IMG/VR virus record: IMGVR_UViG_3300015189_000035
Location: 1 to 36,337 of that record
Source: a virus
DNA: 36,337 nt
Strand: one strand, 5' to 3'
The stretch's first letter is position 1. Every line of letters starts with the position of its first letter. The position numbers and the translations under genes were made by a program. Positions 1 through 36,337 of the stretch are shown here, piece by piece. The notes below the pieces were generated by a model, which did no database searches, had not been told where the DNA came from, and saw only the letters and a list, made by a program, of their open reading frames with translations.

Positions 1-66
1 CCCCCCCCCCCTGGCGCGACCGCCAACCTCGCTATCATCCGCACAGCAGTCGGTGTCACTGGCTAA
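1..66 (+). CDS. 3' end of a small gene, possibly the holin-like gene cut by the window end
   Basis: The first 22 codons read PPPPGATANLAIIRTAVGVTG and stop at TAA (64-66), just before a strong hairpin. The last gene of the window (from 36240) runs off the right end in a Pro/His-rich tail that enters the same poly-C run, so the two may be one holin-like gene in a circular genome. As written, the frames differ by one base across the 12-C run formed by joining the ends. A one-base homopolymer length error or slippage would join them. This assignment is inference. Confidence 0.4.
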   Translation, partial: PPPPGATANLAIIRTAVGVTG

Positions 67-83
67 AACCCCCGGCAACACGA

Positions 84-121
84 AGCGCCCCGCGCCCTCA
101 CATCGAGGTGCGCGGGGCGCT
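84..121. terminator. strong hairpin terminator between converging genes
   Basis: A 12-bp perfect stem (84-95 with 110-121) encloses a loop that can form a further 4-bp stem (96-99 with 105-108). It lies between the stop of the rightward lysis-end gene (66) and the stop of the leftward gene at 132. There is no clean T-run on the + strand; the - strand has a short TTTT after the stem. It probably ends late transcription and stops read-through from the leftward gene. Confidence 0.65.
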
Positions 122-131
122 ATTCGTCGTT

Positions 132-695
132 TCAGCCGACCTTCGTCCAAGTGCCACAGCGTTCACTATCGAACGCCACATCACTCGGTGCGATCGTGAT
201 CACGGTCTGCCCGGATGGGTTCCCGTTCGTGATGATGTCACCCAGCGTCCCACCCGTGCCACGAAGGCGCGCGTAGTAGCAGCCGTCACCCTGACTCGAA
301 CGGTACGTCCCGGGCTGGATGTCCCGGTTCACTAGGAACACCCCATCCGCGAAGTCCGTCTTGTGCTTGTCGGCCTCAGCGGCAACCTGCTGATCGAGGG
401 TTGCCTTCTGCGCGGCAAGATCGGTCGCTTCCTTATCAAGAGCCGCCTGGTTGCTCTCGTACTTGTCGACCTTGCTCGACAGGCTCCCGATGGTCGACTT
501 CGCGGTTTCGAGCTGTGAGTTCAGGTTGGCGACCTTCGCGGACTTATCATTCGCCGCCGCACCGACACCACCACCAACCGCGAGACCCACAACCAGAGCG
601 ATGGCAGGGATCAACCACTTCGATTTGGGCTTACGCACCTTTGGCTCAAACGGAGCGTAGACCGGTGCGGGTGTTTCTGAGACAGTCTCGGACAT
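132..695 (-). CDS. membrane-anchored coiled-coil protein, probable lysogeny (moron) gene
   Basis: 187 aa. Residues 1-25 are cytoplasmic and Pro/Lys-rich, one membrane helix follows at about 28-48, then a coiled coil at about 50-110 (NLNSQLETAKSTIGSLSSKV). The C-terminal ~75-residue domain carries FADGVFLVNRDIQPGTYRSS and two cysteines (GCYYARL, ERCGTW), a pattern I know from secreted actinobacterial proteins. The topology puts this domain outside the cell. The gene opposes its neighbours, lies beside attP and has its own promoter with a -10 only 7 nt from the ATG, all typical of a moron expressed in the lysogen. A role in surface change or superinfection exclusion is inference. Architecture resembles the reversed gene at 32638-33117. 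Confidence 0.8.
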   Translation of the reverse strand: MSETVSETPAPVYAPFEPKVRKPKSKWLIPAIALVVGLAVGGGVGAAANDKSAKVANLNSQLETAKSTIGSLSSKVDKYESNQAALDKEATDLAAQKATLDQQVAAEADKHKTDFADGVFLVNRDIQPGTYRSSQGDGCYYARLRGTGGTLGDIITNGNPSGQTVITIAPSDVAFDSERCGTWTKVG

Positions 696-702
696 GATCC
701 GA

Positions 703-731
703 ACTGTAGACCTTCACTAATTCGCCGTCTA
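703..731 (-). promoter_or_regulatory. promoter of the leftward surface-protein gene, leaderless
   Basis: Reading leftward, TAGACG (731-726) and TACAGT (708-703) are separated by 17 bp. The -10 ends 7 nt before the ATG at 695, and no Shine-Dalgarno sequence is present, so the transcript should begin at or next to the start codon. The same TACAGT box occurs at 15868 and 16623. Confidence 0.5.
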
Positions 732-760
732 GTGTCAGTGGCACCCCCGATCCTGGTGTC

Positions 761-1018
761 ATGCCACTCACCGACATTGACATCCGCATCCTCGAACATG
801 CCGAGAGACTTGAGTTGGGGCAGATCAAGCATCAAGACACAACCCGGGTCGTCCTCGGTTTGTCGCCCGCACGGTACACGCAGAAGCTCATGCACCTCGT
901 CCACTCGCCCGAAGTGATCTCAGACCCACGGTGGACGATGATGGCACACCGCATCCAGAGGGTCATGTCGGAAGCCACCGCTGCTCGAGCATCGCGATCG
1001 TTCCGACGTGCGGGCTGA
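761..1018 (+). CDS. DUF3263-type small protein
   Basis: 85 aa. It matches my recollection of the actinobacterial DUF3263 pattern: an acidic N-terminus (LTDIDIRILEHAERLELG), a central RVVLGLSPARYTQKLMHLV that aligns with the family's S-xx-RYYQ-L-N-L core, and a basic C-terminal tail. The fold is thought to be a small DNA-binding helical domain, but its role is unknown. The copy is diverged from host versions, which fits a phage gene. It sits alone between the leftward moron and attP and ends 69 bp before a bidirectional terminator. Confidence 0.7.
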   Translation: MPLTDIDIRILEHAERLELGQIKHQDTTRVVLGLSPARYTQKLMHLVHSPEVISDPRWTMMAHRIQRVMSEATAARASRSFRRAG

Positions 1019-1060
1019 TCGTTTCCGCTGGGTAAAAGCTGGCTGGGTCAGTTTCGGGTC

Positions 1061-1079
1061 ATGACCAGATGATGACCAG
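1061..1079. repeat. paired ATGACCAG repeats in attP, candidate excisionase sites
   Basis: ATGACCAG occurs at 1061-1068 and 1072-1079, an 11-bp period (one helical turn), between the left arm repeat and the core. In-phase direct repeats in one attP arm are typical of Xis binding sites. Binding is inferred. Confidence 0.4.
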
Positions 1080-1086
1080 GCAAGTA

Positions 1087-1122
1087 AAAAGCCCGGAGAC
1101 TGGCGAGAGTTCCCGGGCTTTT
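1087..1122. terminator. bidirectional terminator within attP
   Basis: AAAAGCCCGG (1087-1096) pairs with CCGGGCTTTT (1113-1122), giving a hairpin with a T-run on both strands. It ends the DUF3263-type gene on one strand and int or tRNA-side transcription on the other. It directly follows the tRNA 3' end, as a host tRNA terminator would, so it may have been captured with the attachment site. Confidence 0.8.
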
Positions 1123-1209
1123 CGTACACCCCCCGGGACTTGAACCCGGAACCCACTGAGTAACGTCGCATTCAACCCTGTGTATCCCGCGACTTCCCGA
1201 AAGGTGCCC

Positions 1210-2409
1210 TCAACTGGCCTTTTCGCTACCTTCGGGTACCCCATCCGTCCCGACATTGCCCGCGTTATCCCGCTGTTTCCGCTGGGTAAGCGCTGGGTGA
1301 GCGATCGTTTCGAGGACTTCACGCATATCCGGCCCCTCATGGGTCTTCGGAATGTAGTGCTGCTTCGTCGTCCCACTGTCCGCATGACCCAGTTGAGCAG
1401 CAGCGATCTCCGCATCCACGGCCAGCGTGGCGACCGACTTCCGGAACGTGTGAGGCGTCACCCAGTCGTACCCATTCTGTCGACGGAAGTCACGCCACTG
1501 CCTCCGCAGGTTCGACGGATCCCGCACAGTCCCCCGGTCGGAGGCGAACACGATCTCGAAAGCGTTCGGGATCTGCGTCTCACGTCGACGCTGCAGGGAC
1601 GCCACAACCCACGCCGGGAGGAACAGTCGCCGGCGGGCAGACTTCGTCTTCGGTGCATCCTGGATGCCACCATTCACCACCGTCGCGCGGATGATGACAG
1701 ATGCCTTCTCCGACTCGAGATCCAGGTCGAACCAGCGCACCGCCAACACCTCCCCGATGCGCGCCCCGGTAGCGAGCATGAAATCGATCGGCTCGACCAG
1801 ATCACGCTGCACCGCTAGTGGGTCCGCGTACAGCTTCGAGCGCAGGTCCCAGAGTTGCTGGATGTCGAGGACGCGGACTTCCTTCTTGGGTCCTTGCTTG
1901 ATGGCTGCGACGTCGCGCAGCGGGTTCCGGTCGATGGCATCATGACGCGCAGCAAGGGCCATGATGCCGGACAGGACCGACTTAGTGGTCTTCGCTGACC
2001 CGGGTCCGCGCGTCTCGGTGACCAGGGTAAGGAAGCGCTCGAGCCGGCCGATGGTGATCTCCCTGACCCGCACTCCCCCAAGCCCCGGACCGATCACATC
2101 GACAAGAGCGTGGGCGTAGATCTTCTCAGTGTTCGTCGCCCGCCTGCCGTGGATCTCGTCAGTGAACCACTTCTCCCCCAGCTTCGCGATCGTCGTGTTC
2201 GGGCTGATGTCATCACCAGTCAGCGTCAACCGATCGATGAGCGCCGCTTTCAACGCATCCTCGGCCTTCTGACCCGACCCGGCTGTCCGCTCAAGCTGAC
2301 GGGTCACCCCGTCGTGATCCCGGTATCGGGCATACGCGACCCATCCGTCACCGCGCTTGACGCGGTTGATCTTCCCCCACGTCCCAATGAGCAGCGGCGG
2401 GCGGGGCAT
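1210..2409 (-). CDS. int: tyrosine recombinase integrase
   Basis: 399 aa, typical for actinophage tyrosine integrases. It has an N-terminal arm-binding region (1-60), a core-binding SAM-like domain (about 70-170) and a catalytic domain (180-360). Visible active-site residues are Arg217 (ATGARIGE), a Lys in PKTKSARR (about 254-256), His320 and Arg323 (TPHTFRKS), His342 (LGHAD) and nucleophile Tyr352 (KQHYIP). The start at 2409 gives a TGATG overlap with the upstream protease gene; an in-frame ATG at 2445 would overlap it by 37 nt. It recombines attP with a tRNA-borne attB. Its 3' end carries one attP arm repeat, so site and gene are physically linked. Confidence 0.95.
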   Translation of the reverse strand: MPRPPLLIGTWGKINRVKRGDGWVAYARYRDHDGVTRQLERTAGSGQKAEDALKAALIDRLTLTGDDISPNTTIAKLGEKWFTDEIHGRRATNTEKIYAHALVDVIGPGLGGVRVREITIGRLERFLTLVTETRGPGSAKTTKSVLSGIMALAARHDAIDRNPLRDVAAIKQGPKKEVRVLDIQQLWDLRSKLYADPLAVQRDLVEPIDFMLATGARIGEVLAVRWFDLDLESEKASVIIRATVVNGGIQDAPKTKSARRRLFLPAWVVASLQRRRETQIPNAFEIVFASDRGTVRDPSNLRRQWRDFRRQNGYDWVTPHTFRKSVATLAVDAEIAAAQLGHADSGTTKQHYIPKTHEGPDMREVLETIAHPALTQRKQRDNAGNVGTDGVPEGSEKAS

Positions 2410-2801
2410 CAGACTCTCCGACGCAGCGACAGGGACGGCAGCCACTCTCGCTGGTACACGCGCACCATGTGACGTGTGATACCGAGCTCGTCAGCGATGA
2501 ACTGCGGGTCCGAGTCGATGGCCTCAGCGATGACGTAGTCGGTCAGGTCGATGAGGAGGCGTGCAGCATGGCGGTTCGCCCGCCGCTCGTTTGGTCCCGT
2601 TGAGCACTCGTCGCGCTCACGAAGGTGGCCGAGCTCATGTGCAAGGACCTCCTTCTTCTCGGCCATCGTCAACCCGATGTGCACGAGGATTCGGTCCGAG
2701 CGGTAGTCGTAGTGCCCTCGAAGCGGCGGCTCGAGGTGCGCCAGGTGGACGGAAGCTCCCAACGCCACAGCCTCACGCACCAGGTCGAGCATCGTCGTCA
2801 T
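2409..2801 (-). CDS. ImmA/IrrE-family zinc metallopeptidase
   Basis: 130 aa with the zincin motif HELGH in EVLAHELGHLRERDECSTG and a following ANRHAARLL segment, as in ImmA/IrrE proteins. Family members cleave the phage or ICE repressor encoded next to them to induce excision; that role fits here because the HTH repressor gene lies directly upstream. I chose the ATG at 2801 because GGAGG (2811-2815, - strand) sits 9 nt before it. The gene then overlaps the end of the repressor gene by 29 nt, which suggests translational coupling. A C-terminal helical part (ADELGITRHMVRVYQREW) resembles an HTH. Confidence 0.88.
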   Translation of the reverse strand: MTTMLDLVREAVALGASVHLAHLEPPLRGHYDYRSDRILVHIGLTMAEKKEVLAHELGHLRERDECSTGPNERRANRHAARLLIDLTDYVIAEAIDSDPQFIADELGITRHMVRVYQREWLPSLSLRRRV

Positions 2802-3354
2802 CTTCTGGTTCCTCCTGCGTTGCCTGATCAAGATCCGGGGTTAGGGGTCCTTCGTTCGCTGCTAGTCCTTGATCTTCCTTGCGGGACTCCTCGGCGCTGA
2901 GGATGCTGCTGAACACATCGGTCCCTGAAGTGTCCTCACCAGGTACGACATCCTGCGGAACGAGCGACTCTCGGTACTCGCGCGAATAGCGAGCCTCTGA
3001 CTCTCGCCTCAAGAGTTCGAGGAGTAACTGTCGGTCGTCGAATTGGGCCAGTCGTCCCCGAACCACGTTCATCTCAGCGGTTTCCGCTGCGTATCGATCC
3101 GCAGCACGCTGAGGGTTGGCTACTTCGTAGCCGGAGACGTCCAGAGCTTCTTTCGGAGAAGCACCAAGGGTGTTCGCGGTGATCAGGGCGTAACGGTGAC
3201 TGGGACGCTCCTTACCGCTCAGCCATTTGCTGGCCCTGTCCGGCTTGATCGATCCGCCCGACGCGCGCACGAGGTCCGCAGCTCGCCAGTCGCGCTGGTT
3301 CAGTTGCGCTTGCAACCAGGTTCCCCACGCTGCGGCACGGTCTTCGATCGTCAT
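2773..3354 (-). CDS. helix-turn-helix repressor, probable lysogeny regulator
   Basis: 193 aa. The N-terminal 75 residues form an XRE-like HTH domain (LNQRDWRAADLVRASGG then IKPDRASKWLSGKERPSHRY). The middle is helical (about 85-125) and the C-terminus is acidic and disordered (EEPEDDDDARPGA). It is the leftward gene of the divergent control region and is followed by the ImmA-type protease, the classic repressor-antirepressor pair. Its promoter ends 6 nt from the ATG without a Shine-Dalgarno, so its mRNA is probably leaderless, as for lambda cI from PRM. It likely binds the TTGCG half-sites at 3373-3454. Confidence 0.85.
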   Translation of the reverse strand: MTIEDRAAAWGTWLQAQLNQRDWRAADLVRASGGSIKPDRASKWLSGKERPSHRYALITANTLGASPKEALDVSGYEVANPQRAADRYAAETAEMNVVRGRLAQFDDRQLLLELLRRESEARYSREYRESLVPQDVVPGEDTSGTDVFSSILSAEESRKEDQGLAANEGPLTPDLDQATQEEPEDDDDARPGA

Positions 3355-3360
3355 GACTCA

Positions 3361-3390
3361 AGTATTTCGCCTACGCAAGATTGTGCGCAA
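3361..3390 (-). promoter_or_regulatory. leaderless promoter of the repressor gene
   Basis: Leftward TTGCGC (3390-3385), an 18-bp spacer and AATACT (3366-3361). The -10 ends 6 nt before the ATG at 3354, and no ribosome binding site is seen. The -35 lies within TGTTGCGCACAA, a 12-mer repeated at 15842-15853 in a promoter of identical geometry. Confidence 0.6.
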
Positions 3391-3454
3391 CACCCCCAAA
3401 AGAGTTGCGCGCACGCACGTCCTGTTCTATGGTGAACGCAACACCGAAGTTGCG
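3373..3454. promoter_or_regulatory. operator cluster of TTGCG half-sites between repressor and Cro-like genes
   Basis: Five TTGCG half-sites lie in 82 bp: leftward at 3374-3378, 3386-3390 and 3437-3441, rightward at 3405-3409 and 3450-3454. The last pair forms a perfect inverted repeat, CGCAAC-6-GTTGCG (3437-3454), over the start of the rightward transcript. Others overlap both -35 boxes. Placement at both divergent promoters fits binding by the phage repressor and/or Cro-like protein. The assignment is inferred from position and symmetry. Confidence 0.6.
3405..3433 (+). promoter_or_regulatory. early rightward promoter
   Basis: TTGCGC (3405-3410), a 17-bp spacer and TATGGT (3428-3433). Transcription would start near 3440, inside the inverted repeat 3437-3454, so a bound repressor would block it. 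It drives the Cro-like gene at 3474 (leader about 35 nt, with an AAAGGA ribosome site) and probably the whole early operon. Confidence 0.65.
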
Positions 3455-3473
3455 AGCACCAGAAAGGACGCAG

Positions 3474-3734
3474 ATGCTCCAGATCAGACCCGAGACGATG
3501 GTCAGCATCGCCCTGGCACGCGGATGGGTTCACACCCGCGGCAAGTTGCGTGGCTCCATCAACGCAGCCGCGATGGCCGAAGGGCTGGGCGTGGCGTCGA
3601 CAACGATCACACGCGCCTATGAGGGCAACCAGCAGGCCGGCCCTCTGCTGGTCGAGAAGCTGCACTCGGTCTCGGGTGTCTCGTTCGACGATCTCCTCGA
3701 GATCGTTGCTGATGTCGACGGGGTGGCCGCCTGA
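3474..3734 (+). CDS. Cro-like HTH DNA-binding protein
   Basis: 86 aa, the first gene of the rightward early operon. Residues about 10-60 look like an HTH (INAAAMAEGLGVASTTITRA followed by YEGNQQAGPLLVEKLHSVSG). Start chosen at the ATG with AAAGGA 5-10 nt upstream. By position it should act as a Cro-type switch or early regulator opposing the leftward repressor. A TGATG overlap couples it to the next gene. Confidence 0.75.
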   Translation: MLQIRPETMVSIALARGWVHTRGKLRGSINAAAMAEGLGVASTTITRAYEGNQQAGPLLVEKLHSVSGVSFDDLLEIVADVDGVAA

Positions 3735-3916
3735 TGATTGCCCTCCTGACTCCAGCGCAGGTCGCTGTGCAACTCGGCATCTCTGAGAAGACTCTCGCGA
3801 ACTGGCGCTCCCTCGGCCACGGCCCCGACTCCATGAAGCTCGGCGGTCGTGTCCGCTACGAGGAAGCCGCCGTCGACGCCTTCATCGAAGCGATGAAGGT
3901 CGAGGCCGCGTCATGA
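3734..3916 (+). CDS. xis: excisionase-like (MerR/Xis type) HTH protein
   Basis: 60 aa, almost all one winged-helix domain: LLTPAQVAVQLGISEKTLAN, WRSLGHGPDSMKLGGRVRY and a C-terminal DAFIEAM. This is the pattern of HTH_17/excisionase family proteins, which bend attachment-site DNA and direct excision by the tyrosine integrase. The paired ATGACCAG repeats in attP are candidate targets. It could instead be a plain transcription regulator. It overlaps both neighbours by 1-4 nt. Confidence 0.75.
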   Translation: MIALLTPAQVAVQLGISEKTLANWRSLGHGPDSMKLGGRVRYEEAAVDAFIEAMKVEAAS

Positions 3917-4659
3917 CCATTGACGATCTGATCGCTCTCGGTACGGGAGCCCTTCGTGACGAGTCAAGCGCAGCGTTGATCCCGATCGAGCTAGCCCCCG
4001 AGCTTGCGCGGCGGTGGCTGTTCGATGCTGCCAGGGACAGAGAACGAGCCGTGGTGCGTGCAGCCGAAGCCGTCGCCTACTTGTCCCGTTACAAGGAGGA
4101 TCGCGAGCGCGAGCAAGCGGAAGGGCAGGCCGAGAAAGCCTTCTATGACTGGCTGAACGAACTTCCCATCGTCCACATCAGGGTCGGCAACCAGCTCGAA
4201 GAAATCCTCCCAAGCATCCCTGATCGTCTGTGGCGTCAAGGGGAGACGTACAAGGCCTGGAAGGCCGGCGATACCAAGACCGCGCTCGAACTTGTGAACG
4301 CCTTCACGAAGCGCAGGCAAACCAACATTCGAGCCCGTCTCGAGCATGAGCAGCAGGAATGGCTCCGTGAGGTAGATCGCATGATCGAGCGGCGGGCTAA
4401 GAAAGCCGGTATTGCCTGGGCATCTGATCTCATCACCCTGTCGTTCAGCTTGGCGGATGGGTCGCGTGTCACCTGGGGCGATGCAACCATCGCGCAGCAC
4501 CGCGCTCGTCGTCTGATGCTTTCGACCCACGCAGCAGCGGAGCTTGCATCGGCCACCCGCCACGAAGCGGCGATCAAGGCCATCACCAATCAACCGGGTG
4601 CAGCTTGCCTCGCGGATGTCCTCGGCGTGCCGAGCGAACTCTCGGAGCAAGTCGCATGA
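3913..4659 (+). CDS. conserved phage-type helical protein, function unknown
   Basis: 248 aa, ATGA overlap with the excisionase gene. It is mostly helical and highly charged, with a long predicted coiled coil at about 45-75 (RYKEDREREQAEGQAEKAF) and another at about 135-170 (REVDRMIERRAKK), then a more globular part with SFSLADGSRVTWGDATIAQH. I see no catalytic motif or membrane segment. Position in the immediate-early operon suggests a regulatory or host-interaction role, but that is only context. Confidence 0.75.
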   Translation: MTIDDLIALGTGALRDESSAALIPIELAPELARRWLFDAARDRERAVVRAAEAVAYLSRYKEDREREQAEGQAEKAFYDWLNELPIVHIRVGNQLEEILPSIPDRLWRQGETYKAWKAGDTKTALELVNAFTKRRQTNIRARLEHEQQEWLREVDRMIERRAKKAGIAWASDLITLSFSLADGSRVTWGDATIAQHRARRLMLSTHAAAELASATRHEAAIKAITNQPGAACLADVLGVPSELSEQVA

Positions 4660-4683
4660 GCGATTCACCTAACCCCTAAATCT

Positions 4684-4740
4684 CCTGCGGTCGGGTGACC
4701 CCGTGCGCTAACCCGCTATGTCCCCCACCCCGACCGCAGG
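4684..4740. promoter_or_regulatory. 12-bp perfect inverted repeat between early genes
   Basis: CCTGCGGTCGGG (4684-4695) pairs with CCCGACCGCAGG (4729-4740) across a 33-nt loop. There is no T-run after it, so it is a weak terminator candidate. It may be an RNA structure that partly insulates the small-gene cluster starting at 4778, or a dyad bound by a regulator. Confidence 0.45.
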
Positions 4741-4777
4741 AACCCCCGTTCTAACTTCCGACAGAGATAAGGACATC

Positions 4778-5080
4778 ATGATCAGCACCATTGACCCGGC
4801 TCGTGCTCGCAGCACAGACCCGGAGACATCCCATGAAGCGGCGGCGCAGGCTGACACTTTCCGTTCGGTGAAGGCGGTGTTCGACAGCCTCGGACAGTAC
4901 GGGCCGTTGGCTGACTTCGAGCTCGTGTCCCTGATGCATTCCCTGGGGTACGCGTTCTCGCCTGAGCGGATTCGTACGGCGCGGAACTCGTTGACGAAGG
5001 TGGGGAAGATCGAGCACACCGGCTACTACCGTCTGACCCCGACGAATCGTCGTGCACGTGTGTGGGCGGTGACCCGGTGA
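4778..5080 (+). CDS. winged-helix-type small DNA-binding protein
   Basis: 100 aa. The N-terminus ARSTDPETSHEAA is a phrase common in small phage HTH proteins, followed by helices (TFRSVKAVFDSLGQYGPLAD and FSPERIRTARNSLTKVGKIE) and a short beta wing (TGYYRLTPTNRRARVWAV). This looks like a winged helix that could bind DNA. I chose the ATG at 4778, which has ATAAGGACA before it, over the in-frame ATG at 4718 inside the inverted repeat. Confidence 0.7.
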   Translation: MISTIDPARARSTDPETSHEAAAQADTFRSVKAVFDSLGQYGPLADFELVSLMHSLGYAFSPERIRTARNSLTKVGKIEHTGYYRLTPTNRRARVWAVTR

Positions 5081-5232
5081 CCGCGATCCTTACAGCTGAG
5101 GTCAGCAAGGTGCGGCCCTGGTTGCTCATCGGAATGATCGAGGCGCGCCTGACTGTGGGGCAGACCATCGATGCCGAAACGTGGAACCGGTGTGTCCGGG
5201 AAGCGCTCGCTGTCAGCGAGGTGACCCGATGA
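5077..5232 (+). CDS. small protein of unknown function
   Basis: 51 aa, GTG start in a GTGA overlap with the previous stop. The sequence has one amphipathic helix (VSKVRPWLLIGMIEARL) and TIDAETWNRCVREALAVS. No family recognised. The tight junctions on both sides support translation. Confidence 0.6.
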   Translation: MTAILTAEVSKVRPWLLIGMIEARLTVGQTIDAETWNRCVREALAVSEVTR

Positions 5233-5387
5233 CGGAGATGGAGATCCTCGCCGCTGAGGAAGCTGCGGAGGCACGTTTCGACAAGATGACCGACGTCCTT
5301 GTCGCCACCCTGATTCCGGTGATCATCGCCGGCACCCTCGGCACCGCCATCCATCAGGTTGGCCTTCTCCTTGGCTGGTGGTCGTGA
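5229..5387 (+). CDS. small single-span membrane protein
   Basis: 52 aa, ATGA overlap with the previous gene. An acidic N-terminal helix (EILAAEEAAEARFDKM) precedes one membrane segment at about 23-48 (VLVATLIPVIIAGTLGTAI) and a short WWS end. Function unknown. Confidence 0.65.
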   Translation: MTEMEILAAEEAAEARFDKMTDVLVATLIPVIIAGTLGTAIHQVGLLLGWWS

Positions 5388-5389
5388 TT

Positions 5390-5491
5390 ATGGGTCGCGG
5401 TGGACGCCGCATTCCTCTGATCCCGCAGTGGCGGCTCGACATCCTCAACGCCACCCTGAACACCCTCGGCAGCTACGAGGCGACCCGATGA
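5390..5491 (+). CDS. tiny basic protein
   Basis: 33 aa, starting 3 nt after the preceding stop and ending in an ATGA overlap. It begins MGRGGRRIPLIPQWRLDILN. Unrecognised. Support comes from the unbroken chain of overlaps, not from homology. Confidence 0.5.
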   Translation: MGRGGRRIPLIPQWRLDILNATLNTLGSYEATR

Positions 5492-5631
5492 GCCGGCTCG
5501 ACCCGACATGGGCAGAGCTCGCTGACAGTGCGCGTCGCCTCGCTGAGGATGCGGCCAAAGCTGAGCAGGAAGCCGACCTCCTCATCCTTGACGGCACACG
5601 CGCCGGGATGCGTCAGGACGGATCGCTCTGA
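5488..5631 (+). CDS. small helical protein of unknown function
   Basis: 47 aa, ATGA overlap at its start and one-base overlap (TGATG) at its end. One long acidic helix: WAELADSARRLAEDAAKAEQ. No family recognised. Confidence 0.6.
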   Translation: MSRLDPTWAELADSARRLAEDAAKAEQEADLLILDGTRAGMRQDGSL

Positions 5632-5834
5632 TGCCCACCTACGAGAACGGGGACGGATCTCCCAAGGGTCCGTTCGTGACTGGCGACCTGGTCCGGGTGA
5701 TCGCCAAGAACGACGCCCAGCGTGGCCGAATCCTGCCCGTGCTGTCAGTCAACGGCAACGCGGTCCGCCTCGCCGTCCCCAACAACCCGGACCGCGGCGA
5801 CCGGTACTGGTCCTACGAAATCGAAGCCGCCTGA
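5631..5834 (+). CDS. small SH3/KOW-like protein
   Basis: 67 aa. GDLVRVIAKNDAQRGRILPV and AVRLAVPNNPDRGDRYWSY suggest a small beta-barrel of SH3 or KOW type, common among phage accessory proteins. Function unknown. TGATG junctions on both sides. Confidence 0.65.
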   Translation: MPTYENGDGSPKGPFVTGDLVRVIAKNDAQRGRILPVLSVNGNAVRLAVPNNPDRGDRYWSYEIEAA

Positions 5835-5953
5835 TGCGCGCCCTCTTCATCATCTGCGGCGTCGTCCTGGCACTCGTGATCGCGGTCGTGATCTTCGCCA
5901 TCGCTCACGCCTACACCACCGACTTCACCACCACCCAACTCCCCACGATCTAG
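5834..5953 (+). CDS. tiny membrane protein
   Basis: 39 aa. One hydrophobic span covers residues 3-26 (LFIICGVVLALVIAVVIFAI) with a short polar tail. It could sit in the cytoplasmic membrane. Role unknown; TGATG overlap with the previous gene. Confidence 0.6.
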   Translation: MRALFIICGVVLALVIAVVIFAIAHAYTTDFTTTQLPTI

Positions 5954-5960
5954 GAACCCC

Positions 5961-6122
5961 ATGACCTGGCCCATCGCCCTCATCGAGGACAACCACATGA
6001 ACCCCGACTGCGAAGCCGGGAAGCACCGTGCGTGCCGTGGTGACGCCTGGTCCATCGAAGACGACCGCCCCTGCGACTGCGAGTGCCTGTGTCACATCGA
6101 CGCTGAGGAGGCCGCAGCATGA
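5961..6122 (+). CDS. small Cys-rich protein, possible metal binder
   Basis: 53 aa. The C-terminal half has a dense cysteine pattern, CRGDAW then PCDCECLCH, like a small zinc-binding knot. It looks paralogous to the next gene (CAVCSCDCH) and to the one at 9233 (CANRKCSCH). Such CxCxxxH proteins are frequent in actinophages and have no known role. Confidence 0.65.
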   Translation: MTWPIALIEDNHMNPDCEAGKHRACRGDAWSIEDDRPCDCECLCHIDAEEAAA

Positions 6123-6262
6123 TCAAGACACTTCTCGCCCGCTTCGATCAGTGGCTCGATCGCCTGGGAGATGGTGACTACTGGACCCTCGACTGCAAAG
6201 CCGGAATCCACGACGCATGCGCCGTCTGCTCCTGCGACTGCCACACGAAGGTGGCCGCATGA
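6119..6262 (+). CDS. small Cys-rich protein, possible metal binder
   Basis: 47 aa, ATGA overlaps at both ends. An N-terminal amphipathic helix (LLARFDQWLDRLGDG) is followed by LDCKAGIHDACAVCSCDCH. Similar to the upstream gene in its C-terminal cysteine motif. The close coupling to the exonuclease gene may mean co-expression rather than shared function. Confidence 0.65.
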   Translation: MIKTLLARFDQWLDRLGDGDYWTLDCKAGIHDACAVCSCDCHTKVAA

Positions 6263-6936
6263 TCCGCACACTCGACAACATCGAGCAAGGTTCCGACGAG
6301 TGGCATGACGCCCGACGCGGCATCGTCACGGCTTCCGTCGTGGGCCAACTGATCACCGAGAAGACCATCAAGCCGGCGAGCAACGACGTATCCCGCGCGG
6401 TCACCCTGAAACTCGTCGCTGAACGGATCACCGGCTACACAGAACCCACATACGTGTCGGCTGACATGGAGCGCGGCACCTTCGACGAGCCGATCGCACG
6501 AGCTCACTACAGCGAGCACATCGCCCCCGTCACTCAGGTCGCATTCATGACCGAAGACCGGTTCGGCTTCACGCTCGGCTTCTCACCAGACGGACTCGTT
6601 GGAAGTGACGGCCTCATCGAGATCAAGTCCCGGCGTCAGAAGACTCAGCTCAAGACGATTCTCCTGGATGAGGTTCCCGCCGAGAACATGGCACAAATCC
6701 AATGTGGCCTGCTCGTCTCCGGCCGCGACTGGTGCGACTTCGTCAGTTGGTGCGGCGGCATGCCGATGTGGACGATTCGTGTCTTTCCAGACCAGCAGTG
6801 GCACGACGCGATCATCCAAGCCGTCACCACGTTCGAGGAAACCGCTGCGGACATGAGCGCCCGTTACGTCACCGCAACTGCGGGGCTGCCCGAGACCGAA
6901 CGCGAAGTCGACCTCTACGAAGAGATGCGGATCTGA
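6259..6936 (+). CDS. YqaJ-type (lambda exonuclease-like) recombination nuclease
   Basis: 225 aa. It fits the YqaJ viral recombinase family: SDEWHDARRGIVTASVVG near the N-terminus, Glu77 in the central helix, Asp111 in FSPDGL, the E-x-K pair Glu121/Lys123 (LIEIKSR) and Gln148 in the following helix (AQIQCGLL). These form the PD-(D/E)xK metal site that digests one strand of double-stranded ends and leaves 3' tails for annealing. The start at 6259 overlaps the previous gene by 4 nt; an upstream ATG at 6217 would overlap it far more. Works with a single-strand annealing partner, probably the next gene. Confidence 0.9.
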   Translation: MIRTLDNIEQGSDEWHDARRGIVTASVVGQLITEKTIKPASNDVSRAVTLKLVAERITGYTEPTYVSADMERGTFDEPIARAHYSEHIAPVTQVAFMTEDRFGFTLGFSPDGLVGSDGLIEIKSRRQKTQLKTILLDEVPAENMAQIQCGLLVSGRDWCDFVSWCGGMPMWTIRVFPDQQWHDAIIQAVTTFEETAADMSARYVTATAGLPETEREVDLYEEMRI

Positions 6937-7490
6937 TGGACCTCACCGACAGCATCACACCCCGCAGCGATCAGATCAACGCCGATGACCTCCTCGCGGG
7001 TCCCATCACCGTGACGATCAACGAGGTTACGAAGGGGAAAGCCGAGCCACCATTCGACTTCCAGTTGGCCGAGTTCCCCGGCCGCGCGTACCGTCCCTCG
7101 AAGTCAATGCGTCGCGTGATCGTCGTGTCATGGGGACCCGAAGCGTCGGTGTACGCCGGACGTCAGCTGACCTTGTTCCGAAACCCGGAGATCACCTTCG
7201 GGAAGGACAAGGTCGGTGGCATCCAGATCAGCCACCTCTCACACATCGCCGGGCCGATCACCCTCGCGCTGACGGAGACCCGCGGCAAGCGCCGGGACTT
7301 CACCGTCAAGCCGATCGAGACCAAGCCTGCAGCATTTGACCCGAACGTGAACGAGTGGCTTGAGCTGATCGAATCAGCCCAGACCCAGGCACAGCTTCGT
7401 GGTGTCTGGGAGCAGATCGTCGGCGCACGACTCAGCGCAGTGCCTGAGCTGATCGCGGCCAAGGACAAGCGGAAGGCGGTCATCGCCTGA
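6936..7490 (+). CDS. unrecognised partner of the YqaJ nuclease, possibly DNA annealing or ssDNA binding
   Basis: 184 aa, TGATG overlap with the exonuclease gene. The N-terminal ~120 residues look beta-rich (ITVTINEVTKGKAEPPFDFQ, RRVIVVSWGPEASVYAGRQL) and the C-terminus is helical with a basic end (AKDKRKAVIA). The slot after YqaJ normally holds RecT, Bet or an SSB, but I see none of their hallmarks. A tail like LIESAQTQAQLRGVWEQIVG resembles C-terminal segments of some phage recombination accessory proteins. Function inferred from position only. Confidence 0.7.
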   Translation: MDLTDSITPRSDQINADDLLAGPITVTINEVTKGKAEPPFDFQLAEFPGRAYRPSKSMRRVIVVSWGPEASVYAGRQLTLFRNPEITFGKDKVGGIQISHLSHIAGPITLALTETRGKRRDFTVKPIETKPAAFDPNVNEWLELIESAQTQAQLRGVWEQIVGARLSAVPELIAAKDKRKAVIA

Positions 7491-8266
7491 TGCCCCGTGA
7501 CCGCCGCCTGTACATGACGTTCCCCATCGACTTCCCCGACCACCCGAAGGTCAAGCCGCTGACCCCTCTGGCGAAGTGGACGTTCGTGGAGATGAACGCC
7601 TACTCACGCCGCCTCGGACTTGACGGTCGCATCCCAGCCACCGTCGCCAACCTCATGTGGGGCAAGAAGCCGCTCGCTGATCTGATCGCTTCACATGCCG
7701 AGCGGCCGCTCATTCTGTTCGAAGGTGACGAGTACATCATCCGCGACTACTCCGAACACCAGTTCACCAGCGAGGATCTAGAGGATCTCCACGAGAAGCG
7801 ATCACGAGCCGGCGCGATGGGTGGCAAAGCGAAAGCAGAAGCCAAGCAAACCGCTAGCAAACCGCTAGCAAGTGCTACAGCAAATGGCTACCAAACCGCT
7901 AGCAAGTCGCTAGCAAACGGGAAGCAAAATCTAGCAGGGTCAGAGTCAAGGTCAGAGTCAGAGCTAGAGACAGAAAAGAAGACAGATAGTGCTCACCCCT
8001 TTCCTGTCCGTCTAGTAGGTGATGCGCCCGCTGATGCGACGGACGAGGAGTTCATCCAGTCCGAAGCAATCAAGCTCGGCATCAAGAACCTGAGCCGCAT
8101 CGTCAAAGCATTCGAGCGCGTCCTTGGCAGCATCACCGAGGCCCAAGCCATCGACTACACACGCTCCGTCATCGACCTCTCGACAACCCACGTCAAAGCA
8201 GTCGAGGCATACATCGAAGCTGCCTGCATCAACTCCCCCGAGCAGATCAGGCAGGTCGCCGCATGA
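7490..8266 (+). CDS. phage replication initiator, O/DnaD-like
   Basis: 258 aa. An N-terminal winged-helix-like domain (FPDHPKVKPLTPLAKWTFVE, then the DGRIPATVANLMWG segment) resembles phage replication initiators. It is joined by a low-complexity linker (about 120-165; repeats of TASKPLAS) to a C-terminal helical domain (LGIKNLSRIVKAFERVLGSI). The linker is encoded by tandem 11-bp DNA repeats, so the gene probably carries its own origin, as lambda O does. It would melt the origin and load the host helicase. The 1-nt overlap at the start couples it to the recombination genes. Confidence 0.75.
   Translation: MPRDRRLYMTFPIDFPDHPKVKPLTPLAKWTFVEMNAYSRRLGLDGRIPATVANLMWGKKPLADLIASHAERPLILFEGDEYIIRDYSEHQFTSEDLEDLHEKRSRAGAMGGKAKAEAKQTASKPLASATANGYQTASKSLANGKQNLAGSESRSESELETEKKTDSAHPFPVRLVGDAPADATDEEFIQSEAIKLGIKNLSRIVKAFERVLGSITEAQAIDYTRSVIDLSTTHVKAVEAYIEAACINSPEQIRQVAA
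7848..7935. repeat. ori: iteron array, probable replication origin inside the initiator gene
   Basis: The 12-mer AAACCGCTAGCA occurs exactly at 7848-7859, 7859-7870 and 7893-7904. Near copies at about 7870, 7882 and 7904 keep an 11-bp period over much of the array. An AT-richer stretch with GTCAGAGTCA repeats and AAAAGAAGACAGATAG follows (about 7938-7990). Tandem initiator sites plus an easily melted block inside the initiator gene match the lambda ori-in-O layout. Protein binding is inferred. Confidence 0.6.
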
Positions 8267-8484
8267 ACGCCAAAGACCGAACGAAAGCCCAACGCCTCGA
8301 GTCGATCATCGCCGCCCACGACGCATCCGAACGACGCACCCTCGCCGACCTCCGCTGCGCAGGCTTCCACTTCACCACCATCGACGCAGCACGCCGCCGC
8401 CTCGCAGCGCAACGCACACTCCACGGGTTCACCCAACGGCAAATCGATATCGCTATCGCCGCTCTCGGAAAGGCCCACCCGTGA
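8263..8484 (+). CDS. small HTH-like protein downstream of the initiator
   Basis: 73 aa, ATGA overlap. Helical and basic; RTLADLRCAGFHFTTIDAAR resembles an HTH. It could be a replication accessory or loader factor because of its place, but no family is recognised. Confidence 0.6.
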   Translation: MNAKDRTKAQRLESIIAAHDASERRTLADLRCAGFHFTTIDAARRRLAAQRTLHGFTQRQIDIAIAALGKAHP

Positions 8485-9233
8485 TCACCATCCCGGAACT
8501 CCTCGAGACGTTGGCTGTGCAGACGAAGGATGGCGACAACTACGGCGACTCACTCATCCAACAGTTGCGGGCCGCACGGTACTCATCCACTGGCAACGCA
8601 CGGGTCGGTTCTACTGCGGCTGCGTCGGAAAGGTCGACCCTGAACCTGTCGGCGGACATCCTCTGGATTGAGGTGACCGAGAACATCGCCGGCTACTACT
8701 CCGCAGCGGTCGATGAGGTTCAGTTGCGGTTGGTACGGAAGCTGCCCGAACACTTCCTCCAAGGATGGGGGTACGCGGTCCTGGCACGTCTGGCACGCCA
8801 CGACGACACCCCCGACGTTGAGGCTGCCATCGCAGCCGGGACAGTGGAGAAGCTCACCGACATGGCCCAAGCCATCCGAGACCTCCTCGACCCCATCACC
8901 GGTGTACTACGCATCACATGCCCCGTCTGTGGTCTCGCACAGGTCGAGGTCGGTGATGGGGAACTGCGTGCCATGACCGCGACGATCGTTCGCGCGTCAC
9001 GTCCCGGTGAGGAGCTCGTCGTCCTGTGTCGGAACCCGGCCTGCAATGGGCAGTGGGTCGGCGATCAGGCTGCCATTCAACTCGGGCGGCAGACGAACCA
9101 GGTCATCGACCCGGAGAAGATCCGTGAAGCCCGGTCAGCACAGCCTGAGTGGGTCGAAACGGAACCGCGCCGGTTCGAGTCGTTCGACCCGGCGAACCCG
9201 GACCATGCGGCGCTGCGGAAGACGGTGGCGTGA
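8481..9233 (+). CDS. zinc-ribbon protein of unknown function
   Basis: 250 aa, GTG start in a GTGA overlap. The N-terminal ~140 residues are helical (SADILWIEVTENIAGYYSAA, EAAIAAGTVEKLTDMAQAIR). A zinc-ribbon-like pair follows, Cys147/Cys150 (CPVC) and Cys183/Cys188 (CRNPAC). This architecture is common in the replication regions of actinophages, but I know of no assigned activity. The C-terminal ~50 residues are charged and probably disordered. Confidence 0.7.
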   Translation: MITIPELLETLAVQTKDGDNYGDSLIQQLRAARYSSTGNARVGSTAAASERSTLNLSADILWIEVTENIAGYYSAAVDEVQLRLVRKLPEHFLQGWGYAVLARLARHDDTPDVEAAIAAGTVEKLTDMAQAIRDLLDPITGVLRITCPVCGLAQVEVGDGELRAMTATIVRASRPGEELVVLCRNPACNGQWVGDQAAIQLGRQTNQVIDPEKIREARSAQPEWVETEPRRFESFDPANPDHAALRKTVA

Positions 9234-9343
9234 TGAACCGATGCTGCGCGAAGTGTTCGACTCCCGGATTCGGGTGTGCGAACCGCAAATGCTCGTGCCA
9301 CGCCTGGTGGCCCGGAGAAGCAGATGTTTATGTCGACGACTAG
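9233..9343 (+). CDS. tiny Cys-rich protein
   Basis: 36 aa, TGATG overlap with the previous gene. Seven Cys in 36 residues (NRCCAKCSTPGFGCANRKCS), then CHAWWPGE. It resembles the Cys-rich proteins at 5961 and 6119. Probably folds around zinc. Confidence 0.6.
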   Translation: MNRCCAKCSTPGFGCANRKCSCHAWWPGEADVYVDD

Positions 9344-9412
9344 CCCCATACGCCTGAGTGCAGTCCCAAACCATTCAAATGCATCTAATCCCCGACCCGT
9401 GGAGGTCTAGCA

Positions 9413-10252
9413 ATGAGCGTCACCGTTACAACGCAGAAGGAACTCGACGCGGCCCTCGCGAAGAAGGGCTACGCCGATATCATCATCAACTCACCTGCGG
9501 GTGTCTGGCTTGATGTCAAGGACAGCAATGACAAGGATGTCAGCGCGTCCGACTCATCGACGGTCCGCGCGTCCGGCTCATCGACGGTCAGCGCGTCCGG
9601 CTCATCGACGGTCAGCGCGTACGGCTCATCGACGGTCAGCGCGTACGACTCATCGACGGTCCGCGCGTACGGCTCATCGACGGTCAGCGCGTCCGACTCA
9701 TCGACGGTCCGCGCGTCCGACTCATCGACGGTCAGCGCGTCCGACTCATCGACGGTCAGCGCGTACGACTCATCGACGGTCAGCGCGTACGACTCATCGA
9801 CGGTCCGCGCGTCGAAGTACGTCGCCATCCACCTCCACTCCGCCAAGGTCACCCATGAGGGCGGCGTGCTGATCGACGTGACGAAGGTTGACCGCTCGAA
9901 GGTGAAGACGTGGGCCGCGTATCACGGGACCGAGATCGAGGACGGCAAGGTGATCGTCTACAAGGCCGTCGACTCTGACCTCAAATCGCCCCGAGGGTTC
10001 GCGTACCCAATCGGTGAATACGTCGAAGCTGACGACTGGAAGGCCGGCGACTTCTGCGGCAATGGTCTTCACTTCTCGCCGTCGCCGGTTCATGCGCTCG
10101 CCTACAACGAGACCGCAACCCGGTTCCTGAAAGTCGCTGTCGATCCGAAGGTGACGACTGTCATCGACGGCAACGATGGCGGTGTGCCGAAGCTGAAGGC
10201 CAAGGGCTGCACGGTCCTGGCCGAGGTCGACGTCATGGGTCGGCTGAAGTGA
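9413..10252 (+). CDS. octapeptide-repeat protein with a conserved C-terminal phage domain
   Basis: 279 aa. An N-terminal ~45-residue domain is followed by about 11 copies of an 8-residue repeat, (S/Y)(D/G)SSTV(R/S)A, residues about 46-132. Such SSTV repeats probably form a beta-helix. The C-terminal domain (about 140-279; VIVYKAVDSDLKSPRGFAYP, GDFCGNGLHFSPSPVHALAY) is one I have seen attached to varied repeat domains in phages, with no known function. A GGAGG ribosome site precedes the ATG, and a 69-bp gap separates it from the upstream operon. Host interaction is a guess. Confidence 0.8.
   Translation: MSVTVTTQKELDAALAKKGYADIIINSPAGVWLDVKDSNDKDVSASDSSTVRASGSSTVSASGSSTVSAYGSSTVSAYDSSTVRAYGSSTVSASDSSTVRASDSSTVSASDSSTVSAYDSSTVSAYDSSTVRASKYVAIHLHSAKVTHEGGVLIDVTKVDRSKVKTWAAYHGTEIEDGKVIVYKAVDSDLKSPRGFAYPIGEYVEADDWKAGDFCGNGLHFSPSPVHALAYNETATRFLKVAVDPKVTTVIDGNDGGVPKLKAKGCTVLAEVDVMGRLK
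9547..9814. repeat. 24-bp in-frame tandem repeat array, about 11 copies
   Basis: The unit GACTCATCGACGGTCAGCGC plus 4 more bases recurs with almost no change except at three codons: TCC or TAC, GAC or GGC, AGC or CGC. The array has no stop in several frames, which creates spurious ORFs on both strands. It encodes the octapeptide repeats and should change copy number by slippage. Confidence 0.9.
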
Positions 10253-10623
10253 TCACCGAGCTCGCGCCGGATGAGGTGTTCGTCTTCGGGTCGAACGCTG
10301 ACGGCATGCACGCTGGCGGTGCCGCTCGCACGGCGTTCGACAAGTTCGGTGCCGTATGGGGAATCGGTGAGGGATTGCAAGGCCGGTCCTACGCGATCCC
10401 GACCATGAGCGGTCTCGAGGACATGCGTGGCGCTGTTGCCCGGTTCCTGTCATTCGCTCGGACGGGTGCCCCGGAGATGAGGTTCCTGGTGACGCCGATC
10501 GGGACGGGGATCGCCGGACATGCCGTCGAGGATGTTGCGCCGCTGTTCGACGGTGCGCCGTCCAACGTGATCCTGCCGCCCGAGTTCACCACTGCATTGT
10601 CAAATATCCCGAAAGGCAACTGA
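10249..10623 (+). CDS. A1S_2505-like phage non-structural protein
   Basis: 124 aa, GTG start in a GTGA overlap. VFVFGSNADGMHAGGAARTA, GEGLQGRSYAIPTM and TPIGTGIAGHAVEDVAPLFD match a family I recall as A1S_2505 phage non-structural proteins. The GSN...GGAA and GTGIAG glycine-rich loops suggest a nucleotide-binding, macro-domain-like fold, perhaps for ADP-ribose or related ligands. The activity is not established. It may act against NAD-linked host defences, which is speculation. Confidence 0.75.
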   Translation: MITELAPDEVFVFGSNADGMHAGGAARTAFDKFGAVWGIGEGLQGRSYAIPTMSGLEDMRGAVARFLSFARTGAPEMRFLVTPIGTGIAGHAVEDVAPLFDGAPSNVILPPEFTTALSNIPKGN

Positions 10624-11237
10624 TGACTGACACGTCCCGCCCCACAGTCGAAGCGCTGATCGCGCGACTGCTCTCTGAGGATGGAGACTGGACACCGCGC
10701 GAGGCGGCTGAGGTTCTCGGTGCCCTGCTGACCGAACGCGACAGGAGCGCGTGGGCTGTCCGGTTCATGGACGAGAACTTCCCGTGTGACGGCGGCTGCA
10801 ATGCGAACGACGGCCCCGCCGAGGAGTGCTCGCGTGATGGCCGGTCGCCGCGTGACCTGTGGGAGATCATCGGTCGCGTCATGGCTGAGCGTGACGCGGC
10901 TCGGGCGCAGATCGCGGAGGCGGACCGCCTGCTCGTCGGGATGTTCTACGCGGATGCCTACAAGGTCTTGACTCGTGGCGCGCAGGATGCCGCCTCGGTG
11001 TGGTCGGGTCATCGGGGTTTCGCGGCGGACGAGGTACTCGCGCAGGATGCCGCCGAGCCGAGCGATGGTGGAGGAAACCGCCACGAGGCATTCGAGAAGG
11101 CAGTCGCTCGTGCTGACGCCGAGCCGTGGACCGACCCGGAGCCGTGGCTCGGATCGTGGGGGCATCGCACCGCGAGCGAGTTCCCGGGTGATCGCAACCT
11201 GCCGCGCACTCGTGAACAGTGGGAGGCGGAGCAGTGA
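10623..11237 (+). CDS. hypothetical protein
   Basis: 204 aa, TGATG overlap upstream, GTGA overlap downstream. An N-terminal helical part (VEALIARLLSEDGDWTPREA) is followed by a Cys cluster (PCDGGCNANDGPAEECS) and a coiled coil (AERDAARAQIAEADRLLVG). The C-terminal third is Trp/Pro-rich and ends REQWEAEQ. No family recognised. Confidence 0.65.
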   Translation: MTDTSRPTVEALIARLLSEDGDWTPREAAEVLGALLTERDRSAWAVRFMDENFPCDGGCNANDGPAEECSRDGRSPRDLWEIIGRVMAERDAARAQIAEADRLLVGMFYADAYKVLTRGAQDAASVWSGHRGFAADEVLAQDAAEPSDGGGNRHEAFEKAVARADAEPWTDPEPWLGSWGHRTASEFPGDRNLPRTREQWEAEQ

Positions 11238-11651
11238 CGGGCGGCGTCTCGACCCGGACTCCCGCCGAGCGGTTCTGGGAGAAGGTCAACAAGACCGGGG
11301 ACTGCTGGCTTTGGACTGCCGCGTGCCAGAAGAACGGCTACGGCAGCTTCTACCTCGAGGGGAAGCGTGTCGGCGCTCACCGTGTGGTCTGGGAGTTCGA
11401 GCGCGGCCCGATCCCGGCTGGCATGGTCCCGGATCACACATGCCTCGTGAAGTCATGCGTCAACCCCGATCACCTGGTGCTCGTCACGCACGGCAAGAAC
11501 ACCGCGCTGCACTACGACCCGGCAGAGCACCTGCCGCAACGGTCACCCGCGCGAGAACAGCTACACCGATGGGCGCGGCTGGCGCGTCTGCCGTGACTGC
11601 GAGCGGGAGAAGCGAGCCCGCCGCAACGACGCCGAGGAGGGCGACAAATGA
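11234..11651 (+). pseudogene. HNH endonuclease, frameshifted near 11531
   Basis: As written, the GTG-initiated frame (11234) stops at 11596 (120 aa). It starts with GDCWLWTA, continues with VGAHRVVWEFERGPIPAGMV, and has the HNH core VPDHTCLVKSCVNPDHLVLV. After PAEHLPQ the frame turns to Arg-rich nonsense, while the +1 frame continues with CRNGHPRENSY and WRVCRDCEREKRARRN to a stop at 11651. This matches the intact paralogue at 15294 (CINGHPDS, QMCRPCQDERNR). The stop at 11651 also gives an ATGA junction with the next gene. So the gene has one extra base near 11530, or uses a +1 frameshift, or holds a sequencing error. Confidence 0.8.
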
Positions 11652-11824
11652 AGGCAATAGAGCGCGACGCCGCCGTGCGAGCACTGAACGAAGCGATTGC
11701 CGCAATGCGCCTGGACTTCGAGGGAACCCCTGTTACCAACATGGTCGATGCGATTGGCCGTGCTGATCGGACCGTCAGGCGGGTCCGTGTGTCTTACGAG
11801 GATGCGCTGGTGGAGGACGAATGA
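11648..11824 (+). CDS. small protein of unknown function
   Basis: 58 aa. Starts in an ATGA overlap with the restored HNH frame and ends in an ATGA overlap with the next gene. Helical and charged (RDAAVRALNEAIAAMRLDFE; GRADRTVRRVRVSYEDALVE). Unrecognised. Confidence 0.55.
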   Translation: MKAIERDAAVRALNEAIAAMRLDFEGTPVTNMVDAIGRADRTVRRVRVSYEDALVEDE

Positions 11825-12501
11825 CCGACGACAAGACCGCCGCCGAACGCCTGCGAGCTATGATCAACCGCGCTCGGCAATCCATCGAGGGGAACGCCAC
11901 GCTCTCACGCACAACACTGCCCGTGGCTGACGTGGAAGCAATCCTGGACGAAATCGATGCTCGCCACGCCGACGACGTTCGCCGCTCGGAGGAAGGGCGC
12001 ACCGACTGGGACTACGAAAAGCGGCTGGCACACCCTCAACCCGAGATTGTCGGCAACGAGTGGTCCGAGTTGCAGTTCGCGGAACGTCAGCGGCAGATCG
12101 CGAAGGGCTACGACGCGGCTCACGACGACACGCACGGCATCGACCACCTGCTGATGTGGGCCGATGACTACCTGCGACGCGGGAAGCGCATCGAGGTATC
12201 TGGGCTGATCACTGCGGCGCGTGAACTGCTGCTCGCTGCACACCCCGACCGGACCGCTGTGCTTCACGTTTCGACCGCACCAGACATGGAGACGCGGGCC
12301 GAGTTGTTCAACGAAGGCTATGAAGCCGCGATGGCACAGCATCTGGCGGATGACCCAAGTGCGGCAGAGGACTGGCTCGCGAAACACGACGCCGTGATCT
12401 GGGCCGAAGCCGCTCGCATCACGCGAACGTACGAGCCTTTCGCAAACCCAGTGACCATCGCTGAGGAGTTCGAGGGCTACGCCGAAGGGGGCTACGAATG
12501 A
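11821..12501 (+). CDS. hypothetical protein
   Basis: 226 aa, acidic and helical. It starts MTDDKTAAERLRAMINRARQ and shares the DKTAAE/DKTAAY opening with the next gene, which suggests a common N-terminal element or duplication. A central part reads QFAERQRQIAKGYDAAHDDT. No motif that would assign a function. Confidence 0.65.
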   Translation: MTDDKTAAERLRAMINRARQSIEGNATLSRTTLPVADVEAILDEIDARHADDVRRSEEGRTDWDYEKRLAHPQPEIVGNEWSELQFAERQRQIAKGYDAAHDDTHGIDHLLMWADDYLRRGKRIEVSGLITAARELLLAAHPDRTAVLHVSTAPDMETRAELFNEGYEAAMAQHLADDPSAAEDWLAKHDAVIWAEAARITRTYEPFANPVTIAEEFEGYAEGGYE

Positions 12502-13046
12502 ACGACAAGACCGCCGCCTACGCCCCGACCCCGGAGAACGATCCAACCCTCGCGGCCCATGCGAAGGCAGCCGAGTTCGGCCACAACCTGTCGAGCACCG
12601 CGGCGGCGTACATCGCAGAGGCTGTTCTCGCGGCATCCGGTCTTCGGGCCGCTGACCGTCGAGCCGCACCCGACCGGGAGCCTGAGCCGCACGTCCTGGC
12701 GCGTGCCATCTACGTGGCTGACAACTGGGGACTCTCCGATGCGGGCGGCGACTGGGACAACGGTCGCATTCCATCGTTCGCCATGGACCGCTATTTCAGT
12801 CTCGCCAATCGTCTGCTCGCGTCGGGTGTGCTCGGCACCCCTGCCAGTGAGGCTGTCACGTTGCACGCCTACACGGACGCCGACCTCGACCTGATCCGCG
12901 CCGAAGCTGTCGAAGCGTTCGCAGCAACATGGAGCGACGAACCTGCAGACGCCGACGAGTACGAAGTCCGCCAACATGCGCTCAAGTTCGCTGCTGGGTA
13001 CCGGAAGGCCGTCCCAGAACGTCGCAGTATGAAGGAGGAATCGTGA
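12498..13046 (+). CDS. hypothetical protein
   Basis: 182 aa, ATGA overlap upstream, GTGA overlap downstream. Ala-rich helices (AAHAKAAEFGHNLSSTAAAY) and a middle segment WGLSDAGGDWDNGRIPSFAM. The opening MNDKTAAYAP resembles that of the preceding gene. Not recognised. Confidence 0.65.
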   Translation: MNDKTAAYAPTPENDPTLAAHAKAAEFGHNLSSTAAAYIAEAVLAASGLRAADRRAAPDREPEPHVLARAIYVADNWGLSDAGGDWDNGRIPSFAMDRYFSLANRLLASGVLGTPASEAVTLHAYTDADLDLIRAEAVEAFAATWSDEPADADEYEVRQHALKFAAGYRKAVPERRSMKEES

Positions 13047-13279
13047 TCGACGTCTACCGCACGTTGGAGATTGGGCGCGACCTCGCAGCCATCGACACCG
13101 CGATCGAGCACGCCCGTGTCGCCTGGACCAACAACTTCCTCGACCGCACCGACTTCTACTCGCAGTCGACCGTGTTCACCGATCTGAGCACGGTACGCGA
13201 GGCGCTGAGGAAGGAGCTTCACGCGATGGAGCCCGTGCCGACAACATCAGGTGTTGTCCCGGAGGCTGACCGTGGCTGA
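13043..13279 (+). CDS. small hypothetical protein
   Basis: 78 aa, GTG start overlapping the previous stop; GAAGGAGGAA lies just upstream. Helical (GRDLAAIDTAIEHARVAWTN; STVREALRKELHAMEPVP). Function unknown. Confidence 0.6.
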   Translation: MIDVYRTLEIGRDLAAIDTAIEHARVAWTNNFLDRTDFYSQSTVFTDLSTVREALRKELHAMEPVPTTSGVVPEADRG

Positions 13280-13532
13280 CGAGACCAAAGACCCGGACCA
13301 CCGCGTGTTCGTGCGCTCCCGGCCGCTGAGCCCCTACGCCAGCATGCAACTCGGGATCGCAGAGCATGAGGCCGAGTTGCAGAAGGAACGCGACGAGATC
13401 GCAGACCGCCTCCGACGCCTGGCGAATGAGCACGACCAGCGGGCCGTGTACTTCCTGAGCTATGACGCTGACTTTCTGCGCGAAGTGGCCGATCGTATTA
13501 GCCCGCTATCACACGATTCGGAGACCAAGTGA
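13272..13532 (+). CDS. small hypothetical protein
   Basis: 86 aa, GTG start with an 8-nt overlap. A central coiled coil (AEHEAELQKERDEIADRLRR after correcting for the real order LGIAEHEAELQKERDE-IADRLRRL) covers about residues 28-50. Function unknown. Confidence 0.6.
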   Translation: MADETKDPDHRVFVRSRPLSPYASMQLGIAEHEAELQKERDEIADRLRRLANEHDQRAVYFLSYDADFLREVADRISPLSHDSETK

Positions 13533-13672
13533 ACAGGGACCGGTTGGTTGCGGTGTGTCGCCTCATGATCCAGAGCGGCGACATGACCCCTATGGCCGAA
13601 CGGATGCTACTCGCGGCCTATGACGAAGACACGGCTCAGCAAGCCCCGCACGATGCGGACCTCGGCGCATGA
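13529..13672 (+). CDS. tiny hypothetical protein
   Basis: 47 aa, GTG in a GTGA overlap at the start and ATGA at the end. Contains VCRLMIQSGDMTPMAERMLL. No family recognised; supported by the coupled junctions. Confidence 0.5.
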   Translation: MNRDRLVAVCRLMIQSGDMTPMAERMLLAAYDEDTAQQAPHDADLGA

Positions 13673-13848
13673 GTACGGCATTCCAGATCCGATTTCGAGA
13701 CGACAACGGCAACCTGCTCACTCTCGGCGCGCGCGAGAAACGAGATCTCGAGGAAAAGCTGAAAGACCTTCTCGACGCGATCAATGCGGAGTTCGACACG
13801 TCGATCCGGTACCGGCTGAGCTATGGCGAGGAGGGCGACGATGTCTGA
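13669..13848 (+). CDS. small hypothetical protein
   Basis: 59 aa, ATGA overlap at start and 8-nt overlap with the next gene. FQIRFRDDNGNLLTLGAREK followed by a helix (RDLEEKLKDLLDAINAEFD). It looks like a small alpha/beta protein. Unknown role. Confidence 0.55.
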   Translation: MSTAFQIRFRDDNGNLLTLGAREKRDLEEKLKDLLDAINAEFDTSIRYRLSYGEEGDDV

Positions 13849-14053
13849 GCGGTGCGCATTCTGTGACGAGCCAGCCAACCGCGGCAAGTACGCCGGTCCG
13901 TGCTCGACATGCGGCGTGGCGACATGTCCAGCTCACACGTACTTCTACATCGACGACTCGAACATCGCGATCACGAACGGGGCACGCCCGACATGCCGTG
14001 CGCACGCCGAACGGCCCGAAACCATCACAACACCTCAGGATGCACGGCCATGA
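13841..14053 (+). CDS. small zinc-finger protein
   Basis: 70 aa. CAFC, CSTCGVATC and later CRAH give two potential zinc sites, similar to a small treble-clef or RING-like knot. GGAGGGCGACG precedes the ATG. It is directly coupled (ATGA) to the methyltransferase gene. Function unknown. Confidence 0.6.
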   Translation: MSERCAFCDEPANRGKYAGPCSTCGVATCPAHTYFYIDDSNIAITNGARPTCRAHAERPETITTPQDARP

Positions 14054-15297
14054 AGATCGGCTCCCTGTTCTCTGGGTACGGCGGGCTCGACATGGGCGTG
14101 CAAGCCGTGCTCGGTGGCGAGACAGCATGGTTCGTGGAGTTCGCGGAAGCGCCATCGAAGATCCTTGCGCACCACTGGCCCGACGTGCCGAACTACCACG
14201 ATGTGACGGCGGTGGACTGGTCGACGGTCGAGCCGGTGGACATCCTCACGGGTGGCTTCCCCTGCCAGGATGTGTCCCTCGCCGGCGCTCGAGCAGGGCT
14301 CATGGAGGGCACGCGCTCTGGGCTGTGGTCCGAATACGCGAAGGCCATCGACGTGTTGCGCCCATCACTTGTGCTGATCGAGAACGTGCGCGGGCTGCTG
14401 TCCGCCAGAACGATGGAGGAAGTCAATGAGGCGGATAGCGATCTGGAATGGGAGTCGGGAAGCGTGGGAGTCCCCGATGGGGTCGATCGACCTGTTCTCA
14501 ACGCATTCGGACGTGTACTTGGAGACCTGGCCGAGCTCGGGTACATGGGACGGTGGCTCGGCATTCGAGCTGCCGATGCCGGTGCTCCCCACGGCCGGTT
14601 CCGCGTCTTCATACTTGCCTACCCCGCAGGGCGGGAAGACACCGGAGCAAGTCGCGACGATGCGCGCGAAGGGGCATGGGGTCTGGAACCTGAACGAGGT
14701 GGTCTTCCCGACGCCCCGAGCCAGCCGGGGAGCACCGGGCACGGAGACGATGTATCGGCTCGGAGCAGTGCGCGACGACTCGACGCGACCGCAGGGACAA
14801 GTTCTGCTGAAGACGCCGACCTCGCAGTTGGGGGTGAACGGCGGCTCCCAGCACCCGGACAAGCGCAAGGAGGGCGGTCACGGACCGACGTTGGCCGACG
14901 AGGTGGAGCACCTTCTGCCTACTCCCGTTGTGACGGACGCTGCTGGAACGCGGAAACTCCACTGGCGCGAGGACCGCGAGAAGCGTGTAGCTGCAATGAG
15001 ATCGCGTGGGGTCCGTACGAACTAGCGATCCATCGTTGGGAAGGTGTCGCGGGGCGTTCCGCTCCTGCGCCAACACAGCCTGATGGCCGGGATGGTGCGC
15101 ACCGACTCTCTGCCGTGTTCGTCGAGTTCATGATGGGCCTGCCCGCCGGCCATGTCACAGACCCCGCGATCGGTCTGACCCGCAACGAGCAACTGAAGGC
15201 ACTCGGCAACGGTGTCGTCCCCCAGCAGGCAGCCCTGGCGCTGTCACTGCTAATGCATGAACCGCACCAAGCACGTACAGAGGATACGAACGCATGA
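14050..15297 (+). CDS. DNA (cytosine-5) methyltransferase
   Basis: 415 aa. Methyl-donor motif I is LFSGYGGLDMG (6-16), motif IV PCQ has catalytic Cys72 (TGGFPCQDVS), motif VI is ENV (111-113), motif VIII is GAPHGRFRVFILA (178-190) and motifs IX-X end in RNEQLKALGNGVVPQQAALA. The target recognition region (about 195-330) is low-complexity. Start at 14050 from the ATGA overlap. It uses S-adenosylmethionine to methylate cytosine C5, probably guarding phage DNA against host restriction; no cognate endonuclease is visible. A 199-codon ORF lies in its +1 frame, so part of this coding sequence is doubly constrained. Confidence 0.92.
   Translation: MKIGSLFSGYGGLDMGVQAVLGGETAWFVEFAEAPSKILAHHWPDVPNYHDVTAVDWSTVEPVDILTGGFPCQDVSLAGARAGLMEGTRSGLWSEYAKAIDVLRPSLVLIENVRGLLSARTMEEVNEADSDLEWESGSVGVPDGVDRPVLNAFGRVLGDLAELGYMGRWLGIRAADAGAPHGRFRVFILAYPAGREDTGASRDDAREGAWGLEPERGGLPDAPSQPGSTGHGDDVSARSSARRLDATAGTSSAEDADLAVGGERRLPAPGQAQGGRSRTDVGRRGGAPSAYSRCDGRCWNAETPLARGPREACSCNEIAWGPYELAIHRWEGVAGRSAPAPTQPDGRDGAHRLSAVFVEFMMGLPAGHVTDPAIGLTRNEQLKALGNGVVPQQAALALSLLMHEPHQARTEDTNA
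14426..15025 (+). CDS. nested +1-frame gene inside the methyltransferase, LPTP-repeat protein
   Basis: 199 aa, wholly inside the methyltransferase gene in its +1 frame. GGAGG (14415-14419) lies 6 nt before the ATG. The product has recurring LPTP-type phrases (SYLPTPQGG, VVFPTPRAS, LKTPTSQLG, LLPTPVVTD), plus TWPSSGTWDGGSAFELPMP and LADEVEHLLPTP. I recall such LPTP phrases from annotated phage proteins and from regions next to methyltransferases, so this frame does not look random. The two frames are linked because LPTPT in one reads ADTDG-like in another. Function unknown. It could be an artefact of biased codons in the target-recognition region, hence the moderate score. Confidence 0.5.
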   Translation: MRRIAIWNGSREAWESPMGSIDLFSTHSDVYLETWPSSGTWDGGSAFELPMPVLPTAGSASSYLPTPQGGKTPEQVATMRAKGHGVWNLNEVVFPTPRASRGAPGTETMYRLGAVRDDSTRPQGQVLLKTPTSQLGVNGGSQHPDKRKEGGHGPTLADEVEHLLPTPVVTDAAGTRKLHWREDREKRVAAMRSRGVRTN

Positions 15298-15788
15298 GTC
15301 ATTTCGCTAACCGCCCGATCCCGCCGAAGACGGCACGAAAGTTCGCCCTGGCCTATCTGTTGGACGAGGAGACTGGGTGCTGGAACACCACTTACTCGGT
15401 CGCCAAGCGCGGCAACGGCTACGCGCAGGCATCGTGGCAGGATGACGGGCGCGCTTACGGCACCGGGGCGCACCGGGCTGCCTGGACGTATTGGAATGGT
15501 CCGATCCCAGACGGGATGACGATCGATCACATGTGCAAAAACCGTGCCTGCGTAAACCCGGACCGTCTTCGGATGCTGACCAACTCGCAGAATGCGCGAC
15601 GGCAGTACGGCCGTGACTGGCCGCTCGGTGAGTGCATCAACGGCCACCCGGATTCCATGCAAGAGACCGTGCACTGGGCTGGCAAGACCCGTCAGATGTG
15701 CCGTCCGTGCCAGGACGAACGCAACCGCGTGGGCATGATCAAGATGAAAGCCAAACGTGAGGCTGAGAAGCAGGAGAAGGCCGCATGA
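15294..15788 (+). CDS. HNH homing-type endonuclease
   Basis: 164 aa, ATGA overlap with the methyltransferase. Contains TGCWNTTYSVAKRGNGYAQA, TGAHRAAWTYWNGPIPDGMT, the HNH core DHMCKNRACVNPDRLRMLT and a C-terminal zinc motif (CINGHPDS, CRPCQDER). These match phage-borne free-standing HNH nucleases that cut DNA lacking the gene. It is the intact relative of the frameshifted gene at 11234. It could also be a structure-specific nuclease. The C-terminus is Lys-rich and probably DNA-binding. Confidence 0.85.
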   Translation: MSHFANRPIPPKTARKFALAYLLDEETGCWNTTYSVAKRGNGYAQASWQDDGRAYGTGAHRAAWTYWNGPIPDGMTIDHMCKNRACVNPDRLRMLTNSQNARRQYGRDWPLGECINGHPDSMQETVHWAGKTRQMCRPCQDERNRVGMIKMKAKREAEKQEKAA

Positions 15789-15841
15789 AACGTTTTGTGC
15801 AAGATCTCGTTGATTCGGGTTCTGAGAAAAGTGTCACATGA

Positions 15842-15873
15842 TGTTGCGCACAAGTGTCGCACCGTGTTACAGT
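15842..15873 (+). promoter_or_regulatory. second repressor-like operator with a leaderless promoter
   Basis: TGTTGCGCACAA (15842-15853) repeats the 12-mer over the repressor promoter (3381-3392, other strand). TTGCGC (15844-15849), 18 bp, TACAGT (15868-15873), then 6 nt to the ATG at 15880. No ribosome site, so the mRNA is probably leaderless. It would place a short operon (15880-16644) under control of the phage repressor, or use the motif simply as -35. Confidence 0.6.
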
Positions 15874-15879
15874 CTCGGT

Positions 15880-16098
15880 ATGAGCAAAACGATCCAGACC
15901 CCGAACTTCACCACCGCCTACCGCAACCAGTTCGCAGCAGTCGGCAACTTCGACGAGATCACCGCACAAGCCGTCGCCGACCAGCAGGCAGGCATCACCG
16001 CCTACAAAGCAGCCAAGCAGTACGCGACCGTCGCCGAACAAAGCCACTACTTCAACGCATGGTGCGAGTCGATCAAGATCAACGGTCCGACCCGATGA
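15880..16098 (+). CDS. small protein, first gene of a regulated operon
   Basis: 72 aa, starting 6 nt after the -10 TACAGT and lacking a Shine-Dalgarno. An in-frame ATG at 15838 lies upstream of the promoter and is unlikely to be used. Helical (GNFDEITAQAVADQQAGITA; YKAAKQYATVAEQSHYFNAW). No family recognised. Confidence 0.65.
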   Translation: MSKTIQTPNFTTAYRNQFAAVGNFDEITAQAVADQQAGITAYKAAKQYATVAEQSHYFNAWCESIKINGPTR

Positions 16099-16271
16099 AC
16101 ACCCTCGACGCACTCCGCCGCAACGCGAAGCTCCGTGCAGGTCTCGTCGCTGACCGAGACGCCCTGATATTGAAGGCGAAGGACCAGGGCACACCCGTGG
16201 TCCACATCGCGGAAGCGGTCGGACTCACACGTCAGCAAGTCCACCGCATCATCGCAGAAGGGAGCAAGTGA
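16095..16271 (+). CDS. small helix-turn-helix protein, candidate late regulator
   Basis: 58 aa, ATGA overlap. The C-terminal half is a clear HTH: GTPVVHIAEAVGLTRQQVHR IIAEG, like the HTH_7/homeodomain-type of resolvases and small regulators. It is the last recognisable regulator before the late genes and about 330 bp upstream of the candidate late promoter, so it may activate or repress it. That link is inference. Confidence 0.7.
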   Translation: MNTLDALRRNAKLRAGLVADRDALILKAKDQGTPVVHIAEAVGLTRQQVHRIIAEGSK

Positions 16272-16447
16272 TGTACGTCTGGGCACTCACTTACTACGAC
16301 CAATCGGCAACACTCTCGGACATCTTCACGACCGAGGCGCTCGCACTTGAGGCGCAGGCCAGCAAAGCGACCCCTGAGAAGTACGGGGTGGGTCAGTGGT
16401 ACGTCACCGGAAGCAAACTAGCGAGTTTGCCCCCGGAGGAATCATGA
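16271..16447 (+). CDS. small protein of unknown function
   Basis: 58 aa, one-base TGATG overlap with the HTH gene, ATGA overlap with the next. Starts MYVWALTYYDQSATLSDIFT and contains KYGVGQWYVTGSKLASLP. Looks like a small alpha/beta protein. Not recognised. Confidence 0.6.
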   Translation: MYVWALTYYDQSATLSDIFTTEALALEAQASKATPEKYGVGQWYVTGSKLASLPPEES

Positions 16448-16644
16448 GCACCATCAAGGTCGGAGAGACCGTTCGCTTGCTGGATCGGCGAAACGTCGAG
16501 TACGGAACCGTATGGTCGATCTCATCGGCACCACGGCCGGACGACGAGACTAACCGCAGTTCTCTAGCGACGCGCCGATGCATCACCCACCGACATTACT
16601 TACACCGGTGTAGTTCAACTGCTACAGTGAAGGCACGGTTCTAG
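16444..16644 (+). CDS. small hypothetical protein, doubtful C-terminus
   Basis: 66 aa as read. The first ~38 residues (TIKVGETVRLLDRRNVEYGT) look like a real SH3-like protein. The last ~25 are Arg/His/Cys-rich and run through the promoter region. The true protein may be shorter because of a frameshift, for example in the segment near 16545. Confidence 0.5.
   Translation: MSTIKVGETVRLLDRRNVEYGTVWSISSAPRPDDETNRSSLATRRCITHRHYLHRCSSTATVKARF
16600..16628 (+). promoter_or_regulatory. candidate late promoter with palindromic operator
   Basis: An extended -10, TGCTACAGT (16620-16628), lies 17 bp downstream of a poor -35 (TTACAC). A perfect 12-bp palindrome, TACACCGGTGTA (16601-16612), overlaps the -35. 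The weak -35 plus palindrome suggests control by a bound regulator. It is placed right before the packaging and structural genes. Confidence 0.5.
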
Positions 16645-16665
16645 GACTATGTCCCGAACACAGAC

Positions 16666-16696
16666 AAGGCTCCACTCCGGTGGGGCTTTCGTCGTT
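16666..16696 (+). terminator. hairpin terminator just after the candidate late promoter
   Basis: A 10-bp stem with two G-U pairs (16666-16675 with 16680-16689), a 4-nt loop, then TTTCGTCGTTT. A transcript from the promoter at 16600-16628 would be only about 55-60 nt. Late genes lie past it, so read-through or antitermination may be needed. Confidence 0.55.
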
Positions 16697-16783
16697 TAAC
16701 CCTCTGTCGGGGTTCGGGGCGACGACCCACGCTCACACCTCAGCCGTCGCCCCACATCAAACTCACCTCGAAAAGGAGCCGTC

Positions 16784-16906
16784 ATGGCTGACACGAAGAA
16801 GGACGACGAAACGCCCGAGGTGAAAATCCCGGCCGAGGAAGCACCCCGCGAATCGACCAAGCCTGCCGGCTCTGGCTACGACCAGGAAACCGGCGCATTC
16901 CTCTAA
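16784..16906 (+). CDS. tiny charged protein at start of late operon
   Basis: 40 aa, with AAAAGGAG 5-12 nt upstream. Lys/Glu-rich N-terminus (MADTKKDDETPEVKIPAEEA) and an ending YDQETGAFL. Probably disordered. No family recognised; the strong ribosome site supports it. Confidence 0.6.
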   Translation: MADTKKDDETPEVKIPAEEAPRESTKPAGSGYDQETGAFL

Positions 16907-16909
16907 ACA

Positions 16910-17284
16910 ATGCCTACGTCGCCCCCGTCACTGTGCACTAAGGGATGCGGAACGCTGGTCTATTCAGGCGGACAATGCCCAACCTGCCTCGCAGAAACCA
17001 GAGCAGAACGCGACCACGGCAGACCCGGCAGCACCGCACGCGGCTACGACAGCAGATGGCAACGAACACGCGCCGACTACCTCGCCGACCACACGACCTG
17101 CGAATGCGAAGAATGCGCCGCCCTCCCATTCTGGAACCGACCAGCAGCAACAGACGTCGACCACATAGACGGACAAGGACCACACGGCCCACGAGGACAC
17201 GACTTCACCAACCTGCAAGCACTCACCCACGGACACCACTCACGCAAGACAGCACTCCACGACGGAGGCTTCGGACGACGATGA
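16910..17284 (+). CDS. terminase-associated HNH endonuclease
   Basis: 124 aa. Two zinc pairs at the N-terminus (CTKGCG, CPTC) and CECEEC, then DVDHIDGQGPHGPRGH, DFTNLQALTHGHHSRKTA with the HNH His/Asn/His residues. GYDSRWQRTRADYL is the usual phrase in HNH proteins encoded beside terminase. In HK97-like phages such an HNH nicks DNA together with the terminase during cos cleavage. Codon use differs sharply from the next genes: T-poor, rich in A- and C-ending codons and AGA. Confidence 0.9.
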   Translation: MPTSPPSLCTKGCGTLVYSGGQCPTCLAETRAERDHGRPGSTARGYDSRWQRTRADYLADHTTCECEECAALPFWNRPAATDVDHIDGQGPHGPRGHDFTNLQALTHGHHSRKTALHDGGFGRR

Positions 17285-17424
17285 GTCAACATGCCGGGTG
17301 GGGGGATCAAATCGCTACAACCTCGCGACGCTAGACCGTCCGGGCAGTAAAACGTGCTGCGTCTCAACTGTGGGACCCCCTTTGAAAATCCCGCCCAGGT
17401 TCGGGAATACCCCTTGGAGGTTTG
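17285..17424. other. cos: candidate cos / packaging start region
   Basis: A 140-bp gap between HNH and terminase genes. It has a G-tract (GGGTGGGGGG, 17296-17305), ATCAAATCGCTACAACCTCG, CTAGACCGTCCGGGCAG, and GGGACCCCC then TTTGAAAATCCC. From memory, G-tract plus GACCG elements often follow terminase-linked HNH genes. No convincing gene is present. The assignment rests on position. Confidence 0.45.
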
Positions 17425-17577
17425 ATGTACGCAACGATGCTGCATGATGGCCGCGAATGCTCTGAGTCGGCTCCTGCCGTTCGGGTGTCTCCTCAGCCGA
17501 AGGGCGTTGGGGTTGCCCTATTCACTTGCCCGCTGTGTGGTGCGATAGCGACTACGACCCGGAGCTACCATGGCTAG
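17425..17577 (+). CDS. small protein with a CPLC motif before terminase
   Basis: 50 aa, GGAGG (17416-17420) 4 nt before the ATG. It ends FTCPLCGAIATTTRSYHG, with a single CxxC and an upstream Cys, so a partial zinc ribbon is possible. It overlaps the start of terS by 8 nt in another frame. Function unknown. Confidence 0.6.
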   Translation: MYATMLHDGRECSESAPAVRVSPQPKGVGVALFTCPLCGAIATTTRSYHG

Positions 17578-18025
17578 CCCGCAGCCGAAGCCGCCGACTC
17601 TGAAGTTGATCGAGGGCCGTGGTCATGGGCGTGACTCTGGCGGTCGACTGGTTCCGCAGACTCCGAAGTTCAAGCGTCTGCCGCCGGAGGCTCCTGCATG
17701 GTTGCCGGCTGAGGCTGCTGCTGAGTGGGAGCGTGTTGTCCCTGAGCTCGCACGTCTCGAACTGTTGAAGCCGGTCGATCGTGCGTCGCTCACGGCGTAT
17801 TGCCTGACTTGGGATCGGCTTGTTGAGGCTCAGCGGCTGGTCACTCAGGATGGTGTGTTGGGTGAGAACTCGCAGGGCATTGTTCGGCATCCGGCGGTTG
17901 CGGTCGTTGAGGCTGCGTCGAAGGAGCTGCGTGCGTGGGCTTCGGAGTTCGGCTTCACGCCGTCTGCGGAGAACAAGCTTGCGGTGAAGGAGTCTGGCGA
18001 TGCCGAGGACGATATCTTCGCCTGA
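17570..18025 (+). CDS. terS: terminase small subunit, P27 family
   Basis: 151 aa. KPPTLKLIEGRGHGRDSGGR, PPEAPAWLPAEAAAEWERVV, and LTAYCLTWDRLVEAQRLVTQ followed by HPAVAVVEAASKELRAWASE are hallmarks of the P27 small terminase family. It binds the packaging site and guides the large subunit. Usual length. The large-subunit gene begins inside its last 26 nt. Confidence 0.92.
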   Translation: MASPQPKPPTLKLIEGRGHGRDSGGRLVPQTPKFKRLPPEAPAWLPAEAAAEWERVVPELARLELLKPVDRASLTAYCLTWDRLVEAQRLVTQDGVLGENSQGIVRHPAVAVVEAASKELRAWASEFGFTPSAENKLAVKESGDAEDDIFA

Positions 18026-19697
18026 TCTGAAGCTGTCCCCGGAAGTGCGGTGGTATCTCGAGTCGCGCGGAATCCCGTTTCCTGAGTCCAGTCCGCTGAT
18101 CAAGACGCCCGAGCCGTCGCAGGTGAAGGGTGCACTGTTCGATGCCGATCGTGTCGACAAGGTCCTTCAGGCGTTCGGTCAGCTGCGGCACACGCAGGGT
18201 CAGTGGGCAGGAACACCGCTGAAGCCTGATCCGTGGCAGGTTGCCTACATTCTCGCGCCCGTCTTCGGGTGGGTGCAGTGGGATTCAGATTCGGACTCCT
18301 GGGTTCGGATCATTCGGAAGCTATACGTCGATGTGCCGCGCAAGAATGGGAAGTCGACTCTCCTCGGTGGCATCGCTGTGTACATGGCATGCGCTGATGG
18401 TGAGCCCGGTGCGCAGGTTGTCACGGCGGCGACGTCGGAGAAGCAGGCTCGGTTCGTTTTCGATCCGATCAAGATGCTCGCGACGAAGTCGCCGGCGTTG
18501 GCTCGGCATGTACGTCCGGTCGGTAGGAAGATCCTTCATCCTTCGTCGGGGTCGTACATCGAGGTTGTGTCGTCTGTTGCGGATGCTCAGCATGGTGCGA
18601 ACATCCATTGCTCCGTCGTTGACGAGCTCCATGTCCACAAGACGGCTGACCTGGTTGAGACGATTGAGACTGGCACTGGTTCACGCCGGCAGCCGTTGTC
18701 GGCGATCATCACGACCGCGGACTCGGGGAAGAAGAACACGATCTACTCCCGCCGCCGCGAGTACATCGAGCAGCTCGCACGCCGAGCGATCAAGGACCCG
18801 TCCACATACGGGGTTGTGTTCGCGGCGGAGAAGACCGATGACCCGTTCGATGAGTTAACTTGGAAGAAGGCGAACCCGGGTTACGGGATCAGCCCGACGC
18901 GGTCGTACATGCGGTCCGCTGCAGCGCAGGCCCAGCAGTCGCCCGCGGACCTCGCTTCGTATCTGCGCCTGCATCTGGGGTTGCGAACGAAGCAGGAGTC
19001 GAAGTACCTCGACATGGACGTCTGGGACCGAAATGCTTCCCTGGTGTACGAGGACAAGCTCGCCGGCCGTCAGGCCTATGGTGGCCTGGACCTTGCCTCC
19101 ACGTCTGACCTCTGCGCTCTGGCGTGGATCTTCCCTGCCCCGGTCGGGTTTGACGTGCTCTGGCGGATGTGGACTCCGGAAGCGAACCTCGAGGCCCTCG
19201 ACAAGCGCACCGCCGGTGCAGCCACCGTCTGGGTGCGTGAGGGGTTCCTGACGCTCACCCCGGGGAACGTGGCGGACTACGACTTCATCCGGACGCAGAT
19301 CAACGCGGATCGGGAAGCGTTTGATGTCCGTGGTCTCGCTTATGACCCGTGGAACTCGTCGCAGCTGGTCAACGACCTGGTTTCCGATGGCACTCCGATG
19401 GTGAAGACACGTCAGGGTCTCGTTACGTTGTCTGCGCCGACGAAGGAACTGCAGAAGGTTCTGATGGAGGGCACTGCTGAGCGGCCGATCTTCCGCCACG
19501 GTGGCAATCCTGCGGCACGGTGGCAGGCGGACAACTTCGCAGTCGCGATGGATGCTGCCGGCAACGTGAAGCCGGACAAGGCGAACGCGGCGGACAAGAT
19601 CGACGCGATCGCCGCTGCCATCAACGCCATGTCCCTTGTACTTGCCATGGAGCCGAAGAAGGCATCCGTCTACGAAAGCGACGCTGTCGCGATGTAA
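18000..19697 (+). CDS. terL: terminase large subunit
   Basis: 565 aa. The ATPase part has a Q-like DPWQ (77-80), Walker A VPRKNGKST (112-120), Walker B SVVDE (Asp208-Glu209) and coupling motif IITTADSG (236-243). The nuclease part begins at YGGLDLASTSDLCALAW and has LAYDPWNSS and a late ADKIDAIAAAI. These match HK97/P27-type terminases that translocate DNA into the prohead and cut it. The start at 18000 overlaps terS by 26 nt. Confidence 0.97.
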   Translation: MPRTISSPDLKLSPEVRWYLESRGIPFPESSPLIKTPEPSQVKGALFDADRVDKVLQAFGQLRHTQGQWAGTPLKPDPWQVAYILAPVFGWVQWDSDSDSWVRIIRKLYVDVPRKNGKSTLLGGIAVYMACADGEPGAQVVTAATSEKQARFVFDPIKMLATKSPALARHVRPVGRKILHPSSGSYIEVVSSVADAQHGANIHCSVVDELHVHKTADLVETIETGTGSRRQPLSAIITTADSGKKNTIYSRRREYIEQLARRAIKDPSTYGVVFAAEKTDDPFDELTWKKANPGYGISPTRSYMRSAAAQAQQSPADLASYLRLHLGLRTKQESKYLDMDVWDRNASLVYEDKLAGRQAYGGLDLASTSDLCALAWIFPAPVGFDVLWRMWTPEANLEALDKRTAGAATVWVREGFLTLTPGNVADYDFIRTQINADREAFDVRGLAYDPWNSSQLVNDLVSDGTPMVKTRQGLVTLSAPTKELQKVLMEGTAERPIFRHGGNPAARWQADNFAVAMDAAGNVKPDKANAADKIDAIAAAINAMSLVLAMEPKKASVYESDAVAM

Positions 19698-19706
19698 GGA
19701 GCTCTC

Positions 19707-19937
19707 GTGGGCCGTCGCGACAAGTTGATCCAGTCGGTTCTGCGTGAGCGGTTCATCTTCACTCTTCGCAGTGGTGCGTCGTTCGATGGTCTGTTGGTGG
19801 AGGCGGACGAGAAGTCGTTCCGCATTGCGAACGCATCCGCGGTCGACGGATCGAAGCCGTCTCAGCCTGTCGATGGTGAGTTGTTCCTTCCGCGTGACGA
19901 AGTGATCTACATGCAGAAGCCCGGGGTGAGCGCATGA
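19707..19937 (+). CDS. small Sm-like protein between terminase and portal
   Basis: 76 aa, GTG start with AAGGAG upstream. FIFTLRSGASFDGLLVEADE, then FRIANA and ELFLPRDEVIYMQKPG form a pattern like a small Sm or SH3 beta-barrel. Actinophages often hold such a gene here. Its role in head assembly is not known. Confidence 0.65.
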   Translation: MGRRDKLIQSVLRERFIFTLRSGASFDGLLVEADEKSFRIANASAVDGSKPSQPVDGELFLPRDEVIYMQKPGVSA

Positions 19938-22003
19938 TCATCTCCAAGGGGAAGGCCCTCGACTTCGCACCGCAGGCGTTGGGTGAGGTCACGGGGAGTG
20001 TCGTCAACTCGTACTTCTATGCCGACCAGGGCATAAGTCTGCTGAATCGTTACGCCACCTATGCGGCCCTGTACCGGTGCCAGCCGTCTGTCGCGACGCT
20101 CGCGGATAAGGTGTCGAACGCTGCCGCCCGCCTGACGCTGAAGGTTTGGGACCCGACCCCGAAGACGGGGAAGGTTGCCGACATCTCGTCCGGGTATGCG
20201 CGTCTCATCGCACGCCCGTCGACGAACATGTCGACCTTCAACTTCTACCGGTGGACTTTCGCCACCTACGAGGTCTTCGGGGAAGCGTTCTGGTACAAGG
20301 TCCGCGACAGCAACGGTCGCGTCGTCGAGCTTCTGCCGATGCACCCGTCACGTACTGCCGTGCACCGTTCCATTGAGGGTGAGGTGGAGTACATCTTCAC
20401 CCTCGGTGTCGGAACCCTCGGGATCCTCCACGCGCCGGCCAGCGATGTGGTTGCGTTCCTCCGGTACAACCCGGAGACGCTGATGCGTGGCCTGTCGCGC
20501 CTTGAGCCGCTTCGCTCAACGTTGCAGAACGAGGACGCGGCCCGTCGTGCGAACGCGTCATGGTGGACAAAGGGTGCCCGCCCGTCGATGATTCTCACCC
20601 ACCCGAATCAGTTGTCGCAGGACGCGATGGACCGCATCAAGACATCGTTCGATGCCCGCCACGCGGGTGCCGACAACATGGGGTCCGCCGTTGTGCTGCA
20701 GGAAGGCATGACCGCCGTTGCGTCGCAGCTGAACGCTGAAGAGATGCAGTACATCGAGTCGCGGAAGCTGAACATGCAGGAAGCGTGCATGGTCTTCGAC
20801 GTGCCCCCGCCCGTGGTCCACATTCTCGACCATGCGACGTTCTCGAACATCACGGAGCAGATGCGGTCCATGTACCGCGACACGATGTCCCCCCGGTTAG
20901 AGGATTTCGAGTCTGTGCTCGACTTCTCCCTGCGGCCCGAGTTCTTCAACGAGGGACAGCGTGAGGCCCGGTTCGACATGGACGAGGTACTCCGCGGCGA
21001 CTTCGAGGTGCGTGTCACATCCGCTACGTCTCTGCGTCAGGGTGGCGACATCACCGGCAACGAGGCCCGCGGCATGATCGGGTTCCCACTGTCCACGGAC
21101 TCGGAGATGGACAAGCTGTACGCGAACTCCGCTCTGGTGCCGCTTGGTACGCCGGCGCAGCGTGTCTCGATCACGGAGGCTGTGACGCCGGACCCTGCGG
21201 AGGCTGGCGCTGCGGCATCCGCCGCTGGTGCCGCTGGGCAGGTTGCTACCGACACTGGCAAGTCGGTCACGGACTCAGATCCTTATGTTCTCTTGCGGAT
21301 GCTTGAGGACAAACTTACTGAGCGCGCGATTATGGGTCGTCTGTCCCGGAAGTCGACGAAGGCGGAGATTCGCAAGGCTCTCGTGCTCGAGCACCAGACA
21401 GCCCTGTCGAAGTTCTTCGACGAGCAGCGCACGTCCGTGAAGGGCACCAAGGCGGCTGGGTCGTTCGATCCGGAAGCCTGGAATGCCGACCTTGCGAAGA
21501 TTCTCCGCACCCTCGGGCAGGCGTCCGCGCAAGCCATCGGTCAGAAAGTCGCAGCTCAACTCGGCGGGAAGTACTCGTCCGACGATATCGAGCAGTGGCT
21601 TGAGGACAACTCCCTGTCCACGGCGAAGCAGATCAACCAGGCCACCAAGGACGAGATCGTCAAAGCCTTCGAGGAGCAGGAAGACGGCGAAAGCTCTGAT
21701 GACGTCATCGATGGCGTGTTCGACGGTGAAGTGAAGGCGCGCACCCAGCAGATATCTCTCACCCGGGTTGCTGTCGTCGCTGGTCTCGCCGCTCTGGTCG
21801 CTGCGCGTCTCTCAGATGCGAAGACCAAGACATGGGTGGTGACGTCGGGTAAGCCACGTCCGTCTCACGCCGAGATGTCTGGCGAGACAGTCCTGTTAGG
21901 GGAGAACTTCTCGAACGGTATGAACGGTCCCGGGGACTACTCCGGTGGCGCGGACGAAGTCGCGGGATGCACATGCGATCTCGATTTCTCGACGGAAGGG
22001 TGA
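19934..22003 (+). CDS. portal protein fused to MuF-like head morphogenesis domain
   Basis: 689 aa, much longer than a usual portal (about 400-450). Residues 1 to about 400 are portal-like (TYAALYRCQPSVATLADKVS, YEVFGEAFWYKV, FDVPPPVVHILDHATFSNIT, the latter typical). A ~50-residue Ala/Gly/Ser linker follows, then a helical part, and the C-terminal ~60 residues match MuF/minor head proteins: KTWVVTSGKPRPSHAEMSGE and DEVAGCTCDLDF. The portal forms the DNA entry ring; the MuF part would sit inside the head and may be ejected. ATGA overlap upstream. Confidence 0.92.
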   Translation: MIISKGKALDFAPQALGEVTGSVVNSYFYADQGISLLNRYATYAALYRCQPSVATLADKVSNAAARLTLKVWDPTPKTGKVADISSGYARLIARPSTNMSTFNFYRWTFATYEVFGEAFWYKVRDSNGRVVELLPMHPSRTAVHRSIEGEVEYIFTLGVGTLGILHAPASDVVAFLRYNPETLMRGLSRLEPLRSTLQNEDAARRANASWWTKGARPSMILTHPNQLSQDAMDRIKTSFDARHAGADNMGSAVVLQEGMTAVASQLNAEEMQYIESRKLNMQEACMVFDVPPPVVHILDHATFSNITEQMRSMYRDTMSPRLEDFESVLDFSLRPEFFNEGQREARFDMDEVLRGDFEVRVTSATSLRQGGDITGNEARGMIGFPLSTDSEMDKLYANSALVPLGTPAQRVSITEAVTPDPAEAGAAASAAGAAGQVATDTGKSVTDSDPYVLLRMLEDKLTERAIMGRLSRKSTKAEIRKALVLEHQTALSKFFDEQRTSVKGTKAAGSFDPEAWNADLAKILRTLGQASAQAIGQKVAAQLGGKYSSDDIEQWLEDNSLSTAKQINQATKDEIVKAFEEQEDGESSDDVIDGVFDGEVKARTQQISLTRVAVVAGLAALVAARLSDAKTKTWVVTSGKPRPSHAEMSGETVLLGENFSNGMNGPGDYSGGADEVAGCTCDLDFSTEG

Positions 22004-22005
22004 CC

Positions 22006-23031
22006 ATGAACGTCACACGCAAAGACGCGACGATTGTCGCCACGGATGATGACTTCCCAGGATCGTTCCGGGTCGTCCTCTCTGCTCCCACGCTCGACCG
22101 AGATGGTGACACTCTCCTCCCCGAAGAGTGGAAGCAGCCTTTGCCGGATCACATCACCTTCGACGTCGATCACGAGATGAGCGTTCGCGGAACGATCGGG
22201 TCGGGTCAGCCATACATCAACGACAAGGGACAAGTCCCTGATGCTCCCCAGGGGGCTCTGATCGTGGATGGCACTTTCTCGTCACTGCAGCAGGCGCAGG
22301 ATGCCCGAACTCTCGTGAAAGAGGGTCACATCCGCACCACATCGGTTGCGTTCATGACCGAGCGGTCGAAGTCGAAGGACGGTGTGACGTCCGTGACGCG
22401 CGAGCTCCTCAACGGCGCATTCGTCGCAATCCCGTCGAACCGAGAGGCGCTCGTGCTGTCATCCAAGGGACTGAAGGCTGGTGCGCGTCACAACGCCACT
22501 GACTTGAATATCATCCAGCAAATCCACGACTTGTCGAAGAAGCTGCTGGAGGACTCCACCATTCCCGAAGCTGACTTGACGAAGGCTGCCCGGAAGGCAA
22601 CCGTCAAGGCTGTGCAGGGAAGCTTGGAGGAGACTCAGGAGCGAGCATCAGATGCGCTCACCGACGCCTATGGCACCGGTGCGTATGTGTGGCTCGTCGC
22701 CACACTCCCCGACTCGCTGGTGTTCCAGATCTCGCAGCCTGACTCGTCGGATTCCGAGACGTACCAGCAGTCGTACACAGACGACGGCTCTGTGATCACC
22801 TTGACGGGTGAGCGCGTGGCCGTGGACTTGACGCAGATCGTCAAGCCCGACCCTGATGAAGAAGCCGCCGATTCCGGCGCATCTGACACCCCCGCTTCCG
22901 GCGCAGCGAAGGCTGCCCCCGTTGCCGGCGTGAAGGCTGCCCCCGTTGAGGACGCCGATTCGCACGCAGTAACCGATGAGGAACTGAAGGCGAAAGCGCT
23001 GCAGATCCTCGCGGCTCCATTCATCCAGTAA
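22006..23031 (+). CDS. prohead maturation protease, HK97 (U35) type
   Basis: 341 aa from the ATG at 22006, which follows the previous stop by 2 nt; an in-frame ATG at 21967 would overlap it. FRVVLSAPTLDRDGDTLLPE begins the protease domain, with His in FDVDHEMSV and Ser in HIRTTSVAFM plus NGAFVAIPSNREA. The last ~170 residues are a helical, Ala-rich extension with two near-repeats (AAKAAPVAGVKAAPVE) that may work as a scaffold. It processes the capsid N-terminus during maturation. Confidence 0.9.
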   Translation: MNVTRKDATIVATDDDFPGSFRVVLSAPTLDRDGDTLLPEEWKQPLPDHITFDVDHEMSVRGTIGSGQPYINDKGQVPDAPQGALIVDGTFSSLQQAQDARTLVKEGHIRTTSVAFMTERSKSKDGVTSVTRELLNGAFVAIPSNREALVLSSKGLKAGARHNATDLNIIQQIHDLSKKLLEDSTIPEADLTKAARKATVKAVQGSLEETQERASDALTDAYGTGAYVWLVATLPDSLVFQISQPDSSDSETYQQSYTDDGSVITLTGERVAVDLTQIVKPDPDEEAADSGASDTPASGAAKAAPVAGVKAAPVEDADSHAVTDEELKAKALQILAAPFIQ

Positions 23032-23051
23032 CCCCACTTCCGGCACCGACC

Positions 23052-23075
23052 AGCACCCCTTGTGGGTGCTTTTTT
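23052..23075 (+). terminator. intrinsic terminator between protease and capsid genes
   Basis: AGCACCC (23052-23058), a 5-nt loop and GGGTGCT (23064-23070), followed by five T. A textbook rho-independent terminator. It lies 36 nt before the capsid start, with no obvious new promoter between them. Confidence 0.85.
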
Positions 23076-23106
23076 GTTGCCCATTTCCCGAAAGGAGCAC
23101 TCACTC

Positions 23107-24351
23107 ATGAGTGCAGTAATCGAAGCCAAGCGCGCCATGGCGGAGCTTGGTACCAAGGCTCAGGACGTCCTGAAGGACGAAACCCTGACCCAGTCCGAGA
23201 AGATGGCCCGCCTCGACAAGTACCAGGAGGACCTGAAGGGGTACTCCGACACCATCTCGCTCCACGAGAAGGCGAACCAGTTCATCACCGGTGCGGATGC
23301 AGCGATCGATGCGAAGGCCGACCAGGAGCAGATGAGCGGTGTCGAGCGTCGTTCGTTCGCACGCCAGGTCATCGAGTCCGAGGCGTACAAGTCGATGGTC
23401 GCCGGTTCCTCGAAGGTTGGCTCGGTTGACGTGAAGGTTGCGGCAACCATCGATGAAGGCATCATCCCCGCCTTCTCCGGTGGTGCCGGCCTCGGCGGTC
23501 AGCTTGTCGCCCCGCAGCTTCTCCCGGGCATCGTCCCGCTGAAGTTCCAGCCCCTCACCGTCGCGGACCTCCTCGCGCAGGGTTCCGCTTCGTCGGCATC
23601 GATCTCCTACGTGATCGAGTCCGCGTTCCAGGACCTCACCGCGACCGTGCTGGAAAAGGGGACCAAGCCGCAACTCGACCTGACGCTGACCCGCCGTCAG
23701 GACAACGTCGTGAAGATCGCGAACGTTGCCAAGACGACCACGGAAATGTTCGAGGACGCACCGCAGTTCGAGTCGTACCTGCAGAACCGCATGGTCTTCG
23801 GCATCCAGCGTGTCGAGGAAACTCAGCTGCTCAACGGCAACGGCACCCCGCCGAACCTGCAGGGCATCCTGAACCGTTCCGGTCTGGCGACCACAGTCGT
23901 CACCACGGCGGGTCTGACTGCGCTGAAGGCGATTGAGGGTATCTACAACCAGATCACCGCCCTCCGCACGTCTTCGTTCGTCGAGCCCGACGCGATCGTC
24001 ATCCACCCCACGGATTGGCAGACGATCCGCCTCGGCAAGGACTCGCAGAACCAGTACTACGCAGGTGGCCCGTTCACCGGCGCGTACGGCAACACGCAGG
24101 TCCCGTCGAACCAGCAGCAGTTGTGGGGTCTGAAGGTTGACGTCACCACTGCGGTCGCGCAGGGCACCGTCCTCGTCGGTGGGTTCCAGGAGTCGGGTCA
24201 GATCTTCCGACGCCACGGAATCACCCTCGAGATGACGAACAGCAACGTGGACGACTTCGTCAACAACCTCATCACCGTGCGTGCTGAGGAGCGTCTCGCA
24301 CTTGCCGTGTACCGTCCGGCAGGTTTCGGAAAAGTTACGTTGACTGCCTAA
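23107..24351 (+). CDS. major capsid protein, HK97 fold
   Basis: 414 aa. AAAGGAG precedes the ATG at 23107. The first ~95 residues are a coiled-coil delta domain ([20 protein letters not shown]), which the protease removes. The rest reads like HK97-type phage capsids: [70 protein letters not shown] and [16 protein letters not shown]. It forms the icosahedral shell. Expression may be set by the terminator just upstream. Confidence 0.96.
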
Positions 24352-24380
24352 CAAAACCGGATGGTTGCTGCACTGGGAGC

Positions 24381-24944
24381 ATGATCACCAAGAGGTGCAA
24401 AAACTCCCAGTGTGGCAACCAGTTCGAGGTCTATCCGTCGTCCGAGAAGCAGTACTGCTCTGCAAAGTGCCGTGCCGCGAATCGAAAACCGCGCTCTGAT
24501 GCCGGGAAGCGCCGCACGCAATGGGTAGAGGCACATTGCGCTTGCGGCAAGGTGGTCGAGGTCCCGCCTTGGCAGACAAAACAGAATGTCTACTGCTCAC
24601 GCGAATGCGTTCGCACGTATGCCCGTCCCGCCGCAGATCGGCCTACGGGACGCAAGCCCAACGGGACCAAAACCCGCGACCGTGACGGCTACGTCTACAT
24701 CTACCTCACGCCAGAGCAGCGGCCAACTGGCTACCGCGGGCACCGATACCCCGAGCACCGCTGGGTGATGATGCAACAGCTCGGACGCGCCCTGCGGTCA
24801 AACGAGAACGTCCATCACATCAACGGTGTGAAAGACGACAACCGCCCCGAGAATCTTGAACTCTGGATCACCTCACAGCCCAAGGGGCAGCGCGTCGAAG
24901 ATGCGGTTGCCTGGGCGCGGGAGGTGTTGCGCCTCTACACGTAA
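24381..24944 (+). CDS. HNH homing endonuclease inserted between head genes
   Basis: 187 aa. N-terminal zinc pairs [28 protein letters not shown]; then [40 protein letters not shown] and [18 protein letters not shown], a clear HNH motif (HH, N, N). It sits between the capsid gene and a small connector-side gene, a place where homing nucleases commonly insert. Probably selfish and not needed for assembly. Confidence 0.88.
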
Positions 24945-24953
24945 GGAGCACCC

Positions 24954-25124
24954 ATGGCACCCACGGACTATGTGTCGGACTGGGAAGACATCTACGGTCG
25001 CGCTGTCCCCACCGATGGCAGCATCCGCCCAGCCGGTGAGGACCAGATCGAGACGGTCACGGCGAAGGTCGTGGAGGCTCCGAAGGCGAAGCCTGCGAAG
25101 AAGTCCACGGCGGAGGTGAAGTAG
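24954..25124 (+). CDS. small protein between capsid and connector genes
   Basis: 56 aa, with AAGGAG before the ATG. MAPTDYVSDWEDIYGRAVPT and a Lys/Ala tail (VEAPKAKPAKKSTAEVK). Small proteins of this kind are usual after the capsid gene in actinophages; role unknown. Ends 3 nt before the next gene. Confidence 0.65.
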   Translation: MAPTDYVSDWEDIYGRAVPTDGSIRPAGEDQIETVTAKVVEAPKAKPAKKSTAEVK

Positions 25125-25127
25125 CTG

Positions 25128-25688
25128 ATGGTCGCACCTCTGGCCACCCCGGATCAGTTGGGTGCGTTCCTCGGCCAAACCGTTCTGCCCGACGATGCGA
25201 CAGCGTTGATGTTCCTCGACATTGCTTCGGGGATGGTGCGTGACGAGCTTGAGCAGCAGATCAGCCAGTCGACTGACGTTGTCACGTTGGACCCGAAAAC
25301 GGGTGCGTGGATACTCCTCCCGGAGATGCCCGTCACCGCAGTGTCACTTGTGGAGGTCTACGACGGGACTTCCTGGTCCATGGCAGACCCAAGCACCTAC
25401 AACGTGTCACTAAGCCAGGGCATCATCGTCGCCCTCGGCGGGCTGGGGACAACCTGGCCCACAAATCCGGCCTCTTGGCGAGTGACGTACACCCACGGTT
25501 ACACGACGGTCCCTTCGTCAATCCTTGGGGCAGTCCTTGGCGTCGCTGCGCGCGGTTATGCCTCGCCTGTCGCCGTGGACAGCGAACGGCTCGGCGGATA
25601 CCAGGTGAAATATGCCCTCGAGTCTCAAGGATTCACTGCACTCGAGCTGCGAGCTCTGAGTCGGTACAAGTTCCCGAGGGTCGCATGA
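25128..25688 (+). CDS. head-tail adaptor protein
   Basis: 186 aa. ATPDQLGAFLGQTVLPDDAT, ALMFLDIASGMVRDELEQQI, then beta-rich VTYTHGYTTVPSSILGAVLG. This matches gp6/adaptor proteins that bind under the portal. Its place as first connector supports the call. Confidence 0.82.
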   Translation: MVAPLATPDQLGAFLGQTVLPDDATALMFLDIASGMVRDELEQQISQSTDVVTLDPKTGAWILLPEMPVTAVSLVEVYDGTSWSMADPSTYNVSLSQGIIVALGGLGTTWPTNPASWRVTYTHGYTTVPSSILGAVLGVAARGYASPVAVDSERLGGYQVKYALESQGFTALELRALSRYKFPRVA

Positions 25689-26032
25689 TGCGAGCGATCG
25701 ATCATCTGCTGACCCAGTCATTGACGATCCAGGCACGCAACGCATCCACCACGAATGCGTACGGAGAAGCCACGGTCGGTCCTGTTGGTTCGCCAGTGCA
25801 GACGTACGGGTACATCGAACGGAACACGTCACGGGAACTCCTCATCGACCGAGACACTGCGCTTACTGACTGGATCGGGTACCTCCGGGCTGATGCCGTT
25901 ATCGGCCGGTTGGATTACATCAACTTCCAGTCGCAGAAGTTCGAGGTCCAGGGCGAGCCGGAGTACTGCTACAACCCCCGCACCCAGCAGATCTCGCACA
26001 TCCGCGTCGATTTGTTGGTAGTGACCGGATGA
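25685..26032 (+). CDS. head closure (stopper) protein
   Basis: 115 aa from the ATG at 25685 (ATGA overlap; a second ATG follows at 25688). SLTIQARNASTTNAYGEATV, SRELLIDRDTALTDWIGYLR, GEPEYCYNPRTQQISHIRVD. Pattern and position match SPP1 gp16-like head-closure proteins. Confidence 0.75.
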   Translation: MMRAIDHLLTQSLTIQARNASTTNAYGEATVGPVGSPVQTYGYIERNTSRELLIDRDTALTDWIGYLRADAVIGRLDYINFQSQKFEVQGEPEYCYNPRTQQISHIRVDLLVVTG

Positions 26033-26343
26033 GCGATATCCGCATCCACCTGAACGCCGATCTGGAACAGCGGGTCGCCGAAATGCCTACAGTGCTCGAT
26101 TCGGCTATGACCGCGGCGTCGGGAATTGCAGACGCAGCACGATCGGACGCACCAGTCGCAACCGGCGCATACCAGTCGTCGATCGTTGCGGAGAAGACCA
26201 GGAAGGGTGCCCGCGTTTTCGCGGCAGACCCGAAATCGGCATGGATTGAGTTCGGGATCCCCGGACGGGGAATACCTGCTCACTTCAACCTGCGTTCCGC
26301 GGCGAAGCGGCTGGGATTCAAGTTCAGGAAGGGGCGTCGCTGA
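26029..26343 (+). CDS. HK97 gp10-like neck protein
   Basis: 104 aa, ATGA overlap. ADAARSDAPVATGAYQSSIV and WIEFGIPGRGIPAHFNLRSA are the usual features of this small family (APV-TG-, EFG). It acts in head-tail joining or tail completion. Confidence 0.82.
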   Translation: MSDIRIHLNADLEQRVAEMPTVLDSAMTAASGIADAARSDAPVATGAYQSSIVAEKTRKGARVFAADPKSAWIEFGIPGRGIPAHFNLRSAAKRLGFKFRKGRR

Positions 26344-26762
26344 TGCCCAACCCCCTGTACGTCCTCCCCGATCTTGACCTCGCGCTCCTGGCCTACTACC
26401 GGGCTCGAACAGAGATCATGGCCATTCTCCCGGGCACATCATCCATTGCGACCCAGCTGCCGTCCGGATTCGTGTCGCCCGCACCTTTTGTGGTCCTCAA
26501 TGTCCTCGGTGGTGGCGGAATCTGGCCCGCGCTCGGTGATGATGCCGTCGGAATCGACTGCTACGGGTCGGACAAGATCACGGCCGGGAAGCTTGCACGA
26601 ACCGTTCGCGCCGCCACATGGGCAATCTCCAACGACATCATCGGCGGTGCAACCCTGTGCTCCGCGGATGAGGAAGTCGGACCACAGTGGTTCCCCGACG
26701 CGGCACCAACTATCCCGCTACCACGCTACGTGGCTCGCTACCGCGTCGTCTATCACCCGTAA
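26343..26762 (+). CDS. tail terminator / completion protein
   Basis: 139 aa, TGATG overlap. ILPGTSSIATQLPSGFVSPA, PFVVLNVLGGGGIWPALGDD, DAVGIDCYGSDKITAGKLAR. This matches tail terminator proteins (gpU/gp17-like), which cap the tail tube before the head joins. Confidence 0.8.
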   Translation: MPNPLYVLPDLDLALLAYYRARTEIMAILPGTSSIATQLPSGFVSPAPFVVLNVLGGGGIWPALGDDAVGIDCYGSDKITAGKLARTVRAATWAISNDIIGGATLCSADEEVGPQWFPDAAPTIPLPRYVARYRVVYHP

Positions 26763-26785
26763 CTCCCACCAAACCCCTCACACCG

Positions 26786-26815
26786 GACGGCATCCTGCCG
26801 GGCCGTCTATTTCAG
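26786..26815 (+). terminator. weak hairpin before the tail tube gene
   Basis: GACGGC (26786-26791) and GCCGTC (26802-26807) with a 10-nt loop, followed by TATTT. It may reduce transcription or only form a leader structure for the tail tube mRNA. Confidence 0.3.
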
Positions 26816-26834
26816 CACCCCGGAAGGAAACATC

Positions 26835-27632
26835 ATGCCCAACCTTGACGCCAGTCAGGTCCGAGTTGCCGGTACCGGCGCGGTCTGGAAGGCACCCATC
26901 GGCACCGTACTGCCCACGGACTCGTCCGCTGCATACAATGCGGCGTTCGTGCATCTGGGGTATTTCACGAACGGGTTCACGATCACCCAGGATCTGAAGG
27001 TCACTTCGATTTCTGCGTGGCAGACGTTGGAACCTGTGCGGCAGATCAACACTGCGATTGCCCGGAAGTTGTCGTTCGAGGCGCTCGAGTCGGACAAGGC
27101 GAATATCGGTCTGGCGTTCGGTGGTGCGACGGTGACGCAGACTGGTGTGCCTGCTGGTGGTGCGGTCACGTTCACGGCCGGCACGATCACGACTGCGACC
27201 CCACACGGGTTCGCGGTCGGCACTCCGGTGTTCTTCGGCACGATCACTGGCACCCCTGGCGTCACGGCCGGTGTCACGTACTTCGTGCTCACCGTTCCCA
27301 CGACCACGACCATGACCGTCTCCGCGACCTACGGTGGCACGGCTGTGACGATCACGACCGGTTCGACCCCGACCGTGACCGCCGCTGGCCCGTATTCGGT
27401 GTCGATCCCGGATGCGGCGGTGACGCAGGAGTTCATCATCGGTGTCGACTGGTCGGATGGTGGCTGGAATCAGCGCATCCTGATGCCGCGGGCGACCTTC
27501 GCATCTTTGCCGTCGATCAAGTACGTGCGTGACGATGCGATCCGGTTCCCTGCCGAGCTGCAGGCGTTGAAGCCGTACGACGGTTCCAACTCGGTGCAGT
27601 TGCTCGGTAACGACTGGGCGGCGTCGGCATGA
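26835..27632 (+). CDS. major tail (tube) protein with inserted beta domain
   Basis: 265 aa; GGAAGGAA before the ATG. The tube core spans about 1-103 and 184-265 (AVWKAPIGTVLPTDSSAAYN; DGGWNQRILMPRATFASLPS). About residues 104-183 look like an insert: Thr/Gly/Val-rich with TPHGFAVGTPVFFGTITGTP, VTYFVLTVPTTTTMTVSATY. Such repeats occur as surface-exposed decorations on phage tails. The protein polymerises as the tail tube. Confidence 0.87.
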   Translation: MPNLDASQVRVAGTGAVWKAPIGTVLPTDSSAAYNAAFVHLGYFTNGFTITQDLKVTSISAWQTLEPVRQINTAIARKLSFEALESDKANIGLAFGGATVTQTGVPAGGAVTFTAGTITTATPHGFAVGTPVFFGTITGTPGVTAGVTYFVLTVPTTTTMTVSATYGGTAVTITTGSTPTVTAAGPYSVSIPDAAVTQEFIIGVDWSDGGWNQRILMPRATFASLPSIKYVRDDAIRFPAELQALKPYDGSNSVQLLGNDWAASA

Positions 27633-27949
27633 TCCTGAAGGATGCGCCGGCAGGTTCCGCGATCCTCGACCTTGAAGCGGTTCGTGCGGCTCGCACGGAA
27701 GCGCACAAGGACGAAGCCGGACCTGTGGTGAAGGTGTCGGCCGGTTATTTGCAGTTGCGTCGTGAGATCGATGTGACTGCTGGGATGGATTTCGCGCGGG
27801 CGAAGTTCCGCGAAGGGCTCGAAAAGCTCCTCGAGGACCCTGCCGATGTTGATGACCTGCTCTCGGGCGGTTTCTCGACGGATGACATCAACGCGGTAAT
27901 CAACTTCATTTCGGGTCGTTCCTTGGGGGAATCACCAGCCTCGGCGTGA
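27629..27949 (+). CDS. tail assembly chaperone, upstream part (G)
   Basis: 106 aa, ATGA overlap with the tube gene. AYLQLRREID-type core (SAGYLQLRREIDVTAGMDFA) and acidic C-terminal part (LEDPADVDDLLSGGFSTDDI) match small chaperones encoded before the tape measure. A five-G run lies at 27925-27929 near its end, allowing a -1 shift into the next ORF. Confidence 0.82.
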   Translation: MILKDAPAGSAILDLEAVRAARTEAHKDEAGPVVKVSAGYLQLRREIDVTAGMDFARAKFREGLEKLLEDPADVDDLLSGGFSTDDINAVINFISGRSLGESPASA

Positions 27950-28308
27950 TCCTGACCACAAGTTGGGATGCGCTCGAGGCGGACTTCACACGCTTCTACA
28001 GCACCGATCTGCGGGCGGCGTGTTTCGGTTCCGACTCGTGGGGTGCCCGTCGTGTGCTGGTTCACATTGAGGGGTTGCCGGCCGATTCGGTGTACGCACG
28101 GTCGTTCACTGATGGGCGTCCGTGGTCGCAAGACATGGAACTTGCGGCGCGGGTTGGTGACGAGGTTGCCCTGTTCCGGTATGTCGTCAGCGCCTATCTG
28201 GGGTTGAAGCCTCCCGCCCTGGAACTGTTCCCACGCCCTGACGGTGACCCTGTCGAGGAACCGAAGTATGCGACACCGCAGCAGCTTGCCGAGTTCCTGA
28301 AGGAGTGA
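27629..28308 (+). CDS. tail assembly chaperone, -1 frameshift product (G-T)
   Basis: If ribosomes slip back one base at the run ending at 27928, the product continues GITSLGVILTTSWDALEADF and so on to 28308, about 226 aa in total. The downstream frame is open from the run. It also has a GTG at 27946 in a GTGA overlap, so separate initiation (27946-28308, 120 aa) is an alternative. The frameshift pair is a conserved feature of long-tailed phages. The slip sequence here is TTGGGGGA, not the canonical XXXYYYZ. Confidence 0.65.
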
Positions 28309-28309
28309 C

Positions 28310-29989
28310 ATGGCCGACGAAGCCCTCTCCGGTGGAACAGTTTCACTGCCGATCAAGCCGGACACGTCGAACTTCGGCCGTGAAACCGAAAAAGGTATTG
28401 CGGCTTCGTTGGGTGGGCGGGCTTCAGGGTTCGCGAACATTGGTAAGACGGTCGGGTTGGCGATCGGTGCCGCTGCTGCCGCTGCTGTCATCGGTTCCGT
28501 CGTTGCTGTCGCCCGGACGGGCATTCAGGAAGCGTTGGATGCGTCCGCTGGGCAGGCGCAGCTTGAGGCGGGCATCAAGTCCACCGGTAACGCAGCGAAC
28601 GTGACCGTGAAGTCCCTCGAAGGACTTGCAGGATCTCTGCAGGGTGTCACCGGTCAGACGGACGACTCCATTGTGAAAGCGGAGCAGCTGCTCCTCACGT
28701 TCACGAACATCCGAAACGTCGGTGCCGACAAGATCTTCGACCAGGCGACTAAGGCCGCCTCGGATATGGCGGCGAAGTTTGGGGGCGACGCGTCCTCGCA
28801 GGCCATCGTCCTTGGCAAGGCGTTGAACGACCCGGTGAAGGGTGTCACGGCACTCACCCGGGTGGGTGTGTCTTTCACGCAGGGTCAGAAAGACACCATC
28901 AAGGCGATGGTCGAAACCGGCGACACGATCGGTGCGCAGAAGGTCATCCTTGGTGAGCTCACGAAAGAGTTCGGTGGTGCAGGGGAAGCGGCGGGTCAGT
29001 CCCTGCCGGGTCAGTTGGCGATTGCGCAACGGTCGTTCGAGGATTTCTCGCAGGGAATTGTGGAGACGTTCATCCCGATCGTCCTGCCGATCCTGAAGGA
29101 TGTTCTGAAGGTCTTCCAGGACAACGCACCCGCGATTCAGGACGTGTCAACGAAAGTAGCTGTCGGTCTGAAGCAGGCTTTCAGTGATGCGGCCCCGTTT
29201 ATCAAGGATGTCGGCAACTTCTTCCACGACACGGTGGGCCCCTCGCTAGGGAACGCTCTCGACATTCTGAAAAAGTACCCCGAGGTTGTGCCTCTCGTCG
29301 TTGCAGGCATCGGAGCCATCTCGGCCGCCGCAGTGATCATGGATGCTGCGTTTGATGCGAACCCGATCGGTGCTGTCGTGCTTGCCCTTGAGGGTGTGGC
29401 GGCGACGACGTTCGCTTTGACGACAAACTTCGGCGGTGTCACTGTCGCGCTTACCGGTATAGCGAACGGTGCACTTTCCTTCGCGTTGGGCATCAAGAAG
29501 TCGATAGATGGGATTTTCATCGGCATTGTCAACGGTGTCATCGATGTGATCAACACCCTTGAGGGTCCGATGAACGCGATCCTGGTCGCGTTTGGTCGCC
29601 CTTCGATCAAGTTGGGTCACATCTCGAATGCGGCCGCGCAGGCGGACCAGTTCGGTATCGACCTGCTCAGTGGTATCAGTCAGCAGTCCATTCTGTTGAT
29701 GAACCCAGGCACACCCGGTACGGGTGGTTCCGTGAAGTCGGGTAAAGCGATGGCGACGGGCGGCACTGTCCCTGCGACACCTGGGGGGACTCTTGTGCGC
29801 ATGTCGGAGGCCGGTCGCACGGAAACGGTCGTCGACACGGAGTCACTGAACCGGGTTGCTGACCTTGCCCTCGCAGGCGGTAGCGGTGGCCCCAGTTTCA
29901 CACTAGTGAACCCTGACCCGTATGTGCTGCTGCAGATGCTGCAGCAGAAAATGGCCGGTAAGGCCCTAGGCGGTGGGCGGCTCCGATGA
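28310..29989 (+). CDS. tape measure protein
   Basis: 559 aa, short for the family; at about 1.5 angstrom per residue it predicts a tail of roughly 80-85 nm. GGTVSLPIKPDTSNFGRETE begins it. Ala-rich hydrophobic stretches lie at about 43-63 (GLAIGAAAAAAVIGSVVAVA) and 326-370 (VVPLVVAGIGAISAAAVIMD). NLKDFSQGI-like sequence (AQRSFEDFSQGIVETFIPIV) matches TMPs. C-terminus is Gly-rich. It sets tail length and probably helps DNA cross the membrane. Confidence 0.95.
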   Translation: MADEALSGGTVSLPIKPDTSNFGRETEKGIAASLGGRASGFANIGKTVGLAIGAAAAAAVIGSVVAVARTGIQEALDASAGQAQLEAGIKSTGNAANVTVKSLEGLAGSLQGVTGQTDDSIVKAEQLLLTFTNIRNVGADKIFDQATKAASDMAAKFGGDASSQAIVLGKALNDPVKGVTALTRVGVSFTQGQKDTIKAMVETGDTIGAQKVILGELTKEFGGAGEAAGQSLPGQLAIAQRSFEDFSQGIVETFIPIVLPILKDVLKVFQDNAPAIQDVSTKVAVGLKQAFSDAAPFIKDVGNFFHDTVGPSLGNALDILKKYPEVVPLVVAGIGAISAAAVIMDAAFDANPIGAVVLALEGVAATTFALTTNFGGVTVALTGIANGALSFALGIKKSIDGIFIGIVNGVIDVINTLEGPMNAILVAFGRPSIKLGHISNAAAQADQFGIDLLSGISQQSILLMNPGTPGTGGSVKSGKAMATGGTVPATPGGTLVRMSEAGRTETVVDTESLNRVADLALAGGSGGPSFTLVNPDPYVLLQMLQQKMAGKALGGGRLR

Positions 29990-30858
29990 CGTACCTGGTG
30001 ACGATCGGATCTCTCGTCTTCGACGCGTCGCCCACCGCAGGCGGGTCACAGTACATCTGCTCCAACCTGGACGGCTGGTACGGCGGCCCTGCTATGCGCG
30101 GGAAGACCGATGACCAGCCCGTCTCAGATGGTGCATTCGGTTCGGTGAAGAACTACCGCTCCGCCCGTGTCATCACCTTCTCCGGCTACCTTCTCGGCAC
30201 TACGACCACGACCGCATTCGAGGTCCTCTCAGACCAGTTCGCCGCACTGCAAGCGAACGGCGTCCCGATCACTATCAGTGTGCAGAACGACGCCGGCACA
30301 CGGACTGTGACGGCATCCCTGGACGGGATTCCTGACGTGCAGCCCGTCGCAGCGATCACTGGCGCTTCCGTCACGGCAACGTTCATCGCCTACGACCCGA
30401 TCAAGTACGGCCCACTTACCACTGGCGCTGGTGGGCTGTCGTCGCCTGGTGGGGGGCTTGGTTATCCCCTCGGAGATGGTGGCACCCCGTCTGGGAGCCT
30501 GAACTATGGTTCGGTCGGGAACCTGAACCGGGTCACGCTCACCAATGCTGGAACGGCCGACGTGTGGCCTTACATAGCTGTCACGGGGCAACTTGATGCA
30601 GGGTTCTACGTCCAGTGTCTCGAGACGGGCGACATCCTCCGCTACGACCGTGTCGTCCCTCTCGGGTCGACGATCGGCCTCGATTCCCGAACCCAGACAG
30701 TCACCGTCGATGGTGTCGCGGGCGGGTCAACATACCTGACCCAGTTCAACTGGTTTCCGGTTCCGGCGAAGTCGACTAGGACGCTGCAGTTGAACTCGAT
30801 CAGCACGTTCAGCGGGACGCCTACGTTGCAGGCGACGATTGGAAATGGGTTCTGGTGA
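29986..30858 (+). CDS. distal tail protein (Dit)
   Basis: 290 aa, ATGA overlap with the tape measure gene. DGWYGGPAMRGKTDDQPVSD and VKNYRSARVITFSGYLLGTT, then RTVTASLDGIPDVQP are typical Dit features. The C-terminal part (FNWFPVPAKSTRTLQL) looks like a galectin-like or jelly-roll domain. It forms the hub where tube meets tip. Confidence 0.88.
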   Translation: MTYLVTIGSLVFDASPTAGGSQYICSNLDGWYGGPAMRGKTDDQPVSDGAFGSVKNYRSARVITFSGYLLGTTTTTAFEVLSDQFAALQANGVPITISVQNDAGTRTVTASLDGIPDVQPVAAITGASVTATFIAYDPIKYGPLTTGAGGLSSPGGGLGYPLGDGGTPSGSLNYGSVGNLNRVTLTNAGTADVWPYIAVTGQLDAGFYVQCLETGDILRYDRVVPLGSTIGLDSRTQTVTVDGVAGGSTYLTQFNWFPVPAKSTRTLQLNSISTFSGTPTLQATIGNGFW

Positions 30859-31967
30859 GCACGTTCCTGATCGGCAACATGCTCGATGGTCGCCGCATCC
30901 AGACGTTGAATGTGGTCACGGGGTCGTGGACTGACACTCTCAACGGTGCCGGGTCGGTCACGGTGAAGATTTCTCTCCGCGATCCCATCAACCGTGGTCT
31001 CGGGTTGCGTGATGCGGCCGCGGTGGGGAAGACGTTCCTGGCCGCGGTGGAGGGGAACATTGTTCTGCAAGCTGGTCCGATCTGGACGCACGATTATGAC
31101 CGGGATGCGCAGACTCTTGACTTGACTGCGACGGGCATGTGGGGCTACTTCGACCACCGTGTAGTCCTGCCAGTGCTGGCTGGTCGGTTGCCTACCGATC
31201 CGACGACAGACACGAACTACACGACGTCGTATCAGGGCATGGTCCGCAACCTTGTCGCGCAGGCACAGGCGGCTACGAACGGTAATGTGCCGGTGATCCT
31301 GCCGGCAGAGATCACAGGCAGCTTCGTCCGTGCGTACCGTGGCTCGGATCTCGCGTTCGTTGGTGGTCGGATTGCCGAGCTCACCCAGATCCTCATGGGA
31401 CCGGATGTCCGGTTCGTGCCATCGTTCACGACCGACAAGCTCGGTGTGCAGTGGACGCTGCAGATTGGGACCCCGACTCAGCCGTTGCTGTTCTCCCCCA
31501 TCGACCTGGTGTTCCGTCCCACAGCGGCGCGTACGTCGATCACATCGCTGCGGACGAAACTCGATGGCACCCAGTTGGCTGCGGCCGGGTACGGGTCCGG
31601 TGGTCGATCCAACGGAACTGCGATCTCGACCGTGTCAACTGATGCGACCCTGCTGAATGCCGGATACCCGCTGCTTGAGCAGGTGGACTCCTCACACCAG
31701 ACAGTCACCGACACCACCACCCTGCAGGGGTACTCGGACAACCTCGTGAAAGCGGGGAAAGTTCCGGTGGAGACGTGGTCATTCACCCACGATGTGTCGC
31801 AGGCTGCACCGTTCCTGGGCACTTTCAACCCGGGCGACTTCGCCCAAGTTCGCATCAAGCGTGACCCGTACCTTTCAGACGGCTCACACCGCATGCGGAT
31901 CACACAGATCGGGTCAGATGAAGTCGGCCGCAAGGTCCCGATCTTGTGTCAACCGGAGGTCATCTGA
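30855..31967 (+). CDS. tail-tip hub protein, Gp37-like (Tal)
   Basis: 370 aa, GTG in a GTGA overlap. LNGAGSVTVKISLRDPINRG, DAAAVGKTFLAAVEGNIVLQ, GPIWTHDYDRDAQTLDLTAT, LLEQVDSSHQTVTDTTTLQG match the ReqiPepy6 Gp37-like siphovirus minor tail proteins. It probably closes the tail tip and opens on receptor contact. Confidence 0.88.
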   Translation: MSTFLIGNMLDGRRIQTLNVVTGSWTDTLNGAGSVTVKISLRDPINRGLGLRDAAAVGKTFLAAVEGNIVLQAGPIWTHDYDRDAQTLDLTATGMWGYFDHRVVLPVLAGRLPTDPTTDTNYTTSYQGMVRNLVAQAQAATNGNVPVILPAEITGSFVRAYRGSDLAFVGGRIAELTQILMGPDVRFVPSFTTDKLGVQWTLQIGTPTQPLLFSPIDLVFRPTAARTSITSLRTKLDGTQLAAAGYGSGGRSNGTAISTVSTDATLLNAGYPLLEQVDSSHQTVTDTTTLQGYSDNLVKAGKVPVETWSFTHDVSQAAPFLGTFNPGDFAQVRIKRDPYLSDGSHRMRITQIGSDEVGRKVPILCQPEVI

Positions 31968-32641
31968 TGGCTGGCGGATACACGGTCCCTGCATCTGATC
32001 CACTGGATGCCCTGTACCAGACTCTCGCGGTCCTCACCGGGCAGATTCAGGAGTTGCAACGCCCGGACGGTGGACAGGTTGCTGGTGCGCTCGCGAAGGT
32101 GAATGCACTGATCAGCAGCCTGCCAACTCTTGTGAACGCGTACCTGGCGTCAGGGTTCACCACCGGCAGCATGACCGCCACCGGAAACGTCAGCGTCGGC
32201 GGAACGGAGACAGTCACCGGCGACACGACGATCAACGGCATTCTCCGAGTTCCGTCGATCTACTCGAACAGCATCACTACCTCATTTCGCAACGTCTGCA
32301 CGACTTCAGTCGATGGGCAGTTGGGCTTCAATCTTTCGTCCCGCCAGTACAAGCAAGACATTGCAGACTTCGGCCCGGATGTAGCGATGATTCGTCTACT
32401 TCGGATCGTGTCGTTTCGATACATCGCCTCGGTCGAAGCGCACGGCGAAGCGGTCCCCCGCGAAATCGGCCTCATCGCTGAAGAGGTCGATGCCCTTGGG
32501 CTGTACTGGCTCGTCGACTACCACGTGGAAACTGGCCTGCCTGACGGGATCAAGTTCGACCGGCTCTCGGTTGCCGCACTTGCGCTCGCACAAGAACAAA
32601 ACGACCGAATCTCCCGGATCGAAAAGCTGCTCGGGCTCTAG
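31967..32641 (+). CDS. tail fibre/spike with S74 intramolecular chaperone domain
   Basis: 224 aa from the ATG overlapping the previous stop. N-terminal attachment helix (DALYQTLAVLTGQIQELQRP), a short beta repeat region (GNVSVGGTETVTGDTTINGI) and a C-terminal domain with LSSRQYKQDIADFGPDV: Ser124/Ser125 and Lys129 fit the Ser-Lys dyad of S74 domains. IVSFRYI, IGLIAEEVDALGLYWLVDY and the coiled end (QEQNDRISRIEKLLGL) complete it. The domain helps trimer formation and then cleaves itself off. The shaft is very short. Confidence 0.85.
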   Translation: MAGGYTVPASDPLDALYQTLAVLTGQIQELQRPDGGQVAGALAKVNALISSLPTLVNAYLASGFTTGSMTATGNVSVGGTETVTGDTTINGILRVPSIYSNSITTSFRNVCTTSVDGQLGFNLSSRQYKQDIADFGPDVAMIRLLRIVSFRYIASVEAHGEAVPREIGLIAEEVDALGLYWLVDYHVETGLPDGIKFDRLSVAALALAQEQNDRISRIEKLLGL

Positions 32642-33117
32642 TCGCAGACAGCCACGCCATCCGCGTTGTTGGACGCCGACGACGACGCACACTTGGTGGT
32701 GTCTGGGAAGCCATTGTTGTTCATCGGAACCACGGCCCCGGCAGGAAGGCCGCCCGAGTTCGACTGGCGACTCGAGTTTCGGGATGCTTCGGCGGCAGCC
32801 TGAGCGGCGGCAGCAGCCGCCGCCTGTTGGGCCGCTAGCGCGTCTGCTGCTTCTTGAGCCTGCTGCGTCTGAATCGTCACCACGCCCGCCATGGCCGTGT
32901 TCTCGTCCTCCGCGGACACAGCAGGGGCACGGTTCACAGACCCGGTCTGCTCGGCTGGCTGGAATGTCGCGGTCGGTGTCGGTGCCGGGTTCAGTTGATA
33001 TGCGATCGACGGACCGGCGATGACGGCTGAAACGGCGATCGCCAACGTTGCGGCACCGCTGATGATCCAGCCGGCGCGGTGTGCCGGCTTCTTGAGCGTG
33101 TCACTCGGGTTCGTCAT
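32638..33117 (-). CDS. reversed membrane-anchored protein, moron
   Basis: 159 aa from the ATG at 33117, which has AGGA at a usable distance; the ATG at 33123 touches AGGA with no gap. A membrane helix at about 16-38 (IISGAATLAIAVSAVIAGPS) is followed by a Pro/Thr part, an Ala/Gln coiled coil (AQEAADALAAQQAAAAAAAQ) and a C-terminal region with a Cys pair (CASSSASNNADGVAVC). Opposite in strand to all late genes and flanked by them, so it is a typical moron. It shares stop-codon bases with the fibre gene. Probably exposed outside the cell; function unknown. Confidence 0.78.
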   Translation of the reverse strand: MTNPSDTLKKPAHRAGWIISGAATLAIAVSAVIAGPSIAYQLNPAPTPTATFQPAEQTGSVNRAPAVSAEDENTAMAGVVTIQTQQAQEAADALAAQQAAAAAAAQAAAEASRNSSRQSNSGGLPAGAVVPMNNNGFPDTTKCASSSASNNADGVAVCD

Positions 33118-33212
33118 CTTCATTCCTGGTCTCTGTCGGGAGTGGTCCTCACTTTAAACCTGTTTCCGCCCAGTTAAAAGGGCTCGTCTACCCCCCATTT
33201 GAGGAGCACTCG

Positions 33213-33551
33213 TTGACCGTGTCCATCATGCTCGAGAAGGCAGATAACGCCTCCGACGCCCAAGTCGCTGCCGAGACAGTCGTCGACTGGGTCACATCCT
33301 TCGACGACGACGCCGAAGCCCACATCGTCTACGACTACATCCTCATCGACGCCACCGACTCGGCCCCTGCCGAGTACGTCCTGGGTGCCCTGAATGGTGT
33401 CACCGTGCAGTGGTCCCACCGTGAGGCGATCCTTGCCGAAACCCCAGAAGGGGAAGAGAACGTCACCGCGACGATCGCAGCTGAAGCGGTCCACGTGCGA
33501 CCTGGGCAGACACTCACTCGCACGGCCGATGGTTTCGAGGTGTCCGAATGA
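33213..33551 (+). CDS. hypothetical late protein
   Basis: 112 aa, TTG start with GAGGAG 6 nt upstream. Acidic beta/alpha protein (AAETVVDWVTSFDDDAEAHI; AEYVLGALNGVTVQWSHREA). It lies before a minor tail protein, ATGA overlap, so it may be a tail accessory. No family recognised. Confidence 0.65.
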   Translation: MTVSIMLEKADNASDAQVAAETVVDWVTSFDDDAEAHIVYDYILIDATDSAPAEYVLGALNGVTVQWSHREAILAETPEGEENVTATIAAEAVHVRPGQTLTRTADGFEVSE

Positions 33552-34603
33552 CCGCCACGCACGGTGTTGGGACATACGGCAATGGTGTCGGCACCGTCAC
33601 GACCCTCGACCACAAAATGGCGAACCTTGGCCTGTTCCTGAAGACGGCGGCGAACACGATCCGTCCAGGCTTGCTGTGGGATGGCACCTCAACAGTCATC
33701 TCGGGCACAGCCACGATGTCGTACTCTGTGCGCGCGTTCGCGGCCGTCCTGTCCCGCGGGGCGACCTCGGGTGCGGTTTATCTCACCAACGATGGTGTTC
33801 TGTCGGTAGCGACGACCGCGGCCCCTGGGTCGAACTCTCGTATCGATGTCGTCTACGTGTGGCAGCGTGAGTTCTCGATCGATGGCACTGACTCGAACCC
33901 GGTCATCGGCGTTGTGCAGGGAACCGCTGCAGCCTCGCCGACTGTTCCGTCGCTGGCGGCGTTCCCTGGCGCTATTGCTCTGGCGCAGATCATCGTCCCT
34001 GCTGGTGTCACGGCGACAAACTCGGGCACGACGATCACGCAGGTGAACCCGTTCACATCTGTCGATGGTGGCAATGTTGTGACTCGCACTTCCGCTGACT
34101 TTGCCGGCTACACTCCGGTCGCCGTGGATGCTCGTGTCTGGAACATCGCCGATCAGACGACGTACCGATGGGATGGTGCGAACTGGAAGCCATGGGAGGC
34201 GAGCAAGGTTTCCTTCACACCGACCCTGACCAACGTAACCCTTGGGACGGGTGGGACGAATACGGCCACCTACACGATCGCGGCTGGTCAGTACTTCGTG
34301 AACGGGCGCATCCTCCTCGGTACGGGTGGGGCATTCACTGGGAGTGTGCAGATTTCCCCTCCGGTGAACCAGCTTGTCCAGGTGACCCCGAACGAGACAC
34401 TTCTTGCGCTTGGGAAGGCTGTCGACACGGGCGTGCAGGCTTACCCGATCATCCTCGAGATCGTCTCTGCCACCGCGATAGCCGTTCAGGTACTCGGTGC
34501 CGCTGGTACCTATGTCGCCCCGACGCCGGTCAATGCGACGGTCCCGTTCACTGCTGGTGCCGGTGACGAGATCAACTACAAGTACACGTTCCTCCCGGCC
34601 TGA
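33548..34603 (+). CDS. minor tail protein, possible receptor-binding
   Basis: 351 aa. N-terminal part (TYGNGVGTVTTLDHKMANLG, YLTNDGVLSVATTAAPGSNS) and RIDVVYVWQREFSIDGTDSN match distal minor tail proteins of actinophages. Middle: DARVWNIADQTTYRWDGANW. The C-terminal ~130 residues are beta-rich (FTPTLTNVTLGTGGTNTATY) and end FTAGAGDEINYKYTFLPA, like a receptor-binding jelly roll. ATGA overlap. Confidence 0.75.
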   Translation: MTATHGVGTYGNGVGTVTTLDHKMANLGLFLKTAANTIRPGLLWDGTSTVISGTATMSYSVRAFAAVLSRGATSGAVYLTNDGVLSVATTAAPGSNSRIDVVYVWQREFSIDGTDSNPVIGVVQGTAAASPTVPSLAAFPGAIALAQIIVPAGVTATNSGTTITQVNPFTSVDGGNVVTRTSADFAGYTPVAVDARVWNIADQTTYRWDGANWKPWEASKVSFTPTLTNVTLGTGGTNTATYTIAAGQYFVNGRILLGTGGAFTGSVQISPPVNQLVQVTPNETLLALGKAVDTGVQAYPIILEIVSATAIAVQVLGAAGTYVAPTPVNATVPFTAGAGDEINYKYTFLPA

Positions 34604-35463
34604 TGACTTTCACGCTGGTTCAGCGGGGTTCCTGGCCTGGATGGCAGGCCGCTGACATTTACCTCGAGGCGGATGCTGCTGCTGCGTTCCTGACGGCGAA
34701 TGCCGCGTACGTGCGGGAGACCGGGCGGGTGCCGGCGCAGGTGTTCGAGCCGGTCGGTGGTCTGCGGACTGTCGCGCAGGTGAAGGCGATGCAGGTTGCG
34801 TTTGATACCCGCAACTTTGCGCAGATGGCCTTGTACAACATGTCGACCACGAGCCGTGCGCGCCCGTCGCTGAGCTCCCCCCACCTGTCGGGTGAGTGTG
34901 TCGACGTCGCGGCCGCCGATTTTCAGTGGTGGATCGACAACGCGGGACGGTTCGGTCTCCGCCGCACCCTCGTCGACGCTGATGATCCTCGCCATTTTCA
35001 GTACTTCCCCGGCACCGCGACCGCGGCGCTGAATGTCACATCGCTTGATGGTGACGCGGTTACCCCAGCAGTTAGGACGACACCTCCGATGACGAACACA
35101 CGCCTCATCGCCGACACGACTACGACGCCGCCGACGTTCTACTGGTTGGATATCGGCCCCCATCAGACGTTGCGGCCGTCGCAGATGACGCAGGCGCAGG
35201 CGAACATCGCAGCGCAGAACATCGGCACGCTCACCAACGTGGTGACGTCTCCGGCTGATGTGCAGGCGCTCCTGCCGGTGCTTGCGGCGTTGACCCCGAA
35301 CGCGACCCAGATCGCGCCCGCGTCCCCCGAAAGCCACGCCGACATCCTCGCCGCGATCGCGGATCTGAAGAATCAGGAAGCTACCTATCAGGCGGCTCTG
35401 CTGTCGAAGCTGGACGGTGTTGACGAGGCCACCCTCGCCACCTTCGGCCTGAAGCGCATCTGA
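34603..35463 (+). CDS. M15-type peptidase endolysin
   Basis: 286 aa. The zinc site is seen as SPHLSGECVD: His94 and Asp101 in S-x-H-x-x-G-x-x-x-D, and His131 in DPRHFQYF. The base is normally Glu in ExWH; here Asp128 (DPRH) is in that place. This is the D,D-carboxypeptidase/L-Ala-D-Glu peptidase family, which cuts peptidoglycan peptides. The C-terminal ~130 residues have a linker and a helix (SHADILAAIADLKNQEATYQ) that may oligomerise. Placed right before holins. No signal peptide seen. TGATG overlap. Confidence 0.85.
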   Translation: MTFTLVQRGSWPGWQAADIYLEADAAAAFLTANAAYVRETGRVPAQVFEPVGGLRTVAQVKAMQVAFDTRNFAQMALYNMSTTSRARPSLSSPHLSGECVDVAAADFQWWIDNAGRFGLRRTLVDADDPRHFQYFPGTATAALNVTSLDGDAVTPAVRTTPPMTNTRLIADTTTTPPTFYWLDIGPHQTLRPSQMTQAQANIAAQNIGTLTNVVTSPADVQALLPVLAALTPNATQIAPASPESHADILAAIADLKNQEATYQAALLSKLDGVDEATLATFGLKRI

Positions 35464-35464
35464 A

Positions 35465-35926
35465 GTGGAGGTGTGGCTCGGCGTCGCAGCATGGATCGCC
35501 GGCATCGCCGCCGCGCTGCTCGGACTTTTCGGTCTCGCCCGGAAGCTGTGGCAGTTGAACAGCGCAGTCGTGAGCACAGTCAATCTCATCGGTGGGCTCC
35601 CGGCCCGTCTCGACAAGATCGACGAGACCCTCGCCGCTCAGGACGAAAAGATCGAGGAAATCCACCACCAGACCCACGAGAACGACGGCGGGTCGCTCAA
35701 GGACGCCAATAAGCGCGTCGAAACGAAACTTGGCGACGTCGCCAAAACGCAGAAGTCCATGATCGCCACACAGGCGCGGATGGAGCGTGGCATCAAGGGT
35801 CTCTACGACCGCGTCGACGTTACCGACGAGCGAGCCCGCGAACTCCGCAAAGACCTCGAAGACACCCGACCAGTTAAGCCGCGCGCACGCGCACAAAAAC
35901 CCACGACGAAGAAGGAGACACCATGA
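35465..35926 (+). CDS. DUF2746-type membrane/coiled-coil protein
   Basis: 153 aa, GTG start one base after the lysin stop. An N-terminal membrane helix at about 6-26 (GVAAWIAGIAAALLGLFGLA), then a long coiled coil (DKIDETLAAQDEKIEEIHHQ; KRVETKLGDVAKTQKSMIAT) and a basic tail. This resembles the DUF2746 family, seen in actinophage lysis cassettes. Possibly a holin accessory or spanin-like factor, unproven. It ends in an ATGA overlap. Confidence 0.75.
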   Translation: MEVWLGVAAWIAGIAAALLGLFGLARKLWQLNSAVVSTVNLIGGLPARLDKIDETLAAQDEKIEEIHHQTHENDGGSLKDANKRVETKLGDVAKTQKSMIATQARMERGIKGLYDRVDVTDERARELRKDLEDTRPVKPRARAQKPTTKKETP

Positions 35927-36240
35927 CCAACACCACTCTGCCCTCCACCGCCGGCCTGATTTCGGACCCGGCCGCACGCAAGATCATCGGCAACATCTTC
36001 GCCTGGGGCACACTCATCCTCACGGCGACCGCTCTCGTGAACGGGTTCGCACCGCTTCCCGTCGTCGGCCCGGAACTGCCCGTCGCGTTCGGCATCTGGG
36101 GCGGCCTCTTCGGCCTGTTCCAACTCACGTCCACGAGCCCGAACGTGCCGACACCAGCCGCTCTGGCTAAGGCAACCGCCACCGCCCCCGCGACAGGTCA
36201 GACGACCGGACTCACCGGGACGATCAACTCGGGCGACTGA
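35923..36240 (+). CDS. holin, two membrane spans
   Basis: 105 aa. Membrane helices at about 22-42 (IIGNIFAWGTLILTATALVN) and 53-68 (PVAFGIWGGLFGLFQL), Thr/Ala/Gly-rich polar C-terminus. Size, topology and position after the lysin fit a holin that releases the endolysin. ATGA overlap upstream and TGATG downstream. Confidence 0.82.
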   Translation: MTNTTLPSTAGLISDPAARKIIGNIFAWGTLILTATALVNGFAPLPVVGPELPVAFGIWGGLFGLFQLTSTSPNVPTPAALAKATATAPATGQTTGLTGTINSGD

Positions 36241-36337
36241 TGCTCGCCGCCTGGCTGATCACCATCGCCTTCGGACTCGGTATCGGCCTCATCATCGCCG
36301 CTGCACACCACAACCCACACCCCCAGAAGGAAACGAC
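36240..36337 (+). CDS. second small holin-like protein, cut by the window end
   Basis: At least 32 codons. One membrane helix at 2-22 (LAAWLITIAFGLGIGLIIAA), then HHNPHPQKET. The gene has no stop before the window ends in GAC. In a circular genome it would enter the poly-C run at position 1 and could end at 66 (PPPPGATANLAIIRTAVGVTG). Probably a second holin or holin regulator. Confidence 0.6.
   Translation, partial: MLAAWLITIAFGLGIGLIIAAAHHNPHPQKET

Follow-up and report, generated by a model that had tools for sequence, protein, structure and literature searches.

A gene nested in the +1 frame of a phage C5-cytosine methyltransferase gene, and a proposed two-chain enzyme

Multispecific phage C5-methyltransferases of the SPR and phi3T type carry, between motifs VIII and IX, exchangeable target-recognition modules some 40 aa long. 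Overlapping genes for two-polypeptide C5-methyltransferases are also known in principle; the small-subunit ORF of M.EcoHK31I is reportedly located inside the large-subunit ORF, in another frame. Both M.EcoHK31I and M.AquI consist of two polypeptides, and fragments of a C5-methyltransferase divided within the variable region can come together again (PMC3404938). The larger polypeptide of M.EcoHK31I (YGGCCR) has motifs I-VIII, as does the large subunit of M.AquI, whose small subunit comprises the distal variable region and motifs IX-X (PMC3404938). As in M.EcoHK31I, the phage locus described here appears to encode a second polypeptide in another frame within the first.

The locus and its two reading frames

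The window, i.e. the whole stretch of DNA analysed (an IMG/VR virus record, 36,337 bases), originates from a tailed temperate phage with recognisable integrase, terminase, portal, major head protein and tape measure genes. The features of the locus are as follows:

14050..15297, plus strand: C5-cytosine DNA methyltransferase of 415 aa, frame 0 (alpha chain)
14260-14268, plus strand: PCQ motif of the methyltransferase, residues 71-73
14415..14419, plus strand: Shine-Dalgarno GGAGG, 6-nt spacer to the nested ATG; signal and spacing match in the nearest relative, locus L056
14426..15025, plus strand: nested +1-frame gene of 199 aa (beta chain), phrog_1008 family; ATG at 14426, stop at 15023-15025
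14434..14619, plus strand: doubly constrained core, with motifs VII-VIII in frame 0 and the WN...WE...ETWPSSG block in +1
14584-14610, plus strand: motif VIII, APHGRFRVF, frame 0, within the overlap
14615..15022, plus strand: LPTP modules of the nested protein, +1 constrained, starting at about 14615, 14705, 14807 and 14915
14641..14994, plus strand: frame-0 passenger linker of alpha, residues 198-315 (118 residues), open and predicted disordered
15010..15258, plus strand: methyltransferase motifs IX-X, frame 0, residues 321-403, pLDDT 95-98

The frame-0 product matched Pfam DNA_methylase (1.2e-31) and phrog_363 (5.6e-71), its top solved-structure match was M.HhaI (M.HhaI fold), and the catalytic PCQ and ENV (residues 111-113) are both present. 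All motifs from I to X are carried in frame 0, with no variation across the alignment in motif VIII and IX-X. The preliminary description had thus been right to treat the methyltransferase frame as real and to place motif VIII inside the overlap.

Several neighbouring features were recorded as well. An HNH endonuclease gene (15294-15788; phrog_826, 5.8e-33) follows directly on the 3' side, starting within the methyltransferase stop codon in an ATGA overlap. Upstream, an ORF of 76 aa (13823-14053), rich in cysteine and with CxxC motifs but no PHROG match, overlaps the methyltransferase start by 4 bases, which suggests translational coupling. In the Gordonia phages Bibwit, Sitar, Lennon, Ailee, Inspectinfecti and Hans, the methyltransferase match is broken up into several pieces, and beneath the same match an endonuclease gene (HNH, LAGLIDADG or another type) is annotated, so that this gene appears to be a repeated target of homing-type insertions. 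Elsewhere in the window, the minus strand opposite the major head protein gene (23062-24351) has an open frame of 417 codons (23101-24354); such long frames often occur antisense to genes in GC-rich DNA.

The nested ORF had been described as a 199-codon frame at 14415-15025, in +1 and wholly inside the methyltransferase gene. Its length, frame, nesting and stop agree with the coordinates found here, but position 14415 belongs to the ribosome-binding site, and the start codon is at 14426. GGAGG was indeed found 6 nt ahead of the ATG, and the LPTP-like phrases do recur (LPTP, FPTP, LKTP, LPTP). Such phrases had been linked to annotated phage proteins, and they fit a known phage protein family, phrog_1008, which the nested protein matched with an E-value of 8.7e-13 over profile positions 85-212 of 329, including the conserved block and the LPTP region. 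No match to an endonuclease family was obtained for the nested ORF with Pfam and PHROG profiles, and the window's beta bears no methyltransferase motif. The LPTP-type nested proteins that were tested matched phrog_1008 but no Pfam family, and NCBIfam returned nothing for those tested.

Considered alone, the window does not distinguish this ORF from chance. In codon shuffles that preserved the frame-0 protein and codon usage, the longest open stretch in +1 averaged 170 codons; the window has 215 (p=0.16), and its core had no +1 stops where 0.97 were expected (p about 0.31). The significance of the ORF comes not from its length but from its ribosome-binding site and, above all, from its homologues. 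The same window values are what can be said for regarding the +1 ORF as no gene, merely a by-product of a conserved frame-0 protein and GC-rich codon use. Every comparative test presented below contradicts that idea, and we consider it practically ruled out.

Homologues and constraint on the two frames

A tblastn search with the nested protein gave matches in 189 phage records, which come almost exclusively from actinophages. When 11 related loci were read in three frames, one and the same DNA stretch encoded VLGDLADLGYDAQWRGLRAADVGAPHRRERVFILA (methyltransferase motifs VII-VIII) and, in +1, YSETWPTSGMTRNGVAYELPTWAPRT...LPTP-like phrases. As single-sequence locus searches gave one locus and none, profiles were used, whereby loci were gathered with a +1 profile and, separately, with a frame-0 profile alone to avoid bias toward the +1 frame. 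Among 198 loci with a recognisable motif VIII, +1 was open around this motif in nearly all, and no homologue with a clean empty site was present. Motifs IX-X are in frame 0 in 124 loci ("fused", the window's class) and in the +1 frame, on the nested ORF, in 63 loci ("split"); the latter mostly have a frame-0 stop 15-38 codons past motif VIII. Databases usually list just one of the two proteins, but second genes are already annotated in some records (Charm gp80/gp79, Hammer gp91/gp90, Babsiella gp54/gp55 and Gryphonian).

This distribution bears on whether the nested ORF could be an inserted out-of-frame homing endonuclease gene, comparable to the ShiLan domain found in actinophage methylases. 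Homing insertions are known in phage methylases (PMC11855218), and in the window an HNH gene lies directly downstream. However, the nested ORF overlaps motifs VII-VIII, which are common to all homologues, so nothing has been inserted there, and its presence is not patchy, since almost every homologue has it. An HNH/ShiLan-type insertion was rejected given the lack of any endonuclease match for the nested ORF, and it remains the least credible of the explanations weighed here.

Stop avoidance was assessed by shuffling synonymous frame-0 codons, with the core running from 48 codons upstream of the start of motif VIII to 12 codons downstream of it. The core contained no +1 stops in split viral loci (97.5 expected; N-terminal control 190 against 189.7) or in fused viral loci (32.3 expected; control 64 against 77.3), and a single one in fused chromosomal loci (31.1 expected; control 64 against 70.7). 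The result was the same in 81 loci picked by frame 0 only and reduced to 80% identity, with 0 core stops against about 100, and with 157 against 180 in the N-terminal part of the same genes. The preliminary description had named +1 stops in homologues as a refuting condition; none occurred in the core of any nonredundant viral homologue. Because homologous loci share ancestry, these counts are not fully independent. The ordinary methyltransferases L222 and L223 behaved as controls; L221, L224 and L225 carry another nested +1 ORF and so are not clean negatives, which makes the N-terminal part of the homologues the better control. That other nested protein, found in phage C5-methyltransferase genes at L221:1652-2071, L224:1655-2125 and L225:1802-2260, has the pattern SLSDILE...YFLS.KAC.GILRRAEKRGK.LPE, and at two of these three loci it matches phrog_16143. 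Phage C5-methyltransferases may commonly have nested +1 partners.

Codon choice points in the same direction. The Leu of ADLG is CTC in 31/31 fused viral loci (43% background) and in 14/16 split loci (13% background). A Shine-Dalgarno sequence, a start codon and an open +1 frame occurred together in 101 of 145 loci, compared with 6.6 expected from shuffling. Viral loci often encode the frame-0 peptide VRG-LLSA with AGR Arg and AGT Ser codons, yielding an AGRGG-type Shine-Dalgarno and a GTG start; in the fused class these choices were made in 20/34 (10% expected) and 20/34 (3.9% expected), respectively, and many such viral loci have a +1 stop immediately ahead of the internal start. The signals are GAAGGAG with ATG in chromosomal loci and GGAGG with ATG in the window and L056.

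The positions at which the window differs from L056, counted per frame-0 codon position 1/2/3, show where each frame is constrained. The N-terminal region (.12/.13/.53) follows ordinary frame-0 coding, the core (.19/.18/.34) has the reduced third-position change of DNA coding in both frames, and the LPTP region (.46/.10/.06) has the pattern of +1 coding. This flip was repeated against L057, L012, L016, L017, L018 and L136. With changes concentrated at frame-0 codon position 1, it is +1 that is constrained in the LPTP region, and a frame 0 that is less conserved there than +1 cannot be what conserves +1, so that this pattern refutes the by-product idea. The earlier statement that the ORF does not look like random translation is upheld by the comparison of homologues rather than by length, and the variation at synonymous sites, which it had singled out for checking, is reduced at third positions. 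About 600 bp had been proposed to be doubly coding: two coding frames do run through the overlap, but strict double constraint is confined to about 190 bp around motifs VII-VIII. From comparative sequence analysis it is near certain that the nested ORF is a protein-coding gene.

Frame 0 is not free to decay either. In the LPTP region of fused viral loci, frame-0 stops numbered 0 against 66.2 expected if +1 alone mattered (0 against 2.96 in the window itself), and in split loci 341 against 317.6. Their absence in fused loci and near-expected number in split ones indicate that frame 0 is held open where motifs IX-X follow. The comparison is partly circular, as an open frame 0 is what defines the fused class; a stop-truncated frame-0 C-terminus was found in 2 loci only. 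At the level of sequence, then, beta is under protein-coding selection with its own conserved translation start, and frame 0 is kept open through the overlap.

A programmed ribosomal frameshift past motif VIII, joining motifs I-VIII to the +1 LPTP region in a single long polypeptide, would fit the split loci, where frame 0 usually stops shortly after motif VIII and IX-X are in +1. It would not explain why +1 is already stop-free and codon-constrained about 50 codons upstream of motif VIII, nor the conserved Shine-Dalgarno and start upstream of that motif, which a later shift does not need. The sequences around the frame-0 stops showed no slippery site in common, and frame 0 is open throughout in the fused loci. 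We regard a frameshift as highly improbable.

The arrangement recurs, judging by the sequences, in phages and bacteria of at least four phyla. Gryphonian, a Paenibacillus phage, has an annotated nested +1 CDS whose C-terminus contains LNPDWVECLMGFPIGWTD, a motif-IX-like block, and its frame 0 keeps motifs I-VIII and X. Open +1 stretches of 203-379 codons within the methyltransferase gene, each with p<=0.007 by codon shuffling, were found in Salmonella SEN5, Pseudomonas Haboob, Acinetobacter ABMM1, Bacteroides BS-TP4, Lacticaseibacillus R9.1 and a Klebsiella record. The motif-IX-like block is borne on the +1 ORF in phages of Firmicutes, Proteobacteria and Bacteroidota, and phrog_1008 is also matched by nested proteins of the Paenibacillus, Salmonella, Pseudomonas, Acinetobacter, Bacteroides and Klebsiella records and by a chromosomal one. 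Chromosomal actinobacterial methyltransferases have a compact nested protein of about 150 aa with FRTPLASDSSRGGESL..V.ARRGTIALSHQIIDLALHGP and its own GAAGGAG and ATG start (L146:2892-3329; similar in L154, L161, L163, L195, L203, L205 and L213), conserved across Microbacterium, Leucobacter, Actinomyces, Brevibacterium and others.

A possible role for the nested chain

In the AlphaFold2 model of the window methyltransferase, most of motifs I-VIII fell in blocks of 90-98 and motifs IX-X at 95-98, and residues 198-315 had a pLDDT of only 32-47, in the same stretch where +1 is the selected frame. No folded target-recognition domain was found between motifs VIII and IX in this model. Given the low pLDDT there, alpha by itself appears, as far as a predicted structure can tell, to be without a folded domain for target recognition. 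The model of the nested protein was poor except for short N-terminal strands (mean pLDDT 63) and provides no evidence of fold, and a PDB search with the nested-protein profile found no solved relative (best E 0.34); with such low confidence and no solved relative, a recognition fold of beta has not been shown.

The explanation we favour, with a probability of about 0.75, is a two-polypeptide C5-methyltransferase made from overlapping frames, in which the nested chain docks on alpha and supplies target recognition; there is no peptide, ribosome-profiling or enzymatic evidence for it. Ribosomes starting at 14050 would produce alpha, with catalytic motifs I-VIII, a disordered passenger linker and then motifs IX-X, and those starting at the internal ATG 14426 by way of GGAGG would produce beta, with a short conserved N-terminal block followed by the LPTP modules. 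Beta would most likely dock on alpha between motifs VIII and IX and provide sequence recognition, with motifs IX and X borne by either chain depending on the lineage. The outcome for the phage would be an active orphan methyltransferase, which would shield its DNA from host restriction. Binding of beta to alpha, target recognition by beta and protection from restriction are all inferred. The subunit role is based on the fusion of beta to motifs IX-X in relatives, the missing recognition domain of alpha and the precedents; against it counts the retention of motifs IX-X by the window's alpha, which might consequently work alone. According to the preliminary description, the second protein may shape the target-recognition region. 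Past motif VIII (about 14620-15000) the constraint is indeed on +1, but "shaped" is too weak a word, as the region is most likely, by inference, the second protein itself.

The chief competitor is that beta is a real translated protein with an independent function (e.g. DNA-binding, anti-restriction or regulatory) and merely shares methyltransferase DNA. The absence of methyltransferase motifs from the window's beta and the complete set I-X in frame 0 of alpha are both compatible with this. As opposed to that, the same ORF bears the motifs IX-X that are missing from alpha in 63 relatives, Gryphonian-type genes have a motif-IX-like block on it, it is always found inside a methyltransferase gene of this kind, and alpha is without a folded recognition domain. 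We leave an independent protein a minor chance.

The LPTP region is modular and resembles, by analogy only, exchangeable recognition modules. The modules have a median length of 41 aa in split loci, and module families reappear at differing positions among loci, including in other phages. Across loci they are read in +1 or in frame 0, with only 1/434 matches in the third frame; some frame-0 matches represent not modules but the WGxYxxAIxRW segment at the C-terminus. A tentative extension, which we think may well be wrong, is that the modules (about 41 aa) are target-recognition cassettes shuffled among phages by recombination, that indels shift them between the chains and alter specificity, and that the overlap is kept across several bacterial phyla. 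Within that extension, the near absence of third-frame modules would mean that small indels move modules from one chain to the other.

Outside small viruses, two conserved proteins are rarely encoded by a long overlap on the same strand, and this one, recurring in many phage and bacterial methyltransferase genes with one product usually unannotated, is a widespread test case for the origin and upkeep of overlapping genes. Should recognition reside on the nested chain, studies of many orphan phage methyltransferases have looked for specificity in the wrong frame, and the annotated chain cloned alone could be inactive or mis-specific.

Comparison with described systems

No description of this overlap in phages was found in the open-licence literature searched. 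Within that literature there is no account of LPTP modules alone on a nested chain with motifs IX-X on alpha, of the spread across phyla or of a modular LPTP region. The family phrog_1008 (329 positions) is named "DNA methyltransferase", implying a complete enzyme, but the nested proteins that match it are without catalytic motifs I-VIII, and it is not described as an overlapping partner. Enzymes of the SPR and phi3T type carry their modules in one frame of one chain, whereas here the modules are of the LPTP kind and their recognition role is unproven. The ShiLan type (PMC11855218) likewise places a second protein in a different frame of a phage methylase gene; it is, however, a patchy inserted homing element, as opposed to an ancestral overlap with conserved motifs VII-VIII and no HNH.

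The 63 split loci are like M.AquI in being cut between motifs VIII and IX, but they overlap extensively in two frames, and the window itself is not split and has no separate IX-X small subunit. In M.EcoHK31I motif IX is on the small subunit and X on the large one, which also has the predicted recognition domain, leaving just motif IX on the smaller subunit; in the window, alpha has both IX and X, the nested chain consists of LPTP modules only, and recognition is proposed to reside on beta. Closer to M.EcoHK31I in layout are the Gryphonian-type genes, in which alpha has motifs I-VIII and X and the nested chain carries the motif-IX-like block.
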